Shown here: positions 1 to 64,000 of the stretch, one piece after another | Layout of the letters: the number at the start of each line of letters is the position of its first letter | Position numbering within the stretch: the stretch's first letter is position 1 | DNA from: an uncultured Maribacter sp. | GTDB taxonomy: Bacteria; Bacteroidota; Bacteroidia; Flavobacteriales; Flavobacteriaceae | DNA: 64,000 nt | Assembly (NCBI RefSeq): GCF_947500985.1 | Contig: NZ_CANMTX010000005.1 | Location: 62,001-126,000 of the forward strand | Direction of reading: 5' to 3' | Program-made: the position numbers and the translations under genes | The notes under the pieces: model-generated | What the model was told of the DNA's origin: nothing | What the model saw: the letters and a program-made list of their open reading frames with translations, nothing else | The model's database searches: none

Positions 1-2320
1 CCGGTAATTGGGGTGATGGCGTTTTCTTGGCTTCTGCCATTGTTCTTGTTGGCTCCATATCGCTATATCAAGATTCTAGAAGTAGAAAGGCTTTAGAAAA
101 TCTCGAAAACATTACCCACCCAAAAAGCAAGGTCATACGTAATGGTGCCGTTGTAGAAATTAATAGCCAAGATATTGTTGTTGGTGATTTTCTTATGGTT
201 GAAGAAGGTACTACCATTTCTGCGGATGGCGTTATAGTTCACTCAAATGATTTTTCTGTAAATGAATCCATATTAACCGGCGAATCACTTTCTGTATATA
301 AGGACGCCACAAGTACAGATAATTTAATTTTTACAGGAAGTACCGTTGCTAGCGGATTGGCAATTGCCCAAATTACAGCAATTGGCAACTTAACTAAACT
401 GGGGGAAATAGGCAAAAGCCTTGAAGACATCACCGAAGAAAAAACACCTTTGGAACTGAAGATTTTCAACTTCGTAAAATTAATGTCCATCTGGGGCGGC
501 GTTATATTTCTACTCGTTTGGGAATAAATTACCTGCGTTCTGGTATTGTACTCGACAGTTTACTTAAGGCATTGACCTTAGCCATGAGTATTTTACCTGA
601 AGAAATTCCTGTAGCATTTACCACTTTCATGGCATTAGGTGCGTGGCGATTAATGAAAATGGGAATCGTTGTAAAACAGATGAAGACCGTTGAAACCTTA
701 GGTAGTGCAACTGTTATTTGTACTGATAAAACTGGCACTATTACCCAAAACAAAATGGCTTTAGCCAAACTGTTCACATTAAAGACCGGTAACATAGTAA
801 ACACTAAAGATATTTTAGGCGATAATGAAAAAGAGCTTATAACTACTTCTATGTGGGCAAGTGAACCAATACCATTTGACCCTATGGAAATTGCCATACA
901 TAATGCATATGGTACCTTAACAGATAACGATGAGCGCCCCAATTATAAAATGGTTCATGAATACCCCTTAGGTGGTAAACCGCCAATGATGACCCATGTT
1001 TTCCAGGATGATGAGGGCAACCAAATCATTGCCGCTAAAGGTGCGCCTGAAGCTATTATAGCAGTAGCCAATCTTACTACTTCTGAAATTGAAATGATAC
1101 AAAACACACTTACCGAATTAGGTAAAGATGGGTATAGAATGCTTGCCGTGGGCATGGCGATATTTGAAGGAGAAGATTACCCAAAAGAGCAACAAGATTT
1201 TAAATTTGATTTTAAGGGAATTATCGCCTTCTACGACCCACCAAAAGAAAATATTTCACAAGTACTGAAGGACTTTGATAGTGCTGGCATACAAGTGAAA
1301 CTGGTTACTGGTGATAATGCTAATACCGCTATGGCAATCGCCAAACAAATCAATTTTAAAGGATACGAAAAATGTATTTCTGGCGATGAGTTAATGCAAC
1401 TAACAGATACCGAATTACAAGAAAAAGTAAAGCACATCAACGTATTCTCTAGAATGTTCCCCGATGCGAAACTGAGAATTGTAAATGCATTAAAGAAAAA
1501 CAATGAAGTTGTTGCCATGACCGGTGATGGTGTAAACGACGGTCCTGCTTTAAAGGCTTCACATATTGGTATTGCCATGGGTAAAAAAGGCACCGAAATT
1601 GCCAAGCAAGCGGCATCCCTTATTTTGGTTGATGATGACCTATCTAGAATGGTTGATGCCGTTGCCATGGGTAGAAAAATATACACCAACTTGAAAAAGG
1701 CTATTCAGTATATAATTTCTATACACATACCCATCATTCTTACTGTATTTATACCCTTGGCGTTACGGTGGATATATCCAAATATATTTTCACCCTCCCA
1801 TGTTATTATTTTAGAATTGATTATGGGTCCCACCTGCTCTATTATCTTTGAAAATGAACCTCTAGAGAAAAATCTTATGTTCAAAAAACCCAGACCTTTT
1901 TCAACTACTTTCTTTAACTATAAAGAACTAACTACAAGTGTTATACAAGGTTTAGCAATAACTATTGGTGCATTAACAATTTATCAATATACAGTGGCTG
2001 TTGGGTTCTCTGAGAATACGACTAGAACTATGGTTTTTACGATGTTAATAGTCGCCAATATCTTTTTGACTTTGGTCAATCGTTCTTTCTATTATTCCAT
2101 ATTTACAACCTTGAAATACAAGAATAATTTGGTTCCGCTAATTATAGGTCTAACTATCATTCTTTCCTTAGCGATAATCTATATACCTATGTTAGCCACC
2201 TTTTTTGAATTTGAAAGTCTAACGCTATCTCAGTTAGGTTTGACCATTCTTATAGGTGCCATCTCCGTTCTTTGGTACGAATTTGTAAAAGCAGCAAAAC
2301 GTACTAAGAAAAAGGTATAA
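1..2320 (+). pseudogene. Cation-transporting P-type ATPase, cut by window edge and frameshifted
   Basis: An integral-membrane P-type ATPase that uses ATP to move a cation; the ion cannot be told from sequence. The first piece (open from base 3 to 527) holds the actuator motif TGES. The second piece (from about 518) holds the M4 motif PEEIPVAF, the phosphorylation motif DKTGT, the hinge TGDGVNDGPALK and several C-terminal membrane helices. The two pieces join as ...FLLVW/GINYLRSG... if one G is added to the GGG at 519-522, so this is one gene with a -1 frameshift. The 5' end lies outside the window. It abuts the convergent upp stop codon with no gap. It could be real decay or a homopolymer sequencing error. 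Confidence 0.85.
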
Positions 2321-2974
2321 TTATAGCTTTTCGCCATATGCTAAATCACCAGCATCGCCTATACCTGGTATAATATAACCGCGAGCATTCAGTTCTGGAT
2401 CTACTGCGGCAATCCATAAATGAGTATCAGTTGGGAAAACACTTTTTACAAAGTCAATACCTAGTTGAGAGCCTATAACAGAGACAATATGAATTTGTTT
2501 AGGAGTGCCATGTTTTTTTAAACCTTCCAATACATTTTCTAAGGTTCTGCCTGTTGCTAACATAGGATCTGTAAGTACAAGTACTTTACCTTCTAAAGAT
2601 GGTGCCGCAAAATAGTCCACAATCACTTCAAAATTATCTTCATCACCTTCATGTTTTCTGAATGCGGATATGAATCCGTTTTCTGCAGTATCAAAATAGT
2701 TTAAAAGTCCTTGGTGCAGTGGTAAACCTGCTCTTAATATAGAACATATAACTACTTGATCTTGGATTAAGTGCATAGATTTATTTCCAAGCGGAGTTTC
2801 TATATTTTTAGAATTATAAGCAAGCTCTTTACTAAATTCATAACCTAAAATTTCTCCTATACGCTCAATATTTCTACGAAAGCGCATTGCATCTTTTTGT
2901 ATATGCGTGTCTCGTATTTCTGAAATAAACTGATTGAGAACTGAATTTTCGTCGCCTAAATTATGAATGATCAT
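2321..2974 (-). CDS. upp: Uracil phosphoribosyltransferase
   Basis: Cytoplasmic pyrimidine-salvage enzyme that makes UMP from uracil and PRPP. The 217 residues match the usual length of about 210. The PRPP-binding loop is visible as VLVLTDPMLATGRTL, and the uracil-binding C-terminal segment as GYIIPGIGDAGD. The start at 2974 gives the usual short N-terminal extension of Bacteroidota Upp. It is convergent with the P-type ATPase gene, the two stop codons being adjacent, and appears to be a single-gene unit. Its promoter lies in the intergenic region shared with the stress-protein cluster. Confidence 0.95.
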   Translation of the reverse strand: MIIHNLGDENSVLNQFISEIRDTHIQKDAMRFRRNIERIGEILGYEFSKELAYNSKNIETPLGNKSMHLIQDQVVICSILRAGLPLHQGLLNYFDTAENGFISAFRKHEGDEDNFEVIVDYFAAPSLEGKVLVLTDPMLATGRTLENVLEGLKKHGTPKQIHIVSVIGSQLGIDFVKSVFPTDTHLWIAAVDPELNARGYIIPGIGDAGDLAYGEKL

Positions 2975-3261
2975 GAATGCAATATTTTAATTCTAAGGTA
3001 CTGCTTTCAAAAATAAAACTTGTCATTATGAATATGGCTATTAATGACCTCATGTTTTATAAAAATATAATGAAATAGTGGACGACAATATATTCCCCAT
3101 ACCCTCTTCACCTAGATTTACGATTGTCTTTCTTTTTATTAAAATATTGAAAATTAACGTCTTAAAAGTAAAAGTTATGTTTTGCTTTTACTCCTCATGA
3201 TATTTATCATAGGTTTTTTTCACACCCTCCAATACTTTTAAAGTATCAATAATAGAAAGCT
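2975..3261. promoter_or_regulatory. Divergent control region between upp and the stress-protein cluster
   Basis: About 290 bases without a gene. It contains a 12-base motif AATGACCTCATG (3043-3054) whose reverse complement recurs upstream of the gene at 15671. An inverted repeat AGTAAAAG-N10-CTTTTACT lies at 3167-3192 and a CRP/FNR-like dyad at 3197-3210. A further dyad ATACTTT-T-AAAGTAT (3232-3246) lies close to the start codon at 3262. No convincing complete TTTG/TAnnTTTG promoter pair was found. Confidence 0.5.
3197..3210. promoter_or_regulatory. CRP/FNR-like dyad upstream of first universal stress gene
   Basis: ATGATATTTATCAT, core TGAT-N4-ATCA, ends 52 bases before the ATG at 3262. The FNR-type consensus is TTGAT-N4-ATCAA. 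The same 12-base core TGATATTTATCA recurs at 7811-7822, and a variant occurs at 6062-6073 at exactly the same distance from its start codon. The regulator itself is not in the window, so binding by an FNR/CRP protein is inference. Confidence 0.5.
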
Positions 3262-4107
3262 ATGAAAAATATTCTCATTCCTACAGATTTCTCGAGCAAT
3301 GCAGATCACGCGATTGCATATGCCCTTAATATTTTTAAGTGTGAGCGTACCAATTTTTACTTTATACATGCATATGCAGATGAAGTATATGGACCTTATC
3401 ATAAGGTAGACAAGGATACATTCGACAAACAAAAAAATAGTATTGCCGATGAATCTGAGAATAAATTACAAAAGCTTGTTGCCGATACGCAAACAAAAAC
3501 GCACAACCCGCTTCATAAATACGAGGCAATTTCATCTTTTGAATCTTTGGTTGATGCCATTAACGATTTTGCCGATTCAAATAATATCGACTTAATAATT
3601 ATGGGTACCAAAGGTAAAACCGCCAGTTCTAAAATCACCTTTGGTAGTAATACCGTACAAGTGTTCAAGTATGTAAAATGTCCGGTTTTGGCTGTACCTG
3701 ATCAATACGATTATAGTCAACCTAAGAAAATACTTTTCCCTAGTAACTACATGCTTCCTTATAAACGTCGAGAATTAAAACTGTTAGATATTATGGCAGG
3801 AGAATTCAAAGCAGAAGTTCTGAGCTTGTACATCTCTGATTTTGAAGATTTAAGCCTTAGACAACTAGATAACAAAAAATTCTTAGAAGAGTCATTGCCA
3901 AATGCTAGGTTGTCATTCGTAAGAACTGGAGTACATAATAGGGCAAATGCGATTACCGAATATATTAAAGAGAATGATATCGATTTACTAGTAATGGTAA
4001 ACTCAAGACATTCGTTTTTAGAAGATTTACTGTACCAATCTACTATTGATGAAATTGGTCTTTCACCTACTATTCCGTTTTTAGTATTGCAAAACCTACC
4101 CCGCTAA
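3262..4107 (+). CDS. Universal stress protein, tandem UspA domains (copy 1)
   Basis: Cytoplasmic 281-residue protein with two UspA folds, the first starting MKNILIPTDFSSNA. The ATP-binding signature G-x2-G-x9-G-(S/T) is intact in domain 1 (GTKGKTASSKITFGSN, around residue 115). Domain 2 ends in the family tail I(P)FLVLQN but lacks the signature. USPs bind ATP or other ligands and support survival under stress; no specific target can be given. It is the first of six paralogues and is followed 16 bases later by copy 2, so the two are probably cotranscribed. A CRP/FNR-like dyad sits upstream. Confidence 0.92.
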   Translation: MKNILIPTDFSSNADHAIAYALNIFKCERTNFYFIHAYADEVYGPYHKVDKDTFDKQKNSIADESENKLQKLVADTQTKTHNPLHKYEAISSFESLVDAINDFADSNNIDLIIMGTKGKTASSKITFGSNTVQVFKYVKCPVLAVPDQYDYSQPKKILFPSNYMLPYKRRELKLLDIMAGEFKAEVLSLYISDFEDLSLRQLDNKKFLEESLPNARLSFVRTGVHNRANAITEYIKENDIDLLVMVNSRHSFLEDLLYQSTIDEIGLSPTIPFLVLQNLPR

Positions 4108-4123
4108 CTAAAGTTATTCTACT

Positions 4124-4966
4124 ATGAAAAAGATACTCATTACTACAGATTTCTCAGATAATGCCTGGAACGCCATTTTTACAGCATTAAAAATATACAC
4201 AGAAGTAGATTGTCATTTTTACTTATTGCATGCTTATGAACCTACACCTTTAAATTTAATGGGTTCTAAAAGCCAACAAAGGTTGGGTGTTATATATGAT
4301 TCACTTTCAAAAAACTCTGTAGATGAACTAGAAGAAGTACTCTCATATCTTAAAATAAACCACAAAAATCCAAAGCATCAATTTACAGCACTTTCTAAAC
4401 CAGGTAATTTAGAAGATTCAGTAGAAGCCGTTTTGGACGAGAATGATATTGATATATTGATTATGGGTACGCAAGGTGCAACAGGCGCCAAAGAAGTTTT
4501 CTTAGGCAGTAACACTGTTAAGATATTAAATCTTATAACAAGCACACCCATTCTTGTGGTACCTACCGGTTTTAACTTTCAAAGTCTAAAAACACTATTT
4601 TTTGCAACTGATTTTAGTGCCCCTTACAAGAAAAATTTATTTGACTCTATTATTCAGCTTACCAAAATTTGGAATGCTAGTATTGAAGTGGTTCACGTAG
4701 CCATAGAATTTAATTTAAATGATCATCAAGAAGCACATAAAGAAGTTTTAAAAGAACGGTTGTCTGGATTTGATATTAAATTCAAGAACATACCTTTTGA
4801 AATCAATACTTCTAAAAGTATTGACACATATACCGAAGACAAAGATGATAGCTTCTTAGCTATACTACGCCATCAACATACTTTTTGGGAAAAAGTTATT
4901 GGTGAGGCAGTTGTAAAAAAGATTGCATTTCATTCTAAAATACCGGTCTTATTCTTACCCCAATAG
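4124..4966 (+). CDS. Universal stress protein, tandem UspA domains (copy 2)
   Basis: A 280-residue double UspA protein starting MKKILITTDFSDNAWNA. The nucleotide-binding signature GTQGATGAKEVFLGSN is in domain 1 at about residue 114. Domain 2 begins near KTLFFATDFS and has lost the glycine-rich signature, ending KIPVLFLPQ. It lies 16 bases after copy 1 and 34 bases before copy 3, in the same direction, with no promoter signal visible between. It probably acts as a dimeric or intramolecularly paired stress-response protein, as for the family; its ligand is unknown. Confidence 0.92.
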   Translation: MKKILITTDFSDNAWNAIFTALKIYTEVDCHFYLLHAYEPTPLNLMGSKSQQRLGVIYDSLSKNSVDELEEVLSYLKINHKNPKHQFTALSKPGNLEDSVEAVLDENDIDILIMGTQGATGAKEVFLGSNTVKILNLITSTPILVVPTGFNFQSLKTLFFATDFSAPYKKNLFDSIIQLTKIWNASIEVVHVAIEFNLNDHQEAHKEVLKERLSGFDIKFKNIPFEINTSKSIDTYTEDKDDSFLAILRHQHTFWEKVIGEAVVKKIAFHSKIPVLFLPQ

Positions 4967-5000
4967 CGCCGCATCTTTTCTAATACTTTAAACTATTATA

Positions 5001-5840
5001 ATGAAAAATATATTAATCCCTACAGATTTCTCTGATAATGCCTGGAACGCATTGGTTTACGGAATTTCCTTTTTCAAAAAGACACACTGTACCTTTCATA
5101 TTGTTCACGTTAATGCCATTGATACCAACGTTAGTGGTGAAGCTGCAATGTACATAGCACCAGATATTTTAGAATCCACAATATTGGCAGAAAGTAGAGA
5201 ACAACTTAAGGCCCTTAGTCAAAAAATAGAACAATTACCATTAAATGTAAAGCATGAATTTCATTTTAAAGCTATCTATGGTTTTTTAACTGATCAGCTT
5301 AAAGATTTGGTCAAAAAAAAGAGTATTGAACTTATAATTATGGGTACAAAAGGGGCTTCTGGTCTTAAATCTGTGTCTATGGGTAGTAATACCGGTAATG
5401 TTATTACAAAAGTGCCTTGCACACTAATGGCTGTACCAGAAGATGCTACCTATGAAAAAATTGAAGAAATTGGTTTTCCGTCTGATTTAAATTTAGCTTA
5501 TGATGTAAGAATACTAGATACCATTAAAGATATTATTCTCTTGAAAAAATCTGCATTAAGATTGTTGTATGTATCTAGCAAAGGAGAAGAACTAAACGCC
5601 AATCAAATAAAAATAAAAAACTTATTACTTGACTATTATAAAGAAACGGAATGTACTTTTCATGAAGTTACCGGCAAGCATATAGATGAGTCCGTTCAAT
5701 GTTTTACAGAAAGTAGAAATCTAGATATGTTGATAATGGTCGCCAAAAACCTTAATTTTTTAGAGCGTATTCTATTTAGACCTACTGTTGAAAAAATTAG
5801 CTACCATACCAAAGTGCCTTTTTTAGTCATTCACGAATAA
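5001..5840 (+). CDS. Universal stress protein, tandem UspA domains (copy 3)
   Basis: A 279-residue double UspA protein starting MKNILIPTDFSDNAWNA, nearly identical at its N-terminus to copy 2, which points to local duplication. Domain 1 has the ATP signature GTKGASGLKSVSMGSNTG. Domain 2 (from about residue 150, EEIGFPSDLN) lacks it and ends in the common tail HTKVPFLVIHE. It is the last gene of the first three-gene group. A 285-base gap with its own dyad follows before copy 4. Function by family only. Confidence 0.92.
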   Translation: MKNILIPTDFSDNAWNALVYGISFFKKTHCTFHIVHVNAIDTNVSGEAAMYIAPDILESTILAESREQLKALSQKIEQLPLNVKHEFHFKAIYGFLTDQLKDLVKKKSIELIIMGTKGASGLKSVSMGSNTGNVITKVPCTLMAVPEDATYEKIEEIGFPSDLNLAYDVRILDTIKDIILLKKSALRLLYVSSKGEELNANQIKIKNLLLDYYKETECTFHEVTGKHIDESVQCFTESRNLDMLIMVAKNLNFLERILFRPTVEKISYHTKVPFLVIHE

Positions 5841-6125
5841 TATGCAACAGCTAAAATAAAAGAATCATAAATGTTCTTTTATGGCTATTCTTATATTTTC
5901 AACTGGCATTAAATCTGTATGTCGCAAAGGGGTGTACCGTTACTAAAGAATATTAAAGCGGGTAGACCTGTTATTTTATATCATTTTACCATTCCATACC
6001 TCGTGAGCTTACCCAAGGTTGATTACTATTTAATAATAGCTATTAATAAAATCTTCCCTGATGACGAATATCATACTATTTGTAATCTTCTCTGATTACT
6101 TTTAAAATATCAAAATTATAGTACT
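5841..6125 (+). promoter_or_regulatory. Intergenic control region before fourth stress gene, with CRP/FNR-like dyad
   Basis: ATGACGAATATCAT at 6061-6074 (core TGAC-N4-ATCA) ends 52 bases before the ATG at 6126, the same distance as the dyad before copy 1. From the dyad to the ATG the two upstream regions align without gaps. They share TACTTTTAAA(A/G)TATCAA at 6097-6113 and 3233-3249. The rest of the gap shows no gene and no clear terminator. Confidence 0.5.
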
Positions 6126-6959
6126 ATGACACGTATTTTATTACCCACAGATTTCTCTAAAAATTCTCTAACGGCAATACATTATGCGCTGAAATTGTAT
6201 AAAGATTTAAAATGTACTTTTTATCTTTTAAATAGTTACATGCCGCCTGTATACCATACCGAATATTTAATGGGGAGTCCGGCACAAATAGGTCTTGGAG
6301 ATATTGTACAACAGAACTCTCTAGACAACCTTAAAAACCTGAAGAAAAAATTGCAAAAAGAGTTTGAAAATCCTTTACATACCTTCATTACACATTCTGC
6401 TCTAAATGTACTGTCTAGCGAAGTTACCAGAACTGTAGAAGCTGAAGGTATAGATATTGTTGTAATGGGAACACAAGGTGCTACTGGTGCACAAGAAATA
6501 TTATTGGGTACCAATACGGTGCATGTTATTAAAAATGCTAAATGCCCTGTTTTAATCATACCATCTGGTTTTGAATTTGAAGTACCAGAGCAAATACTTT
6601 TTCCTAATGATTTTGAAGTATCGCTAAATAAAAAGAGCTTGGCACAATTGCTAAAAATTACCAATTCTCATGTATCGCAGGTAAATGTCATGCATGTATA
6701 TACTGGTAATGACCTTACTCTTGTTCAAGAAAATAATAAAAAACAATTAGGTAAAGTACTATCTGAAAGCGGATTTTTTCATGAAGTAAGTAGTAACGAG
6801 ATTATTGCAGCGATAAATGAATTTCAGATAAAGCAAAAAATAAATTTGTTAGTCATGGTACAAAACAAGCATACCTTTTTAGAACGCTTGTTTATTGAGC
6901 CCGTAATTAAGAAAATAGGCTTTCATGTTACAGTACCATTTTTAGTAATTCCACAATAA
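6126..6959 (+). CDS. Universal stress protein, tandem UspA domains (copy 4)
   Basis: A 277-residue double UspA protein (MTRILLPTDFSKNSLTAI). The ATP signature GTQGATGAQEILLGTN is at about residue 115, with Thr replacing Ser in the last position, as the family allows. Domain 2 starts EQILFPNDFE and ends HVTVPFLVIPQ. It starts a second transcription unit with copy 5, which begins only 5 bases after its stop codon. A CRP/FNR-like dyad lies 52 bases upstream. Confidence 0.92.
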   Translation: MTRILLPTDFSKNSLTAIHYALKLYKDLKCTFYLLNSYMPPVYHTEYLMGSPAQIGLGDIVQQNSLDNLKNLKKKLQKEFENPLHTFITHSALNVLSSEVTRTVEAEGIDIVVMGTQGATGAQEILLGTNTVHVIKNAKCPVLIIPSGFEFEVPEQILFPNDFEVSLNKKSLAQLLKITNSHVSQVNVMHVYTGNDLTLVQENNKKQLGKVLSESGFFHEVSSNEIIAAINEFQIKQKINLLVMVQNKHTFLERLFIEPVIKKIGFHVTVPFLVIPQ

Positions 6960-6964
6960 AAACT

Positions 6965-7813
6965 ATGAAAATTAAAAACATACTTGTAGCAACAGATTTT
7001 TCTAATGAAGCCTATAACGCGCTGTTTTATGCTACCAAAATTTTTGCATCAACGGCATGTACATTTCATATAGTTCATGCCTATGATGATATTGTTCTGA
7101 GTGCAAAAAATGCGCTATTTACAGGTCAGAAAGAGATGGAGCATTTACAAAACCTATCTCAAGAAAACTTAACAAAAACAGCACATAAAATTGTACTTGA
7201 CACTGGTAATAAAATACATAAATTCGATACCATTTCTAGTAATGGTAGTCTTGCCAGTGTAATTTCTAAAACGATAGATACTCATGACATCGATTTGGTG
7301 GTAATGGGCAACAAAGGTAAAACGGGCCCCAAAGAATTATTTATGGGCAGCAATACCATACAAATTGCAAATACTATTACTACATGCCCTATTCTGGCCA
7401 TACCTAGAGAAATCGCCTTTAAACCTATTGAAGAAATCGCTTTTGTTACCGACTATAAAAAGGGTTGTACTAAAAGCTCTATTTCTACGCTATTAGACAT
7501 CGCATCAATTTCAGATGCATCTGTTGCAGTTCTGCATATTAATGAAGAGGAAGTAATGACTTCTAAACAGCTATCTAATCAAAAACTATTAGATACCTGC
7601 TTACTGAAAACACCGCACAGCTATGATGAGATTTGGAACTATGCCGATAGGGCAAATGTTATTCAAGATTTCATAGTCGAAAGAGAGATAAATATGTTGG
7701 CAATGGCATATCATAGAAGAAAATTCTTTGAACGTTTTTTACATGAGCCCGTAATTATGGATTTAAGTATTTATGCCACTATTCCGTTTCTAATTCTACC
7801 GGTACAAGACTGA
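6965..7813 (+). CDS. Universal stress protein, tandem UspA domains (copy 5)
   Basis: A 282-residue double UspA protein starting MKIKNILVATDFSNEAYNA. The domain-1 signature is GNKGKTGPKELFMGSN; domain 2 has lost it and ends YATIPFLILPVQD. It is tightly linked to copy 4. Its TGA stop codon is also the first three bases of the CRP/FNR-like dyad that precedes copy 6, so coding and regulatory sequence overlap here. Confidence 0.92.
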   Translation: MKIKNILVATDFSNEAYNALFYATKIFASTACTFHIVHAYDDIVLSAKNALFTGQKEMEHLQNLSQENLTKTAHKIVLDTGNKIHKFDTISSNGSLASVISKTIDTHDIDLVVMGNKGKTGPKELFMGSNTIQIANTITTCPILAIPREIAFKPIEEIAFVTDYKKGCTKSSISTLLDIASISDASVAVLHINEEEVMTSKQLSNQKLLDTCLLKTPHSYDEIWNYADRANVIQDFIVEREINMLAMAYHRRKFFERFLHEPVIMDLSIYATIPFLILPVQD

Positions 7814-7822
7814 TATTTATCA
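7811..7822. promoter_or_regulatory. CRP/FNR-like dyad overlapping stop codon, upstream of sixth stress gene
   Basis: TGATATTTATCA, identical to the core at 3198-3209. It begins with the TGA stop codon of the preceding gene and ends 55 bases before the ATG at 7878. Recurrence of an exact 12-mer dyad at a similar promoter distance supports function; the identity of the binding protein is inferred. Confidence 0.5.
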
Positions 7823-7877
7823 TTGTAATTCAATTAACTAGACAATATATTTATAGAACAATCTAAATCATTTAACA

Positions 7878-8717
7878 ATGAATAAGCGTATTTTAATACC
7901 TACAGATTTCTCTAAAAATGCCTTAAATGCAATTAGATACACCATTGATTTATATGCTAAACTAAACTGTGATTTCTATTTTTTGAACGTATTCAGTTTT
8001 GATAAATACACAACTAATAATTTAAGTATACCAGAAGAAGGTAGTGCTGTATTTGAACAAGCTAAGGAGGATTGCGAAAATAACTTTGTAAAGCTTCTAG
8101 ATACCTTAGCATTGCACCCAGACAACCTCAAGCACAATTATTACATTGAATCATCTTATAGTTTTCTTTCTGAAGCTATACAGAAAATTATTACTGAAAA
8201 AGATATTGATTTAGTTGCCATGGGAACCAAAGGTGCTACAGGATCAAAAGGTGTTCTATTTGGTAGTAATACAGTTATGACTATGGAAAAAATAAGGGAA
8301 TGCCCCGTATTGGCTATACCCGAACATGTATCTTTTATGTGTCCTAAAGAGATTGTTTTTCCGACAGATTTTAAAGACGCTTATAAACGATCGGAGTTTA
8401 GATACCTTATAGAATTGGCTAAAATGCATAATGCTGAAATTGCCATATTACATCTAGAAAAGAATAAAGAACTTACTGAAACCCAACTAAGCAATAAGCA
8501 ATTATTATCATCAATATTAAGTGAGACTGCACACCAATTTCACACACTTACCGAAAAGAATTTGGGTAAAGGTATACAGAGCTTTGTTGAAAGTAGAGAA
8601 AGTGATATGGTGTCTTTCATAAACCGTAAACATTTCTTTTTTGGTAATGTTTTCTCTAGACCCTTAATTAAAGAAATTGGTTATGATAGTGATGTACCTA
8701 TTCTAGCATTACATTAA
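7878..8717 (+). CDS. Universal stress protein, tandem UspA domains (copy 6)
   Basis: A 279-residue double UspA protein starting MNKRILIPTDFSKNALNAI. The ATP signature GTKGATGSKGVLFGSN is near residue 116; domain 2 is degenerate, as in the other five. It has its own upstream dyad at 7811-7822. Two hairpins follow, the second a good intrinsic terminator, so it is probably monocistronic. It is the last member of the six-gene array. Confidence 0.92.
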   Translation: MNKRILIPTDFSKNALNAIRYTIDLYAKLNCDFYFLNVFSFDKYTTNNLSIPEEGSAVFEQAKEDCENNFVKLLDTLALHPDNLKHNYYIESSYSFLSEAIQKIITEKDIDLVAMGTKGATGSKGVLFGSNTVMTMEKIRECPVLAIPEHVSFMCPKEIVFPTDFKDAYKRSEFRYLIELAKMHNAEIAILHLEKNKELTETQLSNKQLLSSILSETAHQFHTLTEKNLGKGIQSFVESRESDMVSFINRKHFFFGNVFSRPLIKEIGYDSDVPILALH

Positions 8718-8767
8718 TATGTTTCTAGAATTGATACGTACCTACAAATAAAATTATTATAAATTAT

Positions 8768-8838
8768 TTTAGACATCTTTGGTTGGTTGATGTCTAAAGT
8801 TAAACCGTCAAAGAATTCGCTTCATTGGCGGTTTTTTT
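8768..8838 (+). terminator. Two hairpins with intrinsic terminator after the stress-protein array
   Basis: Hairpin 1 is TTTAGACATC (8768-8777) pairing with GATGTCTAAA (8789-8798) around an 11-base loop. Hairpin 2 is AAACCGTCAA (8802-8811) pairing with TTGGCGGTTT (8825-8834) with one mismatch, followed by a T-run to 8838. Hairpin 2 is a standard intrinsic terminator. The first, perfect 10-bp stem is not needed for termination and could be a separate structural element. Confidence 0.75.
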
Positions 8839-8849
8839 AAATAATCTAT

Positions 8850-9748
8850 ATGGATACATTTTCGAGCTTATTAGAGAATACAACGCTAATTAAAATGGTT
8901 AAGTTAATTGCGTGGATACTATTTATAGTTTTCATTATCAGCTTTGTAAGAAAAACACTTAAAAAAAGAATTGAAGATGTTTCTATTAGATACAAAGCAC
9001 AAAAAAGTGTTGAAATTGTTGGCTATGTACTTATAATCTTCTTAGTTCTAATGGCATTTACAGTCGACAGTTTTAAAGATTACACCATAATTATCGGCTT
9101 ATTTACTGCTGGTATTACCTTCACCTTACAAGAACTGATATTAAGCATCGCAGGTTTTTTTATATTTTTTTCGTTCGCGTATATAAACCTGGTGATCGTA
9201 TTGAAATCAATAATATAAAAGGTGATGTTATTGATATTGACAGTATTTACACCACTATTATGGAAATGGGAGAATGGGTTAGCAGTGACAACTATTCGGG
9301 TAGAATTGTAAAAATTAGTAATGCTTTTGTTTTTAAAGGTCTAATTAAGAATTACTCGATGGATTTTCCTTTCGTTTGGGACGAACTGAACATTCTCATC
9401 ACTTGTGGTTCTGATACTGAACTTGCCAAAACTCTTATGCTTAATACCGCCAATGAATTTCTATCTGATTACACAGAAAAATCGAAAGCCAAATGGCAAC
9501 AAATGGTAGCTCATTATTATATAGAAGATGCAACGATTGAACCGACGATAGCCATGAATCTTACCGATAATTGGATACAATTAAATCTAAGATATATAAC
9601 AGATTATAAAAGAAGAAGAAATACAAAACAGACGTTATTTCAACATATAGAAAAAGCGATTTCTAATACAAATGGTAAAGTAACCCTAGCTTCTACTACA
9701 TTACAATTACTAGAGGTACCACCGCTTAATGTTAAGCTAAAAAAGTAA
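8850..9748 (+). pseudogene. MscS-family mechanosensitive channel, frameshifted
   Basis: A small inner-membrane MscS-type channel protein of about 300 residues. The first piece (8850-9218) has N-terminal membrane helices and the start of the pore-lining segment (FTAGITFTLQELILSIAGFF). The second frame resumes at about 9172 as VRVYKPGDRIEINNIKGDVI, the typical MscS beta-domain, and runs to 9748. Adding one T to either seven-T run (9155-9161 or 9165-9171) restores one continuous protein. This is either a -1 frameshift mutation or a homopolymer miscall. It lies in a same-strand run with the stress genes and the ATP-cone nuclease. Confidence 0.85.
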
Positions 9749-9749
9749 T

Positions 9750-10592
9750 ATGGATACTAAAGAATCTATTGACATTATAAAATCTTCTGGGCAGAAAATG
9801 AAGTTCTCGTTAGACAAACTTCGTAAGTCTCTTAAGCATAGTGGAGCTAACCATGAACTGGTAGAAGAAATTGTCAGCAAGGTATATGATGAACTTTTTG
9901 AAGGTATTACCTCTAGTGAAATCTATAATAGAGCGTATTCGCTGCTTAAAAAAAACAAGTCCGTTTTCGCCTCTAAATACAAACTCAAAAAAGCAATCTA
10001 TGAATTGGGACCGACCGGTTTTCCATTTGAACGTTTTATAGCCGCTATATTGCAATATTCAGGTTATGAAGTTGAAGTAGACATCGTAGTAAATGGAGCA
10101 TGCGTTACCCATGAAATTGATGTTATTGCAGAAAAAAATGGTTCGGCAACTCTTATAGAATGTAAATTCCATAATGAAGAGGGGCGTAATTGCAACGTTA
10201 AAATTCCGCTATATATCCATTCTAGATATAATGATGTAAAAGCACATTGGGTTACGAACAAAAAAAACAAACCGTTGAATAAAGGTTGGGTAGTTACCAA
10301 TACTAGGTTCACGCAAGATGCCTTAACCTACGGTAAATGTGCAGACCTCTATCTTTTAAGTTGGGATTTTCCAAAAGACGACGGACTAAAAGACAGAATT
10401 GATAGGCTTGGTCTCTACCCTATTACAGTTGCTAGCTTGTTATCTAAAAGAGAAAAACAATTTCTATTAAGCAGAAATGTGGTACTGTGTAGACAACTCG
10501 TTAAAGACAAATTTTATCTGGATCACCTTGGCATTTCTACAAATCGTAAATCAAAGATTTTAGACGAATTCTCACAACTTTGTAAATCTTAA
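9750..10592 (+). CDS. ATP-cone domain fused to Mrr-like PD-(D/E)XK nuclease
   Basis: A 280-residue cytoplasmic protein. Residues ~8-90 resemble the ATP-cone nucleotide-sensing domain of ribonucleotide reductases (KSSGQKMKFSLDKLRKSL...). Residues ~95-190 look like a Mrr/restriction-endonuclease-like fold with the catalytic pattern EIDVIAE...LIECKFH, i.e. D followed by E-x-K. The combination suggests a nuclease controlled by nucleotide level (inference). It starts 1 base after the MscS gene and ends 4 bases before the beta-CASP RNase gene, so all three are probably cotranscribed. No methyltransferase partner is present, which argues against a classical restriction enzyme. Confidence 0.75.
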   Translation: MDTKESIDIIKSSGQKMKFSLDKLRKSLKHSGANHELVEEIVSKVYDELFEGITSSEIYNRAYSLLKKNKSVFASKYKLKKAIYELGPTGFPFERFIAAILQYSGYEVEVDIVVNGACVTHEIDVIAEKNGSATLIECKFHNEEGRNCNVKIPLYIHSRYNDVKAHWVTNKKNKPLNKGWVVTNTRFTQDALTYGKCADLYLLSWDFPKDDGLKDRIDRLGLYPITVASLLSKREKQFLLSRNVVLCRQLVKDKFYLDHLGISTNRKSKILDEFSQLCKS

Positions 10593-10596
10593 TAGT

Positions 10597-11967
10597 ATGA
10601 AAAAAGTACGTATTAAATTTTTAGGCGCTTCTGGTACGGTTACAGGTTCTAAATTTTATTTAGAAACTCCTGAACTGAACATTATGATAGATTGTGGCAT
10701 GTTTCAAGGTCTTAAAGAATTACGTGAAAAAAATTGGGAGCCCCTATCTATAGATGCTAGTAAAATAAATGTGGTATTGTTAACGCATGGTCACCTAGAC
10801 CACACCGGGTACTTACCACGATTGGTAAAAGAAGGTTTTGAAGGAGATATCATAGGCACCTACCCTACCTCATCTGTTGCTCGTGTTATTTTACTTGACA
10901 GTGCCAAAATTCAAGAAGAGCAAGCAAAAAAAGCAAATGAAGAAGGCTTTTCTAAACACCCTAAAGCACTACCTTTTTATAATATTATAGAAGCTGAAAA
11001 AACCATTAAATTATTCTCAGGGAGAAAAAGAGATAAATGGTTTCAACTTTCAGAAAACATTAGATTCAAATTCAGATATAACGGCCATATCATTGGTTCT
11101 ACTTTTATTGAATTGGAGATATTCGGAAAAATGTTCGTTTTCTCTGGTGATGTTGGTAGGTTGAACGATGAACTTTTAATGGTTCCCGAAAGACCAGAAT
11201 GGGCTGACTATTTGTTTTTAGAAAGTACCTATGGCAACAAACTACATCCTAAAGAAAATATCACTGAAATTTTAAGTGATTTGGTTCAAAAAACTATTAA
11301 TGACCGTGGTACGTTGATTATACCTTCTTTTGCCGTTGAAAGATTACAATTGCTAATGTTCTTGTTTTGGGATTTATTTAAAAAGAACAAAATACCCAAC
11401 ATACCCATTTTTATAGACAGCCCAATGGGTAGTAATGTTTTAGAGGTATTTGGGCAATTTACAGATTGGCATAAGCTTAGTCAAACCGATTTTAAAGCTA
11501 TGTGCAATCACTTTACCATTACATCATCATACGCAGACACTTGGAAAACTATTGACGACCCAAGACCTAAAATTGTAATTGCAGGTAGCGGCATGGTTAC
11601 TGGCGGCCGCGTACTCACCTATTTAAAACAGTTGATAGATGAACCCAAAACAAAGGTTCTATTAGTTGGTTACCAAGCAGAAGGTACTCGTGGTAGACAA
11701 TTGTTAGAGGGTACGCATGAACTTAAGCTCTTTGGTAAATACTACCCTGTAAAAGCTAGTATTCATTTTATAGAAAGTCTTTCTGCTCATGCAGACCAAG
11801 CAGAACTTCTTCATTTTATAGATGGTATTAAAAATACCCCGGAAAATGTTTTTCTAATTCATGGTGAACCAGGCGCCTTAGATGCTTTTAAAGTAAAAAT
11901 AAGAGATACCAAAGGTTGGAACTGCCATATACCCAAATTAGAAGAAACGATAGATTTGCTTGTATAG
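10597..11967 (+). CDS. Beta-CASP metallo-beta-lactamase-fold ribonuclease
   Basis: A 456-residue cytoplasmic protein of the RNA-processing MBL family (CPSF-73-like). Motif 2, HGHLDH (H64, H66, D68, H69), binds two zinc ions. Motif 4 appears as FSGDVGR. The beta-CASP motifs appear as LESTYGN, IPSFAVER and AGSGMVTGGR, and the C-terminal histidine motif as LSAHADQ. Family members are endo/exoribonucleases. It follows the ATP-cone nuclease by 4 bases, so a shared role in nucleic-acid turnover under stress is plausible but inferred. Confidence 0.9.
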   Translation: MKKVRIKFLGASGTVTGSKFYLETPELNIMIDCGMFQGLKELREKNWEPLSIDASKINVVLLTHGHLDHTGYLPRLVKEGFEGDIIGTYPTSSVARVILLDSAKIQEEQAKKANEEGFSKHPKALPFYNIIEAEKTIKLFSGRKRDKWFQLSENIRFKFRYNGHIIGSTFIELEIFGKMFVFSGDVGRLNDELLMVPERPEWADYLFLESTYGNKLHPKENITEILSDLVQKTINDRGTLIIPSFAVERLQLLMFLFWDLFKKNKIPNIPIFIDSPMGSNVLEVFGQFTDWHKLSQTDFKAMCNHFTITSSYADTWKTIDDPRPKIVIAGSGMVTGGRVLTYLKQLIDEPKTKVLLVGYQAEGTRGRQLLEGTHELKLFGKYYPVKASIHFIESLSAHADQAELLHFIDGIKNTPENVFLIHGEPGALDAFKVKIRDTKGWNCHIPKLEETIDLLV

Positions 11968-12003
11968 TAGCCATTACTACTATAATTTGCTAAGTACATG
12001 GAC

Positions 12004-12015
12004 TGACAATGGTCA
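12004..12015. promoter_or_regulatory. Possible CRP-like dyad upstream of lipoprotein gene
   Basis: TGACAATGGTCA is a perfect TGAC-N4-GTCA dyad, 61 bases before the ATG at 12077. It fits the same TGA(T/C)-N4-(A/G)TCA pattern as the three dyads in the stress-protein cluster. A single 8-base match could arise by chance. Confidence 0.3.
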
Positions 12016-12076
12016 TATCTCTAACTTTTTCAAAATAGTATCTTCGAAAAATATTAGTATTAAATACACCTGCCTT

Positions 12077-12715
12077 ATGAAAAAGTTAATTATAATATTA
12101 TCATTGATGTTTATGGGTTGTTCTTCTATTAGTTTAGTAGAAAACTGGAAAAATCCAGATATCGTAATATTCAATGCCAACAAGGTTCTAATTGTAGGTA
12201 TGGCACAGAATAATGATACACGAGAAGACTTTGAAACCAAATTACAAAAAGAATTTACCGGTAGAGATGTAGAAGCATGGCGCAGTATAGACATTTTCGA
12301 CCTATCGCTTACCGATTCTCGTAAGACCGATAAAGAACTAGATGATGTGGAACAGAGCCTTTTAGATAAAGATTTCGATGCTATTTTACTTACCAAAATT
12401 ATAGGGTCTGAAAATCGCGAGAACTTTGTAAAATCTATCTCTAGATGGGATGACCACCAGTCTAGATTCAACGATGATTATTTAGAACATCAAGGTATTT
12501 ATTACGATGACAACTATTACGACCAATATACCATTTACCATGCAGAGACTACTTTATATTGCATTTGTGAAGGTAAAGAAAGAGCTATGATATGGAGGGG
12601 AATCATCGAAATCACTGAGCCTAACAATATTGATAAGGCAATTAAAGATTACGTTAAAATGATTATCGTTGCGATGGAAGATCAAGATTTGGTTTTTACT
12701 TCTCAAGTTGAATAA
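12077..12715 (+). CDS. Hypothetical lipoprotein
   Basis: About 212 residues. The start at 12077 is chosen because it gives a lipoprotein signal peptide, MKKLIIILSLMFMGCSS, with the lipobox cysteine at position 15. The longer upstream reading from 11960 would bury this signal and overlap the beta-CASP gene. The mature part has DUF4136-like features (VGMAQNNDTREDFETKL early, DAILLTKIIG in the middle) but no catalytic motif. It is probably anchored in the outer membrane and faces the periplasm. It is convergent with the cardiolipin synthase gene. Confidence 0.8.
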   Translation: MKKLIIILSLMFMGCSSISLVENWKNPDIVIFNANKVLIVGMAQNNDTREDFETKLQKEFTGRDVEAWRSIDIFDLSLTDSRKTDKELDDVEQSLLDKDFDAILLTKIIGSENRENFVKSISRWDDHQSRFNDDYLEHQGIYYDDNYYDQYTIYHAETTLYCICEGKERAMIWRGIIEITEPNNIDKAIKDYVKMIIVAMEDQDLVFTSQVE

Positions 12716-12721
12716 ACAACT

Positions 12722-14131
12722 CTAGAACAACGGACTCAGTATTTTGCCAACACCTTCTTTAAGCTTTTTGCTCCAAGGTCTTTTTATAAATTCTTCATAA
12801 GTCAATTCATTGCTAATAAGACAATCATTTAGAAAGTCTTCTTTCAATTGTTTGGCTATCTGTTTGTGATACATAATAGCATTTACCTCATAATTTTGCT
12901 CAAAGCTTCGGTCATCTAAATTTGCCGTACCTATAGAAGATATAGCATCGTCGCTCACCATTATTTTACTGTGCAGAAATCCGTCAGGGAAAAGATATAT
13001 TTTTATACCTGCTTTTAAGAATAGCTCAAAATAAGAATGTACCGACCAACTTACCACCTGGTTATCTGCCTTTTCTGAAACAAGCAACCTAACATCTACC
13101 CCACTCAATGCTGCAGTTTGCAATGCCCTTACCAATGCCTGCCCTGGTATAATATATGGATTGGTAATATAAATATAGTTCTTGGCCATATTTATCATAG
13201 AAAAATAAGTCTGCTCTAGTACCGGGAAATCATCATCTGGACCGCCAGCCACAATTTGTACCAATTCACTTGCATTAGGATCTTTTTCAGTATTTAGAGG
13301 TAGTTTTATGGGCTCTAATAATTGTGTACTTACCAAGTACCAATCTGTCATAAAAACTTGATCTAGCTGTGTGGCTGAAGCACCTATAAGCCTTAAATGC
13401 ATATCATGCCATTTGCCTAGACCTACTTGACCTTTTAAATATTTATCAGATACATTAATACCACCGGTAAAAGCAATTTCACCATCTACTACAATTATTT
13501 TACGGTGGTTTCTAAAATTCAATGAATAAAAGTACCTGCCAAATTTAAATGGCAGAAAAGAATATACTTCTACACCAATTTCTATTAGTTTCTTTAGGTA
13601 TTTCTTACTTAATGAGAAACTACCAATACCATCATAAATCATTCGTACCGCAACACCGTGCGCTATTTTTTCTTCAAATAAAGCTAATAGCCTATTGGCT
13701 AAATCTCCGTCTTCATAAATATAATACTGAATATGTATTCTAACCTTTGCTCCTTCTAATGCCTCAAATATAGTTTCAAAAGTTGTTCTGCCGTCTTTCA
13801 GTATTTTTAAATCATTGCCTGAAGTTGGCGGATAATGAGAATTCTTATAACTAAGCGTCATTAATTTACCATACTTACCCTCAAAAACGTTGATTTGTTC
13901 TGTATTTGGCTTAGGTAACTTTTTAAACAAGTCTTTTTGATTCTGAATAAGCTTGTACCTTCTTCTATTTCGACCTAATAATAAATAAAGGAAAATACCA
14001 CCCACAGGTAGTGCGAAAATGGTTAAAAGCCAAGCCAGACTTTTAGTAGGCTTTGCTCCGTATAATAAAATAGACAACACTATAGACAATGCAATCAATA
14101 TATAAATACCAATAAAAATTGAAGTCCACAT
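12722..14131 (-). CDS. cls: Cardiolipin synthase (phospholipase D family)
   Basis: A 469-residue membrane enzyme that condenses two phosphatidylglycerols into cardiolipin. Two N-terminal membrane helices (residues ~3-60) are followed by the Cls start region. The two HKD motifs are HRKIIVVDG (about residue 208) and HSKIMVSDD (about residue 386), each with the following G-G/N-x-D context (FTGGINVSD, IGTANLDDRSF). Length and layout are those of bacterial ClsA. It is on the opposite strand to the stress cluster and ends 6 bases from the lipoprotein stop. Confidence 0.93.
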   Translation of the reverse strand: MWTSIFIGIYILIALSIVLSILLYGAKPTKSLAWLLTIFALPVGGIFLYLLLGRNRRRYKLIQNQKDLFKKLPKPNTEQINVFEGKYGKLMTLSYKNSHYPPTSGNDLKILKDGRTTFETIFEALEGAKVRIHIQYYIYEDGDLANRLLALFEEKIAHGVAVRMIYDGIGSFSLSKKYLKKLIEIGVEVYSFLPFKFGRYFYSLNFRNHRKIIVVDGEIAFTGGINVSDKYLKGQVGLGKWHDMHLRLIGASATQLDQVFMTDWYLVSTQLLEPIKLPLNTEKDPNASELVQIVAGGPDDDFPVLEQTYFSMINMAKNYIYITNPYIIPGQALVRALQTAALSGVDVRLLVSEKADNQVVSWSVHSYFELFLKAGIKIYLFPDGFLHSKIMVSDDAISSIGTANLDDRSFEQNYEVNAIMYHKQIAKQLKEDFLNDCLISNELTYEEFIKRPWSKKLKEGVGKILSPLF

Positions 14132-14200
14132 AAGGTTCGTATTCTAGAAATCACTTTAGACTCTAGCGCTATTTAATTGAAAGATTTTAAATGTGATTTG

Positions 14201-14690
14201 TTACAAGTTACTAGATTTACCAACAATACGGCCATCTTCCATTTGAATGATGTAATCTGTTCGTTTGGCAAAGTCCTCATCATGCGTAACAATAAGTAAT
14301 GACAACCCTTCTTCTTCTTCTATAATTACAGTATTATCTTCGACTGCAAAATCAGGATATTATACCTTGGGAGCGCTTTCAAAAATCGTCTCAACCACGA
14401 ATGTTTGTGATGTCTCGGCTTTTTTTGGATTTATTTTAATCACCGTAGCTGTAAACATTTTCATTTGTTATGCATCTAAGTTCATCAGTATTTTCTGACC
14501 CAACTTAATTTTAATGATATCGACCTCATCTATCAACATTACTATTTTAAAGTCGATAACGCCGCCAATCTTCCCTAACGGTTCAAATATTAATTAACTC
14601 ACCAGGTTCCTTAGACAAAGTATATACTTTACCGTGGAGCTTACTATTTAATGAATAATCTTCTACTATAATTTTTGAGGATGAATTATA
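14201..14690 (-). pseudogene. Decayed efflux adaptor (HlyD/RND-type) joined to ABC ATPase tail
   Basis: Read on the minus strand, the region keeps recognisable pieces of an efflux cluster. From the high end these are GKVYTLSKEPGELIN, then in another frame EPLGKIGG...LIDEVDIIKIKLGQKI and FTATVIKINPKKAETSQTFV, typical of periplasmic adaptor proteins. These run directly into GLSLLIVTHDEDFAKRTD and IIQMEDGRIV, the H-loop region and C-terminus of a MacB/LolD-type ABC ATPase. There is at least one frameshift, plus two in-frame TAA codons and an internal deletion that fuses the two genes at the GAAGAAGAAGAA run near 14317. It is a relic of a lost adaptor-ABC transporter operon. Confidence 0.8.
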
Positions 14691-14733
14691 GATTATTATA
14701 ATTCAAAATAACAGGAATTTTTTTAGGTATTAT

Positions 14734-14835
14734 ATGAGTAAAATCATGCTTGAAAGAATCTACGTGAAAATGCAACCAAGTATTGAAGGCAAATTAAATG
14801 ATGACCTAAGTAGTATTCGCTTTAAACTCAAATAA
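14734..14835 (+). CDS. Possible 33-residue ORF, doubtful
   Basis: An ATG ORF of 33 codons (begins MSKIMLERIYVKMQPSIEGK), followed 20 bases later by a strong hairpin terminator. It has no recognisable domain, no signal peptide and no membrane helix. Lying next to the efflux-pump remnant, it may itself be a relic or chance ORF. It is listed only because of the following terminator. Confidence 0.2.
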   Translation: MSKIMLERIYVKMQPSIEGKLNDDLSSIRFKLK

Positions 14836-14854
14836 GGTTTAAGAGTTCCAAGCA

Positions 14855-14886
14855 TAAAAAAACCGAGATTTTCATCTCGGTTTTTT
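14855..14886. terminator. Bidirectional intrinsic terminator
   Basis: CCGAGAT (14863-14869) pairs with ATCTCGG (14874-14880) around TTTC, flanked by seven or more A on the left and six T on the right. It can therefore stop transcription on both strands: the minus-strand Lys-rich gene ending at 14892, and anything coming from the left. Confidence 0.85.
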
Positions 14887-14891
14887 CTATC

Positions 14892-15320
14892 TTATTTCAA
14901 AGCTTTTTTAAGTTTTGCCTTTTTACTTTTCAGTTTATTAACCGAGGTGCTTAACTTGCTTTTTATTTTTTTGATTTTACTTTTCTTTGCATCTTTCTTT
15001 TTAGCTTTCTTCAACTTGCTCTTTAAATCATCTACTTTTTTAGCTGATTTTTTAATTTTTTTAATTGCTGCCTTCATCTTTTTACTTAATTTAAAATCAC
15101 TTGACTTAATCTGTTTATTAATTTCTTTCTTCTTTTTAGAAATGGTCTTTTTCTCTGATTTCTCTTTTTTTGAATCTTCCGGTTGCTTCTCAGCATCTAA
15201 ATCTGCTTCTAAATTCTGGATCGCATCAACAATTGTTACACCTTGTTCCTGAACTACAGTACTTTCTTGTGATAATGATTGTTCACCCGCTAACGCATTA
15301 TCATTATTTTCTTCAACCAT
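14892..15320 (-). CDS. Lysine-rich basic protein of unknown function
   Basis: 142 residues of strongly biased composition. Residues ~1-50 are acidic and Gln/Glu-rich (MVEENNDNALAGEQSL...). Residues ~50-142 are about half lysine with regular Ala/Leu/Ile/Ser spacing (KLSKKMKAAIKKIKKSAKK), predicted as a helix or coiled coil. The tail resembles histone-H1-like or nucleoid-binding tails, so nucleic-acid binding is plausible but unproven. It is ended by the bidirectional terminator at 14855-14886 and faces away from the gene at 15671. Confidence 0.7.
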   Translation of the reverse strand: MVEENNDNALAGEQSLSQESTVVQEQGVTIVDAIQNLEADLDAEKQPEDSKKEKSEKKTISKKKKEINKQIKSSDFKLSKKMKAAIKKIKKSAKKVDDLKSKLKKAKKKDAKKSKIKKIKSKLSTSVNKLKSKKAKLKKALK

Positions 15321-15670
15321 CTTTATTTTTATAAAAGGTGTATTAAACTATTAACCTATTTAGGTTGATTTAGTTCAACCTAAAATTTAAATTAGTCATT
15401 TTTCTTTTATTTCATGCAAATAATTGTCTTACGACTTAAAAATGAGGTTGTTCGGTTTATATCTTGGACTTTAACCAAATTGACTCCTTTACATTAATAC
15501 AAATTCCACACTTTGTTAGTCTATAAGTAATATGATTTTGGTCATTATTTTTTAAGACTATGGACTATAACTTTATCCTTGAATTAAAATGATTAAATCA
15601 TGAGGTCATTTATTGTAGTTACTAAATAAAAGGAACTGAACATTCATTAATCGACCTAAAAAATAAAAAT
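15321..15670. promoter_or_regulatory. Divergent intergenic region with two dyads
   Basis: 350 bases without a gene. TTAGGTTGA-N6-TCAACCTAA (15360-15383) is a perfect 9-bp inverted repeat. It overlaps a second palindrome, AACCTATTTAGGTT (15353-15366). TGATTAAATCA (15590-15600) overlaps CATGAGGTCATT (15599-15610), which is the reverse complement of the motif at 3043-3054. That motif lies 60-68 bases upstream of both upp and the gene at 15671, in the same orientation. Confidence 0.4.
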
Positions 15671-15886
15671 ATGAAACAGTTACATAAAGTATTAAATGAA
15701 ATTACCCAACTTACTAGCAATATAGAAACTAACTACCCAGAACTATACCGTTCTTTAGACGAAAACCCGATGACCCTGCCTGTTAGTCAACACCCACATA
15801 TGGACAAGATAGTCATGCAAGAATACCTGGAAAGCTTAAAACAAATGTTACATCATTATTTGGAAGAACATGAAGCTGAAAAATAA
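15671..15886 (+). CDS. Small conserved-looking protein of unknown function
   Basis: 71 residues, mostly helical (MKQLHKVLNEITQLTSNIET... ending LHHYLEEHEAEK), with no signal peptide, membrane helix or metal motif beyond scattered histidines. It lies 29 bases before the AarF-type kinase gene and is probably its operon partner. Function not recognised. Confidence 0.65.
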   Translation: MKQLHKVLNEITQLTSNIETNYPELYRSLDENPMTLPVSQHPHMDKIVMQEYLESLKQMLHHYLEEHEAEK

Positions 15887-15915
15887 AATTTTCAATACAC
15901 AGAACTATAAATCTA

Positions 15916-17598
15916 ATGGCCATATTAAGAATTCCAACTCAAAAAGAAATAAAGCGGTACGCTACCCTATTCAATGTACTGGTTAAATACGGTTTTGAAG
16001 ATGTGTTATCACATAGTCCCATTCTTAAAATAATTCCTAAAAAATATTTAGAAAAACATCCGGAGACGAAAACAAATCTTTCCTTTTCTAAATATGAACG
16101 CATAAGAATGGTTTTAGAGGAATTAGGACCTACCTATATAAAACTTGGGCAGATTTTTAGTACTCGTGAAGATATGCTACCGCTTGAGCTAATAGATGAG
16201 CTAGAAAAATTACAAGATCATGTACCCAAACTTAAAGACTTTGATGTTGTAACTACTATTGAAGAAGAATTAGGTATTGAAAAATTCAAGTATTTTGCTA
16301 CCATCGAATTAGAGCCATTAGCAGCAGCATCATTAGCACAGGTACATCGTGCGCAGCTGATAAGCGGTGATGAGGTAATTTTAAAAATTCAAAGACCAAA
16401 TATTGCCGAGATTATTGAAGCCGACCTTATGGTTATGAAACAGGTTGCAGATAGTCTTGAGAAATACAGCTCGCAGGCAAAAGCTTTTCAACCTATTCGT
16501 ATTATAGAATCTTTTGAACGCAGTATAAAAGAAGAGCTTCAGTTTGCAAGAGAAATAGACAACACCGAACGTTTTGCCCAAAATTTTACGGGTAATGAGT
16601 TTATTCATGTTCCTGAAGTCTATAAAGAACTTTCTACAGATAAAATTATTTGTATGGAGTTTATAGATGGCATTAAAGTATCTAATGTAGAAGCATTGAT
16701 TACCGCAAACATAGATCCAAAAGCAGTTGCCAAAATTGGTGTAGACCTTTATATTGAACAAATATTGGATTTTGGATTTTTTCATGCAGATCCGCATCCT
16801 GGTAACATATTTATACTTCCGGAAAGCGGAAAAGTATGCTTTTTAGATTTCGGAATGATGGGTACTATTTTGCCAAATGAAAAAGAATCTATAAATGATC
16901 TATTGCTCTATTTTTTAAGTAAAGACGTTAAAAAAATAATTACTTTACTAGAGAAAATTGCCATTAGAACCAACATATTCGATTATAAAAAACTAGAACA
17001 AGATTTATATCAATTACTTGAAGGTGTTAGTAATACCGCCATCCAAAACATTAAACTTGGCGATACCTTATCGCAGTTTAAGATTGTTTTGTACGAGAAT
17101 AAAATTATAATACCACATTACCTTTATATGCTTATTAGAGGTATTATTCTTATTGAAGGTGTAGGTCTTAAACTTGATCCTGAATTTAATATCACTGAAA
17201 ATCTAGAACCGTATACAGCAAAAATTTTACGAAAGAGATTTAGTTTAAAATACCTGTTTAAAAAGAATCTGAATCGTTTAAAAGATATCAATGCCTTAGC
17301 AGATACATTACCTGATGATATAAATACTATCATTAAAAAAATAAAGGAAGGTAAGTTAGAGATTGTGCATGAACACAAGGGTCTTAAAGAATTTCAGACT
17401 GCTACTAGTAAGGCTGTGAACCGTTTAGTTTTCGCTGTTATTATAGCTGCACTTTCAATAGGATCATCATTATTAGTAATGGCAAAAATGCCGCCGCTAA
17501 TTAATGGAATACCACTTTTAGGTGCTATTGGCTTTGTAATTTCTGCACTTTTAGGATTTTATATTATCATTTCCATTTTCAGAAATGATCAATTTTAA
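15916..17598 (+). CDS. AarF/UbiB (ABC1) family atypical kinase
   Basis: A 560-residue membrane-associated member of the ABC1/ADCK/UbiB family, which supports quinone biosynthesis or lipid homeostasis. Visible motifs are the KxGQ motif (PTYIKLGQIFSTR, ~75-87), the Ala-rich loop PLAAASLAQVHRA, the nucleotide-site VILKIQRP, the catalytic HADPHPGNIFIL and the metal-binding LDFGMMG. Two C-terminal membrane helices (about 495-555) anchor it. Its length and tail are typical. It is followed 11 bases later by the DUF4010 gene. Its exact substrate is unknown. Confidence 0.9.
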   Translation: MAILRIPTQKEIKRYATLFNVLVKYGFEDVLSHSPILKIIPKKYLEKHPETKTNLSFSKYERIRMVLEELGPTYIKLGQIFSTREDMLPLELIDELEKLQDHVPKLKDFDVVTTIEEELGIEKFKYFATIELEPLAAASLAQVHRAQLISGDEVILKIQRPNIAEIIEADLMVMKQVADSLEKYSSQAKAFQPIRIIESFERSIKEELQFAREIDNTERFAQNFTGNEFIHVPEVYKELSTDKIICMEFIDGIKVSNVEALITANIDPKAVAKIGVDLYIEQILDFGFFHADPHPGNIFILPESGKVCFLDFGMMGTILPNEKESINDLLLYFLSKDVKKIITLLEKIAIRTNIFDYKKLEQDLYQLLEGVSNTAIQNIKLGDTLSQFKIVLYENKIIIPHYLYMLIRGIILIEGVGLKLDPEFNITENLEPYTAKILRKRFSLKYLFKKNLNRLKDINALADTLPDDINTIIKKIKEGKLEIVHEHKGLKEFQTATSKAVNRLVFAVIIAALSIGSSLLVMAKMPPLINGIPLLGAIGFVISALLGFYIIISIFRNDQF

Positions 17599-17609
17599 GC
17601 GTTAAAAAA

Positions 17610-18881
17610 ATGGATGAAGTCGAGAAAATAATCAATGTTTTAGATCCTTATATTTTAGGGGTACTCATTAGTTTGGGCATTGGTCTTATTCTCGGACTCG
17701 AGAGAGAATATAACAACCTAAAAGAAGATAAGGGGTTTGCCGGTATACGAGCTTTCCCAATTGTAGCCATTTTAGGTTTTACACTCGGTAGCCTCACCGA
17801 AACATACTCTACCTGGCTGCCTATTATCGGATTAGGTGCGTTTATATTCTTTTTAGGTTTCAATCATTTATACAAAGAGACTGTAGAATATGAAAGAAGT
17901 TTCACAACTAATTTAGCGCTAATAGCTACCATAATATTAGGCTTAATGGTGTCTGCCGAATATTATAGAAATGCAGTTGCAACAGCAGTTATAATAGTGA
18001 CCTTGCTTTCTCTAAAAGCTCGTTTTCATACTGTTATTAGAAACATTACTTCTGACGAGCTTTTTGGCTTAATAAAATTTTCCATTATCGCTTTATTGAT
18101 TTTACCCTTTTTACCCAATAATAATTACGGTCCTAACGAGTTGATAAATCCCTTTGAGATTGGCTCTATTATTGTCATTGTTTCTTTCTTAAACTTCATT
18201 GGTTATTTTCTGGTCAAATTTGTAGGCTCTAAAAAAGGAATTCTATTAACCGCAATTCTTGGCGGACTCATTTCAAGTACCGCCGTAACCTGGAGCTATG
18301 CATCTCGTAGCATTGAATCTCCAGAGCTGTCTAAAAAATATGCTGCTGGTATCATCATTGCCTAGGCAATAATGTTTCCTAGACTTGCTTTATTGACCTA
18401 TATATTCAACAGTGCACTATTCATGTATGTCGCTATACCTTTTGCGGTATTTTCTGTTATATGCCTTGTTATTTCTCTAATTCTAATTAAGGAGGATACC
18501 AATAAACCTGACACAAATATTAACCTTGGTAACCCAATGAATCTTCTTAATGCTATAGGATTTGGTGTTATTTATGTAGTAATACTCTTTGCTGTTTTTT
18601 ATAGCAATCAATTTTTTGGAGAAAGCGGATTGTATTATTCAGCTTTAATTGCTGGTTTGGCAGATACCGATGCTATTACTATTAGCTTAGCCAAATTTGC
18701 ATCTGACGGAGAAAAAATAAAGCTTGCCTCTTCCGTTATAGTCACCGCCGTCATGAGTAACATGCTCGTTAAATTAGGTATTGCCGTATTCAAAGGTTCT
18801 AAAGTTACAGGCAAATTAATAGGCTATTCTTTTGCCGGTATTATTGTAATTGGTGTTTTATATGCTGTGATTGCCCATTAA
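17610..18881 (+). pseudogene. MgtC/SapB-DUF4010 membrane protein with in-frame TAG
   Basis: Together 423 codons, the normal size for this multi-helix inner-membrane family. The N-terminal MgtC-like part shows LGIGLILGLEREYN and GIRAFPIVAILGF. The C-terminal DUF4010 part shows GGLISSTAVTWSYASRS, then after the stop AIMFPRLALLTYIF, and LIAGLADTDAITISLA. A TAG at 18363-18365 splits the gene in the same frame at a position usually serine (TCG would need one change). Reading frame and similarity continue without a shift, so this is a nonsense mutation, a sequence error or stop readthrough. Transport function is uncertain. Confidence 0.8.
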
Positions 18882-19051
18882 AATCAAACACCTAAAGCTT
18901 ACAATTGAAATACATAATCTACAAGTGTCGCTTAAAGTAACTTCTCGAAAATCTTTATTCAGATTCCATTAAAATAATACTACATTCAAAATTATTTCAA
19001 AAGTTTAGAGACCAGTTTACGACTTAAAACCTATCTAAATAATAAGGTGAA

Positions 19052-19519
19052 ATGAATTTTATTAAAAAAACTTGGAATAAGTTCAAAGAACTTTTTAAAC
19101 AAGGGCTTACTCCTAAGCAATTGTCATTAAGTATTACTGTTACTATTGTTGTTTCTCTTTTTCCAATTTTTGGTATTTCAACAATAGTTCTTACTGCACT
19201 TGCAGTTAAATACAAATTAAACTTACCCATAATGCTCGCATTAAGCTATGTTGTGGAACCTATTAAGGCATTACTTTTTATTCCTTTTATCAATATCGGT
19301 GAAACACTTTTTGGAACGGCACATACCTTATTAACTTTTGAAGCTATAAAAGCAAGTTATGACCTCAGTTTTTGGAATACGCTAAGTTCACTTTCCTATG
19401 AATTACTCTGTGGTTTTGTAGGTTGGGGCTTAACTATTTTACCCGCTTCAATATTTTTTTACTTTTTATTGAAAGAAATGTTAAAATATTTCGTCAAAGG
19501 TTCTAAATCAACCAAATGA
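19052..19519 (+). CDS. DUF2062 membrane protein
   Basis: 155 residues with several hydrophobic helices. The N-terminal cytoplasmic stretch FIKKTWNKFKELFKQGLTPKQLSLS and the helix IVVSLFPIFGISTIVLTALA are typical of DUF2062 proteins, inner-membrane proteins of unknown role. It is the first gene of a five-gene operon in which each gene overlaps the next by 4 to 11 bases. The 170-base upstream region shows no clear promoter. Confidence 0.8.
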   Translation: MNFIKKTWNKFKELFKQGLTPKQLSLSITVTIVVSLFPIFGISTIVLTALAVKYKLNLPIMLALSYVVEPIKALLFIPFINIGETLFGTAHTLLTFEAIKASYDLSFWNTLSSLSYELLCGFVGWGLTILPASIFFYFLLKEMLKYFVKGSKSTK

Positions 19520-20190
19520 GTACAAGAAAAACTATCAAATTTCTAGGATATTTAGGATTAATTGGGTCCATTCTAGTAGGGTTAGGAGAATATTTACTCC
19601 ACTACTCTACTAATATTTTAGGTCATTCCGAAGATTATGAATTCTTTGCTTTTGTAGACTTAGAACATATGACTATGGGTCACTTTTTAGCGGTAATTGG
19701 TCTTCCCTTTTACTTTGCGGGGTACATTCATATATATTTAATGTTAAGATCAGGTAATGAAACATTGGCCAGACTAGTACTAGCTATTGGCTTTATTGCT
19801 TTTGCCGTTGGAGGAATATGGATTGGGTCTCGTTCTTCTATAGGTAACATTGTACATCTTAAAGATTCCATGAACCCAGAAGTTTATAAAGATCTGCTAG
19901 CGCATTATACAAATCATATGGAAGTATTAGTGCAAGCACTAAGGGTTATAGTTGCATTGCTATCTATTGTTTTCATTGTTGCAATACTTAAAGGCGGTAC
20001 GTACTATAAAAAATGGATGGCAATTTTCAGTCCAATTGTTATCTTAATAGCTGTGGCACTAGTTGGTTTAGCAATTCCTTCTATTGGTCAGCATACCTTA
20101 CCTATTTTAATGAATATCACTCATTTTATACTTTTTGGCTTATCGTTATACCAACTAAATATTCTTATAAAACCTTTACAAAATGATTAA
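19516..20190 (+). CDS. DUF6796-like multi-helix membrane protein
   Basis: A 224-residue inner-membrane protein with about six hydrophobic helices. Its ATG overlaps the previous stop codon (ATGA). A histidine-rich motif HMTMGHFLAVIGLPFYFAGY follows helix 1. There is no enzyme motif I can name; it resembles DUF6796 proteins. It overlaps the FG-GAP gene by 8 bases, implying translational coupling. Confidence 0.7.
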   Translation: MSTRKTIKFLGYLGLIGSILVGLGEYLLHYSTNILGHSEDYEFFAFVDLEHMTMGHFLAVIGLPFYFAGYIHIYLMLRSGNETLARLVLAIGFIAFAVGGIWIGSRSSIGNIVHLKDSMNPEVYKDLLAHYTNHMEVLVQALRVIVALLSIVFIVAILKGGTYYKKWMAIFSPIVILIAVALVGLAIPSIGQHTLPILMNITHFILFGLSLYQLNILIKPLQND

Positions 20191-21844
20191 AAAACTACTT
20201 AAAATAATAGGTACGCTCCTATTGATGATGATAATCTTAGTCTTTTTCAGATTCTGGCGAGATTCTGTTTCTGATAAATACGATGTTAGTATTGAATCGG
20301 AGAAAATACCTGAATTTTCAAATGTACCCCTAGATTTTGTTCATAAATACACTGGTGAAAAATCACTTCCATTAGCGCCTTCAGCACTTATTGATATTGA
20401 TAATGACAACATCGATGAAGTATTTTTTGGTGGCGGAATGAGCCAAGAAGATGCCATTTACGCATATCGAAATAATGAATTCGTACTAGTTTCAGAAGAA
20501 GTTGGTTTACCAAAAAAAGGCAACACCACAACTTCATTAGGACTTGTTTCTGGAGATATGGACAATAATGGCTTTACTGACCTTATTATTGCTCGCGAAG
20601 ATGGTCTTCGTATTTACTATAATGATGGTAAAACGTTTACAGAAACAATCGTTAATACACCGGTAAACAAAAAATCATCTCCTGCAGGAATTACCCTTGG
20701 TGATATTGATAAGGACGGAGATTTAGATATTTTCTTAGCTACCTACCTGCACAAAGAACTGATGGAGGGTCAAAACATTTTTGAACGCTATGATTATGGT
20801 TCTACAAGTGAGTTATTATTAAACAACGGTGATAATACTTTTAAGAGTATTACGAAAGCTGCTGGCTTAGACTACATACATAACACCTTTCAAGGGGTTT
20901 TAGTAGATATTGACAATGACTCTTGGTTAGATCTTGTTGTAGTTCATGATACCGGCGAAGCTAGAACATATAAAAATAACGGTGATTTGACTTTTACTAT
21001 GAAATCGAATCCGTTAACTGGTAAGTTCGCTTACCCTATGGGACTTGCAGTTGGTGATTATAATAATGACGGCTTGGTAGATTTTATGTTCTCTAATGTT
21101 GGTACGACTGCCCCAAATTTTATGGCAAGCGGCGACATTAAGGATAAATCCCTTTTTAATGATAAATGGATTCTGTTTAAAAATGAGGGCAATTTTGAAT
21201 TTACCGATGCCGCAGAAGAGGCTAAAATTGCTGATTATGAGTTTTCATGGGGATGCACTTTTGCCGACATGAATAATGACGGACTACAAGATTTGATAGT
21301 TGCAGAAAATTATGTCGATTTTCCTTTCAGTAAAATATTTAAACTACCTGGGCGATTATTGATTCAAAAAGAAGACCACACCTTTGTTCCAACAGAAACA
21401 GAAAGTGGTGTTGAAAATCCGTTTTACGGTATAACCGCACTTGTAAGTGATTTTAATGCTGATGGGCATTTAGACCTTATTTGGACCAATATCGACGGTC
21501 CTTCAAATGCTTTTATCAATAAAGGAAATGCTAACAATTTTGTACAAGTAGATTTAGCAGATGCTGCAGAAGCTATGGGAGCCAAAATTACCGTTGTTAC
21601 ACCAGACGAAACGTATACTGATTGGCTGGTAACCGGTGAAGGATTAGCGAGTGATCAAACTGCATTACTTCACTTTGGATTAGGCAAAACTCAGCATATC
21701 GATAAAATAACGGTAGCCTATTCAAATGGTAACAAAGACGAGATTATTTCACCTAAAATTAATTCGGTTGTAGATGTTATCAAAGAACGTAATCTACAAA
21801 TGGCAAATGATACTGTAGTAACAACCTTGAAAATAAAAAAATGA
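20183..21844 (+). CDS. FG-GAP repeat and ASPIC/UnbV domain protein (CRTAC1-like)
   Basis: A 553-residue exported or membrane-anchored beta-propeller. One N-terminal hydrophobic helix (residues ~3-25) is followed by at least seven Ca2+-binding FG-GAP blades of the form D-x-D-x-(D/N)-G (DIDKDGDLDIFLATY, DYNNDGLVDFMFSN, DFNADGHLDLIWTN). A C-terminal ASPIC/UnbV module follows (LLHFGLGKTQHIDKITVAYSNG). Such proteins are usually extracellular adhesion or substrate-recognition proteins; no partner is known here. It sits inside the overlapping operon 19052-22489. Confidence 0.88.
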   Translation: MIKKLLKIIGTLLLMMIILVFFRFWRDSVSDKYDVSIESEKIPEFSNVPLDFVHKYTGEKSLPLAPSALIDIDNDNIDEVFFGGGMSQEDAIYAYRNNEFVLVSEEVGLPKKGNTTTSLGLVSGDMDNNGFTDLIIAREDGLRIYYNDGKTFTETIVNTPVNKKSSPAGITLGDIDKDGDLDIFLATYLHKELMEGQNIFERYDYGSTSELLLNNGDNTFKSITKAAGLDYIHNTFQGVLVDIDNDSWLDLVVVHDTGEARTYKNNGDLTFTMKSNPLTGKFAYPMGLAVGDYNNDGLVDFMFSNVGTTAPNFMASGDIKDKSLFNDKWILFKNEGNFEFTDAAEEAKIADYEFSWGCTFADMNNDGLQDLIVAENYVDFPFSKIFKLPGRLLIQKEDHTFVPTETESGVENPFYGITALVSDFNADGHLDLIWTNIDGPSNAFINKGNANNFVQVDLADAAEAMGAKITVVTPDETYTDWLVTGEGLASDQTALLHFGLGKTQHIDKITVAYSNGNKDEIISPKINSVVDVIKERNLQMANDTVVTTLKIKK

Positions 21845-22116
21845 TAGAATCTCTAAAAAGAATGTTCAATAAAAGACCAGACGAGTTCGATAAAGTTCCT
21901 GAAGGTGTTTGCCCTAATTGTTGGGGTGACCAAGAATATGGAAACGTAGTTCGTGAAAAATATAAGGATCTACAGATTGAAGTTAATAATCACAGTAGTA
22001 AACATGCCTTTATTCAAAATTTTGTGGTTACCCATTTAACAGGTATACAGCTAAAAAGTAAGGTTAGCGGTCTAGAGTGCCCCACTTGTCATATAACCCT
22101 TAAAAATGAAAGCTAG
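21841..22116 (+). CDS. Small zinc-ribbon-like protein
   Basis: 91 residues with two CxxC pairs (CPNC near residue 24, CPTC near residue 80), suggesting one zinc site. It is cytoplasmic and lacks a signal peptide. The start codon overlaps the preceding stop (ATGA) and the end overlaps the next gene by 11 bases. Not recognised beyond the metal-binding pattern. Confidence 0.75.
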   Translation: MIESLKRMFNKRPDEFDKVPEGVCPNCWGDQEYGNVVREKYKDLQIEVNNHSSKHAFIQNFVVTHLTGIQLKSKVSGLECPTCHITLKNES

Positions 22117-22489
22117 TACTAATTTATACTGGGTTATAAATATACTATTCCTCATCGGTCTTTTTGGTGCGGGTAGTCTAGTTATTACAGAATTTACAAC
22201 AGGTGATGGCTGCCCCAAATTTGGGGCTGTGCCCGCCTGTTTAATCATTCTAATATGTTTTATACTTCCCTTTATTTCGCATTTGCTTAAAAAATGGAAT
22301 CTCATTTATTTCTTATTTACCGGTATTGCAGCACTAATTGCTTTAGTGGCATCGGTAATGCAGTTTATAGGTAATGCAGAATGCCCTAAAACTGATTCAG
22401 GAATACCTATGTGTTATATATCATTACTGATTTTCGCATCACTTATCATCCTTAAAAAAATTCAACTTAATTACCCTAATAACAAATAA
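22106..22489 (+). CDS. Four-helix membrane protein with paired cysteines
   Basis: 127 residues, about four hydrophobic helices. Two similar loops each carry two cysteines (GDGCPKFGAVPAC and NAECPKTDSGIPMC), hinting at an internal duplication and extracytoplasmic disulfides. It is the last gene of the overlapping operon. No family recognised. Confidence 0.7.
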   Translation: MKASTNLYWVINILFLIGLFGAGSLVITEFTTGDGCPKFGAVPACLIILICFILPFISHLLKKWNLIYFLFTGIAALIALVASVMQFIGNAECPKTDSGIPMCYISLLIFASLIILKKIQLNYPNNK

Positions 22490-22842
22490 CTAAATTTACC
22501 TACTCCCTTTTTGTATTTATCGCTTATATAAATTTAGCGAGACTCCACAATCATACCACGTATTAAAATGTATTTTCCTTCACCCCTATTTACACTTTAT
22601 TAAGCTCATATTCAGTACCTAATTAGGTAGACTACTTCTTATTGGTTATTACTGTACTGTTTTTTACTTTCTCGAAAACGTAACTTAAATACTACGTTAC
22701 ACAAACTATTTTCAAATAGAATCAATTATATTTGAGTACACTTGATGTAGTTGGAATAGTCCTTTTATTTGAAATATTAAACGACTCGAATCGTTCAATT
22801 AAAAAGCCATTACAAAGCTTTATAATTTTCAAGTCAATATAT
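22490..22842 (+). promoter_or_regulatory. Control region of the AAA+/kinase-helicase operon
   Basis: 353 bases without a gene. Three dyads are visible: a perfect 14-bp palindrome TACCTAATTAGGTA (22616-22629), AACGTA-N10-TACGTT (22677-22698), and an imperfect 16-mer AACGACTCGAATCGTT (22780-22795). A perfect -7 element TATATTTG (22727-22734) lies between the second and third; no TTTG was found at the matching -33 position. This would place the transcript start near 22741, with a leader of about 100 bases. The regulator is not known; the WYL protein at 32963-33979 is a candidate (inference). Confidence 0.5.
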
Positions 22843-24663
22843 ATGAAAGACACCAAAGTAAGATGGCTCCAAGACTTAAGACGATTTGTTACACTCAAAA
22901 GCCAATTTATACTTTCTGGCAATACCAAAGATTTACAACTGATTAAAAATGACTTTAATGGTTTTAGCTGGCATCGATTAGAAAATGCAATTGATATTGA
23001 ACTTAAAAGTTTAGGTTACACCGAGGTCATATATTATAACCCTTTAGATGGGTTTGACATTCCCTTTTTTACTGGAAATCCTGAAGAAAAGAAAGCATTA
23101 TTCAATAAGTTAAATATACCTCTAAGTAGTCCCTCTAGCTTTAACAATTTAGAGACCTTTAATAGCGTTCTCCAATCAATAGTAAATTTTAAAGAGGCCC
23201 CAATTGCTTTGATAGTAGATTTTGCATCGCAACTTCTTATGAATCCAGAAAGTTTGGTGAAAGCGGAACACGATACTTTTAGCCTCGCAAATGTATTATC
23301 GCAAACGACGAATACGAAACCTCATGGCACCCCGCCTTCCCCATTTTATAATACCGTAATTTGGATTGTAGACAAAGAAGGTGACCTACCAGATTGGATG
23401 GTGGTAAACAATCCTAAAATACGTCACATCCCTATAGAAAAACCAGATCACATTGTTCGTAGAAGACTTGTAGAAACGCTTATACAAGGCTTTGGAAAGC
23501 AAGAAAAAGACGTAGATAGAATTGTTACCGATTTTGTAAATGAAACAGAAGGCCTATTACTTTTAGATCTTGTTGCAATTATAGAGCTTACAAGGGCAGA
23601 GTCTATACCTATTACCCATATTGCAGATGCAGTACGTAGATACAAAGTTGGGGTTACAGAAGATCCTTGGATAAATATTGACAGAGAGAAAATTGTACAG
23701 GGAGAAACCTTTATTAAAACCCGTGTAAAAGGGCAAGATCATTCGGTGCAACATATTATGGATATTGTTAAAAGAGCTATTACAGGTGTAGGCTCTTCTA
23801 AGCGCAATAGTCGCCCTAGAGGTGTTGTATTTTTAGCAGGACCAACGGGTGTAGGTAAAACAGAACTAGCAAAAACACTTACTAGCTTGCTTTTTGGTGA
23901 TGAGAATGCATACATACGTTTTGATATGTCTGAGTTTAGTGCTGAACACTCTGATCAGCGACTTTTAGGCGCACCTCCTGGGTACGTAGGTTATGATGTT
24001 GGTGGCGAGCTTACCAATGCGGTACGCGAAAAACCTTTTAGCGTACTTCTATTTGATGAAATTGAAAAAGCTCATCCACGTATATTAGATAAGTTTCTTC
24101 AGATCCTGGATGATGGAGTTTTAACCAGTGGACGTGGTGATAAGGTATATTTTTCAGAAACCCTTATCATTTTTACTTCTAACCTTGGTATTTACAAGAA
24201 AACAGCTACTGGTGGTCGTATAGCTCATACTTCTTATGAAGATCCTTTTGAAACCATTCAAGAAAAAATTAAATATGAAATAGAGAACTATTTCAAGTTT
24301 GAATTGAACCGACCTGAACTTCTAAATCGTATTGGCGATAATATTATCGTTTTTGACTACATCAGACCTCATGTAGGCGAGATGATTTTTGATATGATGT
24401 TAAATGGTCATTTAAAAGCCATTCAAAAGCAACTCAATATTACCTTAGATTTAGACGATTCTGTAAAAACTAGTCTAAAAGAATTAGCCTTAAAAGACCT
24501 TAGTAATGGTGGTCGAGGTATTCGAAATAAAATAGAATATCACTTTATCACGCCTATTTCTAGATCTCTTTTTAGTCTTGACCCTGCGCCTAATGATGTC
24601 TTGAAAGCTACTACTATTACGGTAGATAATACAGGTACGACCATCACGTTACAAAAACAATAA
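22843..24663 (+). CDS. ClpB/ClpA-like AAA+ ATPase of a predicted defence operon
   Basis: About 606 residues. The ATG at 22843 is preferred over a TTG reading from 22732, which adds 37 residues lying over the promoter and a dyad. The C-terminal half is a ClpB D2-type AAA+ module: Walker A GPTGVGKT (about 333-340), the pore-loop region GAPPGYVGYDVGG, Walker B VLLFDEIEKAH, sensor FTSNLG and arginine-finger region ELLNRIGD, then a ClpB small domain. The first half resembles a second AAA+ domain without Walker A (IALIVDF, NNPKIRHIPIEKPDHIVRRR). It has no ClpP-binding loop that I can see. It is probably a remodelling ATPase for the operon's other proteins. Confidence 0.85.
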   Translation: MKDTKVRWLQDLRRFVTLKSQFILSGNTKDLQLIKNDFNGFSWHRLENAIDIELKSLGYTEVIYYNPLDGFDIPFFTGNPEEKKALFNKLNIPLSSPSSFNNLETFNSVLQSIVNFKEAPIALIVDFASQLLMNPESLVKAEHDTFSLANVLSQTTNTKPHGTPPSPFYNTVIWIVDKEGDLPDWMVVNNPKIRHIPIEKPDHIVRRRLVETLIQGFGKQEKDVDRIVTDFVNETEGLLLLDLVAIIELTRAESIPITHIADAVRRYKVGVTEDPWINIDREKIVQGETFIKTRVKGQDHSVQHIMDIVKRAITGVGSSKRNSRPRGVVFLAGPTGVGKTELAKTLTSLLFGDENAYIRFDMSEFSAEHSDQRLLGAPPGYVGYDVGGELTNAVREKPFSVLLFDEIEKAHPRILDKFLQILDDGVLTSGRGDKVYFSETLIIFTSNLGIYKKTATGGRIAHTSYEDPFETIQEKIKYEIENYFKFELNRPELLNRIGDNIIVFDYIRPHVGEMIFDMMLNGHLKAIQKQLNITLDLDDSVKTSLKELALKDLSNGGRGIRNKIEYHFITPISRSLFSLDPAPNDVLKATTITVDNTGTTITLQKQ

Positions 24664-24668
24664 TCGCT

Positions 24669-25298
24669 ATGGATATACATATATCTCGTATGCATTATCC
24701 TGTAACAACCTTAGGACCCGGAAAACGCATAGGTATTTGGTTACAAGGTTGTTCTATACACTGTGAAGGTTGTATTTCTATGGATACTTGGCAGTTTAAT
24801 ATTAACAAGGTTTCCATTAACGACCTAAAACAGGTTTTAGAAACATGGCTACCTGAATGTGATGGAATTACGATTTCTGGCGGAGAACCTTTTGACCAAG
24901 AAAATGCACTAATAGAACTACTCGAATTCTTAAATTCTTATAACAAGAACATATTGGTTTATAGTGGATATTCTTTTGATGTTTTGAAGGATAGAAAACT
25001 TGTACAAAACGGATTAATAGATGTTCTAATTTCTGAACCTTATGATAATACAGCAAGTCAGACCAAACGACTTCTAGGTAGCGATAATCAAAAAGTTCAT
25101 TTTTTAACTTCGTTGGGTAAAAGTGAATTTGCTACTTATTTAGAACAACCGTTAGAAAAAGAACTGGACATTCATATTACCAAAGAAACCGTTTGGATGG
25201 CAGGAATACCTATCAACGGTATGAAAGAAATTGCTCAAGCCAGTAAAGAAAATAATGTAACCTTATCGCATAGTCAAGCAGTGACTAAAAATAAATAA
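24669..25298 (+). CDS. Radical-SAM activase-like 4Fe-4S protein
   Basis: 209 residues, similar in layout to the small radical-SAM activases (NrdG/PflA-like, 4Fe-4S single-cluster domain). The cluster motif CSIHCEGC gives C28-x3-C32-x2-C35, and the SAM-binding motif is ISGGEPF (about residues 75-81). Such proteins generate a 5'-deoxyadenosyl radical, often to activate a partner enzyme. No glycyl-radical enzyme is present in the window, so the target is probably another protein of this operon or a small molecule (inference). It lies 5 bases after the AAA+ gene and 3 bases before the giant kinase-helicase gene. Confidence 0.85.
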   Translation: MDIHISRMHYPVTTLGPGKRIGIWLQGCSIHCEGCISMDTWQFNINKVSINDLKQVLETWLPECDGITISGGEPFDQENALIELLEFLNSYNKNILVYSGYSFDVLKDRKLVQNGLIDVLISEPYDNTASQTKRLLGSDNQKVHFLTSLGKSEFATYLEQPLEKELDIHITKETVWMAGIPINGMKEIAQASKENNVTLSHSQAVTKNK

Positions 25299-25301
25299 TT
25301 T

Positions 25302-28300
25302 ATGGAATTTGTAAGAGTTTGTCCTGCTTGCCAAAGTGAACGTCCTGTTCAAGAGATGTATTGCCAAAATACGGTCAACGATGCTACGTGTAGTTGGTTG
25401 TTAATGAACGTTACACAAACACCTAAGGGCGGTAAAATAGAAATTAAAAATACCCCTATAGTCAACATTGCACGCCACTGTACTAACGGACACGAAGTAC
25501 AGCCAAACGACTTTATGTGTATGGAATGTGGTGCAGATATAGAAACAGTATCCACACCTCAAAAAAATGCAGATGCTAAGCAAATAGACGAATATCAGAT
25601 TGTAAAAACTGTAAAGACACAACGCACCACCAAAGAGTGTTATATCGTTAAAGACACTGCAGATAAAGAATATTTTCTCACCCTATATTTCGAAAACAGC
25701 GAGCCAGACAAGGGCATTTATAAGGTATTGGACAAAAAGGATACCGACCATGTTGCAACACTCATAAAAACGGGTACTTGGAATGGACGATTTTTTGAGG
25801 TCTCAGAGCGTATCGCAGGTGGATCTTTAGATAAATTGGGGTACTTAGAATTAGACAAGATTGAAAAACTAGTAGATGAGGTTGGCCGAGCCATACACGA
25901 CCTTTCTGAAGCAGGCATACGACACCGCGATATTTGCCCTACTAATATACTCTTGAGAAATTCAGAAAGTTTTGATCTTGTAATTATAGATTTTAGTTCG
26001 GCTCGTTTGTCTGATTATGACCTTGATACCGACACGCCTATAGAACTTACTAGGTACACCGCCCCAGAAGCGATTATTGGCGGAATTAGTCCCGCTTCAG
26101 ATTGGTGGAGCCTTGGTATGATTGTTTTGGAACACATTACAAAAGGGGCTTTCTTTGACAATATCAATGACAAAGCCTTTATGATACATTTAATCACTAG
26201 GGGTGTGGATATTCCGCCTTCTATTGATGAGCGCATTTTACTTTTACTTAAGGGATTACTTTACAGAGACCCAGTTAAACGTTGGAATTGGGAACAGGTT
26301 GATAAATGGCTCAAAAATGAAGAGGTCTTAGCTCCTGTAGAACAGCATACAACAACTACAAAAAAAGAAAAGAAGATTACGTTAGGTTCTGAAAGCTACA
26401 CCAATGTTGCTTTTTTTGCACTAGCCGCTGCCGAAGAAGAACATTGGGAAGAGGGTTTATCGCTTTTTAATTCTGGTTCTCTTGCAAGTTGGGTAAGTGA
26501 AGTACTTGGTAATGACCAAAAATCTGCTGCCGTACGTAATCTTAGAAACAAAGAAGACATTGCGCTAGAATGGCGCTACCCACTAGCCTTAATGATCTTA
26601 AACGAGTCATTACCGTTAACTTGGCGTGGACAGATCGTAATCCCGGCATGGCTAATAGGGAATACGAAAGAAGCTATTAAACTTGTTGAAAGCCAAGTGC
26701 CCGATTATCTTGCAAGTATCCAGCGAGAAAAGTGGCTTACACAACTTAAAGAAAGAAAAGCTAACATTGCGCGTAAAGCCAAAAATCAGGCAATTCAATT
26801 AGACAACGATAAGTTTTTAATCTACAGCCTTAGTTCTTCTCGAGTTAAACTTAAATCTGAATTAGATTTCTTACGCCGACTCTACCCGGATGCTCATAAT
26901 GGCGGTCTCTCAGATGTCATGAGTAATCTACGTGTGCGGGAAGAAGATATGATACTTGTTTTAAGTGCCAACCGTGATCAGTTTATTACACTTGAAGAAC
27001 TTTTAAACAAGACGAAAAAACTTGCAAAAAAGCATGATCTAGAACTCAATATTCCTTTTTATGAAGCATGCCTTGTAAAGTATAGATTAGAGATTTTTGA
27101 GATGCTCAACAACCATTTAGAAGGTTTCTCTCGCTGTAATAATGAAGCGCTAGATAGATGGGCAGATCGTTTTAGAATTGAAAAGCGATTGCCCATAATA
27201 CCTTCAGTTTTATGTCTTTCCGTACCAAAAAATAGATGGATTGCCCCACCTAAACATGAATACGGCTCTAGCTTATTACGCCATTTTGAGAAAAAAGTTG
27301 TGTACGCTTCTTCTAGAGGACCATTGGTTAGGTTAATCATATCAAAACACTCTGCACGTATAGATTTAAATGAACTTGGCACAAGCTTAAAAACTACGGA
27401 GAAACTTGTTCAAAACATTCTTAAAAGGTCTACAGGTACTGAAAATGTAGACCCCTTGGCTTTCAATAAAAATGCACTATTAGCAAGACGCACTAGAAGA
27501 ATGCTGCTTAAAGCTGCCAATTTTAAAAGAGATACGGGACTAGATTCCCTGTTTATGGGTTTTCCTTTTTTGATCGCCCAACAGAAAATGACCCACAGGC
27601 CGCGCATAATGCCTATTCTATTATGGCCCGTTCATCTAGACTTTAGCTCACGGGCAACTACATCTCTAAAAATCAGTTTTGATTATGCCCAAGGTGAAGT
27701 AAGACTGAATCCTGCTCTTGCAAATACATTAGATCCTGATAGCTACAAAAAAATAGAAAAAATAAGCCGTGAGATTCTTGGGAGACAATCGCTGCATAGT
27801 TCTGAAATTATAGATGCTTTTAGCGCATGTTTTCCTGCCAAGAGCAACGAGCTTGCCGCCCACCCTAGCGTTAACTTTAAAAGAGATGAAGTTGGAACGG
27901 AGCTTCATCCATCTGCAGTATTCTTTAATGCTAATTTTACAGGTCAGGCTATTAGTGAAGACTTAAGACTATTACAAAAATTACCGCATACAGGTTCGTC
28001 AATGGAGCCTATCTTAAAAATATCTGAACCTGAAATTATAGAACAGGTTGCCGATAGTACAGAAAATGACCGCTACACTACAATGGCAATTGACCCATCT
28101 CAAGATAATGCCGTACTAAAAAGTAGAACAGCTCCAGGTATTGTAATAGAAGGTCCACCGGGTACAGGGAAAAGTCAAACCATTGTCAATATAATTTCAG
28201 ATTGTATTGGTCGTAAAGAAAAAGTATTGGTCATTTCTCAAAAGAGAGCTGCAATACAAGTTATTCTAAAAAGATTACAGGCTGTAGGTCTAGAAAAGAG

Positions 28301-31300
28301 AGCTTTGTTGATTACAGACTTAGCAAGAGACCGCCAACCCATAATACAAGGTATTCGAGAACAAGTAGCGCATTATTATTCTCAACCTTACAATCAAAAT
28401 ACATTAGATAACCTTGCACAGAAACGCGAAAATCTAGGAAAAAAAATTGATCGAATAGAGGCTAATCTTGATGTACTATCGCATCAAATTCATCTTGTAG
28501 ACGAAACTTCTGGTTTAAGCTATCGCAATGTACTTTCAGAATTAATTGATATTACCTCTAAAGAATACATTGAAGTTCCAGAGCTGAGAATGCTTTTTGA
28601 AAACAGCACTAGAAATAAGCTTAACATCCATATTGAAGAAATAAGTAGTTTAATAACAGACTGGGTTCCGTCTAAATATGAAAACAACCATCTTCAAAAC
28701 CTACAAGTCACTTCTTTTGACAGCACTACAGAAAGTGTATTAACCAATGACTTAAAGACCTTTTACGAAGCAGAGAAAGAACGTGTACAATTCATTAAAG
28801 AAACCTCTGGAAAGTTAGACACCCCAAACGCCGCCCATTATAGTGAATGGTTAACTGAACATAAAGAAGTATTACTTAATGTATCAAAACCGCAGGCTTC
28901 TCAAAGTCAACTCTGGCTAGACCTTCTTTATGATGAATTTGACAACCGTTCTATAGGAGATGATATTCATGATAAACTTCTCAATTTATTAGCGCAAGTA
29001 GAACTATTGATATCCAATTATCAAGACGACCGATTCGCTCAATATTTTGATTCTTTAGATGATGAAAAAGTATTGAAATTAAATAAAGCTTGTGCTACCT
29101 ACTTGAGTACTTCTAGTTTAAAAGTGCTCAATCCTTTCTATTGGCTATCTAAATCACAACTTAAAAAAGTAGCGAATAAGCACAATCTTCAATTAACCGA
29201 AAAAACCGTTAGAGAATTACAAACTGCCGTAAGCTATGAGAACAATTTTAGAGCTTACTGTAATGAATATGCCCAACATCTGGTAAAGCTAAAAACCAAT
29301 TCGCTCGTTATAGAAGAACCAAGACGACTAGCGGTAGACATAAAATCAACTGCGCGTGAACTTGAACAAGCCAGTTCATTAGTACGTATTTTAAAAAGCT
29401 GTCCAGCGAAAGAAGAAGCAAGAACAGTTTTAGAAACCGGAAATGAAAATGGGTATACAGAATTTTCAGTTGCTTTAGAAAGTGCCAGCAAACGTTATAA
29501 AAACAGGCAACAATCTATTGAAAAATTACAGGTGCTAGAAAAATGGTTAACACCAGAATCCGTCTCCGCATTTAATGGTGCAATAGTGCAAAACGACACC
29601 GACTTAGACATAATGGAGAATATCATTGCTGATATGACTGCTTTTGTTCCCTATCAAAAATTCAGAATACGCTTCAATGACAGTCCGTCTAAAAATAAGC
29701 TCATAGAAATATTCGCTATTCTCAGAAACTACGAAAAAGAAATATCAAGTTTTTCTCAGGAAAAATGGTCAACTATTATTGGCACTTCACTACATCGTGA
29801 AGGTTTATTGGCTTGGAAGCAGCGTATAGAAAAGTCATACCCATCCATGCTTATGGCCGAGAGCGAGGTACTTAATAAAATTAGTGATCTAGAAGATAAT
29901 CTAGAGGCAATGAAAGCGCTTAATCGGAATATTTTAGCCCTTAACTATAATTTTGATGATATAGAATCGCAAACCGCATGGAATAGTATTACCAGATTAA
30001 GAGGTAAGAATTATAAAAAACTCCGTGAATTTATTTCGGAAGGTGAGCCTTTAGGCCTATTAGAATTAAGACCTGTTTGGCTTATGAATCCAGAAGTGGT
30101 TTCTCAGGCATTACCGCTACAAGCCGGTATGTTTGATGTTGTTATTTTCGACGAGGCATCGCAAATGCTAGTGGATCATGCCATACCTGCACTTTATAGA
30201 GGAAAACGGGTGATAATAAGTGGTGATGAAAAACAAATGCCCCCTACAGGATTTTTTACTAAAAAATTAGAAGAGAATGATGATGAACTAGATCAGGCAG
30301 AACTTGACGAAGACCATTCTGAAGAGGAGCTTGAAAATTATGAGGATGCGTGGAATAAAAAAGAGGTAAAAGACAGTCCGGATCTTTTATCACTGGCTAA
30401 AACAGTTTTGCCTACCACTACCCTACAAATTCATTATCGATCAAAATACAAGGCGCTCATCAACTTTTCCAATTATGCGTTCTATGATGCCATGCTTCAT
30501 ATTCCTGCATATCACCCTAAAGAAGAAATTACCGTTGTAAAGCCTATTGAAGTTCTTCGTGTTAACGGAATCTATGACGAACAAACCAATGTTGCAGAAG
30601 CAAATACCCTAATTGAATATTTAGCCGAACATTGGACGCTTCCTGAACACGAGAGACTAAGTACGGGTATTGTTACCTTCAATAAAAAGCAGGCAGAACT
30701 TATAGAAGATACCATAGAACAACATGCTGCACAAGATGATACATTTGGACGTGCACTAACCATAGCACGTAATAAACAGCAAGATGGAGAGGATATGGGC
30801 TTCTTCGTTAAAAATGTGGAAAATGTTCAAGGAGATGAACGGGATATGATTTTATTCAGCACCACTTTTGGTATTAACCCATTAGGAGCCTTCCGTCGTA
30901 ATTTTGGAGCGCTAGGACATCGCGGTGGTGAACGCCGTCTTAATGTGGCTATTACCAGAGCAAGAAACAAAGTGGTAATTGCCACCTCTATGCCTACCCA
31001 AGCAATATCAGATATTTTGTCTACAGGTAGACTAGCCTCTAAACCACGGGACTATATACAAACCTATCTTAACTATGCGGAAATACACTCTAACGAGCAA
31101 ATAGATATTGCTACTAAAACTTTACGTCTTTTATCCACTAGTGATCATCAACAAATAACAAAGGTTAGAAATGATGGATTTAAAAATATCGTTAAGGCAT
31201 TCGTTGAAAGCTTAGGCTATGAAACTGTAGAAGACAATGAGAACTCCGTATTCTATATGGACCTTGCCATTAGAGACAAAAAACGTGGTCATTTTATATT

Positions 31301-31496
31301 GGGTATAGAATGTGACGCCCCGTATGATAGTCTTTTAAAGCAGGCTCGTTATAGAGAACTGTGGCGACCTAAAGTTTTAAAAAGGTCCATTCCACATATT
31401 CACAGAACCACCTCTTACCAGTGGCTTGAGAATACACAAGAGGAGCAATTAAAATTAAAAAACGCCATTGAATTGGCACTTATACAAAATACATGA
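25302..31496 (+). CDS. Giant zinc-ribbon/protein-kinase/SF1-helicase/nuclease fusion
   Basis: 2064 residues in four parts. (1) Zinc ribbons, ~1-90 (CPACQSE, CTNGHEV...CMECG). (2) Ser/Thr-kinase fold, ~93-345: catalytic loop HRDICPTNILL, DFSSA in place of DFG, TAPEAI for APE, DWWSLGM. The usual beta-3 lysine is not evident (YFLTLYF), so catalysis is doubtful. (3) Superfamily 1 helicase: Walker A GPPGTGKSQT (~950), a long, largely helical insert, Walker B IFDEASQM (~1612), GDEKQMPP, VQGDERDMI and VAITRARN. (4) C-terminal Vsr/MTES_1575-like nuclease fold, ~1955-2064 (YMDLAIRD...GIECDAP). It is probably the effector of the operon; the substrate is unknown. Confidence 0.85.
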   Translation: MEFVRVCPACQSERPVQEMYCQNTVNDATCSWLLMNVTQTPKGGKIEIKNTPIVNIARHCTNGHEVQPNDFMCMECGADIETVSTPQKNADAKQIDEYQIVKTVKTQRTTKECYIVKDTADKEYFLTLYFENSEPDKGIYKVLDKKDTDHVATLIKTGTWNGRFFEVSERIAGGSLDKLGYLELDKIEKLVDEVGRAIHDLSEAGIRHRDICPTNILLRNSESFDLVIIDFSSARLSDYDLDTDTPIELTRYTAPEAIIGGISPASDWWSLGMIVLEHITKGAFFDNINDKAFMIHLITRGVDIPPSIDERILLLLKGLLYRDPVKRWNWEQVDKWLKNEEVLAPVEQHTTTTKKEKKITLGSESYTNVAFFALAAAEEEHWEEGLSLFNSGSLASWVSEVLGNDQKSAAVRNLRNKEDIALEWRYPLALMILNESLPLTWRGQIVIPAWLIGNTKEAIKLVESQVPDYLASIQREKWLTQLKERKANIARKAKNQAIQLDNDKFLIYSLSSSRVKLKSELDFLRRLYPDAHNGGLSDVMSNLRVREEDMILVLSANRDQFITLEELLNKTKKLAKKHDLELNIPFYEACLVKYRLEIFEMLNNHLEGFSRCNNEALDRWADRFRIEKRLPIIPSVLCLSVPKNRWIAPPKHEYGSSLLRHFEKKVVYASSRGPLVRLIISKHSARIDLNELGTSLKTTEKLVQNILKRSTGTENVDPLAFNKNALLARRTRRMLLKAANFKRDTGLDSLFMGFPFLIAQQKMTHRPRIMPILLWPVHLDFSSRATTSLKISFDYAQGEVRLNPALANTLDPDSYKKIEKISREILGRQSLHSSEIIDAFSACFPAKSNELAAHPSVNFKRDEVGTELHPSAVFFNANFTGQAISEDLRLLQKLPHTGSSMEPILKISEPEIIEQVADSTENDRYTTMAIDPSQDNAVLKSRTAPGIVIEGPPGTGKSQTIVNIISDCIGRKEKVLVISQKRAAIQVILKRLQAVGLEKRALLITDLARDRQPIIQGIREQVAHYYSQPYNQNTLDNLAQKRENLGKKIDRIEANLDVLSHQIHLVDETSGLSYRNVLSELIDITSKEYIEVPELRMLFENSTRNKLNIHIEEISSLITDWVPSKYENNHLQNLQVTSFDSTTESVLTNDLKTFYEAEKERVQFIKETSGKLDTPNAAHYSEWLTEHKEVLLNVSKPQASQSQLWLDLLYDEFDNRSIGDDIHDKLLNLLAQVELLISNYQDDRFAQYFDSLDDEKVLKLNKACATYLSTSSLKVLNPFYWLSKSQLKKVANKHNLQLTEKTVRELQTAVSYENNFRAYCNEYAQHLVKLKTNSLVIEEPRRLAVDIKSTARELEQASSLVRILKSCPAKEEARTVLETGNENGYTEFSVALESASKRYKNRQQSIEKLQVLEKWLTPESVSAFNGAIVQNDTDLDIMENIIADMTAFVPYQKFRIRFNDSPSKNKLIEIFAILRNYEKEISSFSQEKWSTIIGTSLHREGLLAWKQRIEKSYPSMLMAESEVLNKISDLEDNLEAMKALNRNILALNYNFDDIESQTAWNSITRLRGKNYKKLREFISEGEPLGLLELRPVWLMNPEVVSQALPLQAGMFDVVIFDEASQMLVDHAIPALYRGKRVIISGDEKQMPPTGFFTKKLEENDDELDQAELDEDHSEEELENYEDAWNKKEVKDSPDLLSLAKTVLPTTTLQIHYRSKYKALINFSNYAFYDAMLHIPAYHPKEEITVVKPIEVLRVNGIYDEQTNVAEANTLIEYLAEHWTLPEHERLSTGIVTFNKKQAELIEDTIEQHAAQDDTFGRALTIARNKQQDGEDMGFFVKNVENVQGDERDMILFSTTFGINPLGAFRRNFGALGHRGGERRLNVAITRARNKVVIATSMPTQAISDILSTGRLASKPRDYIQTYLNYAEIHSNEQIDIATKTLRLLSTSDHQQITKVRNDGFKNIVKAFVESLGYETVEDNENSVFYMDLAIRDKKRGHFILGIECDAPYDSLLKQARYRELWRPKVLKRSIPHIHRTTSYQWLENTQEEQLKLKNAIELALIQNT

Positions 31497-32833
31497 GCGG
31501 ACCTAAAGTAGTATGTATTGTTACACCACAAGAACGACAAATCATAAAAGATCGATGGCTATCACAACTTGCATATGCCTTAAAACGAACTGAAGATTAT
31601 GCTAGAAATAATAATCTATTAGACAAAGATTTGGAGAAAGGCTTAACAGAAAGATATGAACATTTTGCCAATTTAACCATCGATGATTACTTGCAAATTG
31701 AACAAGAAGTACCGCAACAAATTGAATTCTTAAACGCTGAATTAAAGAAATTACAAAAAAAAGTAGCTAGCGAGCGTACCACAGATTGGGATAGTTTTAA
31801 ACATCTAAAAAGTACCCATAACGAGTTGAAAGCACTATCAATAGAAAATAATATTTCTATTGAACCTTTTAATGCTCCGAGTATTATCACCAAGAGTCAC
31901 CTTGCCACATATAAATTGCAAATAGATAAGTTATATGAAGTGCTACAAAAATCTATCTCTAAGGTAGATGAGTTATCTGAAGAACAATTAGAAATGCAGC
32001 AACGTTTATCGCAAGGCGATAGTATGTTATCGGTCACTGCCTGGAAAGCAAAACTACCAGGAACAAGGTCACGATTAAGAAAACTAGAAGATACCCTCAA
32101 AGAAATGTATGTTCATGAGATGTCTCAAGAAAAAATACAAACATTAATAGATCGTTGTAGTTTACTTGATTCAAGCGAAGCAAACTATGAGGTTCAATTA
32201 GATTCTCTTATTATTGACGCTGCAGAGTTTACTAAAAATGAACTTGCACTTAGAGAAGCTCGCGAAGATTTAAGTAATAGCTTATTACTCATAGAAACAC
32301 TAGGCGAAGATTTTAAATTTATTCCACAGTGGAGAGAGAAACTCGAAAATTCGTCACTTACAGATTTGTTAGAAACCGCTGCAAAAGCTAGTGCATTTTA
32401 TAAGAATACTTCAGAAAACCGAATCGTTGAAGCAAGAAGAATAGCCATAAAATCTGCGCTTGAAAAAGCAGGGTATACCATAAACGAAACAATGCAAACT
32501 GCATGGGTAGAAGATGGTCGTCTGGTCGTAAAAAAGGAATCAAATTCACTTTACGGAGTTGAAATTATGAGTCCGACAAACCTCAACCGAATACAAGCAC
32601 GTGTTGTAGCTGACGAGAACCGATCTAACGAAAGGTCTCCGAGTCTTGATAAAAATGAAGAGGAAACATGGTGCGATAACATTGACCATATAAGAACCTT
32701 ATTAGCTGATGAAGATCTTGAAATAATAATTGATAAGATGGAAGAGCCCGGGGCAATTCCTCTCAAAGAAGTGCCTTTAAATAGTGGGTATGAAAGTCGT
32801 AAGCAGGGTGTTGAGAATAAACGAAGGGAATAA
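31493..32833 (+). CDS. Coiled-coil protein of the AAA+/kinase-helicase operon
   Basis: 446 residues, predominantly helical with long heptad-rich stretches (about 65-130 and 150-290). No enzymatic motif, signal peptide or membrane helix is visible. Its ATG overlaps the TGA of the helicase gene (ATGA), so translation is probably coupled and stoichiometry kept. A more globular C-terminal part (about 315-380: SALEKAGYTINETMQTAW, GRLVVKKESNSLYGVEI) may bind a partner. Not a recognised family. It is convergent with the WYL regulator. Confidence 0.75.
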   Translation: MSGPKVVCIVTPQERQIIKDRWLSQLAYALKRTEDYARNNNLLDKDLEKGLTERYEHFANLTIDDYLQIEQEVPQQIEFLNAELKKLQKKVASERTTDWDSFKHLKSTHNELKALSIENNISIEPFNAPSIITKSHLATYKLQIDKLYEVLQKSISKVDELSEEQLEMQQRLSQGDSMLSVTAWKAKLPGTRSRLRKLEDTLKEMYVHEMSQEKIQTLIDRCSLLDSSEANYEVQLDSLIIDAAEFTKNELALREAREDLSNSLLLIETLGEDFKFIPQWREKLENSSLTDLLETAAKASAFYKNTSENRIVEARRIAIKSALEKAGYTINETMQTAWVEDGRLVVKKESNSLYGVEIMSPTNLNRIQARVVADENRSNERSPSLDKNEEETWCDNIDHIRTLLADEDLEIIIDKMEEPGAIPLKEVPLNSGYESRKQGVENKRRE

Positions 32834-32962
32834 AACCATGTTGCTACGAGTAACTCATGTTTAATTTTTATAGAAAAATGAAAAAATTAAAGCACTGTAA
32901 ATGTTCAATTGAACAAGGATTTTTATTCTTAATACTAATTGATGGACAGGATTGAATTAAGC

Positions 32963-33979
32963 TTACTTAACATCATATAACTTCTTTGCTCTATTGACTC
33001 GTAGTGCAATACGCTTAATTAATCGCTCTGGCTGTAAAACCTTCATAGCTTCTCCGTAACCCAGTATAATTCGTTCTAACTCAAAATTCAATTTTACCTT
33101 AATACATATAACTATGCTACCGTCTTCATTTCTTTCTTCAATGCATTGCGAATGATGTAAAGGTTTTGTTTCAACGTATGGTGCGTGCCTTTGATGTACC
33201 CACAACTTTACATTACCTGCTCTTTCTCCTTGGTTTACAGTTACTCCAATTACATTCTTATAAAATTCATCTGCATTAAAATCTTCTTGAATATAAGGCT
33301 CAACAAAATTGTAATCAACACTTTTAATACGGTCTAGAGCTAGATTAACGACCCCTCTAGATTTTGCTCCTTTCCCAATTAGAAACCATCGATTATTGAA
33401 TTCTTTTAATAATATAGGATGAAACTGAATCAACCCAGACTGCTTTGCTTTAAATGATTGATACTCTATTGTTAATACTATTTTCTTCTGAATTGCTTGG
33501 TACAATTCATCTAACCAATGAAGCCCTTTTAAGTTCTCGTTTTTGTCTAAGTGAATGATTGAAGCTTGATGTGTTTTCTCTGTGTACACCTTATCTTCTA
33601 AACGTTGAATAATGCCCCCTAATTCAGAAAACAATGAAAAGTCTTTAAATTGTTTTAGCATTTCTACAGTCTCCGAAAGTACGTTCATATCATTTTCTGT
33701 TAAAGGAATATCAGTAATGGAATACTCATCCTCCTCGTACTTGTAATATTTCTTATCGTAAACTTTTATCGGTGCATTATAACCCAACTTATCGCTTCGC
33801 ATTAACTGAATATCCATTTGTACGGTACGCTTGCTTACATTGATTTCACGCCCCTCATATTCATACAAAGCATCTGAACAAGCTTCGATTAAATCATCTA
33901 ATGTCCATTGACGGTATTTATTCTGAAGACATTTATCGATGGTTTTATAACGGATAAGTGCATTTTTATTGATAGCCAT
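32963..33979 (-). CDS. WYL-domain transcriptional regulator
   Basis: A 338-residue YafY-like regulator. The N-terminal winged helix-turn-helix (~1-85) includes INVSKRTVQMDIQLMR. A WYL/ligand-binding region follows (~165-245), with HPILLKEFNNRWFLIGKGAKSRGVVNLALDRI, and a C-terminal WCX domain. WYL proteins sense nucleic-acid or nucleotide ligands and often control defence or RNA-repair genes. It is divergent from rtcB across a 165-base region holding two dyads, so it is the likely regulator of the repair locus. Confidence 0.9.
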   Translation of the reverse strand: MAINKNALIRYKTIDKCLQNKYRQWTLDDLIEACSDALYEYEGREINVSKRTVQMDIQLMRSDKLGYNAPIKVYDKKYYKYEEDEYSITDIPLTENDMNVLSETVEMLKQFKDFSLFSELGGIIQRLEDKVYTEKTHQASIIHLDKNENLKGLHWLDELYQAIQKKIVLTIEYQSFKAKQSGLIQFHPILLKEFNNRWFLIGKGAKSRGVVNLALDRIKSVDYNFVEPYIQEDFNADEFYKNVIGVTVNQGERAGNVKLWVHQRHAPYVETKPLHHSQCIEERNEDGSIVICIKVKLNFELERIILGYGEAMKVLQPERLIKRIALRVNRAKKLYDVK

Positions 33980-35551
<1,572 letters not shown>

Positions 35552-35563
35552 TTCAACCTAAAA

Positions 35564-35596
35564 TTTGGTTTGATTCCTAGAATTATCTCATATTTG
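35564..35596 (+). promoter_or_regulatory. Possible promoter of leader unit A
   Basis: A -7-like CATATTTG (35589-35596, one mismatch to TAnnTTTG) has TTTG at 35564-35567 (spacing 21) and at 35569-35572 (spacing 16). Neither is the ideal 19, so the call is tentative. It lies just after the first rtcB stop codon. Confidence 0.35.
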
Positions 35597-35634
35597 CATC
35601 ACAATAATAACAAAAACAAGAAAAATAGTACATT

Positions 35635-35700
35635 ATGCTAAATCATTTTAATCACATACCGGACGCTGTAAAGCTAGGATTGCATCGAATTGATGGGTAG
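35635..35700 (+). CDS. Leader peptide A (21 codons), predicted
   Basis: A short ATG ORF (begins MLNHFNHIPDAVKL) ending in TAG at 35698, 28 bases before an intrinsic terminator. Codons 9-11 contain GGACGCT, which can pair with the terminator's left arm, so translation of this ORF would decide which RNA fold forms. No run of one amino acid is present, which argues against classical amino-acid attenuation. Evidence is positional and structural only. Confidence 0.4.
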   Translation: MLNHFNHIPDAVKLGLHRIDG

Positions 35701-35756
35701 ATACTATTAAAAACAGATACATAACTAGAGCGTCCAAGAAATTGGACGCTTTTTTT
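35661..35756 (+). promoter_or_regulatory. Attenuator A: terminator with competing antiterminator
   Basis: The terminator is AGCGTCCAA (35729-35737), loop GAAA, TTGGACGCT (35742-35750), then a T-run to 35756. The competing pair is GGACGCT (35661-35667) with AGCGTCC (35729-35735), extended by CTAG (35674-35677) with CTAG (35725-35728). It would destroy the terminator. A ribosome moving through leader ORF A would block the antiterminator and favour termination. Confidence 0.6.
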
Positions 35757-35930
35757 ATGTATTTTTTTCAAGAATTCTCAAAATTCAAAAAGAATGCCAT
35801 TTGAAAGCTAAGCACTTAAAAAACAGCAAATTGTTGAAATATGCTGCTATCCGTTAAACAACGGACAGGAATTCCTATACCTAAAATTTTATATAAACAA
35901 TTGATAATCAATAAATTATAATTAATTTTA

Positions 35931-35962
35931 TTTGCATAATCTAAAAAGACCTTTTAGATTTG
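35931..35962 (+). promoter_or_regulatory. Promoter of leader unit B (TTTG / TAnnTTTG)
   Basis: TTTG at 35931-35934 and a perfect TAGATTTG at 35955-35962, spacing 20, fit the Bacteroidota housekeeping promoter. Transcription would start near 35968, giving a leader of about 170 bases to the next terminator. Confidence 0.65.
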
Positions 35963-36001
35963 CACCGCAATACAGCACATAACAATATTAAACTGAAGTA
36001 T

Positions 36002-36085
36002 ATGACTTTTTTAAACACATATCAGAATACGCTAAAGGCACCAAGTGCTTTAACTGCGTTGCTTCAGGACTTCCTATATACATAA
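36002..36085 (+). CDS. Leader peptide B (27 codons), predicted
   Basis: An ATG ORF about 34 bases after the predicted transcript start (begins MTFLNTYQNTLKAPS, ends DFLYT), stopping 20 bases before the terminator stem. Codons 10-20 form a stable hairpin (36029-36059). Codons 21-24 contain CTTCAGGACTT, the antiterminator's left arm. No amino-acid run is present. Its sequence is unrelated to leader A although the layout is the same. Confidence 0.45.
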   Translation: MTFLNTYQNTLKAPSALTALLQDFLYT

Positions 36086-36139
36086 ATCTTCATACGATTA
36101 TGATTAAAAGTCCGAAGCCTTAAAGTTTCGGACTTTTTT
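36029..36139 (+). promoter_or_regulatory. Attenuator B upstream of rtcB2-prfH
   Basis: The terminator is AAAAGTCCGAA (36106-36116) with TTCGGACTTTT (36127-36137) and a T-run to 36139. The antiterminator is CTTC-A-GGACTT (36062-36072) pairing with AAGTCCGAAG (36108-36117), ten base pairs with one bulge, which takes up most of the terminator's left arm. Just before it, ACGC/GCGT plus TAAA-GCAC/GTGC-TTTA form a hairpin at 36029-36059. This is the canonical layout of a transcription attenuator controlled by translation of leader ORF B. Confidence 0.65.
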
Positions 36140-36240
36140 ATGCCTATTAATTAAAGGCAAAATTTTCCGAGACATTTTATCAAATTAAGTATGGCTTTTC
36201 AAAAGTGGAACGGCCATTCTATTCTCTAAAATGAATTATC

Positions 36241-37632
36241 ATGGGAAAGAAATTAAGTGGAAAAGACCTAATAAAATTGGGCTTTCCAAAGAACAATACT
36301 ATCAATATTACTTTAGGTCAAATAAATAGGTATCACAAAAGAGTAAAAAAAGACAAGATATTAAGTGAAGCCAAAAAAGTGTTGTTGCATCCTGAAAACT
36401 ATAAGGGGGATGGTGTTTGGGGCAAAATTGCTGAAAGTTTATTAGACCCGGTAATAGTAAAAAAACAAGCGCTGAGTTCAGTACGAGCACCTTTTCATAT
36501 TTATGGCGAAAATGAAATTGAAGAGCAAGCAAAATACCAATTGTATGATGCTTTAAAACTTCCGATTTCTGTTGCTGGCGCTTTAATGCCCGATGCCCAT
36601 AGTGGTTATGGTTTGCCAATTGGAGGTGTTTTGGCTACCAAGAATGCGGTGATCCCATATGGGGTTGGTGTCGATATCGGTTGTCGAATGTGTTTAACAA
36701 TTTATCCAATACCGGTGTCATATATCAAAGGAAAGAAACACCAATTGGCAAATTTCCTTTCAGAGCATACCAAATTTGGAATGAGGGAAACTCACCAAAT
36801 AAAGCATGACCATGAAATTTTTGAGCGAGATGAATTTAAAAATATACCTCTCCTAAAAAGATTAAAGGATAAGGCATACAAACAATTGGGAACCTCTGGT
36901 GGTGGAAATCATTTCGTAGAATTCGGAAAAGTCACTATTACAGACAGCAAGAACGAATGGGGTTTGAAATTTGGTGAATATCTAGGTGTATTATCCCATA
37001 GTGGATCGCGAGGGCTAGGAGCCAACATTGCTAAGCATTACACTTATTTGGCAACAAAGCAATGTCCGTTACCAAGACACGTTCAACATTTAGCATGGTT
37101 AGATTTAAATACGCATGACGGGCAAGAATATTGGTTGGCAATGAATTTAGCGGGAGATTATGCAAAAGCATGTCATGATGATATTCACGAAAGACTTGCT
37201 AAGCTTTTAGGTGAAAAGCCCGTGGCTAAAATTGAAAACCATCACAATTTTGCTTGGAAACAAGAGGTAAATGGCGAAGAATGTATTGTCCATAGAAAAG
37301 GAGCAACACCAGCTGCGAAAGGTGAATTGGGAGTTATTCCCGGTTCCATGACAGCACCAGGTTACATCGTTAGAGGTTTGGGCAACAAGGAGAGTTTAAA
37401 TTCTGCTTCTCATGGTGCAGGAAGGCTTTTTTCAAGACGAAAGTGTAAAGAAACTTTTACGAGAAGTGAGATTAAGAAGCAACTAGACTCAAATGAAGTA
37501 ACCCTTATGGGTGGAGGAATTGATGAAGCGCCAATGGCTTATAAAGACATCAAAAAGGTCATGGCTAATCAACAAGAATTGGTTGAAGTAATCGGAACCT
37601 TTACGCCTAAAATAGTACGAATGGATAAGTAA
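36241..37632 (+). CDS. rtcB: RtcB-family RNA ligase (RtcB2, PrfH-associated type)
   Basis: A 463-residue RNA ligase. Canonical motifs are present: GVDIGCRM (metal site), GGGNHFVEFG, SHSGSRGLG, HRKGATPA, and the guanylylated histidine in SASHGAGRLFSRR. It is followed by prfH, the known partner of one RtcB clade. In that system PrfH releases ribosomes cut in the 16S decoding centre and RtcB reseals the rRNA. It sits downstream of two leader attenuators. A small hairpin ATGGC...GCCAT (36191-36216) lies just before the start, and an out-of-frame ATG at 36231 overlaps the start region. Confidence 0.92.
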   Translation: MGKKLSGKDLIKLGFPKNNTINITLGQINRYHKRVKKDKILSEAKKVLLHPENYKGDGVWGKIAESLLDPVIVKKQALSSVRAPFHIYGENEIEEQAKYQLYDALKLPISVAGALMPDAHSGYGLPIGGVLATKNAVIPYGVGVDIGCRMCLTIYPIPVSYIKGKKHQLANFLSEHTKFGMRETHQIKHDHEIFERDEFKNIPLLKRLKDKAYKQLGTSGGGNHFVEFGKVTITDSKNEWGLKFGEYLGVLSHSGSRGLGANIAKHYTYLATKQCPLPRHVQHLAWLDLNTHDGQEYWLAMNLAGDYAKACHDDIHERLAKLLGEKPVAKIENHHNFAWKQEVNGEECIVHRKGATPAAKGELGVIPGSMTAPGYIVRGLGNKESLNSASHGAGRLFSRRKCKETFTRSEIKKQLDSNEVTLMGGGIDEAPMAYKDIKKVMANQQELVEVIGTFTPKIVRMDK

Positions 37633-37680
37633 TCATTAGTGTTCAGTTGGCAGTTGCAGCTAGTAGTATTATCTCAGCTG

Positions 37681-37701
37681 TCATTCTGAGCGCAGTCGAA
37701 G
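37681..37701. repeat. Dispersed intergenic repeat CTGAGCG(C/T)AGTCGAAG
   Basis: TCATTCTGAGCGCAGTCGAA lies in the 106-base gap between rtcB2 and prfH. A close copy (TATCCTGAGCGTAGTCGAAG) lies at 40854-40873. Repeats with this core are common between genes in Flavobacteriia. Its position inside an operon may affect prfH expression, but there is no direct sign of that. Confidence 0.6.
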
Positions 37702-37738
37702 TCTTTAGAAAGCTAAAGCTAGGCTATCAATAAAAAAT

Positions 37739-38431
37739 ATGGAAAAAATTATACAAATAACATCTGGTAGAGGTCCAGTAGAATGTGGCTGGGTAGTTGC
37801 CCAAGTACTTAAACGATTTTTGGAAGAAACCAAGATGAAAGGGCTAAAACATATCATAATACACCGAGAAAAAGGAAACCAAAATGGAACAGTTCAATCG
37901 GTGACTATTCGCTTGGCAGGAGAAAACCTTGAAGCCTTTTTAGCAACTTGGTTGGGAACCATTCAATGGATTGGTATCTCTACATTTCGAAAATACCATA
38001 AAAGAAAAAACTGGTTTATTGGAGTTTTTGAATTGAAGCAAATGGAAAACATGAATGTAAATGATAATGACATTTCTTTTCAAACTATGCGAAGTACGGG
38101 TCCTGGTGGTCAAAATGTAAATAAAGTAAACTCTGCGGTAAGAGCAATTCACAACCTTACTGGGGTTCAAGTAGTTACTATGGATAGCCGCTCACAACAC
38201 CAAAATAAAAAAATAGCAATTTCTAGATTGAAAGAAAAAGTAAACGAAGTTAATCTAGAGCAGTTAAAAATCAGGATGACAGATGAATGGGAGAATCATA
38301 TGAATCTTCAACGAGGAAACCCTATTCGGGTTTTTAAGGGAAAAGATTTTAAATATCAAAAAGAGAATAAAAGCTTTAAGCCAAAACGGCAAAAGCTAAA
38401 AAACGATTTAAAACAACAAAAATGGGACTAA
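37739..38431 (+). CDS. prfH: Peptide chain release factor homologue PrfH
   Basis: A 230-residue release-factor-like protein. The peptidyl-tRNA hydrolysis motif GGQ appears in RSTGPGGQNVNKVNSAVRA (about residues 118-136), with the usual basic C-terminus (QKENKSFKPKRQKLKN). PrfH lacks the stop-codon-decoding region of RF1/RF2 and acts on ribosomes damaged in the decoding centre, working with RtcB. It lies downstream of rtcB2 in the same direction and overlaps the TPR gene by 10 bases. Confidence 0.9.
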   Translation: MEKIIQITSGRGPVECGWVVAQVLKRFLEETKMKGLKHIIIHREKGNQNGTVQSVTIRLAGENLEAFLATWLGTIQWIGISTFRKYHKRKNWFIGVFELKQMENMNVNDNDISFQTMRSTGPGGQNVNKVNSAVRAIHNLTGVQVVTMDSRSQHQNKKIAISRLKEKVNEVNLEQLKIRMTDEWENHMNLQRGNPIRVFKGKDFKYQKENKSFKPKRQKLKNDLKQQKWD

Positions 38432-38950
38432 CAATAACAGACACCTATTACTTAAAGGCAAAGGCGGCATCTGATTACGATTGGGACGAAGTTTGTGAAT
38501 CACTAAATTATGCCTTGTCTTATGATGAAAACCACTGCGCAGCACTTTGTCTTTTAGGTAAAGTATATGGCGCAAACTTAAACCAATATGAAAAAGCCTT
38601 TTATTGCTTTGACAGAGTCATTGCAATTGATAGCCACTATCTGGGTGTTTATCCACTTTACGTTAAGTACTTAATTTGGGCTGATGAAATTGAAAGAGCA
38701 AATAAACTAATTGCTTTTTCCCTTACTTTAAAAGGGATATCAAAAGGAAATATATTTTGGCTTTCAGGCGTATGCGTTAGAAACTAAGGAAGCTTACAAA
38801 GATGCTCTGAAGTATCTTAAAAAAGCTAAAAAGCATTCATACAATGACGACTACTTCTCTTTTATAGAGAATGAAGAAAAAAGAATTAAAAAAAAGTTGA
38901 AATTGGATAAGCCCAAAGTAAAAAAGAAGAGAAAAAAGATAGATAAGTAA
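38422..38950 (+). pseudogene. TPR protein, frameshifted near its middle
   Basis: A small tetratricopeptide-like protein whose ATG overlaps the prfH stop. The first frame (38422-38787) holds TPR-like helices (ALSYDENHCAALCLLGKVYG, NQYEKAFYCFDRVIAID). After KGNIFWL the frame changes at about 38762-38764, where removal of one T restores QAYALETKEAYKDALKYLKK and a Lys-rich end (KVKKKRKKIDK) stopping at 38950. The combined length is about 175 residues. It is probably the third partner of the rtcB2-prfH unit. Mutation and sequence error are both possible. Confidence 0.7.
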
Positions 38951-38975
38951 AACCTACTACTAAACCCTTATTATA

Positions 38976-39014
38976 AATATCAAAATGAAAACAAATAATT
39001 TTCATTTTGATATT
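38976..39014. terminator. Strong bidirectional terminator ending the repair locus
   Basis: AATATCAAAATGAAAA (38976-38991) pairs perfectly over 16 bases with TTTTCATTTTGATATT (38999-39014) around a 7-base loop, followed by more T. It separates the repair operon from the convergent GH5 gene. Confidence 0.85.
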
Positions 39015-39040
39015 TTTTATTCAATTAGTTTAATCATCTA

Positions 39041-40195
39041 TCACTTCGTAGCGTTGACAATAGCATCTGCAATTTCGGGGTAAACCCATTCGAGGGTATT
39101 TCTATTGAAGATGCCGAATTCATCGGCATTGCCGTTATCCCACCAAATGGGACAAATACCGCGTTCAGCACATAACTCAGCATAATATTCGGCATGAGCC
39201 AAACGATCCGCTTCATTGTTTGCAAATGTAGAACCCCATTCACCCATTACTACTGCCCTACTATCATTCTCAAACTTATCTTGAATTGTATTAAACTCTT
39301 CAGTTAGCTCTGCTTTATCAGCATCTGTACCCCAAGTTGGGTCAGTTCCTGCTAAAGAGAATAAATATGGGGAATAACTATGAATTGATGCTATTACATT
39401 TTCATCATTATTAGGTACTTGATAATCTTCTAGTACGTTTTTGCCAGTGCCTGCGGCATAAGTAGAAACCATAATTTTTCGGATTGCATTGTTGCCTTCC
39501 GTAGCACGGATTGCATCAACACTTACTTGGTGATATTGATTTACAACATCTCTACCTTCGGCAGTGCCACCTTCCCATTCTTCAGGAGACCCTTCGTGGC
39601 GAGGCTCATTTAAAGTTTCAAAGATTACATAATCTCCATAAGGTTTAAACCTATTAGCTATTTGTGTCCATGTTTTTATTAATCGATCTTTTACTGCCGT
39701 TGCATTTTCATACGTAGGTATGATCCACTCATCATCATGATGAACATTGATGATAACATACATGTCATTATTTAAAGCATAATTTGCAATATCTTCTACC
39801 CTATCTAACCAGTCAGATTCTAAAATATAATCTGGTGCTGCGCCTGTATGAAACCTCCAAGTAACTGGTAATCTTAAAGTTTTAAATCCTTTTTCAGAAA
39901 TCGCATCAATCATTGCCTTGGTTGTAAAGGGATTTCCCCATGCTGTCTTATCTACATCTTCAGTATCTAAAGTATTACCCAAGTTCCAACCAGAACCCAT
40001 GTCCAACACAAATTCTTTGGGCGATATATCTCGCATATCACCATTAATAACTTCATTTGGTATAACATTATTTTCAGGTGTTTCTACGCTGTCTGTACCT
40101 TCTGAAGTACTATTATTTACTTGATTTTCTGAACTAGAGCATCCTATTAAAATAGTAATACTTAAAAGAAATAAAAACGGGGAAAAATTTTTCAT
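39041..40195 (-). CDS. Glycoside hydrolase family 5 endoglycosidase, lipoprotein
   Basis: A 384-residue GH5 (cellulase-type) enzyme that cleaves beta-linked polysaccharides with retention. The lipobox ILIGCSS gives an outer-membrane lipoprotein, followed by a Ser/Thr/Asn linker (~22-60). The TIM barrel shows GWNLGNTLD and FKTLRLPVTW, with the acid/base Glu in FETLNEPRHEG and the nucleophile Glu in VVMGEWGS. The substrate is probably a beta-glucan, xyloglucan or xylan, given the xylose genes nearby (inference). No SusCD pair is present in the window. Confidence 0.92.
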   Translation of the reverse strand: MKNFSPFLFLLSITILIGCSSSENQVNNSTSEGTDSVETPENNVIPNEVINGDMRDISPKEFVLDMGSGWNLGNTLDTEDVDKTAWGNPFTTKAMIDAISEKGFKTLRLPVTWRFHTGAAPDYILESDWLDRVEDIANYALNNDMYVIINVHHDDEWIIPTYENATAVKDRLIKTWTQIANRFKPYGDYVIFETLNEPRHEGSPEEWEGGTAEGRDVVNQYHQVSVDAIRATEGNNAIRKIMVSTYAAGTGKNVLEDYQVPNNDENVIASIHSYSPYLFSLAGTDPTWGTDADKAELTEEFNTIQDKFENDSRAVVMGEWGSTFANNEADRLAHAEYYAELCAERGICPIWWDNGNADEFGIFNRNTLEWVYPEIADAIVNATK

Positions 40196-40345
40196 TTGTG
40201 CCTACTTTTCCAATGAACAAATCGTGTATGCTTACTACTACTACTACAGTAGTAATTTGTTTATATATCAATGGAATATAAGCAATTAGAAAATAAAATA
40301 CTATTCAAGATAAATACATCCCTTTTAAGGCTTCCTAAACTAAAG

Positions 40346-40645
40346 TAGGATTTACATAATCCTAATAAACCCTCGTTGCAAATGATAAAGTGAAGGCTAA
40401 CGCCTTCTCACTTTTTTTGATTCCAATCACTTACATAAGCAGGACAAAAAAGGATTTACATAATCCTAATGAACCCTTGTTGCAAATAACAAAATAAAGG
40501 CTATCGCCTTTTCATTTTTTGTTTCCAATCGTTTACAAAAACAAGAAAAAAAAGGATTTAAATAATCCTAATGAACACTCATTGCAAATAACAACATGAA
40601 GGCTATCGCCTTTTCATTTTTTGTTTCCAATCGTTTACAAAAACT
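40346..40645. repeat. Three tandem ~103-bp repeats
   Basis: Copies begin at about 40348, 40452 and 40554 (periods 104 and 102). Each has a small dyad GGATT-N5-AATCC (altered to TAAAT in the middle of copy 3), then a TTGCAAAT block, then the hairpin AAGGC-T(A/T)(T/A)C-GCCTT followed by T-rich sequence, which looks like a terminator. Copies 2 and 3 are most alike. They have no spacers and no ORF. They lie between the GH5 gene and tRNA-Pro. Confidence 0.85.
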
Positions 40646-40670
40646 ATGTTTTTGACACTTTTGCAAACAA

Positions 40671-40698
40671 AAAATGAACTGTTCTCACAGTTCATTTT
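40671..40698 (-). terminator. Terminator downstream of tRNA-Pro
   Basis: AAAATGAACTGT (40671-40682) pairs with ACAGTTCATTTT (40687-40698) around TCTC. On the minus strand it lies just after the tRNA 3' end and is followed by a T-run (the A-run left of 40671 on the plus strand). Confidence 0.8.
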
Positions 40699-40707
40699 CT
40701 TATTCAG

Positions 40708-40781
40708 TCGGGATGACAGGATTTGAACCTGCGACCACTCGACCCCCAGCCGAGTGCGCTACCGGACTGCGCTACATCCCG
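40708..40781 (-). tRNA. tRNA-Pro (GGG)
   Basis: 74 bases on the minus strand. The acceptor stem CGGGATG pairs with CATCCCG, discriminator A. The T-arm contains GGTTCAAATCC. The anticodon stem CTCGG/TCGAG (closing G-U) holds the loop CTGGGGG with anticodon GGG. CCA is not encoded. An ORF across this region is spurious. It is followed on its own strand by a clear terminator. Confidence 0.95.
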
Positions 40782-40954
40782 AAATATTAATGGAAGATTA
40801 TCTTCCTTATTTTATATATTTTTAAACTATCTAAGATCCACTGTAGTGCAGTTTATCCTGAGCGTAGTCGAAGGGCTACATCCCGAAAATTCCGATTGCA
40901 AAAATAGAAAAGTTCTGTAAATTAAAATCTATCTTTTCCTAAAACTTAAATTAG
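40782..40954. repeat. Intergenic region with dispersed repeat and copy of tRNA 5' end
   Basis: It contains a perfect dyad GGAAGAT-T-ATCTTCC (40792-40806) and the CTGAGCG(C/T)AGTCGAAG repeat (40854-40873). GCTACATCCCGAAA at 40875-40888 repeats the bases at the tRNA 5' end (40771-40784) in the same orientation. The copy suggests a past rearrangement or integration at the tRNA; no integrase is seen nearby. Confidence 0.55.
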
Positions 40955-41866
40955 TTATCTCAACGAAACTATCCAGTCTATCATTCTATCTCCCCAATCT
41001 TTCAAATGCTCATTATGCAAACCTAATCCGAATCCGTGACCGCCTTTTGGGTAAATATGCATCGTTGCAGAAACCCCTTTATCCTTTACCGCTTTATAGA
41101 ATAACAAGCTATTTTCTACGGGTACTACAGTATCATCTGTAGCATGGAGTAAAAAAGTTGGTGGCGTTTGTTCTGTAACTTGTTTTTCATTCGAAAAATA
41201 ATCAACCATGTCAATCGTTGGGTTCTCGCCTATTAAATTATTCTTCGAACCTTGGTGTGTCATTTCGCCAAATGATATTACAGGATACCCCAATGCCATA
41301 AAATCTGGTCTAGCACTTTCATTATCAATATCATCAACAGCTTTATACACTTTTTCGTTAAAATGTGTTCCTAAGGTCGATGCTAAATGCCCGCCTGCTG
41401 AGAAGCCTATTATTCCTATTTTATCCGACTCAACATTAAATTTTTCTGCAATATTTCTCACCAACCGTATAGCTCTCTGAGCATCTATTAGTGGTACATA
41501 TTTTTTATCTTTTTGAGAAACATCAGAAGGCAAACGATACTTTACCACCACCCCTGCAATTCCCTTACTGTTAAAGAATTTTGCGATATCTGTACCTTCC
41601 CAATCATAGGCAAGTATACCATATCCTCCTCCTGGAAAAATTAAAACTGCTTCTCCTGTTGCATCTCGTTTTGATGGTAAATACACCTCAATAGAAGGGA
41701 CTTGAACTTTGCTAATTCGCAAAATTTCATTTTGTTCATGTACTTCCTTTTCTAAGCTCTTTATCTGGTTAGGAATTTTATCTTTTGGCCATAATTGCAT
41801 AATGGTATCTTGGGCAGCGGCATCACCCATAACAATCAGCATTAATAACAATAGTGTGTTTTTCAT
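40955..41866 (-). CDS. Alpha/beta-hydrolase esterase (acetyl-xylan-esterase-like, BD-FAE type)
   Basis: 303 residues with an N-terminal signal peptide (MKNTLLLLMLIVMGDAAA). The oxyanion-hole motif is PGGGYGIL, the nucleophile elbow is GFSAGG, the acid lies in HATDDTVVP and the histidine in GGHGFG. The family removes acetyl or feruloyl groups from hemicellulose. It acts in the periplasm or outside the cell. Neighbours include GH5, xylose and sugar-oxidation genes, consistent with xylan deacetylation. Confidence 0.88.
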   Translation of the reverse strand: MKNTLLLLMLIVMGDAAAQDTIMQLWPKDKIPNQIKSLEKEVHEQNEILRISKVQVPSIEVYLPSKRDATGEAVLIFPGGGYGILAYDWEGTDIAKFFNSKGIAGVVVKYRLPSDVSQKDKKYVPLIDAQRAIRLVRNIAEKFNVESDKIGIIGFSAGGHLASTLGTHFNEKVYKAVDDIDNESARPDFMALGYPVISFGEMTHQGSKNNLIGENPTIDMVDYFSNEKQVTEQTPPTFLLHATDDTVVPVENSLLFYKAVKDKGVSATMHIYPKGGHGFGLGLHNEHLKDWGDRMIDWIVSLR

Positions 41867-41881
41867 ATTTAGTCTACTAGG

Positions 41882-42622
41882 TTATTCGCAATCCCATTTA
41901 AAGTCGGCTATAGGGTCATGAGATGCTCCTTGTAAATTATAATGCCACCACTCTGTTCTGGTGGACCAAAAGCCATGTTTTTCCATGGTTTCCTTGAGCA
42001 ACTTTCTGTTATCTAAAATTTCCTGAGATAAGTCAAAATTATCGTGATAAGCACGTTTTCCGAAGAAATCAAAATCAGATGGCATTTTTACTTCTTCTCC
42101 ATCTAAAGTAACCAAAGTAATATCGACAGCCCCACCCTTATTGTGAATAGAACCTTTTACCGGGTTGGCTACGTATTGCGGATTAGGGACTATTTTCCAC
42201 ATTTTATATTGTACAGAATTAGGTCTATAGCAATCATAAAATTTTATTTTTACGCCGTGCTTTTTAAATTCTTCATTTGCTTTTAATAATGCCTTTACAG
42301 TTTTTGCCCTGGTATAGCATTCACCACAATCATATACCTGCTCTTTTAAAAAGTTATTATCCGTAGCGTATCTTAAGTCATACGCAAAGCCATCGCTATA
42401 GTCTGCTAATCGAACGAATGTAGTATCTGCAACACCTTCTAAGCTTTTAAATACAGGTTTCTCTACTTTAGGTTCTATTATCGAATCAACCACAATCTGA
42501 CCTAAGGGCTCATGTTCTGCTGTGGTCTCTTTTTTGGAAGTTTCAGTTTTACAGCCAACAAGTGTAATTATATTTAAAAATATAATTGATATCGTCGTTT
42601 CTAAAATTAATGTCTTTTTCAT
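41882..42622 (-). CDS. VanX-like D-Ala-D-Ala dipeptidase, lipoprotein (M15D)
   Basis: 246 residues. The lipobox LVGCK gives a lipoprotein. The M15D zinc motif SxHxxGxAxD is seen as SIHNKGGAVD, and the third ligand in EWWHYN. The DCYRP segment fits the substrate-binding arginine region. It hydrolyses D-Ala-D-Ala-type dipeptides, usually for cell-wall turnover rather than vancomycin resistance when found alone. It ends 15 bases upstream of the esterase gene start, in the same direction. Confidence 0.9.
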   Translation of the reverse strand: MKKTLILETTISIIFLNIITLVGCKTETSKKETTAEHEPLGQIVVDSIIEPKVEKPVFKSLEGVADTTFVRLADYSDGFAYDLRYATDNNFLKEQVYDCGECYTRAKTVKALLKANEEFKKHGVKIKFYDCYRPNSVQYKMWKIVPNPQYVANPVKGSIHNKGGAVDITLVTLDGEEVKMPSDFDFFGKRAYHDNFDLSQEILDNRKLLKETMEKHGFWSTRTEWWHYNLQGASHDPIADFKWDCE

Positions 42623-42761
42623 TTATAATTAGTTATAAGTAAGAAACTTATATTTTTTTGCAAAATCGTTTCATGATAATGAAAGTAAAAATAACACTCT
42701 AAAATTTTATAATAAGCAATTACATAAGAAACCCCATAATCATCAGTTCTAGAGCCACAAA

Positions 42762-42795
42762 AAAACCTCCTATTAAATTAAAAATAGAAGGTTTT
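42762..42795 (-). terminator. Terminator after sugar epimerase gene
   Basis: AAAACCT-C-CTAT (42762-42773) pairs with ATAG-A-AGGTTTT (42784-42795), a 10-base loop and A/T tracts on both sides. It lies just after the stop codon of the minus-strand gene at 42817-43638. Confidence 0.75.
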
Positions 42796-42816
42796 GCATT
42801 CAAGTTGGTTGTTGGT

Positions 42817-43638
42817 TTACTTCAAGGTTTTTAAATACACCAAGCTCTTTGGAACTTGGGTAACGACATTTTTAGATTCATCTTCTATAAACATGTATTC
42901 AATACCTAATTTTTTAGCCTCGGCAACTATGCCAGCAATATCTATTTGTCCAGTTCCTAAGACAACATTGGTATTATCTTCTTCGTGACCTGTATTATTA
43001 CCTTCAATCCCTTTTTCCATATCCTTCAAATGTAAAAGGGTGAATTTCTTCGGATATTTCTTCATCAATGCCAACGGATCTGCACCACCATGTTGCGCCC
43101 AGAACACATCTAATTCAAAAGTAAAGTCTGTTGCATTCTTAGCCATGTAATCGAATAAGGTACCACTTCTATAAGGTCTAAATTCATACCCATGCGGGTG
43201 ATAAGCCAATACGAGTCCGTTTTCTTTCAGCTTCTTACCTGCCTTATTGAAAACTTCTGTAGCATGTTTTGTTTCTTCTAAATCCCATTTATTATCATCG
43301 TGAGGTACCCATGCACACATTACATATTTAGCCCCAAAATCTTTGGCATTTTTTATGACCTTGTCTACATCATTCTCCAAGTCCTCGAACCCAGTACCTA
43401 CACTCACCATCTCTAAATCATTTTCAGCTAGTAAAGCTTTAAAATCTTCCAATGGCATATCATAAGTTTCGCCACCTTCGATTTTGGTTATTCCCCATTC
43501 ATTGATCAACCCTAGAGTGTTAGAAACATCCATTTTAAATTGATTTCTAAGGCTATACAACTGTAAACCTACCTCTTGGGCCTGTGTTAAAAAACCACTA
43601 CCCAAAAGGATAGTGGCAATCATTACTTTTTTTATCAT
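42817..43638 (-). CDS. Sugar phosphate isomerase/epimerase-like TIM barrel, exported
   Basis: 273 residues, xylose-isomerase-like TIM barrel (AP endonuclease 2 superfamily), with an N-terminal signal peptide (MIKKVMIATILLGSGFLTQAQ). Metal-ligand candidates lie in FELDVFWAQHGG, LLHLKDME and MFIEDES. Exported members next to GMC/gluconate-dehydrogenase-3 genes in Bacteroidota are linked to oxidised-sugar (3-keto) metabolism. It is probably cotranscribed with the two genes upstream (11-base gap). Confidence 0.87.
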   Translation of the reverse strand: MIKKVMIATILLGSGFLTQAQEVGLQLYSLRNQFKMDVSNTLGLINEWGITKIEGGETYDMPLEDFKALLAENDLEMVSVGTGFEDLENDVDKVIKNAKDFGAKYVMCAWVPHDDNKWDLEETKHATEVFNKAGKKLKENGLVLAYHPHGYEFRPYRSGTLFDYMAKNATDFTFELDVFWAQHGGADPLALMKKYPKKFTLLHLKDMEKGIEGNNTGHEEDNTNVVLGTGQIDIAGIVAEAKKLGIEYMFIEDESKNVVTQVPKSLVYLKTLK

Positions 43639-43649
43639 CGCTATATCAA

Positions 43650-44375
43650 TTACGTAAGTAAATTTCCTTCATCATCCCATTCAGCCATTACGTTACGCTG
43701 ACTTTGGTCTACACATTTTGCAATCCATTCTGGATCATAAGCGACACCATGTTGATCAAGTACATCTTGGGGTACACCGTCCCACACATTAGGTGAATTT
43801 CCTTTATATCCTAAATCTGCAATACCTACTTTAGAAGTATAATACCCCGTAACGGTTAAGCCACGCATAGTATAGAAAAATTGAATTTCTAATGGTTGCT
43901 CGCTTAAAGGTTTCTCTGTATCATGCCAGCAAATTTCATCGCAAATCTGTTTTTTCTGCTCTAAGGTAGCCGACTTAAATTCAGTACCAAATTCAGTATT
44001 GCTCTTATGATCTAACCACATTAGTCCTCCTAATAGTGTAGGAGCCATTTCTGGAATATCTTTACCCATAAATTCTACTAGCGCTGGCACTTCTGCCTCT
44101 ATAGGACCACCATGTGGCTCTTTTGGAGGAAGTATCACTACGCTTAAAGCTGCAATAGTTTCCATCTCATGCTCGTTGAACAATTGCTCTGCATTTAATT
44201 TTTCTATACGATCCAATTCTTCTGGCGTTCTACCAAAATATTTTTCGCTACTTGCTACAATATCTTGATCTACAGATTCGCCATTTTCAGTCTTACATGA
44301 ATTGAAGACCAGCCCAGAAGTTGCCGCAGCACCACCAAGTATTAAAGTTTGTAAACTCTTTCTTCTATCCATCAT
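43650..44375 (-). CDS. Gluconate 2-dehydrogenase subunit 3 family protein
   Basis: 241 residues. The N-terminus has a twin-arginine-like RRKSLQTLILGGAAATSG with a following Cys (FNSCK), so it is probably exported folded and lipid-anchored. The family is the small subunit needed for export and maturation of the GMC-type catalytic subunit. It begins 1 base after the GMC gene ends, so the two form a complex-encoding pair. Confidence 0.87.
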   Translation of the reverse strand: MMDRRKSLQTLILGGAAATSGLVFNSCKTENGESVDQDIVASSEKYFGRTPEELDRIEKLNAEQLFNEHEMETIAALSVVILPPKEPHGGPIEAEVPALVEFMGKDIPEMAPTLLGGLMWLDHKSNTEFGTEFKSATLEQKKQICDEICWHDTEKPLSEQPLEIQFFYTMRGLTVTGYYTSKVGIADLGYKGNSPNVWDGVPQDVLDQHGVAYDPEWIAKCVDQSQRNVMAEWDDEGNLLT

Positions 44376-44376
44376 C

Positions 44377-46098
44377 CTAAATATTTTGTGCCTTTAATTG
44401 TTCAATGATATAATCTGATGCTCTCCATGAAAGCGCCATAATCGTCCAAGTACAGTTCTTATCTGCTTGAGATACAAAAACCCCTGCATCTACTATAAAT
44501 ACATTGTCTGCATCATGTAACTGCTGAAACTTATTGGTCACCGATGTTTTAGGATCATCTCCCATTCTGGTTGTACCTACCTCGTGAATAATCTCACCTG
44601 GTTTGTTTAATCCGTAATCTTTATCCTTTCCTGGCTTATCACCTAAATAGTGACCACCCATGTTATGAATAATCTCCTCAAAAGTATCTTGCATGTGCTT
44701 CGCCTGATTTACTTCGTATTCTGAATGCTTATAGTTAAACTTCAAAACCGGTATACCAAATTGATCTACTGTTGTAGGGTCGATTTCACAGTAATTATCT
44801 TTGTAAGCGATCGCTTCTCCACGACCACCGAATCCTATAACGGAACCGTAATATTTCTTTACATCATCACGTAAGCTATCTCCATATCCTCCTGATTTTA
44901 ATCCGAAGTATTGGTTCATGGCATTCGGGTCCCAACCAAAACCGTAGTTTGGCTGACCCATACCACCCCAAACTTCTATGTGATATCCTCTGGGGAAATT
45001 TAATTTAGAATTATCGCCCCACCATGGTGAGTAAACGTGCATACCACCTACACCATCTTCATTATAAGATGTCTTTCTGTTCATTAAACCTGGTATTACA
45101 CCCGATGCACTTGATCCTGTTGAATCATGTAAATACCTACCAACAAGGTTACTACTATTACCTAACCCATTAGGGTGTTGCTTACTCTTAGAGTTTAATA
45201 GTATACGTGCAGAACTACATGCAGATGCAGCCAATACTACCACTTTACCTCTAAGTGTATATTCTTTTCTATCTTCTTTGTTGATGTAAGATACACCTGT
45301 TGCTTTACCTTCTTCGTTGGTAAGAACCTCACGTACCATTGAATTCACAAATAATTTCACTTGACCGCCACTCTTTTGAGCCGGAAAGATCAAACAACTA
45401 CCTGCTGAGAAATCGGCGTAAATTTGACATGATCTACCGCATTGTCCGCAATAGAAACAAACGCCACGATCTTCATTAATTCTTTTGGTCAACATTGAAA
45501 GTCTCCCCGGAATTACCGGTATGTTCGACTTCTTTGCCCCGTTGATATAAAACAACTCGTGCAATCTTGGTTTCGGGGGAGGAAGAAAGAATCCGTCAGG
45601 ATCGTTTTCTCTACCTTCATTGGTGCCAAATACACCAATTAACTTGTCTAATTTATCGTAATATGGTTTAACATCTTCGTATCCTATTGGCCAGTCATCG
45701 CCATGACCATCACGGGTTTTTCCTTTAAAATCTTTTGGTCCGAAACGTAAAGAAATACGTCCCCAGTGATTAGTTCGTCCTCCAAGCATTCTTGCTCGCC
45801 ACCATTTAAATTCAGTACCTTCTGCATGTGTATATGGCTCTCCTTCTACTTCCCAATCTCCCCATGACATATCCCATTCACCAAAAGCTCTATCTGTACC
45901 TGCTCCTCTTCTTGGAGAATCATATGGTTGTTTTAATTGCGTCATGGTCTTTGGATCAGCTGGATCAAAAAATGGACCCGCTTCAACAACAGCTACATTT
46001 AAACCTGCATCTGCCAATTGTTTGGTAGCCATACCACCACCAGCTCCTGAACCTACGATGATAACATCAAAGATTTCTGAGGATTCCTTTATCTGCAT
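44377..46098 (-). CDS. GMC-family FAD oxidoreductase
   Basis: 573 residues. The FAD-binding Rossmann motif IIVGSGAGGGMATKQL is at the N-terminus, then the GMC region GGRTNHWGR and the C-terminal VGTTRMGDD and FIVDAGVFVSQADKNCTWT. The cysteine cluster CFYCGQCGRSC (about residue 218) is shared with gluconate/cellobiose-type dehydrogenases of this subgroup. It oxidises a sugar or sugar acid. It has no own signal peptide and is probably co-exported with the Tat-bearing subunit 3. Confidence 0.9.
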   Translation of the reverse strand: MQIKESSEIFDVIIVGSGAGGGMATKQLADAGLNVAVVEAGPFFDPADPKTMTQLKQPYDSPRRGAGTDRAFGEWDMSWGDWEVEGEPYTHAEGTEFKWWRARMLGGRTNHWGRISLRFGPKDFKGKTRDGHGDDWPIGYEDVKPYYDKLDKLIGVFGTNEGRENDPDGFFLPPPKPRLHELFYINGAKKSNIPVIPGRLSMLTKRINEDRGVCFYCGQCGRSCQIYADFSAGSCLIFPAQKSGGQVKLFVNSMVREVLTNEEGKATGVSYINKEDRKEYTLRGKVVVLAASACSSARILLNSKSKQHPNGLGNSSNLVGRYLHDSTGSSASGVIPGLMNRKTSYNEDGVGGMHVYSPWWGDNSKLNFPRGYHIEVWGGMGQPNYGFGWDPNAMNQYFGLKSGGYGDSLRDDVKKYYGSVIGFGGRGEAIAYKDNYCEIDPTTVDQFGIPVLKFNYKHSEYEVNQAKHMQDTFEEIIHNMGGHYLGDKPGKDKDYGLNKPGEIIHEVGTTRMGDDPKTSVTNKFQQLHDADNVFIVDAGVFVSQADKNCTWTIMALSWRASDYIIEQLKAQNI

Positions 46099-46228
46099 AA
46101 TTTGAAATTAGTTATTGATTACAATTTAATTCTTTATTAAAATAAGCACCTTGTTTTTAGCTGAATAACCATCGTTACTGGACGGACGGATATTTTTTAA
46201 GCACAATTGTCCGTTTTGGGAAATTTTA

Positions 46229-47608
46229 TTATTCACTTACAAAGGTTGAGGCAGGCAAACCAGCGGCATTGAACAAAGTACCTATGTCTGTACTTTTAAA
46301 AGCATATCTAACCCCTGTCGGATTCTTCACTTCTTTTGAGCTTACTACTACTTCATTATTCTTCAGTTTTGCCTTCGCAGAAGACCACTCTCCTGCTGCA
46401 TTTGAAACTTCAAAAAGTGTTATTTTCTTTCCTTTATTATATAATCCGTCAGCGTTGCTGAAGTTCACTTTTAACTGATTGCCGTCTACTTCAAAAGATT
46501 CGTAAAGCGGACCATATACTTCTGTATTGGCTAATAGACCGTAGTGATTTTTAAGTGCAATATTCGCCAATCGTAAACCTACATCTTGTTTGTTTAAAGG
46601 ATGAATGTTTTCGGTCGTACAGATATCACTCGTCATAGCCATACCTGTATTTTTCAACGCCAAAGTTTTTTGCTGCTGGTCGCGTACCATACCACCCGCA
46701 AACTCTTGGTCATATTTAAACGGAGCTATTTGTACGTAGTAAAACGGAAAATCGTCGTTCCATTCTGTTCGCCAAGAAGTAATCATTTTACTAAAAAGTT
46801 CATGGTAGCTTTCTGCGTTTGCTGTATTGGCTTCGCCTTGATACCAAAGTGTACCTGCAATTTTAAACTTGGTCAAAGGTGCTATCATGCCATTATACAG
46901 AGTAGATTTCTCTACCGTCACCCATTTATTAGTCTCGACCTTTTTGTGAGCTTCGACCAATTCGGGATAGGCTTTAAAAACAGCGTCTGGTGTCCAAACC
47001 TCAGCACTTGATGCACCCCATGCATTATCTATTAATCCGATGGGAATATTTAATTCTTTTTGAACTTTTCTCGCAAAGAAATAGGCGACAGCACTAAAAT
47101 CTTGCATGGTTTCAGGTGAACAAGCTACCCAAGTTCCCGCTACATCTTCTTGAGGATATTTAGCTGTTCTCTTCGCAACCGTGAACAATCGGATATTTGG
47201 GTAATTGGCATTCTCGACTTCAAAATCTCTATTTGCGATTTTACTGTTTGCACTCCATTCCATATTACTTTGCCCAGAGCAAAGCCATACCTCACCTATC
47301 AAAACATCTTTTAAGGTTATTTCGTTTTTACCACCCTTAAAGATTATTTGAAATGGTCCGCCTGCTTCGGGTGTTTTTACTGTAATCTCCCATTTTGCAT
47401 TATTGCCTGTTTTGACGGCAACGGTCTCATCGTTCCAACTTGTATAAATCGTAAATTCTTCGTTTGGATCCGCCCAACCATACAACAACACATCGGTCTC
47501 ACGTTGCAATACCATTTCATTTGAAAATATCTTAGGCAGTGTAATTTCAGCCTTGGCAAAAGTTGTTACCAAAAGGCATAACATAATCAGTATAAAACGT
47601 AAATTCAT
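46229..47608 (-). CDS. Sialate O-acetylesterase-type carbohydrate esterase
   Basis: 459 residues with a signal peptide (MNLRFILIMLCLLVTTFAKA). The SGNH-type nucleophile motif is WLCSGQSNMEW, the second block NAWGASSAEVW and the third YQGEAN. An N-terminal beta domain precedes it (ITLPKIFSNEMVLQRE). These esterases remove O-acetyl groups from sialic acid or hemicellulose; the xylan setting favours acetyl-xylan (inference). It is divergent from the Gfo/Idh/MocA gene. Confidence 0.9.
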   Translation of the reverse strand: MNLRFILIMLCLLVTTFAKAEITLPKIFSNEMVLQRETDVLLYGWADPNEEFTIYTSWNDETVAVKTGNNAKWEITVKTPEAGGPFQIIFKGGKNEITLKDVLIGEVWLCSGQSNMEWSANSKIANRDFEVENANYPNIRLFTVAKRTAKYPQEDVAGTWVACSPETMQDFSAVAYFFARKVQKELNIPIGLIDNAWGASSAEVWTPDAVFKAYPELVEAHKKVETNKWVTVEKSTLYNGMIAPLTKFKIAGTLWYQGEANTANAESYHELFSKMITSWRTEWNDDFPFYYVQIAPFKYDQEFAGGMVRDQQQKTLALKNTGMAMTSDICTTENIHPLNKQDVGLRLANIALKNHYGLLANTEVYGPLYESFEVDGNQLKVNFSNADGLYNKGKKITLFEVSNAAGEWSSAKAKLKNNEVVVSSKEVKNPTGVRYAFKSTDIGTLFNAAGLPASTFVSE

Positions 47609-47751
47609 TGTAGTTATAAAATTTTGATTTAAATATACCTAAATATGCCTCACATTAACAAATTCACAATCATTGAATGCTATTTTTAAAGGATTTTACA
47701 TATTGTCTCTTATATTTATGATATTCATAATCTACTAAAAATCAACTTACC

Positions 47752-49125
47752 ATGTCTAGCCAACCCCAATCCATTAAAAGACGAAATTTTATTAAAGGTG
47801 CTTCGGCATCTTTACTATTTACTTCTTTACCCGCCTTCGGATTCGAATTTTTCGCTAATGAAAAACCGAAAAAAGTAGCACTTATTGGTACTGGTTGGTA
47901 TGGTACTGGCGATTTATTGCGTCTTATCCAGGTAGCAAATGTAGAAGTGGTTTCGCTTTGTGATGTTGATACAAATCAATTAAATACTGCGGCAAAGTTA
48001 GTTTCTGAGCGGCAAAAAAATGATAAAAAACCAAAGCTATTTACACATTATAGAACTATGCTGAAAAGCGACAAATTAGATATTGTTCTTATTGGCACAC
48101 CCGATCATTGGCATGCCTTAACCTGTATCGCAGCACTAAAATCTGGAGCTCACGTTTATGTTCAAAAACCGATTAGCGTTGATGTTATAGAAGGCGAAGC
48201 AATGGTCGCTGCTGCTAGTAAATATAACAAAGTGGTTCAAGTAGGTACACAGCGAAAAAGTACGCCGCATCTCGTAACAGCTAAAAAACAAATTATTGAT
48301 ACGGGTTTGCTTGGAACTATCGGTCACGTAGATATGAGTTGCTATTACCATATGCGCGCAAATGGTAATCCGCCAGAGCAAGAAGTGCCCGATTTCTTTG
48401 ATTATGAAATGTGGACAGGTCCCGCACCTATGAGACCTTACGATGGTCTGCCTCATAAAAGATGGTGGCGTACATTTCGAGAATATGGAAACGGAATTAC
48501 TGGTGATATGTGTGTACATATGCTAGATACCGTTCGTTGGATGCTTGACTTAGGATGGCCAAAACGTATAACTTCTGAAGGTGGAATTTTTGTTCAGAAG
48601 GATGGAAAATCGAACATATCTGACACACAATCTGCCGTATTCGAATATGACAATCATAATTGCAATTGGCAGCACAGAACATGGGGAAATCCAGATGATG
48701 CTGATTACCCTTGGGCTTTTAAAATATATGGATCAAAAGGTGTTCTAAAGGGTGATGTCATGAAAGCTGAATTTGTACCCGTAGATGGTAATGAAACTAT
48801 TCGTTTTGATGTTGTTTATGAAAAAGAGAAATATCCTGAAGACTTATCTGAAAAAGACATTGAATTGCATGCCGCACCCGCTACTCGTAAGCATATGATA
48901 GATTTTTTGAATGCTATACAAAACAATACCAAGCCTGTTGCTGATATTGAAAACGGACACATTTCTACCGCTAGCTGTATTTTAGCTAATTTATCGATGG
49001 ATCTAAAAAGACCTTTAGTGTATGACCCACAAAGTAGAACGGTAATAAACGACCCAGAAGCTACTGCATTATTGCAACGCAATTATCGTGGACAATGGGT
49101 GCACCCACAACCAGATACGGTGTAA
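47752..49125 (+). CDS. Gfo/Idh/MocA oxidoreductase, Tat-exported
   Basis: 457 residues. The Tat signal is RRNFIKGASASLLFTSLPAFG. The NAD(P)-binding Rossmann motif is ALIGTGWYGTGD, and the family EKP-like motif appears as VYVQKPISVD. The C-terminal dimerisation domain includes GDMCVHMLDTVRWML. The family oxidises sugars or related compounds; Bacteroidota exported members work on glycans outside the cytoplasm. It ends 1 base before the convergent LacI gene. Confidence 0.9.
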   Translation: MSSQPQSIKRRNFIKGASASLLFTSLPAFGFEFFANEKPKKVALIGTGWYGTGDLLRLIQVANVEVVSLCDVDTNQLNTAAKLVSERQKNDKKPKLFTHYRTMLKSDKLDIVLIGTPDHWHALTCIAALKSGAHVYVQKPISVDVIEGEAMVAAASKYNKVVQVGTQRKSTPHLVTAKKQIIDTGLLGTIGHVDMSCYYHMRANGNPPEQEVPDFFDYEMWTGPAPMRPYDGLPHKRWWRTFREYGNGITGDMCVHMLDTVRWMLDLGWPKRITSEGGIFVQKDGKSNISDTQSAVFEYDNHNCNWQHRTWGNPDDADYPWAFKIYGSKGVLKGDVMKAEFVPVDGNETIRFDVVYEKEKYPEDLSEKDIELHAAPATRKHMIDFLNAIQNNTKPVADIENGHISTASCILANLSMDLKRPLVYDPQSRTVINDPEATALLQRNYRGQWVHPQPDTV

Positions 49126-49126
49126 A

Positions 49127-50143
49127 TTATTGTAATTTTTTGGTGGAATCTCTTACTAGCAAACTAGTTTTCACGACCTTAGTCTCGTAAGGCAAACCAG
49201 GGTTTTTAATTCTGTTAATCAATAGTTTAGCTGTTTGCTCGCCTATATATTTACCATGCTGACTTACCATTGTCAGTGACGGAGTTACGTATTTTGACAA
49301 CTGCCCGTTGGTAAAGCCAATTATTGAAATATCATTTGGTACGTTATATCCTCTTGCCTTGACTACTTCTAAGACTTGAACAGCAATTAGTTCATCGATA
49401 CCTATAATCCCATCTATAGTTTTATAATTCAGTAAAAAGGACATCAATAAATCTAAATCATCTTTTATGGTGAGGTTAATAACCAGCTTTGGATCAAACG
49501 GAATATCTAATTCTTCCAACGCTTTTTTATACCCCAAAAGTCTTAATTTACCAACGCTTGAACTCGAAATAGGATTTACTACCGCTATATTTTTACAGCC
49601 TATATTTATTAGGTGCTTGGTTATTTTATAGCCTGCCTCTAAATCGTCAACAACGACTTTATCACATTGCACGTTTTCTGAAACCCTATCAAAAAGTACT
49701 ACAGGAATATCATTATTAATAACATCTATTAATGCTTCATGCGTGTCTTCATTCTGGCTTTCTTCTGCTAAAGACATGATAACACCATCTACAGTACCTG
49801 CATCAAAAAATTCAAGTGTTTTTGTTTCTTTGGCTTTAGATTCGTTGCTAATACAACTAATAATATTATAGCCACTTTCATTGGCCACTTTTTCAATTCC
49901 GTATAGCACCTGAACAAAAAAGTAGTTTAAAATATTGGGCACGATTACACCAATAGTCTTGGTGCTCTTATTCAATAAATTAAGTGCTAGCCGGTTAGGC
50001 TTATAATGTTTCTCTTTAGCGTATGCCTGAATCTTTATCTTTAGGTCATTACTAATTTCGTGACTATCATTTATCGCTTTAGAAACGGTAGAGATAGAAA
50101 CACCAAAATGCCCAGCTATATCTTTTAGAGTTACTTTTTTCAT
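49127..50143 (-). CDS. LacI-family transcriptional regulator
   Basis: 338 residues. The N-terminal helix-turn-helix and hinge read TLKDIAGHFGVSISTVSKAI...HYKPNRLAL, followed by a periplasmic-binding-protein-like sugar sensor (TIGVIVPNI, GVIMSLAEES, VVLFDRVSE, GIIGIDELIAV). It probably controls the adjacent xylA-xylB genes and perhaps the esterase/GMC genes, responding to a xylose derivative (inference from position). Confidence 0.9.
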   Translation of the reverse strand: MKKVTLKDIAGHFGVSISTVSKAINDSHEISNDLKIKIQAYAKEKHYKPNRLALNLLNKSTKTIGVIVPNILNYFFVQVLYGIEKVANESGYNIISCISNESKAKETKTLEFFDAGTVDGVIMSLAEESQNEDTHEALIDVINNDIPVVLFDRVSENVQCDKVVVDDLEAGYKITKHLINIGCKNIAVVNPISSSSVGKLRLLGYKKALEELDIPFDPKLVINLTIKDDLDLLMSFLLNYKTIDGIIGIDELIAVQVLEVVKARGYNVPNDISIIGFTNGQLSKYVTPSLTMVSQHGKYIGEQTAKLLINRIKNPGLPYETKVVKTSLLVRDSTKKLQ

Positions 50144-50199
50144 AATTAATACTACAAAAGAACAGATTTAAATTGACATTTAAATAATTCGTAAAAGCA

Positions 50200-50231
50200 A
50201 ACTGTCCCTAATGGTAAACCAAGGGACAGTT
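50200..50231. terminator. Terminator between xylA and the LacI gene
   Basis: AACTGTCCCT (50200-50209) pairs perfectly with AGGGACAGTT (50222-50231) around a 12-base loop. It would end the xylBA transcript. It may leave the LacI gene to its own promoter. Confidence 0.75.
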
Positions 50232-50301
50232 ATTTTCATATTTTATAAAAACCATAACCCAAATCACCAATGATTATTGGTTAGAGTTGGTGAGATACAA
50301 T

Positions 50302-51618
50302 TTATATGTATTGATTGATGATGTTCTCAAACAATTCTTGCTTACCACTCTGTAATTCTAACTCGCCATTTTCTTTGGCGATATTGTAAAGATCTTTCAT
50401 ATCTAACTTACCGTTTTCAAAATCTTTTCCCTTACCTGAGTCAAAAGAACTGTATCTGTTTTCACGTAACTTGTTATATGAAGATGATTCAATAATTTTA
50501 TCTGCAGTGATCAAAGCTCTTGCAAAAGTATCAGCACCACCAATATGTGCGTGGAACACGTCTTCTAAGTCCGTACTATTCCTTCTTATTTTAGCATCAA
50601 AGTTTACTCCACCACCTTGTAATCCACCAGCAGCTAAGAATACCAACATTGCTTCTGTTGTTTCTTGAATGTTATTTGGGAACTGATCGGTATCCCATCC
50701 ATTTTGGTAATCACCTCTATTGGCATCTAAACTACCTAACATTCCCGCTTTTGCTGCTACAGCAATTTCATGCTGAAAAGTATGCTGCGCCAACGTTGCA
50801 TGGTTCACTTCGATGTTCATTTTAAAATCGTTCTCTAAACCATATTCTTTTAAGAACCCAATTGCAGTAGCACTGTCAAAATCGTACTGATGCTTCATTG
50901 GCTCCATTGGTTTCGGCTCTATAAAGAAGTTTCCTTTAAACCCTTGGCTACGAGCATAATCTCGTGCCATAGTTAAAAACTGACCCATATGATCTACTTC
51001 GCGACCTAAATCTGTGTTCAACAAAGACATATAACCTTCTCTACCTCCCCAGAAAACATAATTTTCACCTCCTAAAGCAATTGTAGCATCTAAAGCCAAT
51101 TTAATTTGACCACCTGCTCTTGCCAATACATTAAAATCAGGATTGGTAGAAGCACCGTTCATATATCTTGGGTTTGAGAAACAGTTTGCTGTACCCCAAA
51201 GTAATTTCTTACCAGATTCTTTTTGCTTTTCTTTTAAGTAGTCAGTAATCGTCGCTAATTTTTTTTCAGATTCTGCAAATGTTGACCCTTCTTGAATTAA
51301 ATCGAAATCATGAAAACAGTAGTAATCAAATCCTATTTTATCAAAGAATTCAAAAGCAGCATCTGCCTTGTCTTTTGCTGCTTGTATGGCATCTGAAGAT
51401 TTATCCCATTCAAAACTCTGTGTACCGGGACCAAATGGATCTGAACCTTGACCACAGAAGGTGTGCCAATAGGCCGTTGAAAACTTAAAGTGATCACGCA
51501 TGGTTTTACCAGCCACTACTTGATCCGGATTGTAATATTTAAAGGCTAACGGATTGTCAGATTCCTTTCCTTCAAATTTAATTTTGTCTATTCCTTTAAA
51601 ATATTCCTTGTTTGCCAT
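50302..51618 (-). CDS. xylA: Xylose isomerase
   Basis: 438 residues, the usual class II length. It interconverts D-xylose and D-xylulose in the cytoplasm with two divalent metals. Visible family sites include [31 protein letters not shown] (catalytic Lys and metal Glu), [14 protein letters not shown] and [13 protein letters not shown]. It lies 10 bases downstream of xylB, clearly one operon. Confidence 0.97.
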
Positions 51619-51628
51619 TATGTTGATT

Positions 51629-53116
51629 TTATAAGTTGTTCAATATTAATTCTAATTCTTTTTTCCAAGTTGCATAAGCTTCTTGGTATGCCGATTTATC
51701 TTTCTTCGGACTAAAAGTCATTACGTAATCATTATCTAAAATTGCCTTACCGAACGCCTCAAAATCGCCTTTATAAAGATTAGCAGCTCTTGCCGCACCA
51801 ATTGCCCCTGTAGTATCATAAATTTCAATGTCATACCCTATTAAGGTTGCCACAGTATTCGAAAATATTCCTGAACGAAAAAGATTGTCGTTACCGGCAC
51901 GCATCACATTCACTTTTATACCGTCTGACTCCATTATTTCCATTCCGTAGACAAACGAAAAAGCAATGCCTTCTAATGCAGAACGACACAAATGACCGTT
52001 ACCGTGATTATTTAAATTTAGGTTAAGAATTCTTGTACCTACATCTTTACTTTTCAACATTCTTTCGGCTCCGTTACCGAACGGAATCATTGTGACACCA
52101 TCTGAACCAATTGGTACTTCATTTGCCAATGTATTCATCTCTTCGTAAGATTCAACATTAAGATTATTTAATAACCATCTATATTGAATACCCGCTCCGT
52201 TAATACAAAGTAGTTTACCAATTCTGGCTGGTTTACCAGGTGAATAATTTACGTGTGCAAAGTTGTTTACTCGTGAACTTTCTTTCACAGAAAGATTATC
52301 TGTCACGGCATATACCACTCCTGATGTACCACCAGTAGCCGCAACTTCACCAGGGTTAAAAACATTTAATGTCAATGCGTTATTTGGCTGATCGCCTGCT
52401 CTATATAATATGGGTGTACCCGCTGATAATCCACTTTCTGTTGCCCCTTTTTTATTTACTTTAGATTGTACTGAAAAAGTATCTACGATATCGGGAATCA
52501 TTTCTTTATTTAATCCGTATTGATCTAATACCAAATCAGCAATTGCGTCCTTTTTGAAATCCCAAAAAATACCTTCTGATAAACCAGATACAGTTGTATT
52601 TACTACTCCAGATAATTTATAAGCGATGTAATCTCCGGGAAGCATCATTTTATAAATCTGCGCATAAATTTCGGGCTCATTTTCTTTGACCCACTTTAGT
52701 TTAGAAGCCGTAAAGTTTGAAGGGGAATTTAGAAGATGCGTATCACAAGTTTCTGCTCCTATTTCTTCATAGGCTGTTTGACCAATGCCCACTGCCCTAC
52801 TGTCACACCAAATTATAGATTTTCTTAAGGCATTTCCTTCTTTATCAATAAGCACTAGACCGTGCATTTGATATGATATTCCGATACCTGAAATATCAGA
52901 TTTAATAATATTTTCTTGTACACATAATTTCTCGATACCGCTACAAACGTAGCGCCACCAATCTTCTGGACTTTGTTCTGCCCAGCCATTTTTTACAGCT
53001 TCCATAGACATTTCTGTCTCTGGCTCTGTAACTACTCCAACACTTTTTCCTGTTGAAGCATTTACCAAAGCAATCTTAATAGATGAACTTCCGATATCTA
53101 ATCCTAAATGGTACAT
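51629..53116 (-). CDS. xylB: Xylulokinase (FGGY family)
   Basis: 495 residues. It phosphorylates D-xylulose to xylulose 5-phosphate for the pentose phosphate pathway. The FGGY-family N-terminus is [16 protein letters not shown], the substrate region [10 protein letters not shown] and SIIWCDSR, the ATP site [10 protein letters not shown], and the C-terminal motif [15 protein letters not shown]. It is the first gene of xylBA. An operator-like dyad overlaps its promoter region. Confidence 0.95.
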
Positions 53117-53350
53117 AAATAGTATAAATTGGTTTGCTGTAATAAGTTAAACCAAAAATAGTTACTATACCGACCATTCAATATTTGTACTACGAAATAT
53201 TATCGTAAATAGAATTTTCAGAAATATAACGACCTCAATAATATTCTATAATAATTTGATTATCAGTTATTTAAATCTATTTTAAAAAACATTTTATTTT
53301 CGAAAAGGTTTTCGCACTACTCTAGAAATCAATACTTAACAAATAGCACT
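53117..53350 (-). promoter_or_regulatory. xylBA promoter region with operator-like dyad
   Basis: TTGGTTT-N13-AAACCAA (53129-53155) is a perfect 7-bp inverted repeat. It touches a minus-strand -7 element TATTTTTG (53153-53160), so the expected transcript start falls inside the dyad, a good place for a repressor such as the LacI protein. No clear -33 TTTG is seen. Confidence 0.45.
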
Positions 53351-53992
53351 TTAATACTGTTCTAACTGATTTTGAAGCTGCTCTAACTTTGAAAGCGCTT
53401 CTGATTTAGAGTTTACATCTAACTTTAAATAGATATTCTGTATATGGAAATTTACTGCACTGGGAGTTACAAATAACTTTTGCGCAATCATTTTATAAGT
53501 AGCTCCTTGACATAAAAAATCTACAATTTGGTTCTCTCTTTCTGAGAAAAAGGTAAATGTCTTTCTATGAAAATTACTAATGATCTTCTTAACGATATCA
53601 TTACTCATCGCTGCACCTTCTTTCTCCATACTACGTAATGCATGTTCTAATTTATCTAAGGTCAATGGTTTTGTTAAATAACCATTTGCTCCTTTCTTGA
53701 ATGCATTTTTAATAATGTCAAAATCATTGATTTCACTGAACATGATGATTTTTACTTCCCAGTCTTTTTTCTTGAAAAGTTTAATGGCATCTACCCCATT
53801 CATATCATCCAATTCAATTTCTGAAAGTACTATATGAGGTTTGGTAAACTTATAATCTTTAATGGCATCTTTGGCAGATGTATAACTGCCTACCACTTCA
53901 TAACCATCAATTTCTTCGAAGTGATTTTTATATACAGAATGTAATGAGGTATCTTTTTCTAATACTATTATTCTAATGCTTGAATTTTTCAT
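53351..53992 (-). CDS. LuxR/NarL-type response regulator with non-canonical receiver
   Basis: About 213 residues from the ATG at 53992 (MKNSSIRIIVLEKD); upstream in-frame ATGs at 54001 and 54019 are possible. The receiver domain (1-120) keeps the lysine in GYLTKPL, but the phosphoacceptor position reads VLSEIEL, Glu instead of Asp, and the acidic pair is E-K. The C-terminal HTH is LuxR-type (FSERENQIVDFLCQGATYKMIAQKL). No histidine kinase is adjacent. It may act without phosphorylation (inference). Confidence 0.88.
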   Translation of the reverse strand: MKNSSIRIIVLEKDTSLHSVYKNHFEEIDGYEVVGSYTSAKDAIKDYKFTKPHIVLSEIELDDMNGVDAIKLFKKKDWEVKIIMFSEINDFDIIKNAFKKGANGYLTKPLTLDKLEHALRSMEKEGAAMSNDIVKKIISNFHRKTFTFFSERENQIVDFLCQGATYKMIAQKLFVTPSAVNFHIQNIYLKLDVNSKSEALSKLEQLQNQLEQY

Positions 53993-54034
53993 AATTTCCA
54001 TAGTTTTTGAAGCTATCATTCTAAAAAAGAACAA

Positions 54035-54673
54035 TAACTACAGTTAGTTTTGAGAAATTTCAATCAACTTTTACAAGGATTGAATAACTAAACAATAGAC
54101 ATGTATTATGACCTAATAGTGTATGCTATACGTTCACTTTTACATATATAAAGACAAATAATGCCCTGAAGAACAATCAAAACATTTAGATTGTACTTCG
54201 CAATTGTTCAGTAAAAATTAAATCAAAAACGGATTACCGCTTGTGAATCAACTCATAAAACTGAGGCGTTTGCCAAACTTTGGATTAATGAGATTTCGGA
54301 GTTCTAAAATGATAGAAATCTTGTGAAGAAAAAAATGTGTTTTGAAACCGGAATTTAGTAGGTAAAATTCATTCATGGTTGTGGGGGGATTTGGGGTTAT
54401 ACAATTGGGTTTGAATCTTATTGGTGATTGAAATATATATATTAATACAATATACCCGTTGAAAACATAAGATTTTTCGTTCAAATACAACCTTTCTATA
54501 AAAAATAAGGTAATTCGTCGATAGTTAACATAAAGTTAAAACCGAGAATCACCACCAATGTAAACCAAAAAATAAAGGAGGGAACCCAGTTATCCCCCCG
54601 GACAACAACCCCTCCTTTTATTGACAATTCAAATCAACCATATAACCGTAAAGGTTTATAGATTTTTAATATG
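54035..54673. other. Gene-poor intergenic region
   Basis: About 640 bases. The first part is the upstream region of the response regulator; the last part holds a terminator (54571-54622). A minus-strand 80-codon ORF at 54248-54490 has no domain or biased codon use and looks accidental. I see no RNA gene or repeat here. Confidence 0.5.
54571..54622 (-). terminator. Terminator after PorP/SprF-like gene
   Basis: AATAAAGGAGGG (54571-54582) pairs with CCCTCCTTTTATT (54610-54622, one bulge) around a long C-rich loop. The A-rich left flank gives the T-run for the minus-strand transcript. Confidence 0.7.
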
Positions 54674-56449
54674 TTACTCTATACTTATATCATCATCTTC
54701 AAAAGTATTAGATGCAGTAGCTGTTGTTTCGCTTACTTGCATAATCCATTTCTCTTGATTGTATTTTCCATTTAAATCTGTACTTGCTGCCATTTGTGCA
54801 TCGTTCTTATAATCGTAATCTGCTAAGTACACATAATACAGACCGTTTTCTTTATTGTAGAATTGCTTTGGATCTAATCCTTTTTCTCGCAAATCTTTCA
54901 TAAATGCATTCATATACTTTGTTTGACTATATACATTTGCAATGACATAGTAACCAGAATTCATATCGATAACATCAGCATCAACCATCATTTTCACCGG
55001 TAACTCTTTAAAATTATCTCTTGTAGATGGAAATTCTTTAAAATTTGCTCTTCTGGAAGAAGTTGCTGTTGCTACTGTTGATGATTTAGTTGCGGTAGCA
55101 AAAGCATCTGCAGGTTCTGTTACAAAATCAATAGCATCATCATTTAAATCGTTAGATGCATAAGATGTGTTTTCCTCTACACTAAAGTCTTGTAAAGAAC
55201 TTTTAATCGTTGTATCAATATCATTACGTAACATTCTAACAATTAACTCGAATCGTTCTTCAAATGCTGCTATTCTTTCAATCTCTATAGAATCTTGACG
55301 TAGGATCAACTCATCTAAAATAATTTTGTTCTCATATGCTAAACTACTTTCTGAAGCCGTAGAAGTAGCTTTAGAAGATGTATCTTGTCTCTTACGACCA
55401 GATTTTCTAGCACTATCGCGTTCTTCAATCAAATGAGCTATCTGCTCTTCATAATTACGTACTATATTATCTATTTGATTGTCTGATGGATTATCTGCTA
55501 CCGATATCGCCAAATCATCATCTTTAAATTTATATGCTAAAGTGATTTCATGATTCCAGCCTAAATTGGCATCTTCACTTGATAAGTCTTTCTCCATTAA
55601 ATATCCTAAAGACATTTTATCACTTAGGTTAAAACCAACACCTGCGGCTACTCCATACTCTTCATCTACCGTTGTTTGTAACCAACCGTAGTTTGGCATG
55701 TCTAATAATAACGATCCAAAGTAATATAGACTACCATCATAATTCTGACCCACTTGCGCCATTGGCATTAAGCGAGCATCTGTGAAAAGTCCTCTTGAAT
55801 GTTCGAATGAGTGTGTATACTGTACCGAAGCCTTTACACTCTTTGTAGACAATTCGGTTAAAAATTCGTTCGTTGTTTGATTGTATTTAAAAAGGTCTTC
55901 TGCGTAAAATCCGAAATCGAACTTACCTAACGACAAGTTCATACCTGGTTGTATGGCAATTTTACTTTCTTTTCTTGCATCTGCCAATTGAGGGTCTTCT
56001 TCACCAACGACAATCCTGTTTTTATCTAAACCTTGATTAAAATAAGTGACGTTCGTACCAAAGGTTAAAACAGATTTCTCTCCCAATCTTACTGCCGATG
56101 CGTAATTGGCATTGAATCCAAATTCCTGAACTACACCAGACCATTGACTGTAAACACCAATACCTACTGCGGTATTTTCGTTTAATTTATTACTGAAACC
56201 TAAAAAATAGTTTTGACTATTATCTTCGAATGTTGCAGATTGATTTCTATGTAGAATGTTTAAATATGATTTGTTCTCACGTACCAAAGAGAACGTTGGG
56301 TTTATAAAAAACCTATTGAAGAATAATTGGTTGTGGTACGTACTGCTTGATCCTAAATTTGCATTGGTTTCTTGACCTTTTACTGTTTGGACAAGAGCCA
56401 ATAAGAATAAAGCAATAAGAAAACTATTGATTTTATAAGGACTTTCCAT
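54674..56449 (-). CDS. PorP/SprF-family outer-membrane protein with SPOR-like C-terminus
   Basis: About 591 residues from the ATG at 56449, chosen because it gives a signal peptide (MESPYKINSFLIALFLLALV ending in VKGQ). Residues ~30-310 are a PorP/SprF-type beta-barrel associated with type IX secretion and gliding. A coiled-coil, Ser/Thr-rich linker (about 330-450) and a SPOR-like domain (~490-570, GYYVIANVYSQTKYMNAFMK) follow. The longer upstream start (56485) would spoil the signal peptide. It lies downstream of the PD40 gene in the same operon. Confidence 0.88.
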   Translation of the reverse strand: MESPYKINSFLIALFLLALVQTVKGQETNANLGSSSTYHNQLFFNRFFINPTFSLVRENKSYLNILHRNQSATFEDNSQNYFLGFSNKLNENTAVGIGVYSQWSGVVQEFGFNANYASAVRLGEKSVLTFGTNVTYFNQGLDKNRIVVGEEDPQLADARKESKIAIQPGMNLSLGKFDFGFYAEDLFKYNQTTNEFLTELSTKSVKASVQYTHSFEHSRGLFTDARLMPMAQVGQNYDGSLYYFGSLLLDMPNYGWLQTTVDEEYGVAAGVGFNLSDKMSLGYLMEKDLSSEDANLGWNHEITLAYKFKDDDLAISVADNPSDNQIDNIVRNYEEQIAHLIEERDSARKSGRKRQDTSSKATSTASESSLAYENKIILDELILRQDSIEIERIAAFEERFELIVRMLRNDIDTTIKSSLQDFSVEENTSYASNDLNDDAIDFVTEPADAFATATKSSTVATATSSRRANFKEFPSTRDNFKELPVKMMVDADVIDMNSGYYVIANVYSQTKYMNAFMKDLREKGLDPKQFYNKENGLYYVYLADYDYKNDAQMAASTDLNGKYNQEKWIMQVSETTATASNTFEDDDISIE

Positions 56450-56514
56450 AACGATTGATTTTGTGATTAGAATTGAATTTGTCAAATGAATTGAGGGAAA
56501 TGAATAATGGGTGG

Positions 56515-57741
56515 TTATTCATCTTCGAAAACAGAACTTGAATACTGCGTTCGTCTATCTGAGTTAAAGGCTTCTAAGAAGCGATCGTCTCTATCTTTAT
56601 CATTGATAGGCTTATCACTTAAATTGAAAGCTACATTTTGTGTATGCTTACCTTGTGCCATTCTGTTAGACACTACATAGCCAGAACCATCGCTTTGTAA
56701 AAGATTTACCGAATACTCGTCATATGAACTGTTGATAGTGTTGCCCATGTTTACGGCAAGACCAACGCTACGTTGACCAACTTCTACCATATACACATCT
56801 AAGCCTCCATAACCTTCTCTACCGTCTGATGCGAATACTAAACTACCATTGGAAACAGGATTAGGGAGAACGTCATTCTTAACTGTATTTACTTTCGAAC
56901 CCAAGTTTTTCGCTTGACCCAACATTCCGTTTTTTTGAATTGTTGATACATATATATCATATTCGCCATAAGTACCTGGCATATTAGATGCAAAGAATAA
57001 TCGACTACCGTCTGGCGAAATTGCCGGATGCTTTGCAGAGTAATCACCAGGGCATACAGCCACTTCGGTAATTTTTTTCCACTCACCACCAACTTTATCG
57101 GCTTTGTAAATTTTGTGTATTTCTTTCTTTTTTGAGAACATACCTGTTGTAGGTTTTCGGTATGTTGTTTTACTGTAGTAAGCAGTGTTACCACCATTTG
57201 TCAATGCTACCGGTGGGGCATACTCACCAGTAGTTTTTACTGGAGCTGCATTGTTTGACGCAAACTCTTTAGTGGCACCTTGATCATCCCAAGGTAAAAA
57301 AATTCTTCTATTATTAGAGGTAAGACGAGATGGCACAACTGTTCGTGTCATTTTGTAATCGTCTTTAACTAACTCCGTCCAGTTTTCATCTGCTAACTCA
57401 TTCTGAACTTCTTTACCTAATTGAGAAACTGCGTGGTCAAATCTTTTCTGATAGCTTCTTTTTAAAGTACCATCTGCAGAGATTTCCATCAATCTACCAT
57501 ACCAGTATAATGCATTTGCATATTTTTTGGTCAGGAAATTGGCATTACCTAAATCTTCAAAGATTTCTGCATCAGAAAAACCAAGTGTCTTTAGTTGATT
57601 ATAATTCTCTGTACGGTTGGTAACTTCCTCAACCTTTCTTTGTTGAAAACTTGTGCCGTTGTCATTGTAGGCCAAATCTTGGCCATAGCCCATGGTTGCC
57701 ATACAAGCAAACAAAAGGCTGATTTTAATTGAATTGTTCAT
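56515..57741 (-). CDS. PD40 (WD40-like propeller) periplasmic protein
   Basis: 408 residues with a signal peptide (MNNSIKISLLFACMATMGYG). A TPR-like unit is near 55-95 (DLGNANFLTKKYANALYWYGRL). TolB-like PD40 blades follow (HPAISPDGSRLFFASNMPG, NPVSNGSLVFASDGREGYGG). In many Flavobacteriia such proteins carry a C-terminal OmpA domain and pair with PorP/SprF. The OmpA domain is absent here, while a SPOR-like domain sits on the partner. Confidence 0.85.
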   Translation of the reverse strand: MNNSIKISLLFACMATMGYGQDLAYNDNGTSFQQRKVEEVTNRTENYNQLKTLGFSDAEIFEDLGNANFLTKKYANALYWYGRLMEISADGTLKRSYQKRFDHAVSQLGKEVQNELADENWTELVKDDYKMTRTVVPSRLTSNNRRIFLPWDDQGATKEFASNNAAPVKTTGEYAPPVALTNGGNTAYYSKTTYRKPTTGMFSKKKEIHKIYKADKVGGEWKKITEVAVCPGDYSAKHPAISPDGSRLFFASNMPGTYGEYDIYVSTIQKNGMLGQAKNLGSKVNTVKNDVLPNPVSNGSLVFASDGREGYGGLDVYMVEVGQRSVGLAVNMGNTINSSYDEYSVNLLQSDGSGYVVSNRMAQGKHTQNVAFNLSDKPINDKDRDDRFLEAFNSDRRTQYSSSVFEDE

Positions 57742-57912
57742 GTTACTAGATTTTGGGGATTAATACTCCAAAGGTCTTGTAACTCATTCAATTGATTATT
57801 AATAAAAATTCATAGGTTTTTAAAAATTTAATGAACTATACAATCGATAAATTGCCATAATCTTCTTATAATCAATTATTTAAATAAAAAATTGAATTAT
57901 TTTTGAACCTGT

Positions 57913-58041
57913 TTATTTTTTTCTCTTATCTGAAATGTAGGTATAACCTAAATATGCCAACTGTAAGCCCACCGCTGCCATTTTCAATTTTCTACTTCTT
58001 ACTAATAATTTCGCTACTCCAAATAGTGGTGATAATCCCAT
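57913..58041 (-). CDS. Small 42-residue protein
   Basis: An ATG ORF of 42 codons (MGLSPLFGVAKLLVRSRKL... ending YISDKRKK). It is amphipathic to hydrophobic in the middle (MAAVGLQLAYLGYTYI) with basic ends, so it is possibly a small membrane-associated protein. It lies alone between two genes and is opposite in direction to the DUF2383 gene. Not recognised; the peptide-like composition suggests it is real. Confidence 0.45.
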   Translation of the reverse strand: MGLSPLFGVAKLLVRSRKLKMAAVGLQLAYLGYTYISDKRKK

Positions 58042-58238
58042 AATCTTCTTTTTTATTGTTCTCGTCCAAAATAGTATTTAAGCTTATTTAAACTTAACTC
58101 TATCCGCAGAAAATATATACTAAAAAGTATAGGTAATACTAATGATTACGATAGTTTACAGATTATTCAATAGAGCAAAACTACTATTTTTTATGGCTAA
58201 GCTTATTCGTGTAATGCCTGTATCTTAATATTAGAAAA

Positions 58239-58253
58239 TTTGATTTAATCAAA
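58239..58253. promoter_or_regulatory. Perfect palindrome TTTGATT-T-AATCAAA upstream of DUF2383 gene
   Basis: A 7-1-7 perfect dyad ending 28 bases before the ATG at 58282. It resembles an FNR box but with N3 rather than N4 between the TTGAT and ATCAA halves. A related dyad, TGATTAAATCA, is at 15590-15600. Confidence 0.4.
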
Positions 58254-58281
58254 GGCATAACCGCCTTATAAAATTTAAAAT

Positions 58282-58734
58282 ATGAATACTGATATAGCAA
58301 AAATTGAAGCCCATTTAAAAGACTTGGTAAGTAAAAATGAAGATGCCATTAAAGGACTTGAAAAAGCATCTGAAAATTCAAAGGAAGTAGGAATCAAAAG
58401 TTACTTTGAGAAAAAGGTTATTGATCGTATGCAATTCTTAAGAGAACTTAGAGCAGCGGTGCCAGACCTAGATTTAGGTAGCGTAGAAATTGAAGGAAGT
58501 GCAGCAGGTACATTGCATAGAACTTGGATGGATGTAAAAGCATTTTTCGCAGAAGATAATGACGAAGCAATGTTAGAAGAAGCTGTTAGAGGCGATAAAG
58601 CAGCAATTAATGATTATGATAATGCACTTGCAGAAGTTATGATGCCACACCGCTTAAAAGAAATTATTAGAGCGCAAAAAGAATTTTTGCAGAATGATTT
58701 AGAAACTACTGAAATCTTAGAACATCACAGATAG
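58282..58734 (+). CDS. DUF2383 (PA2169-family) four-helix-bundle protein
   Basis: 150 residues, all helical, with ferritin-like four-helix character (LKDLVSKNEDAIKGLEKASE, LHRTWMDVKAFF, EMLEEAVRGDKAAINDYDNAL read through to HRLKEIIRAQKEFLQ). Family members are stress-associated proteins of unknown mechanism. It has its own upstream palindrome and a following terminator, so it is monocistronic. Confidence 0.88.
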   Translation: MNTDIAKIEAHLKDLVSKNEDAIKGLEKASENSKEVGIKSYFEKKVIDRMQFLRELRAAVPDLDLGSVEIEGSAAGTLHRTWMDVKAFFAEDNDEAMLEEAVRGDKAAINDYDNALAEVMMPHRLKEIIRAQKEFLQNDLETTEILEHHR

Positions 58735-58753
58735 TAGATATACTTATAAAGTG

Positions 58754-58784
58754 AAAAGCCCTTGCAATTGCAAGGGCTTTTTTT
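58754..58784 (+). terminator. Intrinsic terminator after DUF2383 gene
   Basis: AAAAGCCCTTGCAA directly followed by its reverse complement TTGCAAGGGCTTTT (58754-58781), then a T-run to 58784. The transcript would fold into a stem of about 12 bp. Confidence 0.9.
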
Positions 58785-59016
58785 ATGTCTAATTAAATAC
58801 AAATATCGAAATTTAACACATGAATAAAAATGCTCAAATAAAATAGAAAAAATTATGGTCTTTTAATATACATTAACTTTACAATTACTTCAGTTGATCC
58901 AACATTACATCAAAATTAGCTTTCATATTAATTTTATGATAATTTATGATTCATTGCTTCCGTTTACTCTAAAAAAATTCCTAATTTCAAGGGACTCAAA
59001 CAAATAGGAAAAACGA

Positions 59017-59481
59017 ATGGCAAATTTCAGTTTAAAAGTTAATGGAAAAACTCAAGAAGTAGATGTAGATCCCACTACACCAATGCTTTGGGTATTACGA
59101 GATCATTTAAAATTGGTAGGTACAAAATTTGGTTGTGGTATTGCACAATGTGGTGCATGTACCGTTCATTTAGGCGATAATGCAGTGCGTTCTTGTCAAC
59201 TGCCAGTTTCTGCTGTAGGCGAACAATCAATTACAACTATTGAGGGACTTTCTGAAAATGGAGATCATCCTGTTCAAAAGGCTTGGTTAGAAGAAGATGT
59301 GTACCAATGCGGATATTGTCAAGCAGGTCAAATTATGAATGCTAGCGCATTTTTAAAGCGAAATCCTAATCCTACTGATACTGAAATTGAAGATGCTATG
59401 AACGGTAATATCTGTCGTTGTGGTACATATACGCGAATCAAGAAAGCAATTAAAAATGCTTCAAGTATTTCTAACGCGTAA
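59017..59481 (+). CDS. [2Fe-2S] subunit of an isoquinoline-1-oxidoreductase-type hydroxylase
   Basis: A 154-residue small subunit of the xanthine oxidase family. The plant-type cluster is [13 protein letters not shown] (with the upstream context [11 protein letters not shown]), and the second cluster is CGYCQAGQ...CRCGTY. It passes electrons from the molybdenum site to an acceptor. It has no signal peptide and probably travels with the Tat-bearing large subunit. It lies 46 bases before the large-subunit gene. Confidence 0.93.
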
Positions 59482-59527
59482 TTATAACCCCACAATTTTG
59501 GGATTTTAACCTTCAAAAAAAATACAA

Positions 59528-61732
59528 ATGACACTTATTAAAACAACATATAACAGACGTTCTTTTTTAAAAAGCGGTTCGCTTGCCGGTGGCGGTATGA
59601 TTTTAGGATTCAGTTGGCTAGCATCATGCAAACCAACCCCTGAGCAAGTAAGCAACATACCCAAAGAGTGGTTCGATATTAATAGCTTTCTTAAAATTGG
59701 CGATAACGGTATGGTAACTATTATGTCGCCTAACCCAGAAATAGGACAAAATGTAAAGACCTCTATGCCCATGATCGTGGCAGATGAACTTGGTGTAGAT
59801 TGGAAAAATGTAATCGTTGAACAAGCTCCTCTAAATACCGATATTTTTCAAAGACAATTGGCAGGCGGTAGTCAGTCTATTCGTGTAGGTTGGTCTGGAT
59901 TAAGAATGGCCGGTGCAACCGCAAAACATATGCTAGTTGCCGCAGCTGCAGATACATGGCAGGTTGATGCTTCTGAAATTACGGTTGATGCAGGTGTTAT
60001 AAGTCATACCGCATCAAACAACTCAGCCGGATTTGGTGATATGGCTTCAAAAGCAGCTACAATGCCTGTACCTGAAGAGGTGAAACTTAAAGAAACAAAT
60101 GATTTTGATATTATTGGAACGGATAGACGAAATGTTGATGGTCCAAATATTATAACTGGTAAACCATTATTCGGTATTGATATTCAAGAAGAAGGAATGA
60201 TGATCGCCATGATTATTCATCCGCCTGCGTTTGGCATGACCTATAAATCGATGAATGCAGATACTGTAAAATCTATGCCAGGTATTAAAGATGTTTTCCC
60301 TATTGATGTATACAAAGATGATACGGAAAAACAATGGTCTGATGCCGGTTCTATTGATAAGCTTGTTGCCATTGTTGGTGAGAGTACTTGGCAATGTATG
60401 CAGGCAAAAAAGGCATTGAATGTAGAATGGGAAGAATCTTCGGCTTTAGAAAGTACAGAAGGGCATGATGAAGCATTGACTAAATTATTGAATACTTCTT
60501 CTAAACAGCCAGCTCGTAAAGATGGTAATGTAGCTAGTGCATTTAAAAAAGCAGATAAGGTTATAGAACGCACATATAGTGCTCCTTTTTTAGCACACAA
60601 TACCATGGAGCCAATGAACTTTTACGCAGATGTTACTGCTGAAAGAGCTTTGTTCAATGGTCCAATTCAAACTCCTGAGTTTTTAGAAAAGACACTGGCT
60701 TCTAGATTAGGTATGCCAGTTGAAAAAATTGATATTAAAATGAGCCGTATGGGTGGCGGATTTGGTCGTCGTCTGTATGGAACATTCGGTGTGGAAGCTG
60801 CGGTAATTTCTCAACACATGAAAGCGCCTATTAAATTGGTGTATACGCGTGAAGATGATATGACCCAAGGTACATACCGCCCAACATATAAAGTAAAGTA
60901 TAAAGCCGGTCTTGATAAAGAAGGTAATTTAATTGCATGGCACGTTAAAGGTGCTGGATCTAATGATGATTTACTTTTTGAAAATAGATTTCCGGCAGGT
61001 GCTGTTGATAATTACTTAGCTGAAAAATTCAGTTTAGAAACAAATGTAACTACAGGTGCTTGGCGTGCGCCACGCTCTAACTTTGTTGCCGGTGCAGAAC
61101 AAGCATTTTTAGATGAAGTTGCAGAAGCTGCAGGTAAAGACCCTATTGAATTTAGATTAGAGTTATTTGACAGAGCTATAAAAAATCCTGTAGGTGAACC
61201 TGAAAAGAACGACTACGACCCAGTACGTTATGCAGGTGTTCTTAAGTTAGTTAGAGAAAAAGCTGGTTGGGACGGAAGTCAAAAAAATGGTGTTGCGAGA
61301 GGTGTTTCAGCTTACTACTGCCATAACTCTTATGTTGCACAAGTTTTAGACTTAGCAACAGATAAAAAATCACCAAAGGTTACTAAAGTATGGTGTGCCG
61401 TAGATTGCGGAATTGTTATTAACCCTATGGCAGCAAAAAATCAAATTGAAGGCGGAATTATTGATGGTATCGGTCACGCTACGTATAGCGAAATGACTTT
61501 TGAAGATGGTAAACCTCAACATAAGAATTTTGACACCTATCGCTTAATTAGACATAAAGAAGCACCGAAAGAAATTGAAAGCTTTTTTGTGGATAATGGA
61601 ATAGATCCTACTGGTTTAGGAGAGCCATCTTTGCCTCCTATTATTGGAGCTTTGGCAAATGCCCTTTATAAAGCTACAGGTAAAAGACATTATAATCAAC
61701 CGTTTATTACTGAGAAATCTGTAATAGGTTAA
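59528..61732 (+). CDS. Molybdopterin-binding subunit (IorB-like aldehyde/N-heterocycle oxidoreductase)
   Basis: 734 residues. The Tat signal is RRSFLKSGSLAGGGMILGF. The two-part molybdopterin-cytosine-dinucleotide-binding domain includes SRMGGGFGRRLYG and WRAPRSNFVAGAEQAFLDE. The C-terminal glutamate region is GLGEPSLPPIIGALANAL. This is the IorB-type catalytic subunit that hydroxylates aldehydes or N-heterocycles in the periplasm. No FAD subunit, cytochrome or XdhC maturase is next to it. Confidence 0.93.
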   Translation: MTLIKTTYNRRSFLKSGSLAGGGMILGFSWLASCKPTPEQVSNIPKEWFDINSFLKIGDNGMVTIMSPNPEIGQNVKTSMPMIVADELGVDWKNVIVEQAPLNTDIFQRQLAGGSQSIRVGWSGLRMAGATAKHMLVAAAADTWQVDASEITVDAGVISHTASNNSAGFGDMASKAATMPVPEEVKLKETNDFDIIGTDRRNVDGPNIITGKPLFGIDIQEEGMMIAMIIHPPAFGMTYKSMNADTVKSMPGIKDVFPIDVYKDDTEKQWSDAGSIDKLVAIVGESTWQCMQAKKALNVEWEESSALESTEGHDEALTKLLNTSSKQPARKDGNVASAFKKADKVIERTYSAPFLAHNTMEPMNFYADVTAERALFNGPIQTPEFLEKTLASRLGMPVEKIDIKMSRMGGGFGRRLYGTFGVEAAVISQHMKAPIKLVYTREDDMTQGTYRPTYKVKYKAGLDKEGNLIAWHVKGAGSNDDLLFENRFPAGAVDNYLAEKFSLETNVTTGAWRAPRSNFVAGAEQAFLDEVAEAAGKDPIEFRLELFDRAIKNPVGEPEKNDYDPVRYAGVLKLVREKAGWDGSQKNGVARGVSAYYCHNSYVAQVLDLATDKKSPKVTKVWCAVDCGIVINPMAAKNQIEGGIIDGIGHATYSEMTFEDGKPQHKNFDTYRLIRHKEAPKEIESFFVDNGIDPTGLGEPSLPPIIGALANALYKATGKRHYNQPFITEKSVIG

Positions 61733-61754
61733 AACCCTTATGCTATTGTAAACG

Positions 61755-61786
61755 AAAACGCCGAAATCTAAGATTTCGGCGTTTTT
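61755..61786. terminator. Terminator after the IorAB-type operon
   Basis: AAAACGCCGAAATCT (61755-61769) pairs with AGATTTCGGCGTTTT (61771-61785), followed by T. It also serves the convergent DUF6268 gene. Confidence 0.85.
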
Positions 61787-61803
61787 ATTTTCCTTTAGTA
61801 AAT

Positions 61804-62682
61804 TTATATCTTGAATCTTAAAACCGCTCTAAAATAACTTCTAGAGTGATTATCTATAGTCAGTAAGGTGTTGTTGCTACCGTCTTTTAATTTATTATTT
61901 AGACTAAAATTATAGGCAGCACGTAAATCTAATTGCAAATGATCCGTAAAATGATATTCGTACTGTAGACCACCGTTAATTAATGACATATTTATTATTT
62001 CTGCATATTCGTTGCCATTTACCAATGCACCATTTTGAATGTTAGAGGTAAAACCATCTAATTGGGTGTATAGTTTGAAGCGATGTTTTTCTGCAAGATG
62101 ATACTGTAAATTTGACTTTGGAATACCAATATTAAACGACCAATCAGGTCTAAACTTTTTGTAATAGCTAATAAACGGTAAAGGGAAAACATACCCCCTA
62201 TTTTGAGAATAAGATAGACCTACTATTAAACGAGAGGGCTTTTCTAAATCTTTTTCAAACTTTTTTATAAAAACCAGATCTCCTGAAAAAACAACATCTT
62301 CTGTTGATAAATGTTTTGCTGCATTATTTGTACTAATACCCGGCTGCAGACGTACTCCTAATCGCCACCCATTTTTTAAGGGTTTGGTAAAGCCAATAGT
62401 GAAGTCTAAAAGTTTAAAATCATTTAATAACTCCCTATCAAAAGGAAGCTCATCATCTTTAAAGCGAAGATGAACATTACTATAATCTACTCCTAAAAAT
62501 AAATACTGCCCTTCTTTCTTAAGTTTTACTGGATAATTGACAAGAAATCTTGATCGCGTATATTCTACATCTGACCCTTTATTAGGAATAAATGTAAAAT
62601 CCAAACGAGTCAAATCACTTAATTGCGCTTGTGCCGTAAAGCTAGTTATGAAAAGAAAAAATAATAAGAAATTAAACCGCAT
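61804..62682 (-). CDS. DUF6268-like outer-membrane beta-barrel protein
   Basis: 292 residues with a signal peptide (MRFNFLLFFLFITSFTAQA), then alternating hydrophobic/polar beta strands to a C-terminal aromatic-rich end (RSYFRAVLRFKI), typical of an outer-membrane barrel. Similar to DUF6268 proteins; function unknown. It is convergent with the IorB-like gene and lies downstream of mqo. Confidence 0.75.
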   Translation of the reverse strand: MRFNFLLFFLFITSFTAQAQLSDLTRLDFTFIPNKGSDVEYTRSRFLVNYPVKLKKEGQYLFLGVDYSNVHLRFKDDELPFDRELLNDFKLLDFTIGFTKPLKNGWRLGVRLQPGISTNNAAKHLSTEDVVFSGDLVFIKKFEKDLEKPSRLIVGLSYSQNRGYVFPLPFISYYKKFRPDWSFNIGIPKSNLQYHLAEKHRFKLYTQLDGFTSNIQNGALVNGNEYAEIINMSLINGGLQYEYHFTDHLQLDLRAAYNFSLNNKLKDGSNNTLLTIDNHSRSYFRAVLRFKI

Positions 62683-62790
62683 TTTCTATTTGTGGTATCT
62701 GCCCTGAATAATGATAATGCAAGTACTATCTTTTTATTGTGTTGACTTAGTGCTATTAAGCATAAAACTATCTTAAATAAAATAAGTTGG

Positions 62791-64000
62791 CTACAATTCT
62801 AAAACCTGGGTTACGCGTTCAAGTTGAGCATCAAACAATTCTTTGGTAACTTCTTTTTTATAAAAAGGTACCATTTTATTCAATTGTTCTTTTCCTTTTT
62901 CAGATGATGTTAATTCTGGAAATGCCTTTTCAAGCACATCTAACATGATCTTTACCGATGTAGATGCTCCCGGCGATGCACCCAACAAACAAGTAATTCT
63001 ACCATCTTTACTACTTACTAACTGTGTACCAAATTCTAACGAGCCACCTTCAAACTCATCTTTCTTAATTGTCTGCACGCGTTGCCCAGCAACCATAATT
63101 TCCCAATCTTCGCTTTTGGCATCTTTAAGAAATACTCTTAACGAATCCATTCTATCTTCAAAACTCATAGCTACCTGTTCCACCAAATATTTTGTTAGCG
63201 GTAAATTGTGCCAAAACACACCCCACATTGATGGTATATTATCAAAATTGATAGATTTTAATAAATCTAAATAGGAACCTTCCTTTAAAAACTTGGGACT
63301 AAAACCTGCAAACGGACCGAATAACAATTCTCGCTTACCATTAATAAACCTAGTATCTAAATGTGGTACCGACATTGGTGGATCGCCAATACCGGCTTTA
63401 CTATATACCTTGGCATTATGCTGATCAATTATATCTGGATTTTTACATACCAGCCACTCCCCACTTACCGGGAAACCACCATAACCATCCTTTTCATCAA
63501 TCTCTACTTTTTGCAATAATAACAAACTACCACCACCGGCACCTATAAAGACATGCTCGGAATCTACCGTATTCTTGACACCTGTATTTAGATTTTCCAT
63601 TTTTACCAACCACTCTACATCATGATCGGGATCAATATCTTCTACTTCGGTATTGAACAACACCTTAGTATCATACTCCTTTTCTAGAATATCGAACAAT
63701 TGCTCTGTTAACGAACCATAATTCATTTCTGTTCCCCTATCAATTCTAGAAGCCGCCATAACTTCATCTTCGGTTCTATTGTGCATCATCAACGGAAACC
63801 ACTGCTGCATCTTTTCAACCTCTCTAGTAAACTCTATGGTATCGAACATGAAATGCTCTTTAAAAGCTTTAAATCGATTTTCAAGGTAGTCGGCATTACC
63901 TTTCCCTTTTACCCAGCTGTGATGTGGCACCGGAGTAATAAATGATTTTGGATCTTTAATAAGTCCTTCAGCTACCAAAAAAGACCAATATTGTTTAGAG
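62791..64000 (-). CDS. mqo: Malate:quinone oxidoreductase, partial at window edge
   Basis: The C-terminal ~400 residues of a membrane-associated FAD enzyme that oxidises malate to oxaloacetate and reduces quinone. Characteristic segments are VPHHSWVKGKGNADYL, FIGAGGGSLLLLQK, FPVSGEWLVC, KAGIGDPPMSVPHLDTR, LLFGPFAGFSPKFLK, WEIMVAGQRVQTIK and LLGASPGASTSVKIML. The frame is open to base 64000, so the N-terminal FAD-binding motif lies outside the window. It is distinct from soluble malate dehydrogenase. Confidence 0.95.
   Translation of the reverse strand, partial: SKQYWSFLVAEGLIKDPKSFITPVPHHSWVKGKGNADYLENRFKAFKEHFMFDTIEFTREVEKMQQWFPLMMHNRTEDEVMAASRIDRGTEMNYGSLTEQLFDILEKEYDTKVLFNTEVEDIDPDHDVEWLVKMENLNTGVKNTVDSEHVFIGAGGGSLLLLQKVEIDEKDGYGGFPVSGEWLVCKNPDIIDQHNAKVYSKAGIGDPPMSVPHLDTRFINGKRELLFGPFAGFSPKFLKEGSYLDLLKSINFDNIPSMWGVFWHNLPLTKYLVEQVAMSFEDRMDSLRVFLKDAKSEDWEIMVAGQRVQTIKKDEFEGGSLEFGTQLVSSKDGRITCLLGASPGASTSVKIMLDVLEKAFPELTSSEKGKEQLNKMVPFYKKEVTKELFDAQLERVTQVLEL

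Follow-up and report, generated by a model that had tools for sequence, protein, structure and literature searches.

The closest described system is the operon of PA5471 (armZ, of the RtcB family) and PA5470 (prfH) in Pseudomonas aeruginosa, the expression of which is set by the leader peptide PA5471.1; it is proposed that a 3:4 terminator forms when this leader is translated completely, and a premature stop at its codon 3 raises ArmZ, as described in the available portions of three reports (PMC12057347, PMC3516279, PMC13041342). In the available part of a 2025 review, this attenuation model is presented as proposed and in need of confirmation, and the sources, as far as available, deal with PA5471.1 in connection with the drug pump MexXY. 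RtcB2–PrfH protects E. coli against colicin E3 (PMC9223846, available sections), and for E. coli ribosomes cut by E3 the available text of another study gives initiation at ~75% of the control, with essentially no peptides longer than about eight residues being expected (PMC2615495).

The window, which is the whole stretch of DNA analysed here (positions 62001–126000 of contig C5 of genome G000; 64,000 nucleotides), has a WYL gene, rtcB1, two leaders, rtcB2, prfH and a TPR-like gene, in this order. It is probable that the second of these leaders, referred to as leader B, is a transcription attenuator of rtcB2–prfH that senses the position of ribosomes, with ribosomes cut in the decoding centre as the proposed trigger. 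The named genomes nearest to the window by RtcB2 are Flavobacteriaceae, for example Zobellia. The genes of the locus are as follows.

32963–33979, minus strand: WYL-domain gene
34145–35551: rtcB1
36241–37632, plus strand: rtcB2, RNA ligase (PF01139, 282.9 bits)
37739–38431, plus strand: prfH, peptide chain release factor H (TIGR03072, 229.3 bits, cut-off 166.65)
38422–38787, plus strand: TPR-like gene (TPR_11 match under its cut-off)

Relatives of the TPR-like gene sit behind copies of leader B at other loci. Immediately 5′ of rtcB1, at 34100–34129, there is a strong inverted repeat (GCTCTGCCGA/TCGGCAGAGC) without a T run.

All the elements from which a translation-sensing leader had been proposed in the original prediction (the promoter, the 27-codon ORF, the CTTC-A-GGACTT segment within it and the terminator stem) are present in their places. 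Together with region 1, they make up leader B as listed here.

35931–35962, plus strand: promoter, read from the sequence, of the Bacteroidota type by its consensus (TTTG at 35931–35934, 20 nt, TAGATTTG at 35955–35962)
35993–35999, plus strand: region 1, CTGAAGT, just 5′ of the uORF start; partner of region 2
36002–36085, plus strand: leader B uORF, 27 codons, MTFLNTYQNTLKAPSALTALLQDFLYT (ATG at 36002, TAA at 36083–36085)
36029–36059, plus strand: hairpin between regions 1 and 2, from the RNA fold
36062–36072, plus strand: region 2, CTTC-A-GGACTT (CTTCAGGACTT), the shared arm, whose partner is region 1 or region 3
36107–36118, plus strand: region 3, serving as left arm in the terminator and as 3′ arm in the antiterminator
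36125–36139, plus strand: region 4 with the T run, forming terminator 3:4, from the RNA fold and covariation

The stop codon of the uORF starts 11 nt beyond region 2. The terminator stem, at about 36106–36137 and followed by Ts, is missed by the pattern scan and is recovered by the RNA fold, which for leader B has an MFE of −37.2 kcal/mol (z −3.82), a value reached by 0/200 shuffles. The hairpin segment between regions 1 and 2 has a z of −1.48 in the window and a median of −1.3 over the 63 leaders that were aligned. When the window is searched with the 4227 Rfam families at their gathering scores, tRNA is the sole match, and for 35560–36260 at E ≤ 1 seven matches are obtained, all below their cut-offs, the best being Yfr10 with 29.4 bits against 43.

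The relatives of leader B were collected from several sources. TIGR03072 is matched above its cut-off in 22/299 genomes of the family, and besides the window, ~9.6 kb was taken around 20 of these PrfH loci, a further locus being covered by a 5.8-kb contig. With an alignment (A1) of 19 RtcB2 proteins, 80 named loci were obtained, which are the top 80 among at least 588, and PrfH is visible on the fetched DNA at 62 of the 80. A search pattern that combines a start codon preceded by GAAG, an ORF and a terminator built on a CGAAG/TTCGG core is matched at 50/80 named loci, to which a covariance model of leader B (R1, built from 63 rows) added further ones. Taking either a match to the pattern or an R1 score of 66 bits or more as a leader, 58/62 PrfH loci have one. 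At the other PrfH loci, L102 has a weak R1 match of 38.1 bits and no leader is found at L062, L078 and L084, two of which (L062 and L084) have less than 250 nt of DNA 5′ of rtcB2. Among the 18 loci without PrfH, a leader is found at L087 (by the pattern), L095 (72.5 bits) and L104 (50.4 bits), and weak R1 matches are seen at L106 (36.5 bits), L132 (33), L123 (30.9) and L108 (25.4). Some of the fetched loci have additional genes. At L034, L037, L039, L044 and L054 a protein of ~230 aa is encoded immediately 5′ of rtcB2, and at L034, L039 and L044 a small protein of the 98-aa type is encoded farther 5′; no Pfam family is matched by either (one example of each, the larger being searched as a 180-aa part). 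A gene between prfH and rtcB2 at L052 (7651–8226, oriented) encodes a product that, by eye, presumably resembles RNA 2′-phosphotransferase (Tpt1/KptA).

The resulting alignment (A2) has 63 distinct leaders, being the window, 16 copies from unnamed loci and 46 from named loci, with four duplicates (L063, L075, L092, L098) and matches shorter than 120 nt left out, and these align well. The GAAG, the ORF and the terminator core are imposed by the search pattern, so that their constancy in A2 proves nothing, whereas no such condition was set on region 2, on its frame or on the flanks that covary; the CTTC of region 2, which is absent from the search pattern, is constant in 63/63 leaders. With respect to the promoter, TAnnTTTG occurs within 120 nt 5′ of 39/63 leaders, where 50 single-base shuffles give 5.3 on average, and the combination of TTG and TAnnTTTG is found for 22/63 leaders, compared with 0.5 in such shuffles. 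R1 scores 118.7 bits at leader B of the window, well beyond what chance would give, the window being itself one of the 63 rows of the model. The next R1 match in the window (61752–61902, minus strand, 33.8 bits) is probably due to chance.

Three helices compete in leader B. Helix 1:2, between columns 13–19 and 87–93 of A2, is paired in 96.3% of the cells, with 52 two-sided cells, and its covariation of 0.254, compared with 0.074 in shuffles, is reached by 0/500 of these. Only 3/7 of its pairs vary, that many two-sided pairs being found in 235/500 shuffles, and its pair types are not exceptional (matched by 67/500 shuffles). The antiterminator helix 2:3 is paired in 93.8% of the cells with 41 two-sided cells, which is reached by 0/500 shuffles, and its pair types are likewise not exceptional (256/500). 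When helices 1:2 and 3:4 are counted jointly, 95.1% of the cells are paired and 80 are two-sided (0/500 shuffles), and when the partners are slid by 1–3 columns, pairing falls to ~20–60% in all three counts. These covariation scores may be inflated by kinship among the 63 leaders. Judged from the alignment, helices 1:2, 2:3 and 3:4 are mutually exclusive and conserved, with two-sided covariation in all three. Leader B has a leader ORF, an intrinsic terminator 5′ of the first gene and an exclusive antiterminator that uses the left arm of the terminator, as expected of an attenuator, and also the anti-antiterminator (1:2) of trp-type attenuators. The translation-sensing switch of the original prediction is supported in its in-frame uORF, its terminator and its exclusive antiterminator, but the third helix, between regions 1 and 2, had been overlooked.

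The length of the uORF is 24–28 codons among the 63 leaders, and its ATG is separated from region 2 by 51, 54, 57, 60 or 63 nt in 62/63, the exception being L067 (59 nt), where region 2 is out of frame. The distance from region 2 to the stop codon is also a multiple of 3 in 62/63, and the distances from GAAG to ATG and from the stop codon to region 3 have no such bias. Region 2 begins at codon 18–22 and codes for LR or LQ in 62/63 leaders. Between the start codon and region 2, the substitutions in 20 independent pairs are distributed over codon positions 1, 2 and 3 as 36, 40 and 47. Frame and length of the uORF are therefore kept with no clear third-position bias, and the peptide seems to be largely free, as far as can be read from these sequences; a sensor of ribosome position accounts for this more readily than an amino-acid sensor or an arrest peptide would. 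Conservation of the ORF and of both predicted stems in relatives had been named in the original prediction as the check to be made by alignment, and it is borne out here by the frame and by the two-sided covariation.

An amino-acid starvation attenuator, highly improbable in our judgement, would account for the overall anatomy of a leader-peptide attenuator, and Phe is indeed present in 62/63 uORFs, being at position 2 in 39. Control codons are not seen, as no residue doublet occurs in more than 8/63 uORFs and Phe is never doubled; the 63 uORFs have no Trp and little His, Cys or Asp, and the target genes are not biosynthetic. Almost as improbable is a reading in which the RNA is the binding site of a protein (PrfH, RtcB2 or the WYL regulator), or in which it mimics the decoding centre of rRNA and is recognised by the repair enzymes or by toxins; the mimic was set aside. 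The TGAAGT of region 1 in the window resembles, as we take it, a 16S decoding-centre strand, and GAAG is constant in region 1, although this was imposed by the search pattern. Only GAAG is shared in region 1 throughout A2, its constancy is also expected from one core pairing in three helices, and the conservation of the uORF frame would be left unexplained by such recognition.

The effect of ribosomes was modelled by folding each of the 63 leaders, cut just 3′ of region 3, with a ribosome footprint of assumed edges masked; this concerns equilibrium and not kinetics, for 63 related sequences. A value above 0.5 is obtained for the antiterminator in 63/63 leaders when the ribosome sits at the start codon or codon 5, and in 56/63 when it is in the middle of the ORF. 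With a ribosome at the stop codon, it exceeds 0.5 in 14/63 (edge at −15) or 0/63 (edge at −18). Full translation is thereby predicted to give termination, and early halting to give read-through. When no ribosome is present, the antiterminator is favoured in 59/63 leaders (RNA cut after region 3), and when the 3′ end is placed immediately past region 2, helix 1:2 is formed in 61/63. The untranslated RNA is thus on at equilibrium in this modelling and may be trapped by helix 1:2. The expectation that an untranslated leader forms the antiterminator, which belonged to the original prediction, holds at equilibrium, but helix 1:2 is formed first. An initial reading of this analysis, in which RNA without translation always terminates in the manner of trp, was weakened by the folding without a ribosome and is kept as a rival.

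According to this rival, leader B is a four-segment attenuator of the trp type, in which helix 1:2 holds region 2 in the absence of a ribosome and the terminator is formed, the switch being on only with a ribosome over region 1 or the early ORF. The covariation of helix 1:2 and its formation in the RNA that ends after region 2 are in agreement with this, as is the observation that ribosomes at both the start and the stop codon, when the edge is at 15 nt, lift the antiterminator from 14 to 47 of 63. This start-site effect is almost gone with an edge of 18 nt (4/63); moreover, once region 3 is out, helix 2:3 beats helix 1:2 at equilibrium in 59/63, and region 3 would find a free toehold on region 2. 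We regard the trp-type scheme as rather unlikely. It is possible that region 1 reads the occupancy of the start site, which in the folding depends on the assumed footprint.

In the position-sensing attenuator that is preferred here, a healthy ribosome would read through to the stop codon and mask region 2, with region 1 being able to take whatever part of region 2 stays free; region 3 would then pair with region 4 and transcription would stop. A ribosome that initiates and halts in the first codons, far short of region 2, would leave region 2 available for pairing with region 3 once this is made, and by this antiterminator 2:3 RNA polymerase would continue into rtcB2–prfH. The natural trigger would be ribosomes cut in the decoding centre, and other early blocks of elongation would act likewise. 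The location of region 2 at codon 18–22 is beyond the reach of E3-cut ribosomes, which is a suggestive match to damage sensing; the natural signal may be rRNA damage, or else drugs or starvation. A literature search of open-licence PubMed Central papers found no damage-sensing experiment in Bacteroidota.

Leader B and PrfH go together in genomes. In a sample of 395 genomes of the phylum, 27 are matched by R1 (E ≤ 0.001) and 28 have PrfH above the cut-off, and R1 is present in 26/28 genomes with PrfH and in 1/367 without it, in line with the tie to rtcB2–prfH that had been predicted; this sample is uneven, the 26 shared genomes being of 6 genera. The two PrfH genomes without an R1 match (G315 and G414) are of other families. 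In the family sample, R1 (E ≤ 0.01) is found in 61/299 genomes, including 21/22 with PrfH; the PrfH genome without a match (G079) has its prfH on a 5.8-kb contig, and many of the other 40 matched genomes have weak matches. Wherever both are present, the R1 match precedes prfH, sharing its contig and strand, by 0.3–3.9 kb in the family sample (21/21 cases) and by 1.7–3.6 kb in the phylum sample (26/26 cases). As R1 was built from relatives of the searched genomes, the sensitivity of these counts is flattered and their specificity is not. Judged by its position, leader B would control the rtcB–prfH operon. Short AT-rich ORFs and terminators are common, and the leader might on this account be a chance ORF 5′ of an ordinary terminator; this reading is refuted by the frame conservation, the covariation and the gene linkage, and we give it practically no weight.

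Copies of leader B are also found in front of other genes. R1 matches with at least 55 bits are present in 12/277 genomes of the family without PrfH, ten of which precede a TPR protein of one family, with rtcB1 (eight) and a Band 7 protein (six) within ~6 kb. Inspection covered 20 R1 places outside prfH loci, taken from the stronger matches, and 15 of these lie immediately 5′ of a TPR-family gene, in many cases together with rtcB1; the matches at L183 and L184 are weak and look like chance. In 14 of the 15 copies that precede a TPR gene, region 2 keeps the frame of the uORF (the exception is L180), and in seven TPR–rtcB1 leaders (L170–L176) region 1 lacks GAAG while the uORF and region 2 are kept. 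At L165 (G068, 124.8 bits), the copy precedes a PcfJ-like gene (PF14284 match), which is followed by rtcB2 and a TPR gene, so that a PcfJ-like RNA-repair partner is possible. At L166, a copy lies 5′ of a PcfJ-like gene whose product is related to the L165 protein; the ORF picked there by the script is out of frame with region 2. Another copy (at ~3001 of L168, from genome G023, 75 bits) precedes a GNAT acetyltransferase gene, the product of which has AAC(3)-I as its best NCBIfam match (87.2 bits, under the cut-off of 200). Aminoglycosides too act at the decoding centre.

These copies bear on the reading by which leader B is a generic sensor of translation stress, like the toiL and ABC-F leaders, such that any slowdown of early elongation induces and rRNA damage is one input among others. 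It is favoured by the copy in front of the AAC(3)-I-like gene and by a logic shared with toiL and with PA5471.1, the latter being induced by ribosome-targeting drugs according to the available portions of its reports. On the other side, PrfH is present in 26/27 leader-bearing genomes of the phylum sample, and the TPR genes behind most of the inspected copies indicate that the controlled genes are mostly for RNA repair. We consider this reading quite plausible, leaning slightly against it.

The first of the two leaders of the window, leader A, has a related layout.

35618–35764, plus strand: leader A, second attenuator-like leader, 5′ of leader B
35635–35700, plus strand: leader A uORF, 21 codons (19–21 codons in 25/25 aligned copies)
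35661–35667, plus strand: leader A region 2, GGACGCT, with complementarity to the left arm of the leader A terminator
35727–35752, plus strand: leader A terminator, AGAGCGTCCAAGAAATTGGACGCTTT, from the pattern scan and alignment A3

Leader A is found at 25/63 loci, 340–750 nt upstream of leader B (23 within 440 nt), by a search pattern that imposed the terminator motif; seven of the 32 candidates (L076, L079, L080, L081, L083, L086, L089) were dropped, as their stem trails an ordinary gene end. Its helix 2:3 is paired in 90.9% of the cells with 4 two-sided cells, so that covariation is modest and weaker than for leader B, and its region 2 is located 26 nt past the ATG in 19/25 copies. Because of this weaker covariation and the closeness of region 2 to the ATG, the logic of leader A may differ from that of leader B. 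When the 299 genomes are searched with a model of leader A (R2), the 13 best matches are all 344–559 nt upstream of an R1 match. To our knowledge, attenuators in tandem are unusual.

A leader conserved with RtcB2–PrfH across the Flavobacteriales, having a uORF that extends past the expected reach of damaged ribosomes, would make direct sensing of ribosome integrity testable, and R1 could be a marker for further RNA-repair genes, for example those for TPR, Band 7 and PcfJ-like proteins that follow other copies. Tentatively, and more doubtfully than the attenuator itself, one shared leader cassette, often in tandem as A then B, might run an RNA-repair regulon of Bacteroidota, with region 1 of leader B reading start-site occupancy by ribosomes that initiate and do not elongate, a signature of decoding-centre damage, and with a uORF that outlasts the reach of cut ribosomes of about eight codons; in that case, leader control of RtcB2–PrfH would have separate origins in several phyla. 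The observation behind the original prediction is confirmed and extended by the present analysis, and its interpretation is partly supported.

No described mechanism of this sort for RtcB–PrfH was known to the original prediction, but attenuation by PA5471.1 has been proposed in print for the P. aeruginosa operon in the available portions of its reports. As far as these portions go, both systems have an RtcB-family gene with prfH, a short leader ORF and a proposed 3:4 terminator upon complete translation, and stalling or a premature stop raises expression with PA5471.1, as is proposed for leader B. The PA5471.1 leader peptide has 13 aa, compared with the 24–28 codons of leader B, and the phylum is different; that ArmZ doubles as anti-repressor of MexZ is a feature of PA5471. 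The toiL uORF of E. coli topAI–yjhQ senses several kinds of ribosome stalling, as is proposed for leader B, with tetracycline stalling at its start codon, but according to the available text it works via translation and Rho, with no intrinsic antiterminator, and its target is a toxin–antitoxin pair (PMC12121999). The ABC-F leaders, for example vmlR, also tie drug challenge to expression by transcription attenuation, while in the available part of the source the genes, phylum and sequence are other than those of leader B (PMC9226507).

In E. coli, prfH is annotated as a pseudogene in K-12 and in strain ECO13, and an intact plasmid copy was therefore used for comparison. The rtcB2–prfH leader of this plasmid, pCP127 (L272, 1725–1858), has a 15-codon uORF 5′ of rtcB2, the end of which pairs with the SD strand, as region 1 does with region 2; its sequence is unrelated, no terminator is found in it by the script and R1 has no match there. 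In Aureibacter (L271), a short ORF is also located 5′ of rtcB2. For eight sources that cover six loci, more distant or proteobacterial (L239 with L226, L240 with L227, and L271–L274), the best R1 score is 14.1 bits (E 2.7). Leader control of rtcB2–prfH may thus recur in different forms. Biosynthetic attenuators of the trp type have four segments with alternative helices, as leader B has, but leader B differs from them in having no control codons and in its helix 1:2, which is weaker than helix 2:3 at equilibrium in 59/63 leaders. No report of the Bacteroidota leader was found in the search of open-licence PubMed Central papers or in Rfam. This kind of switch has already been proposed for the operon of P. 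aeruginosa, and the Bacteroidota leader would be a further form of it.
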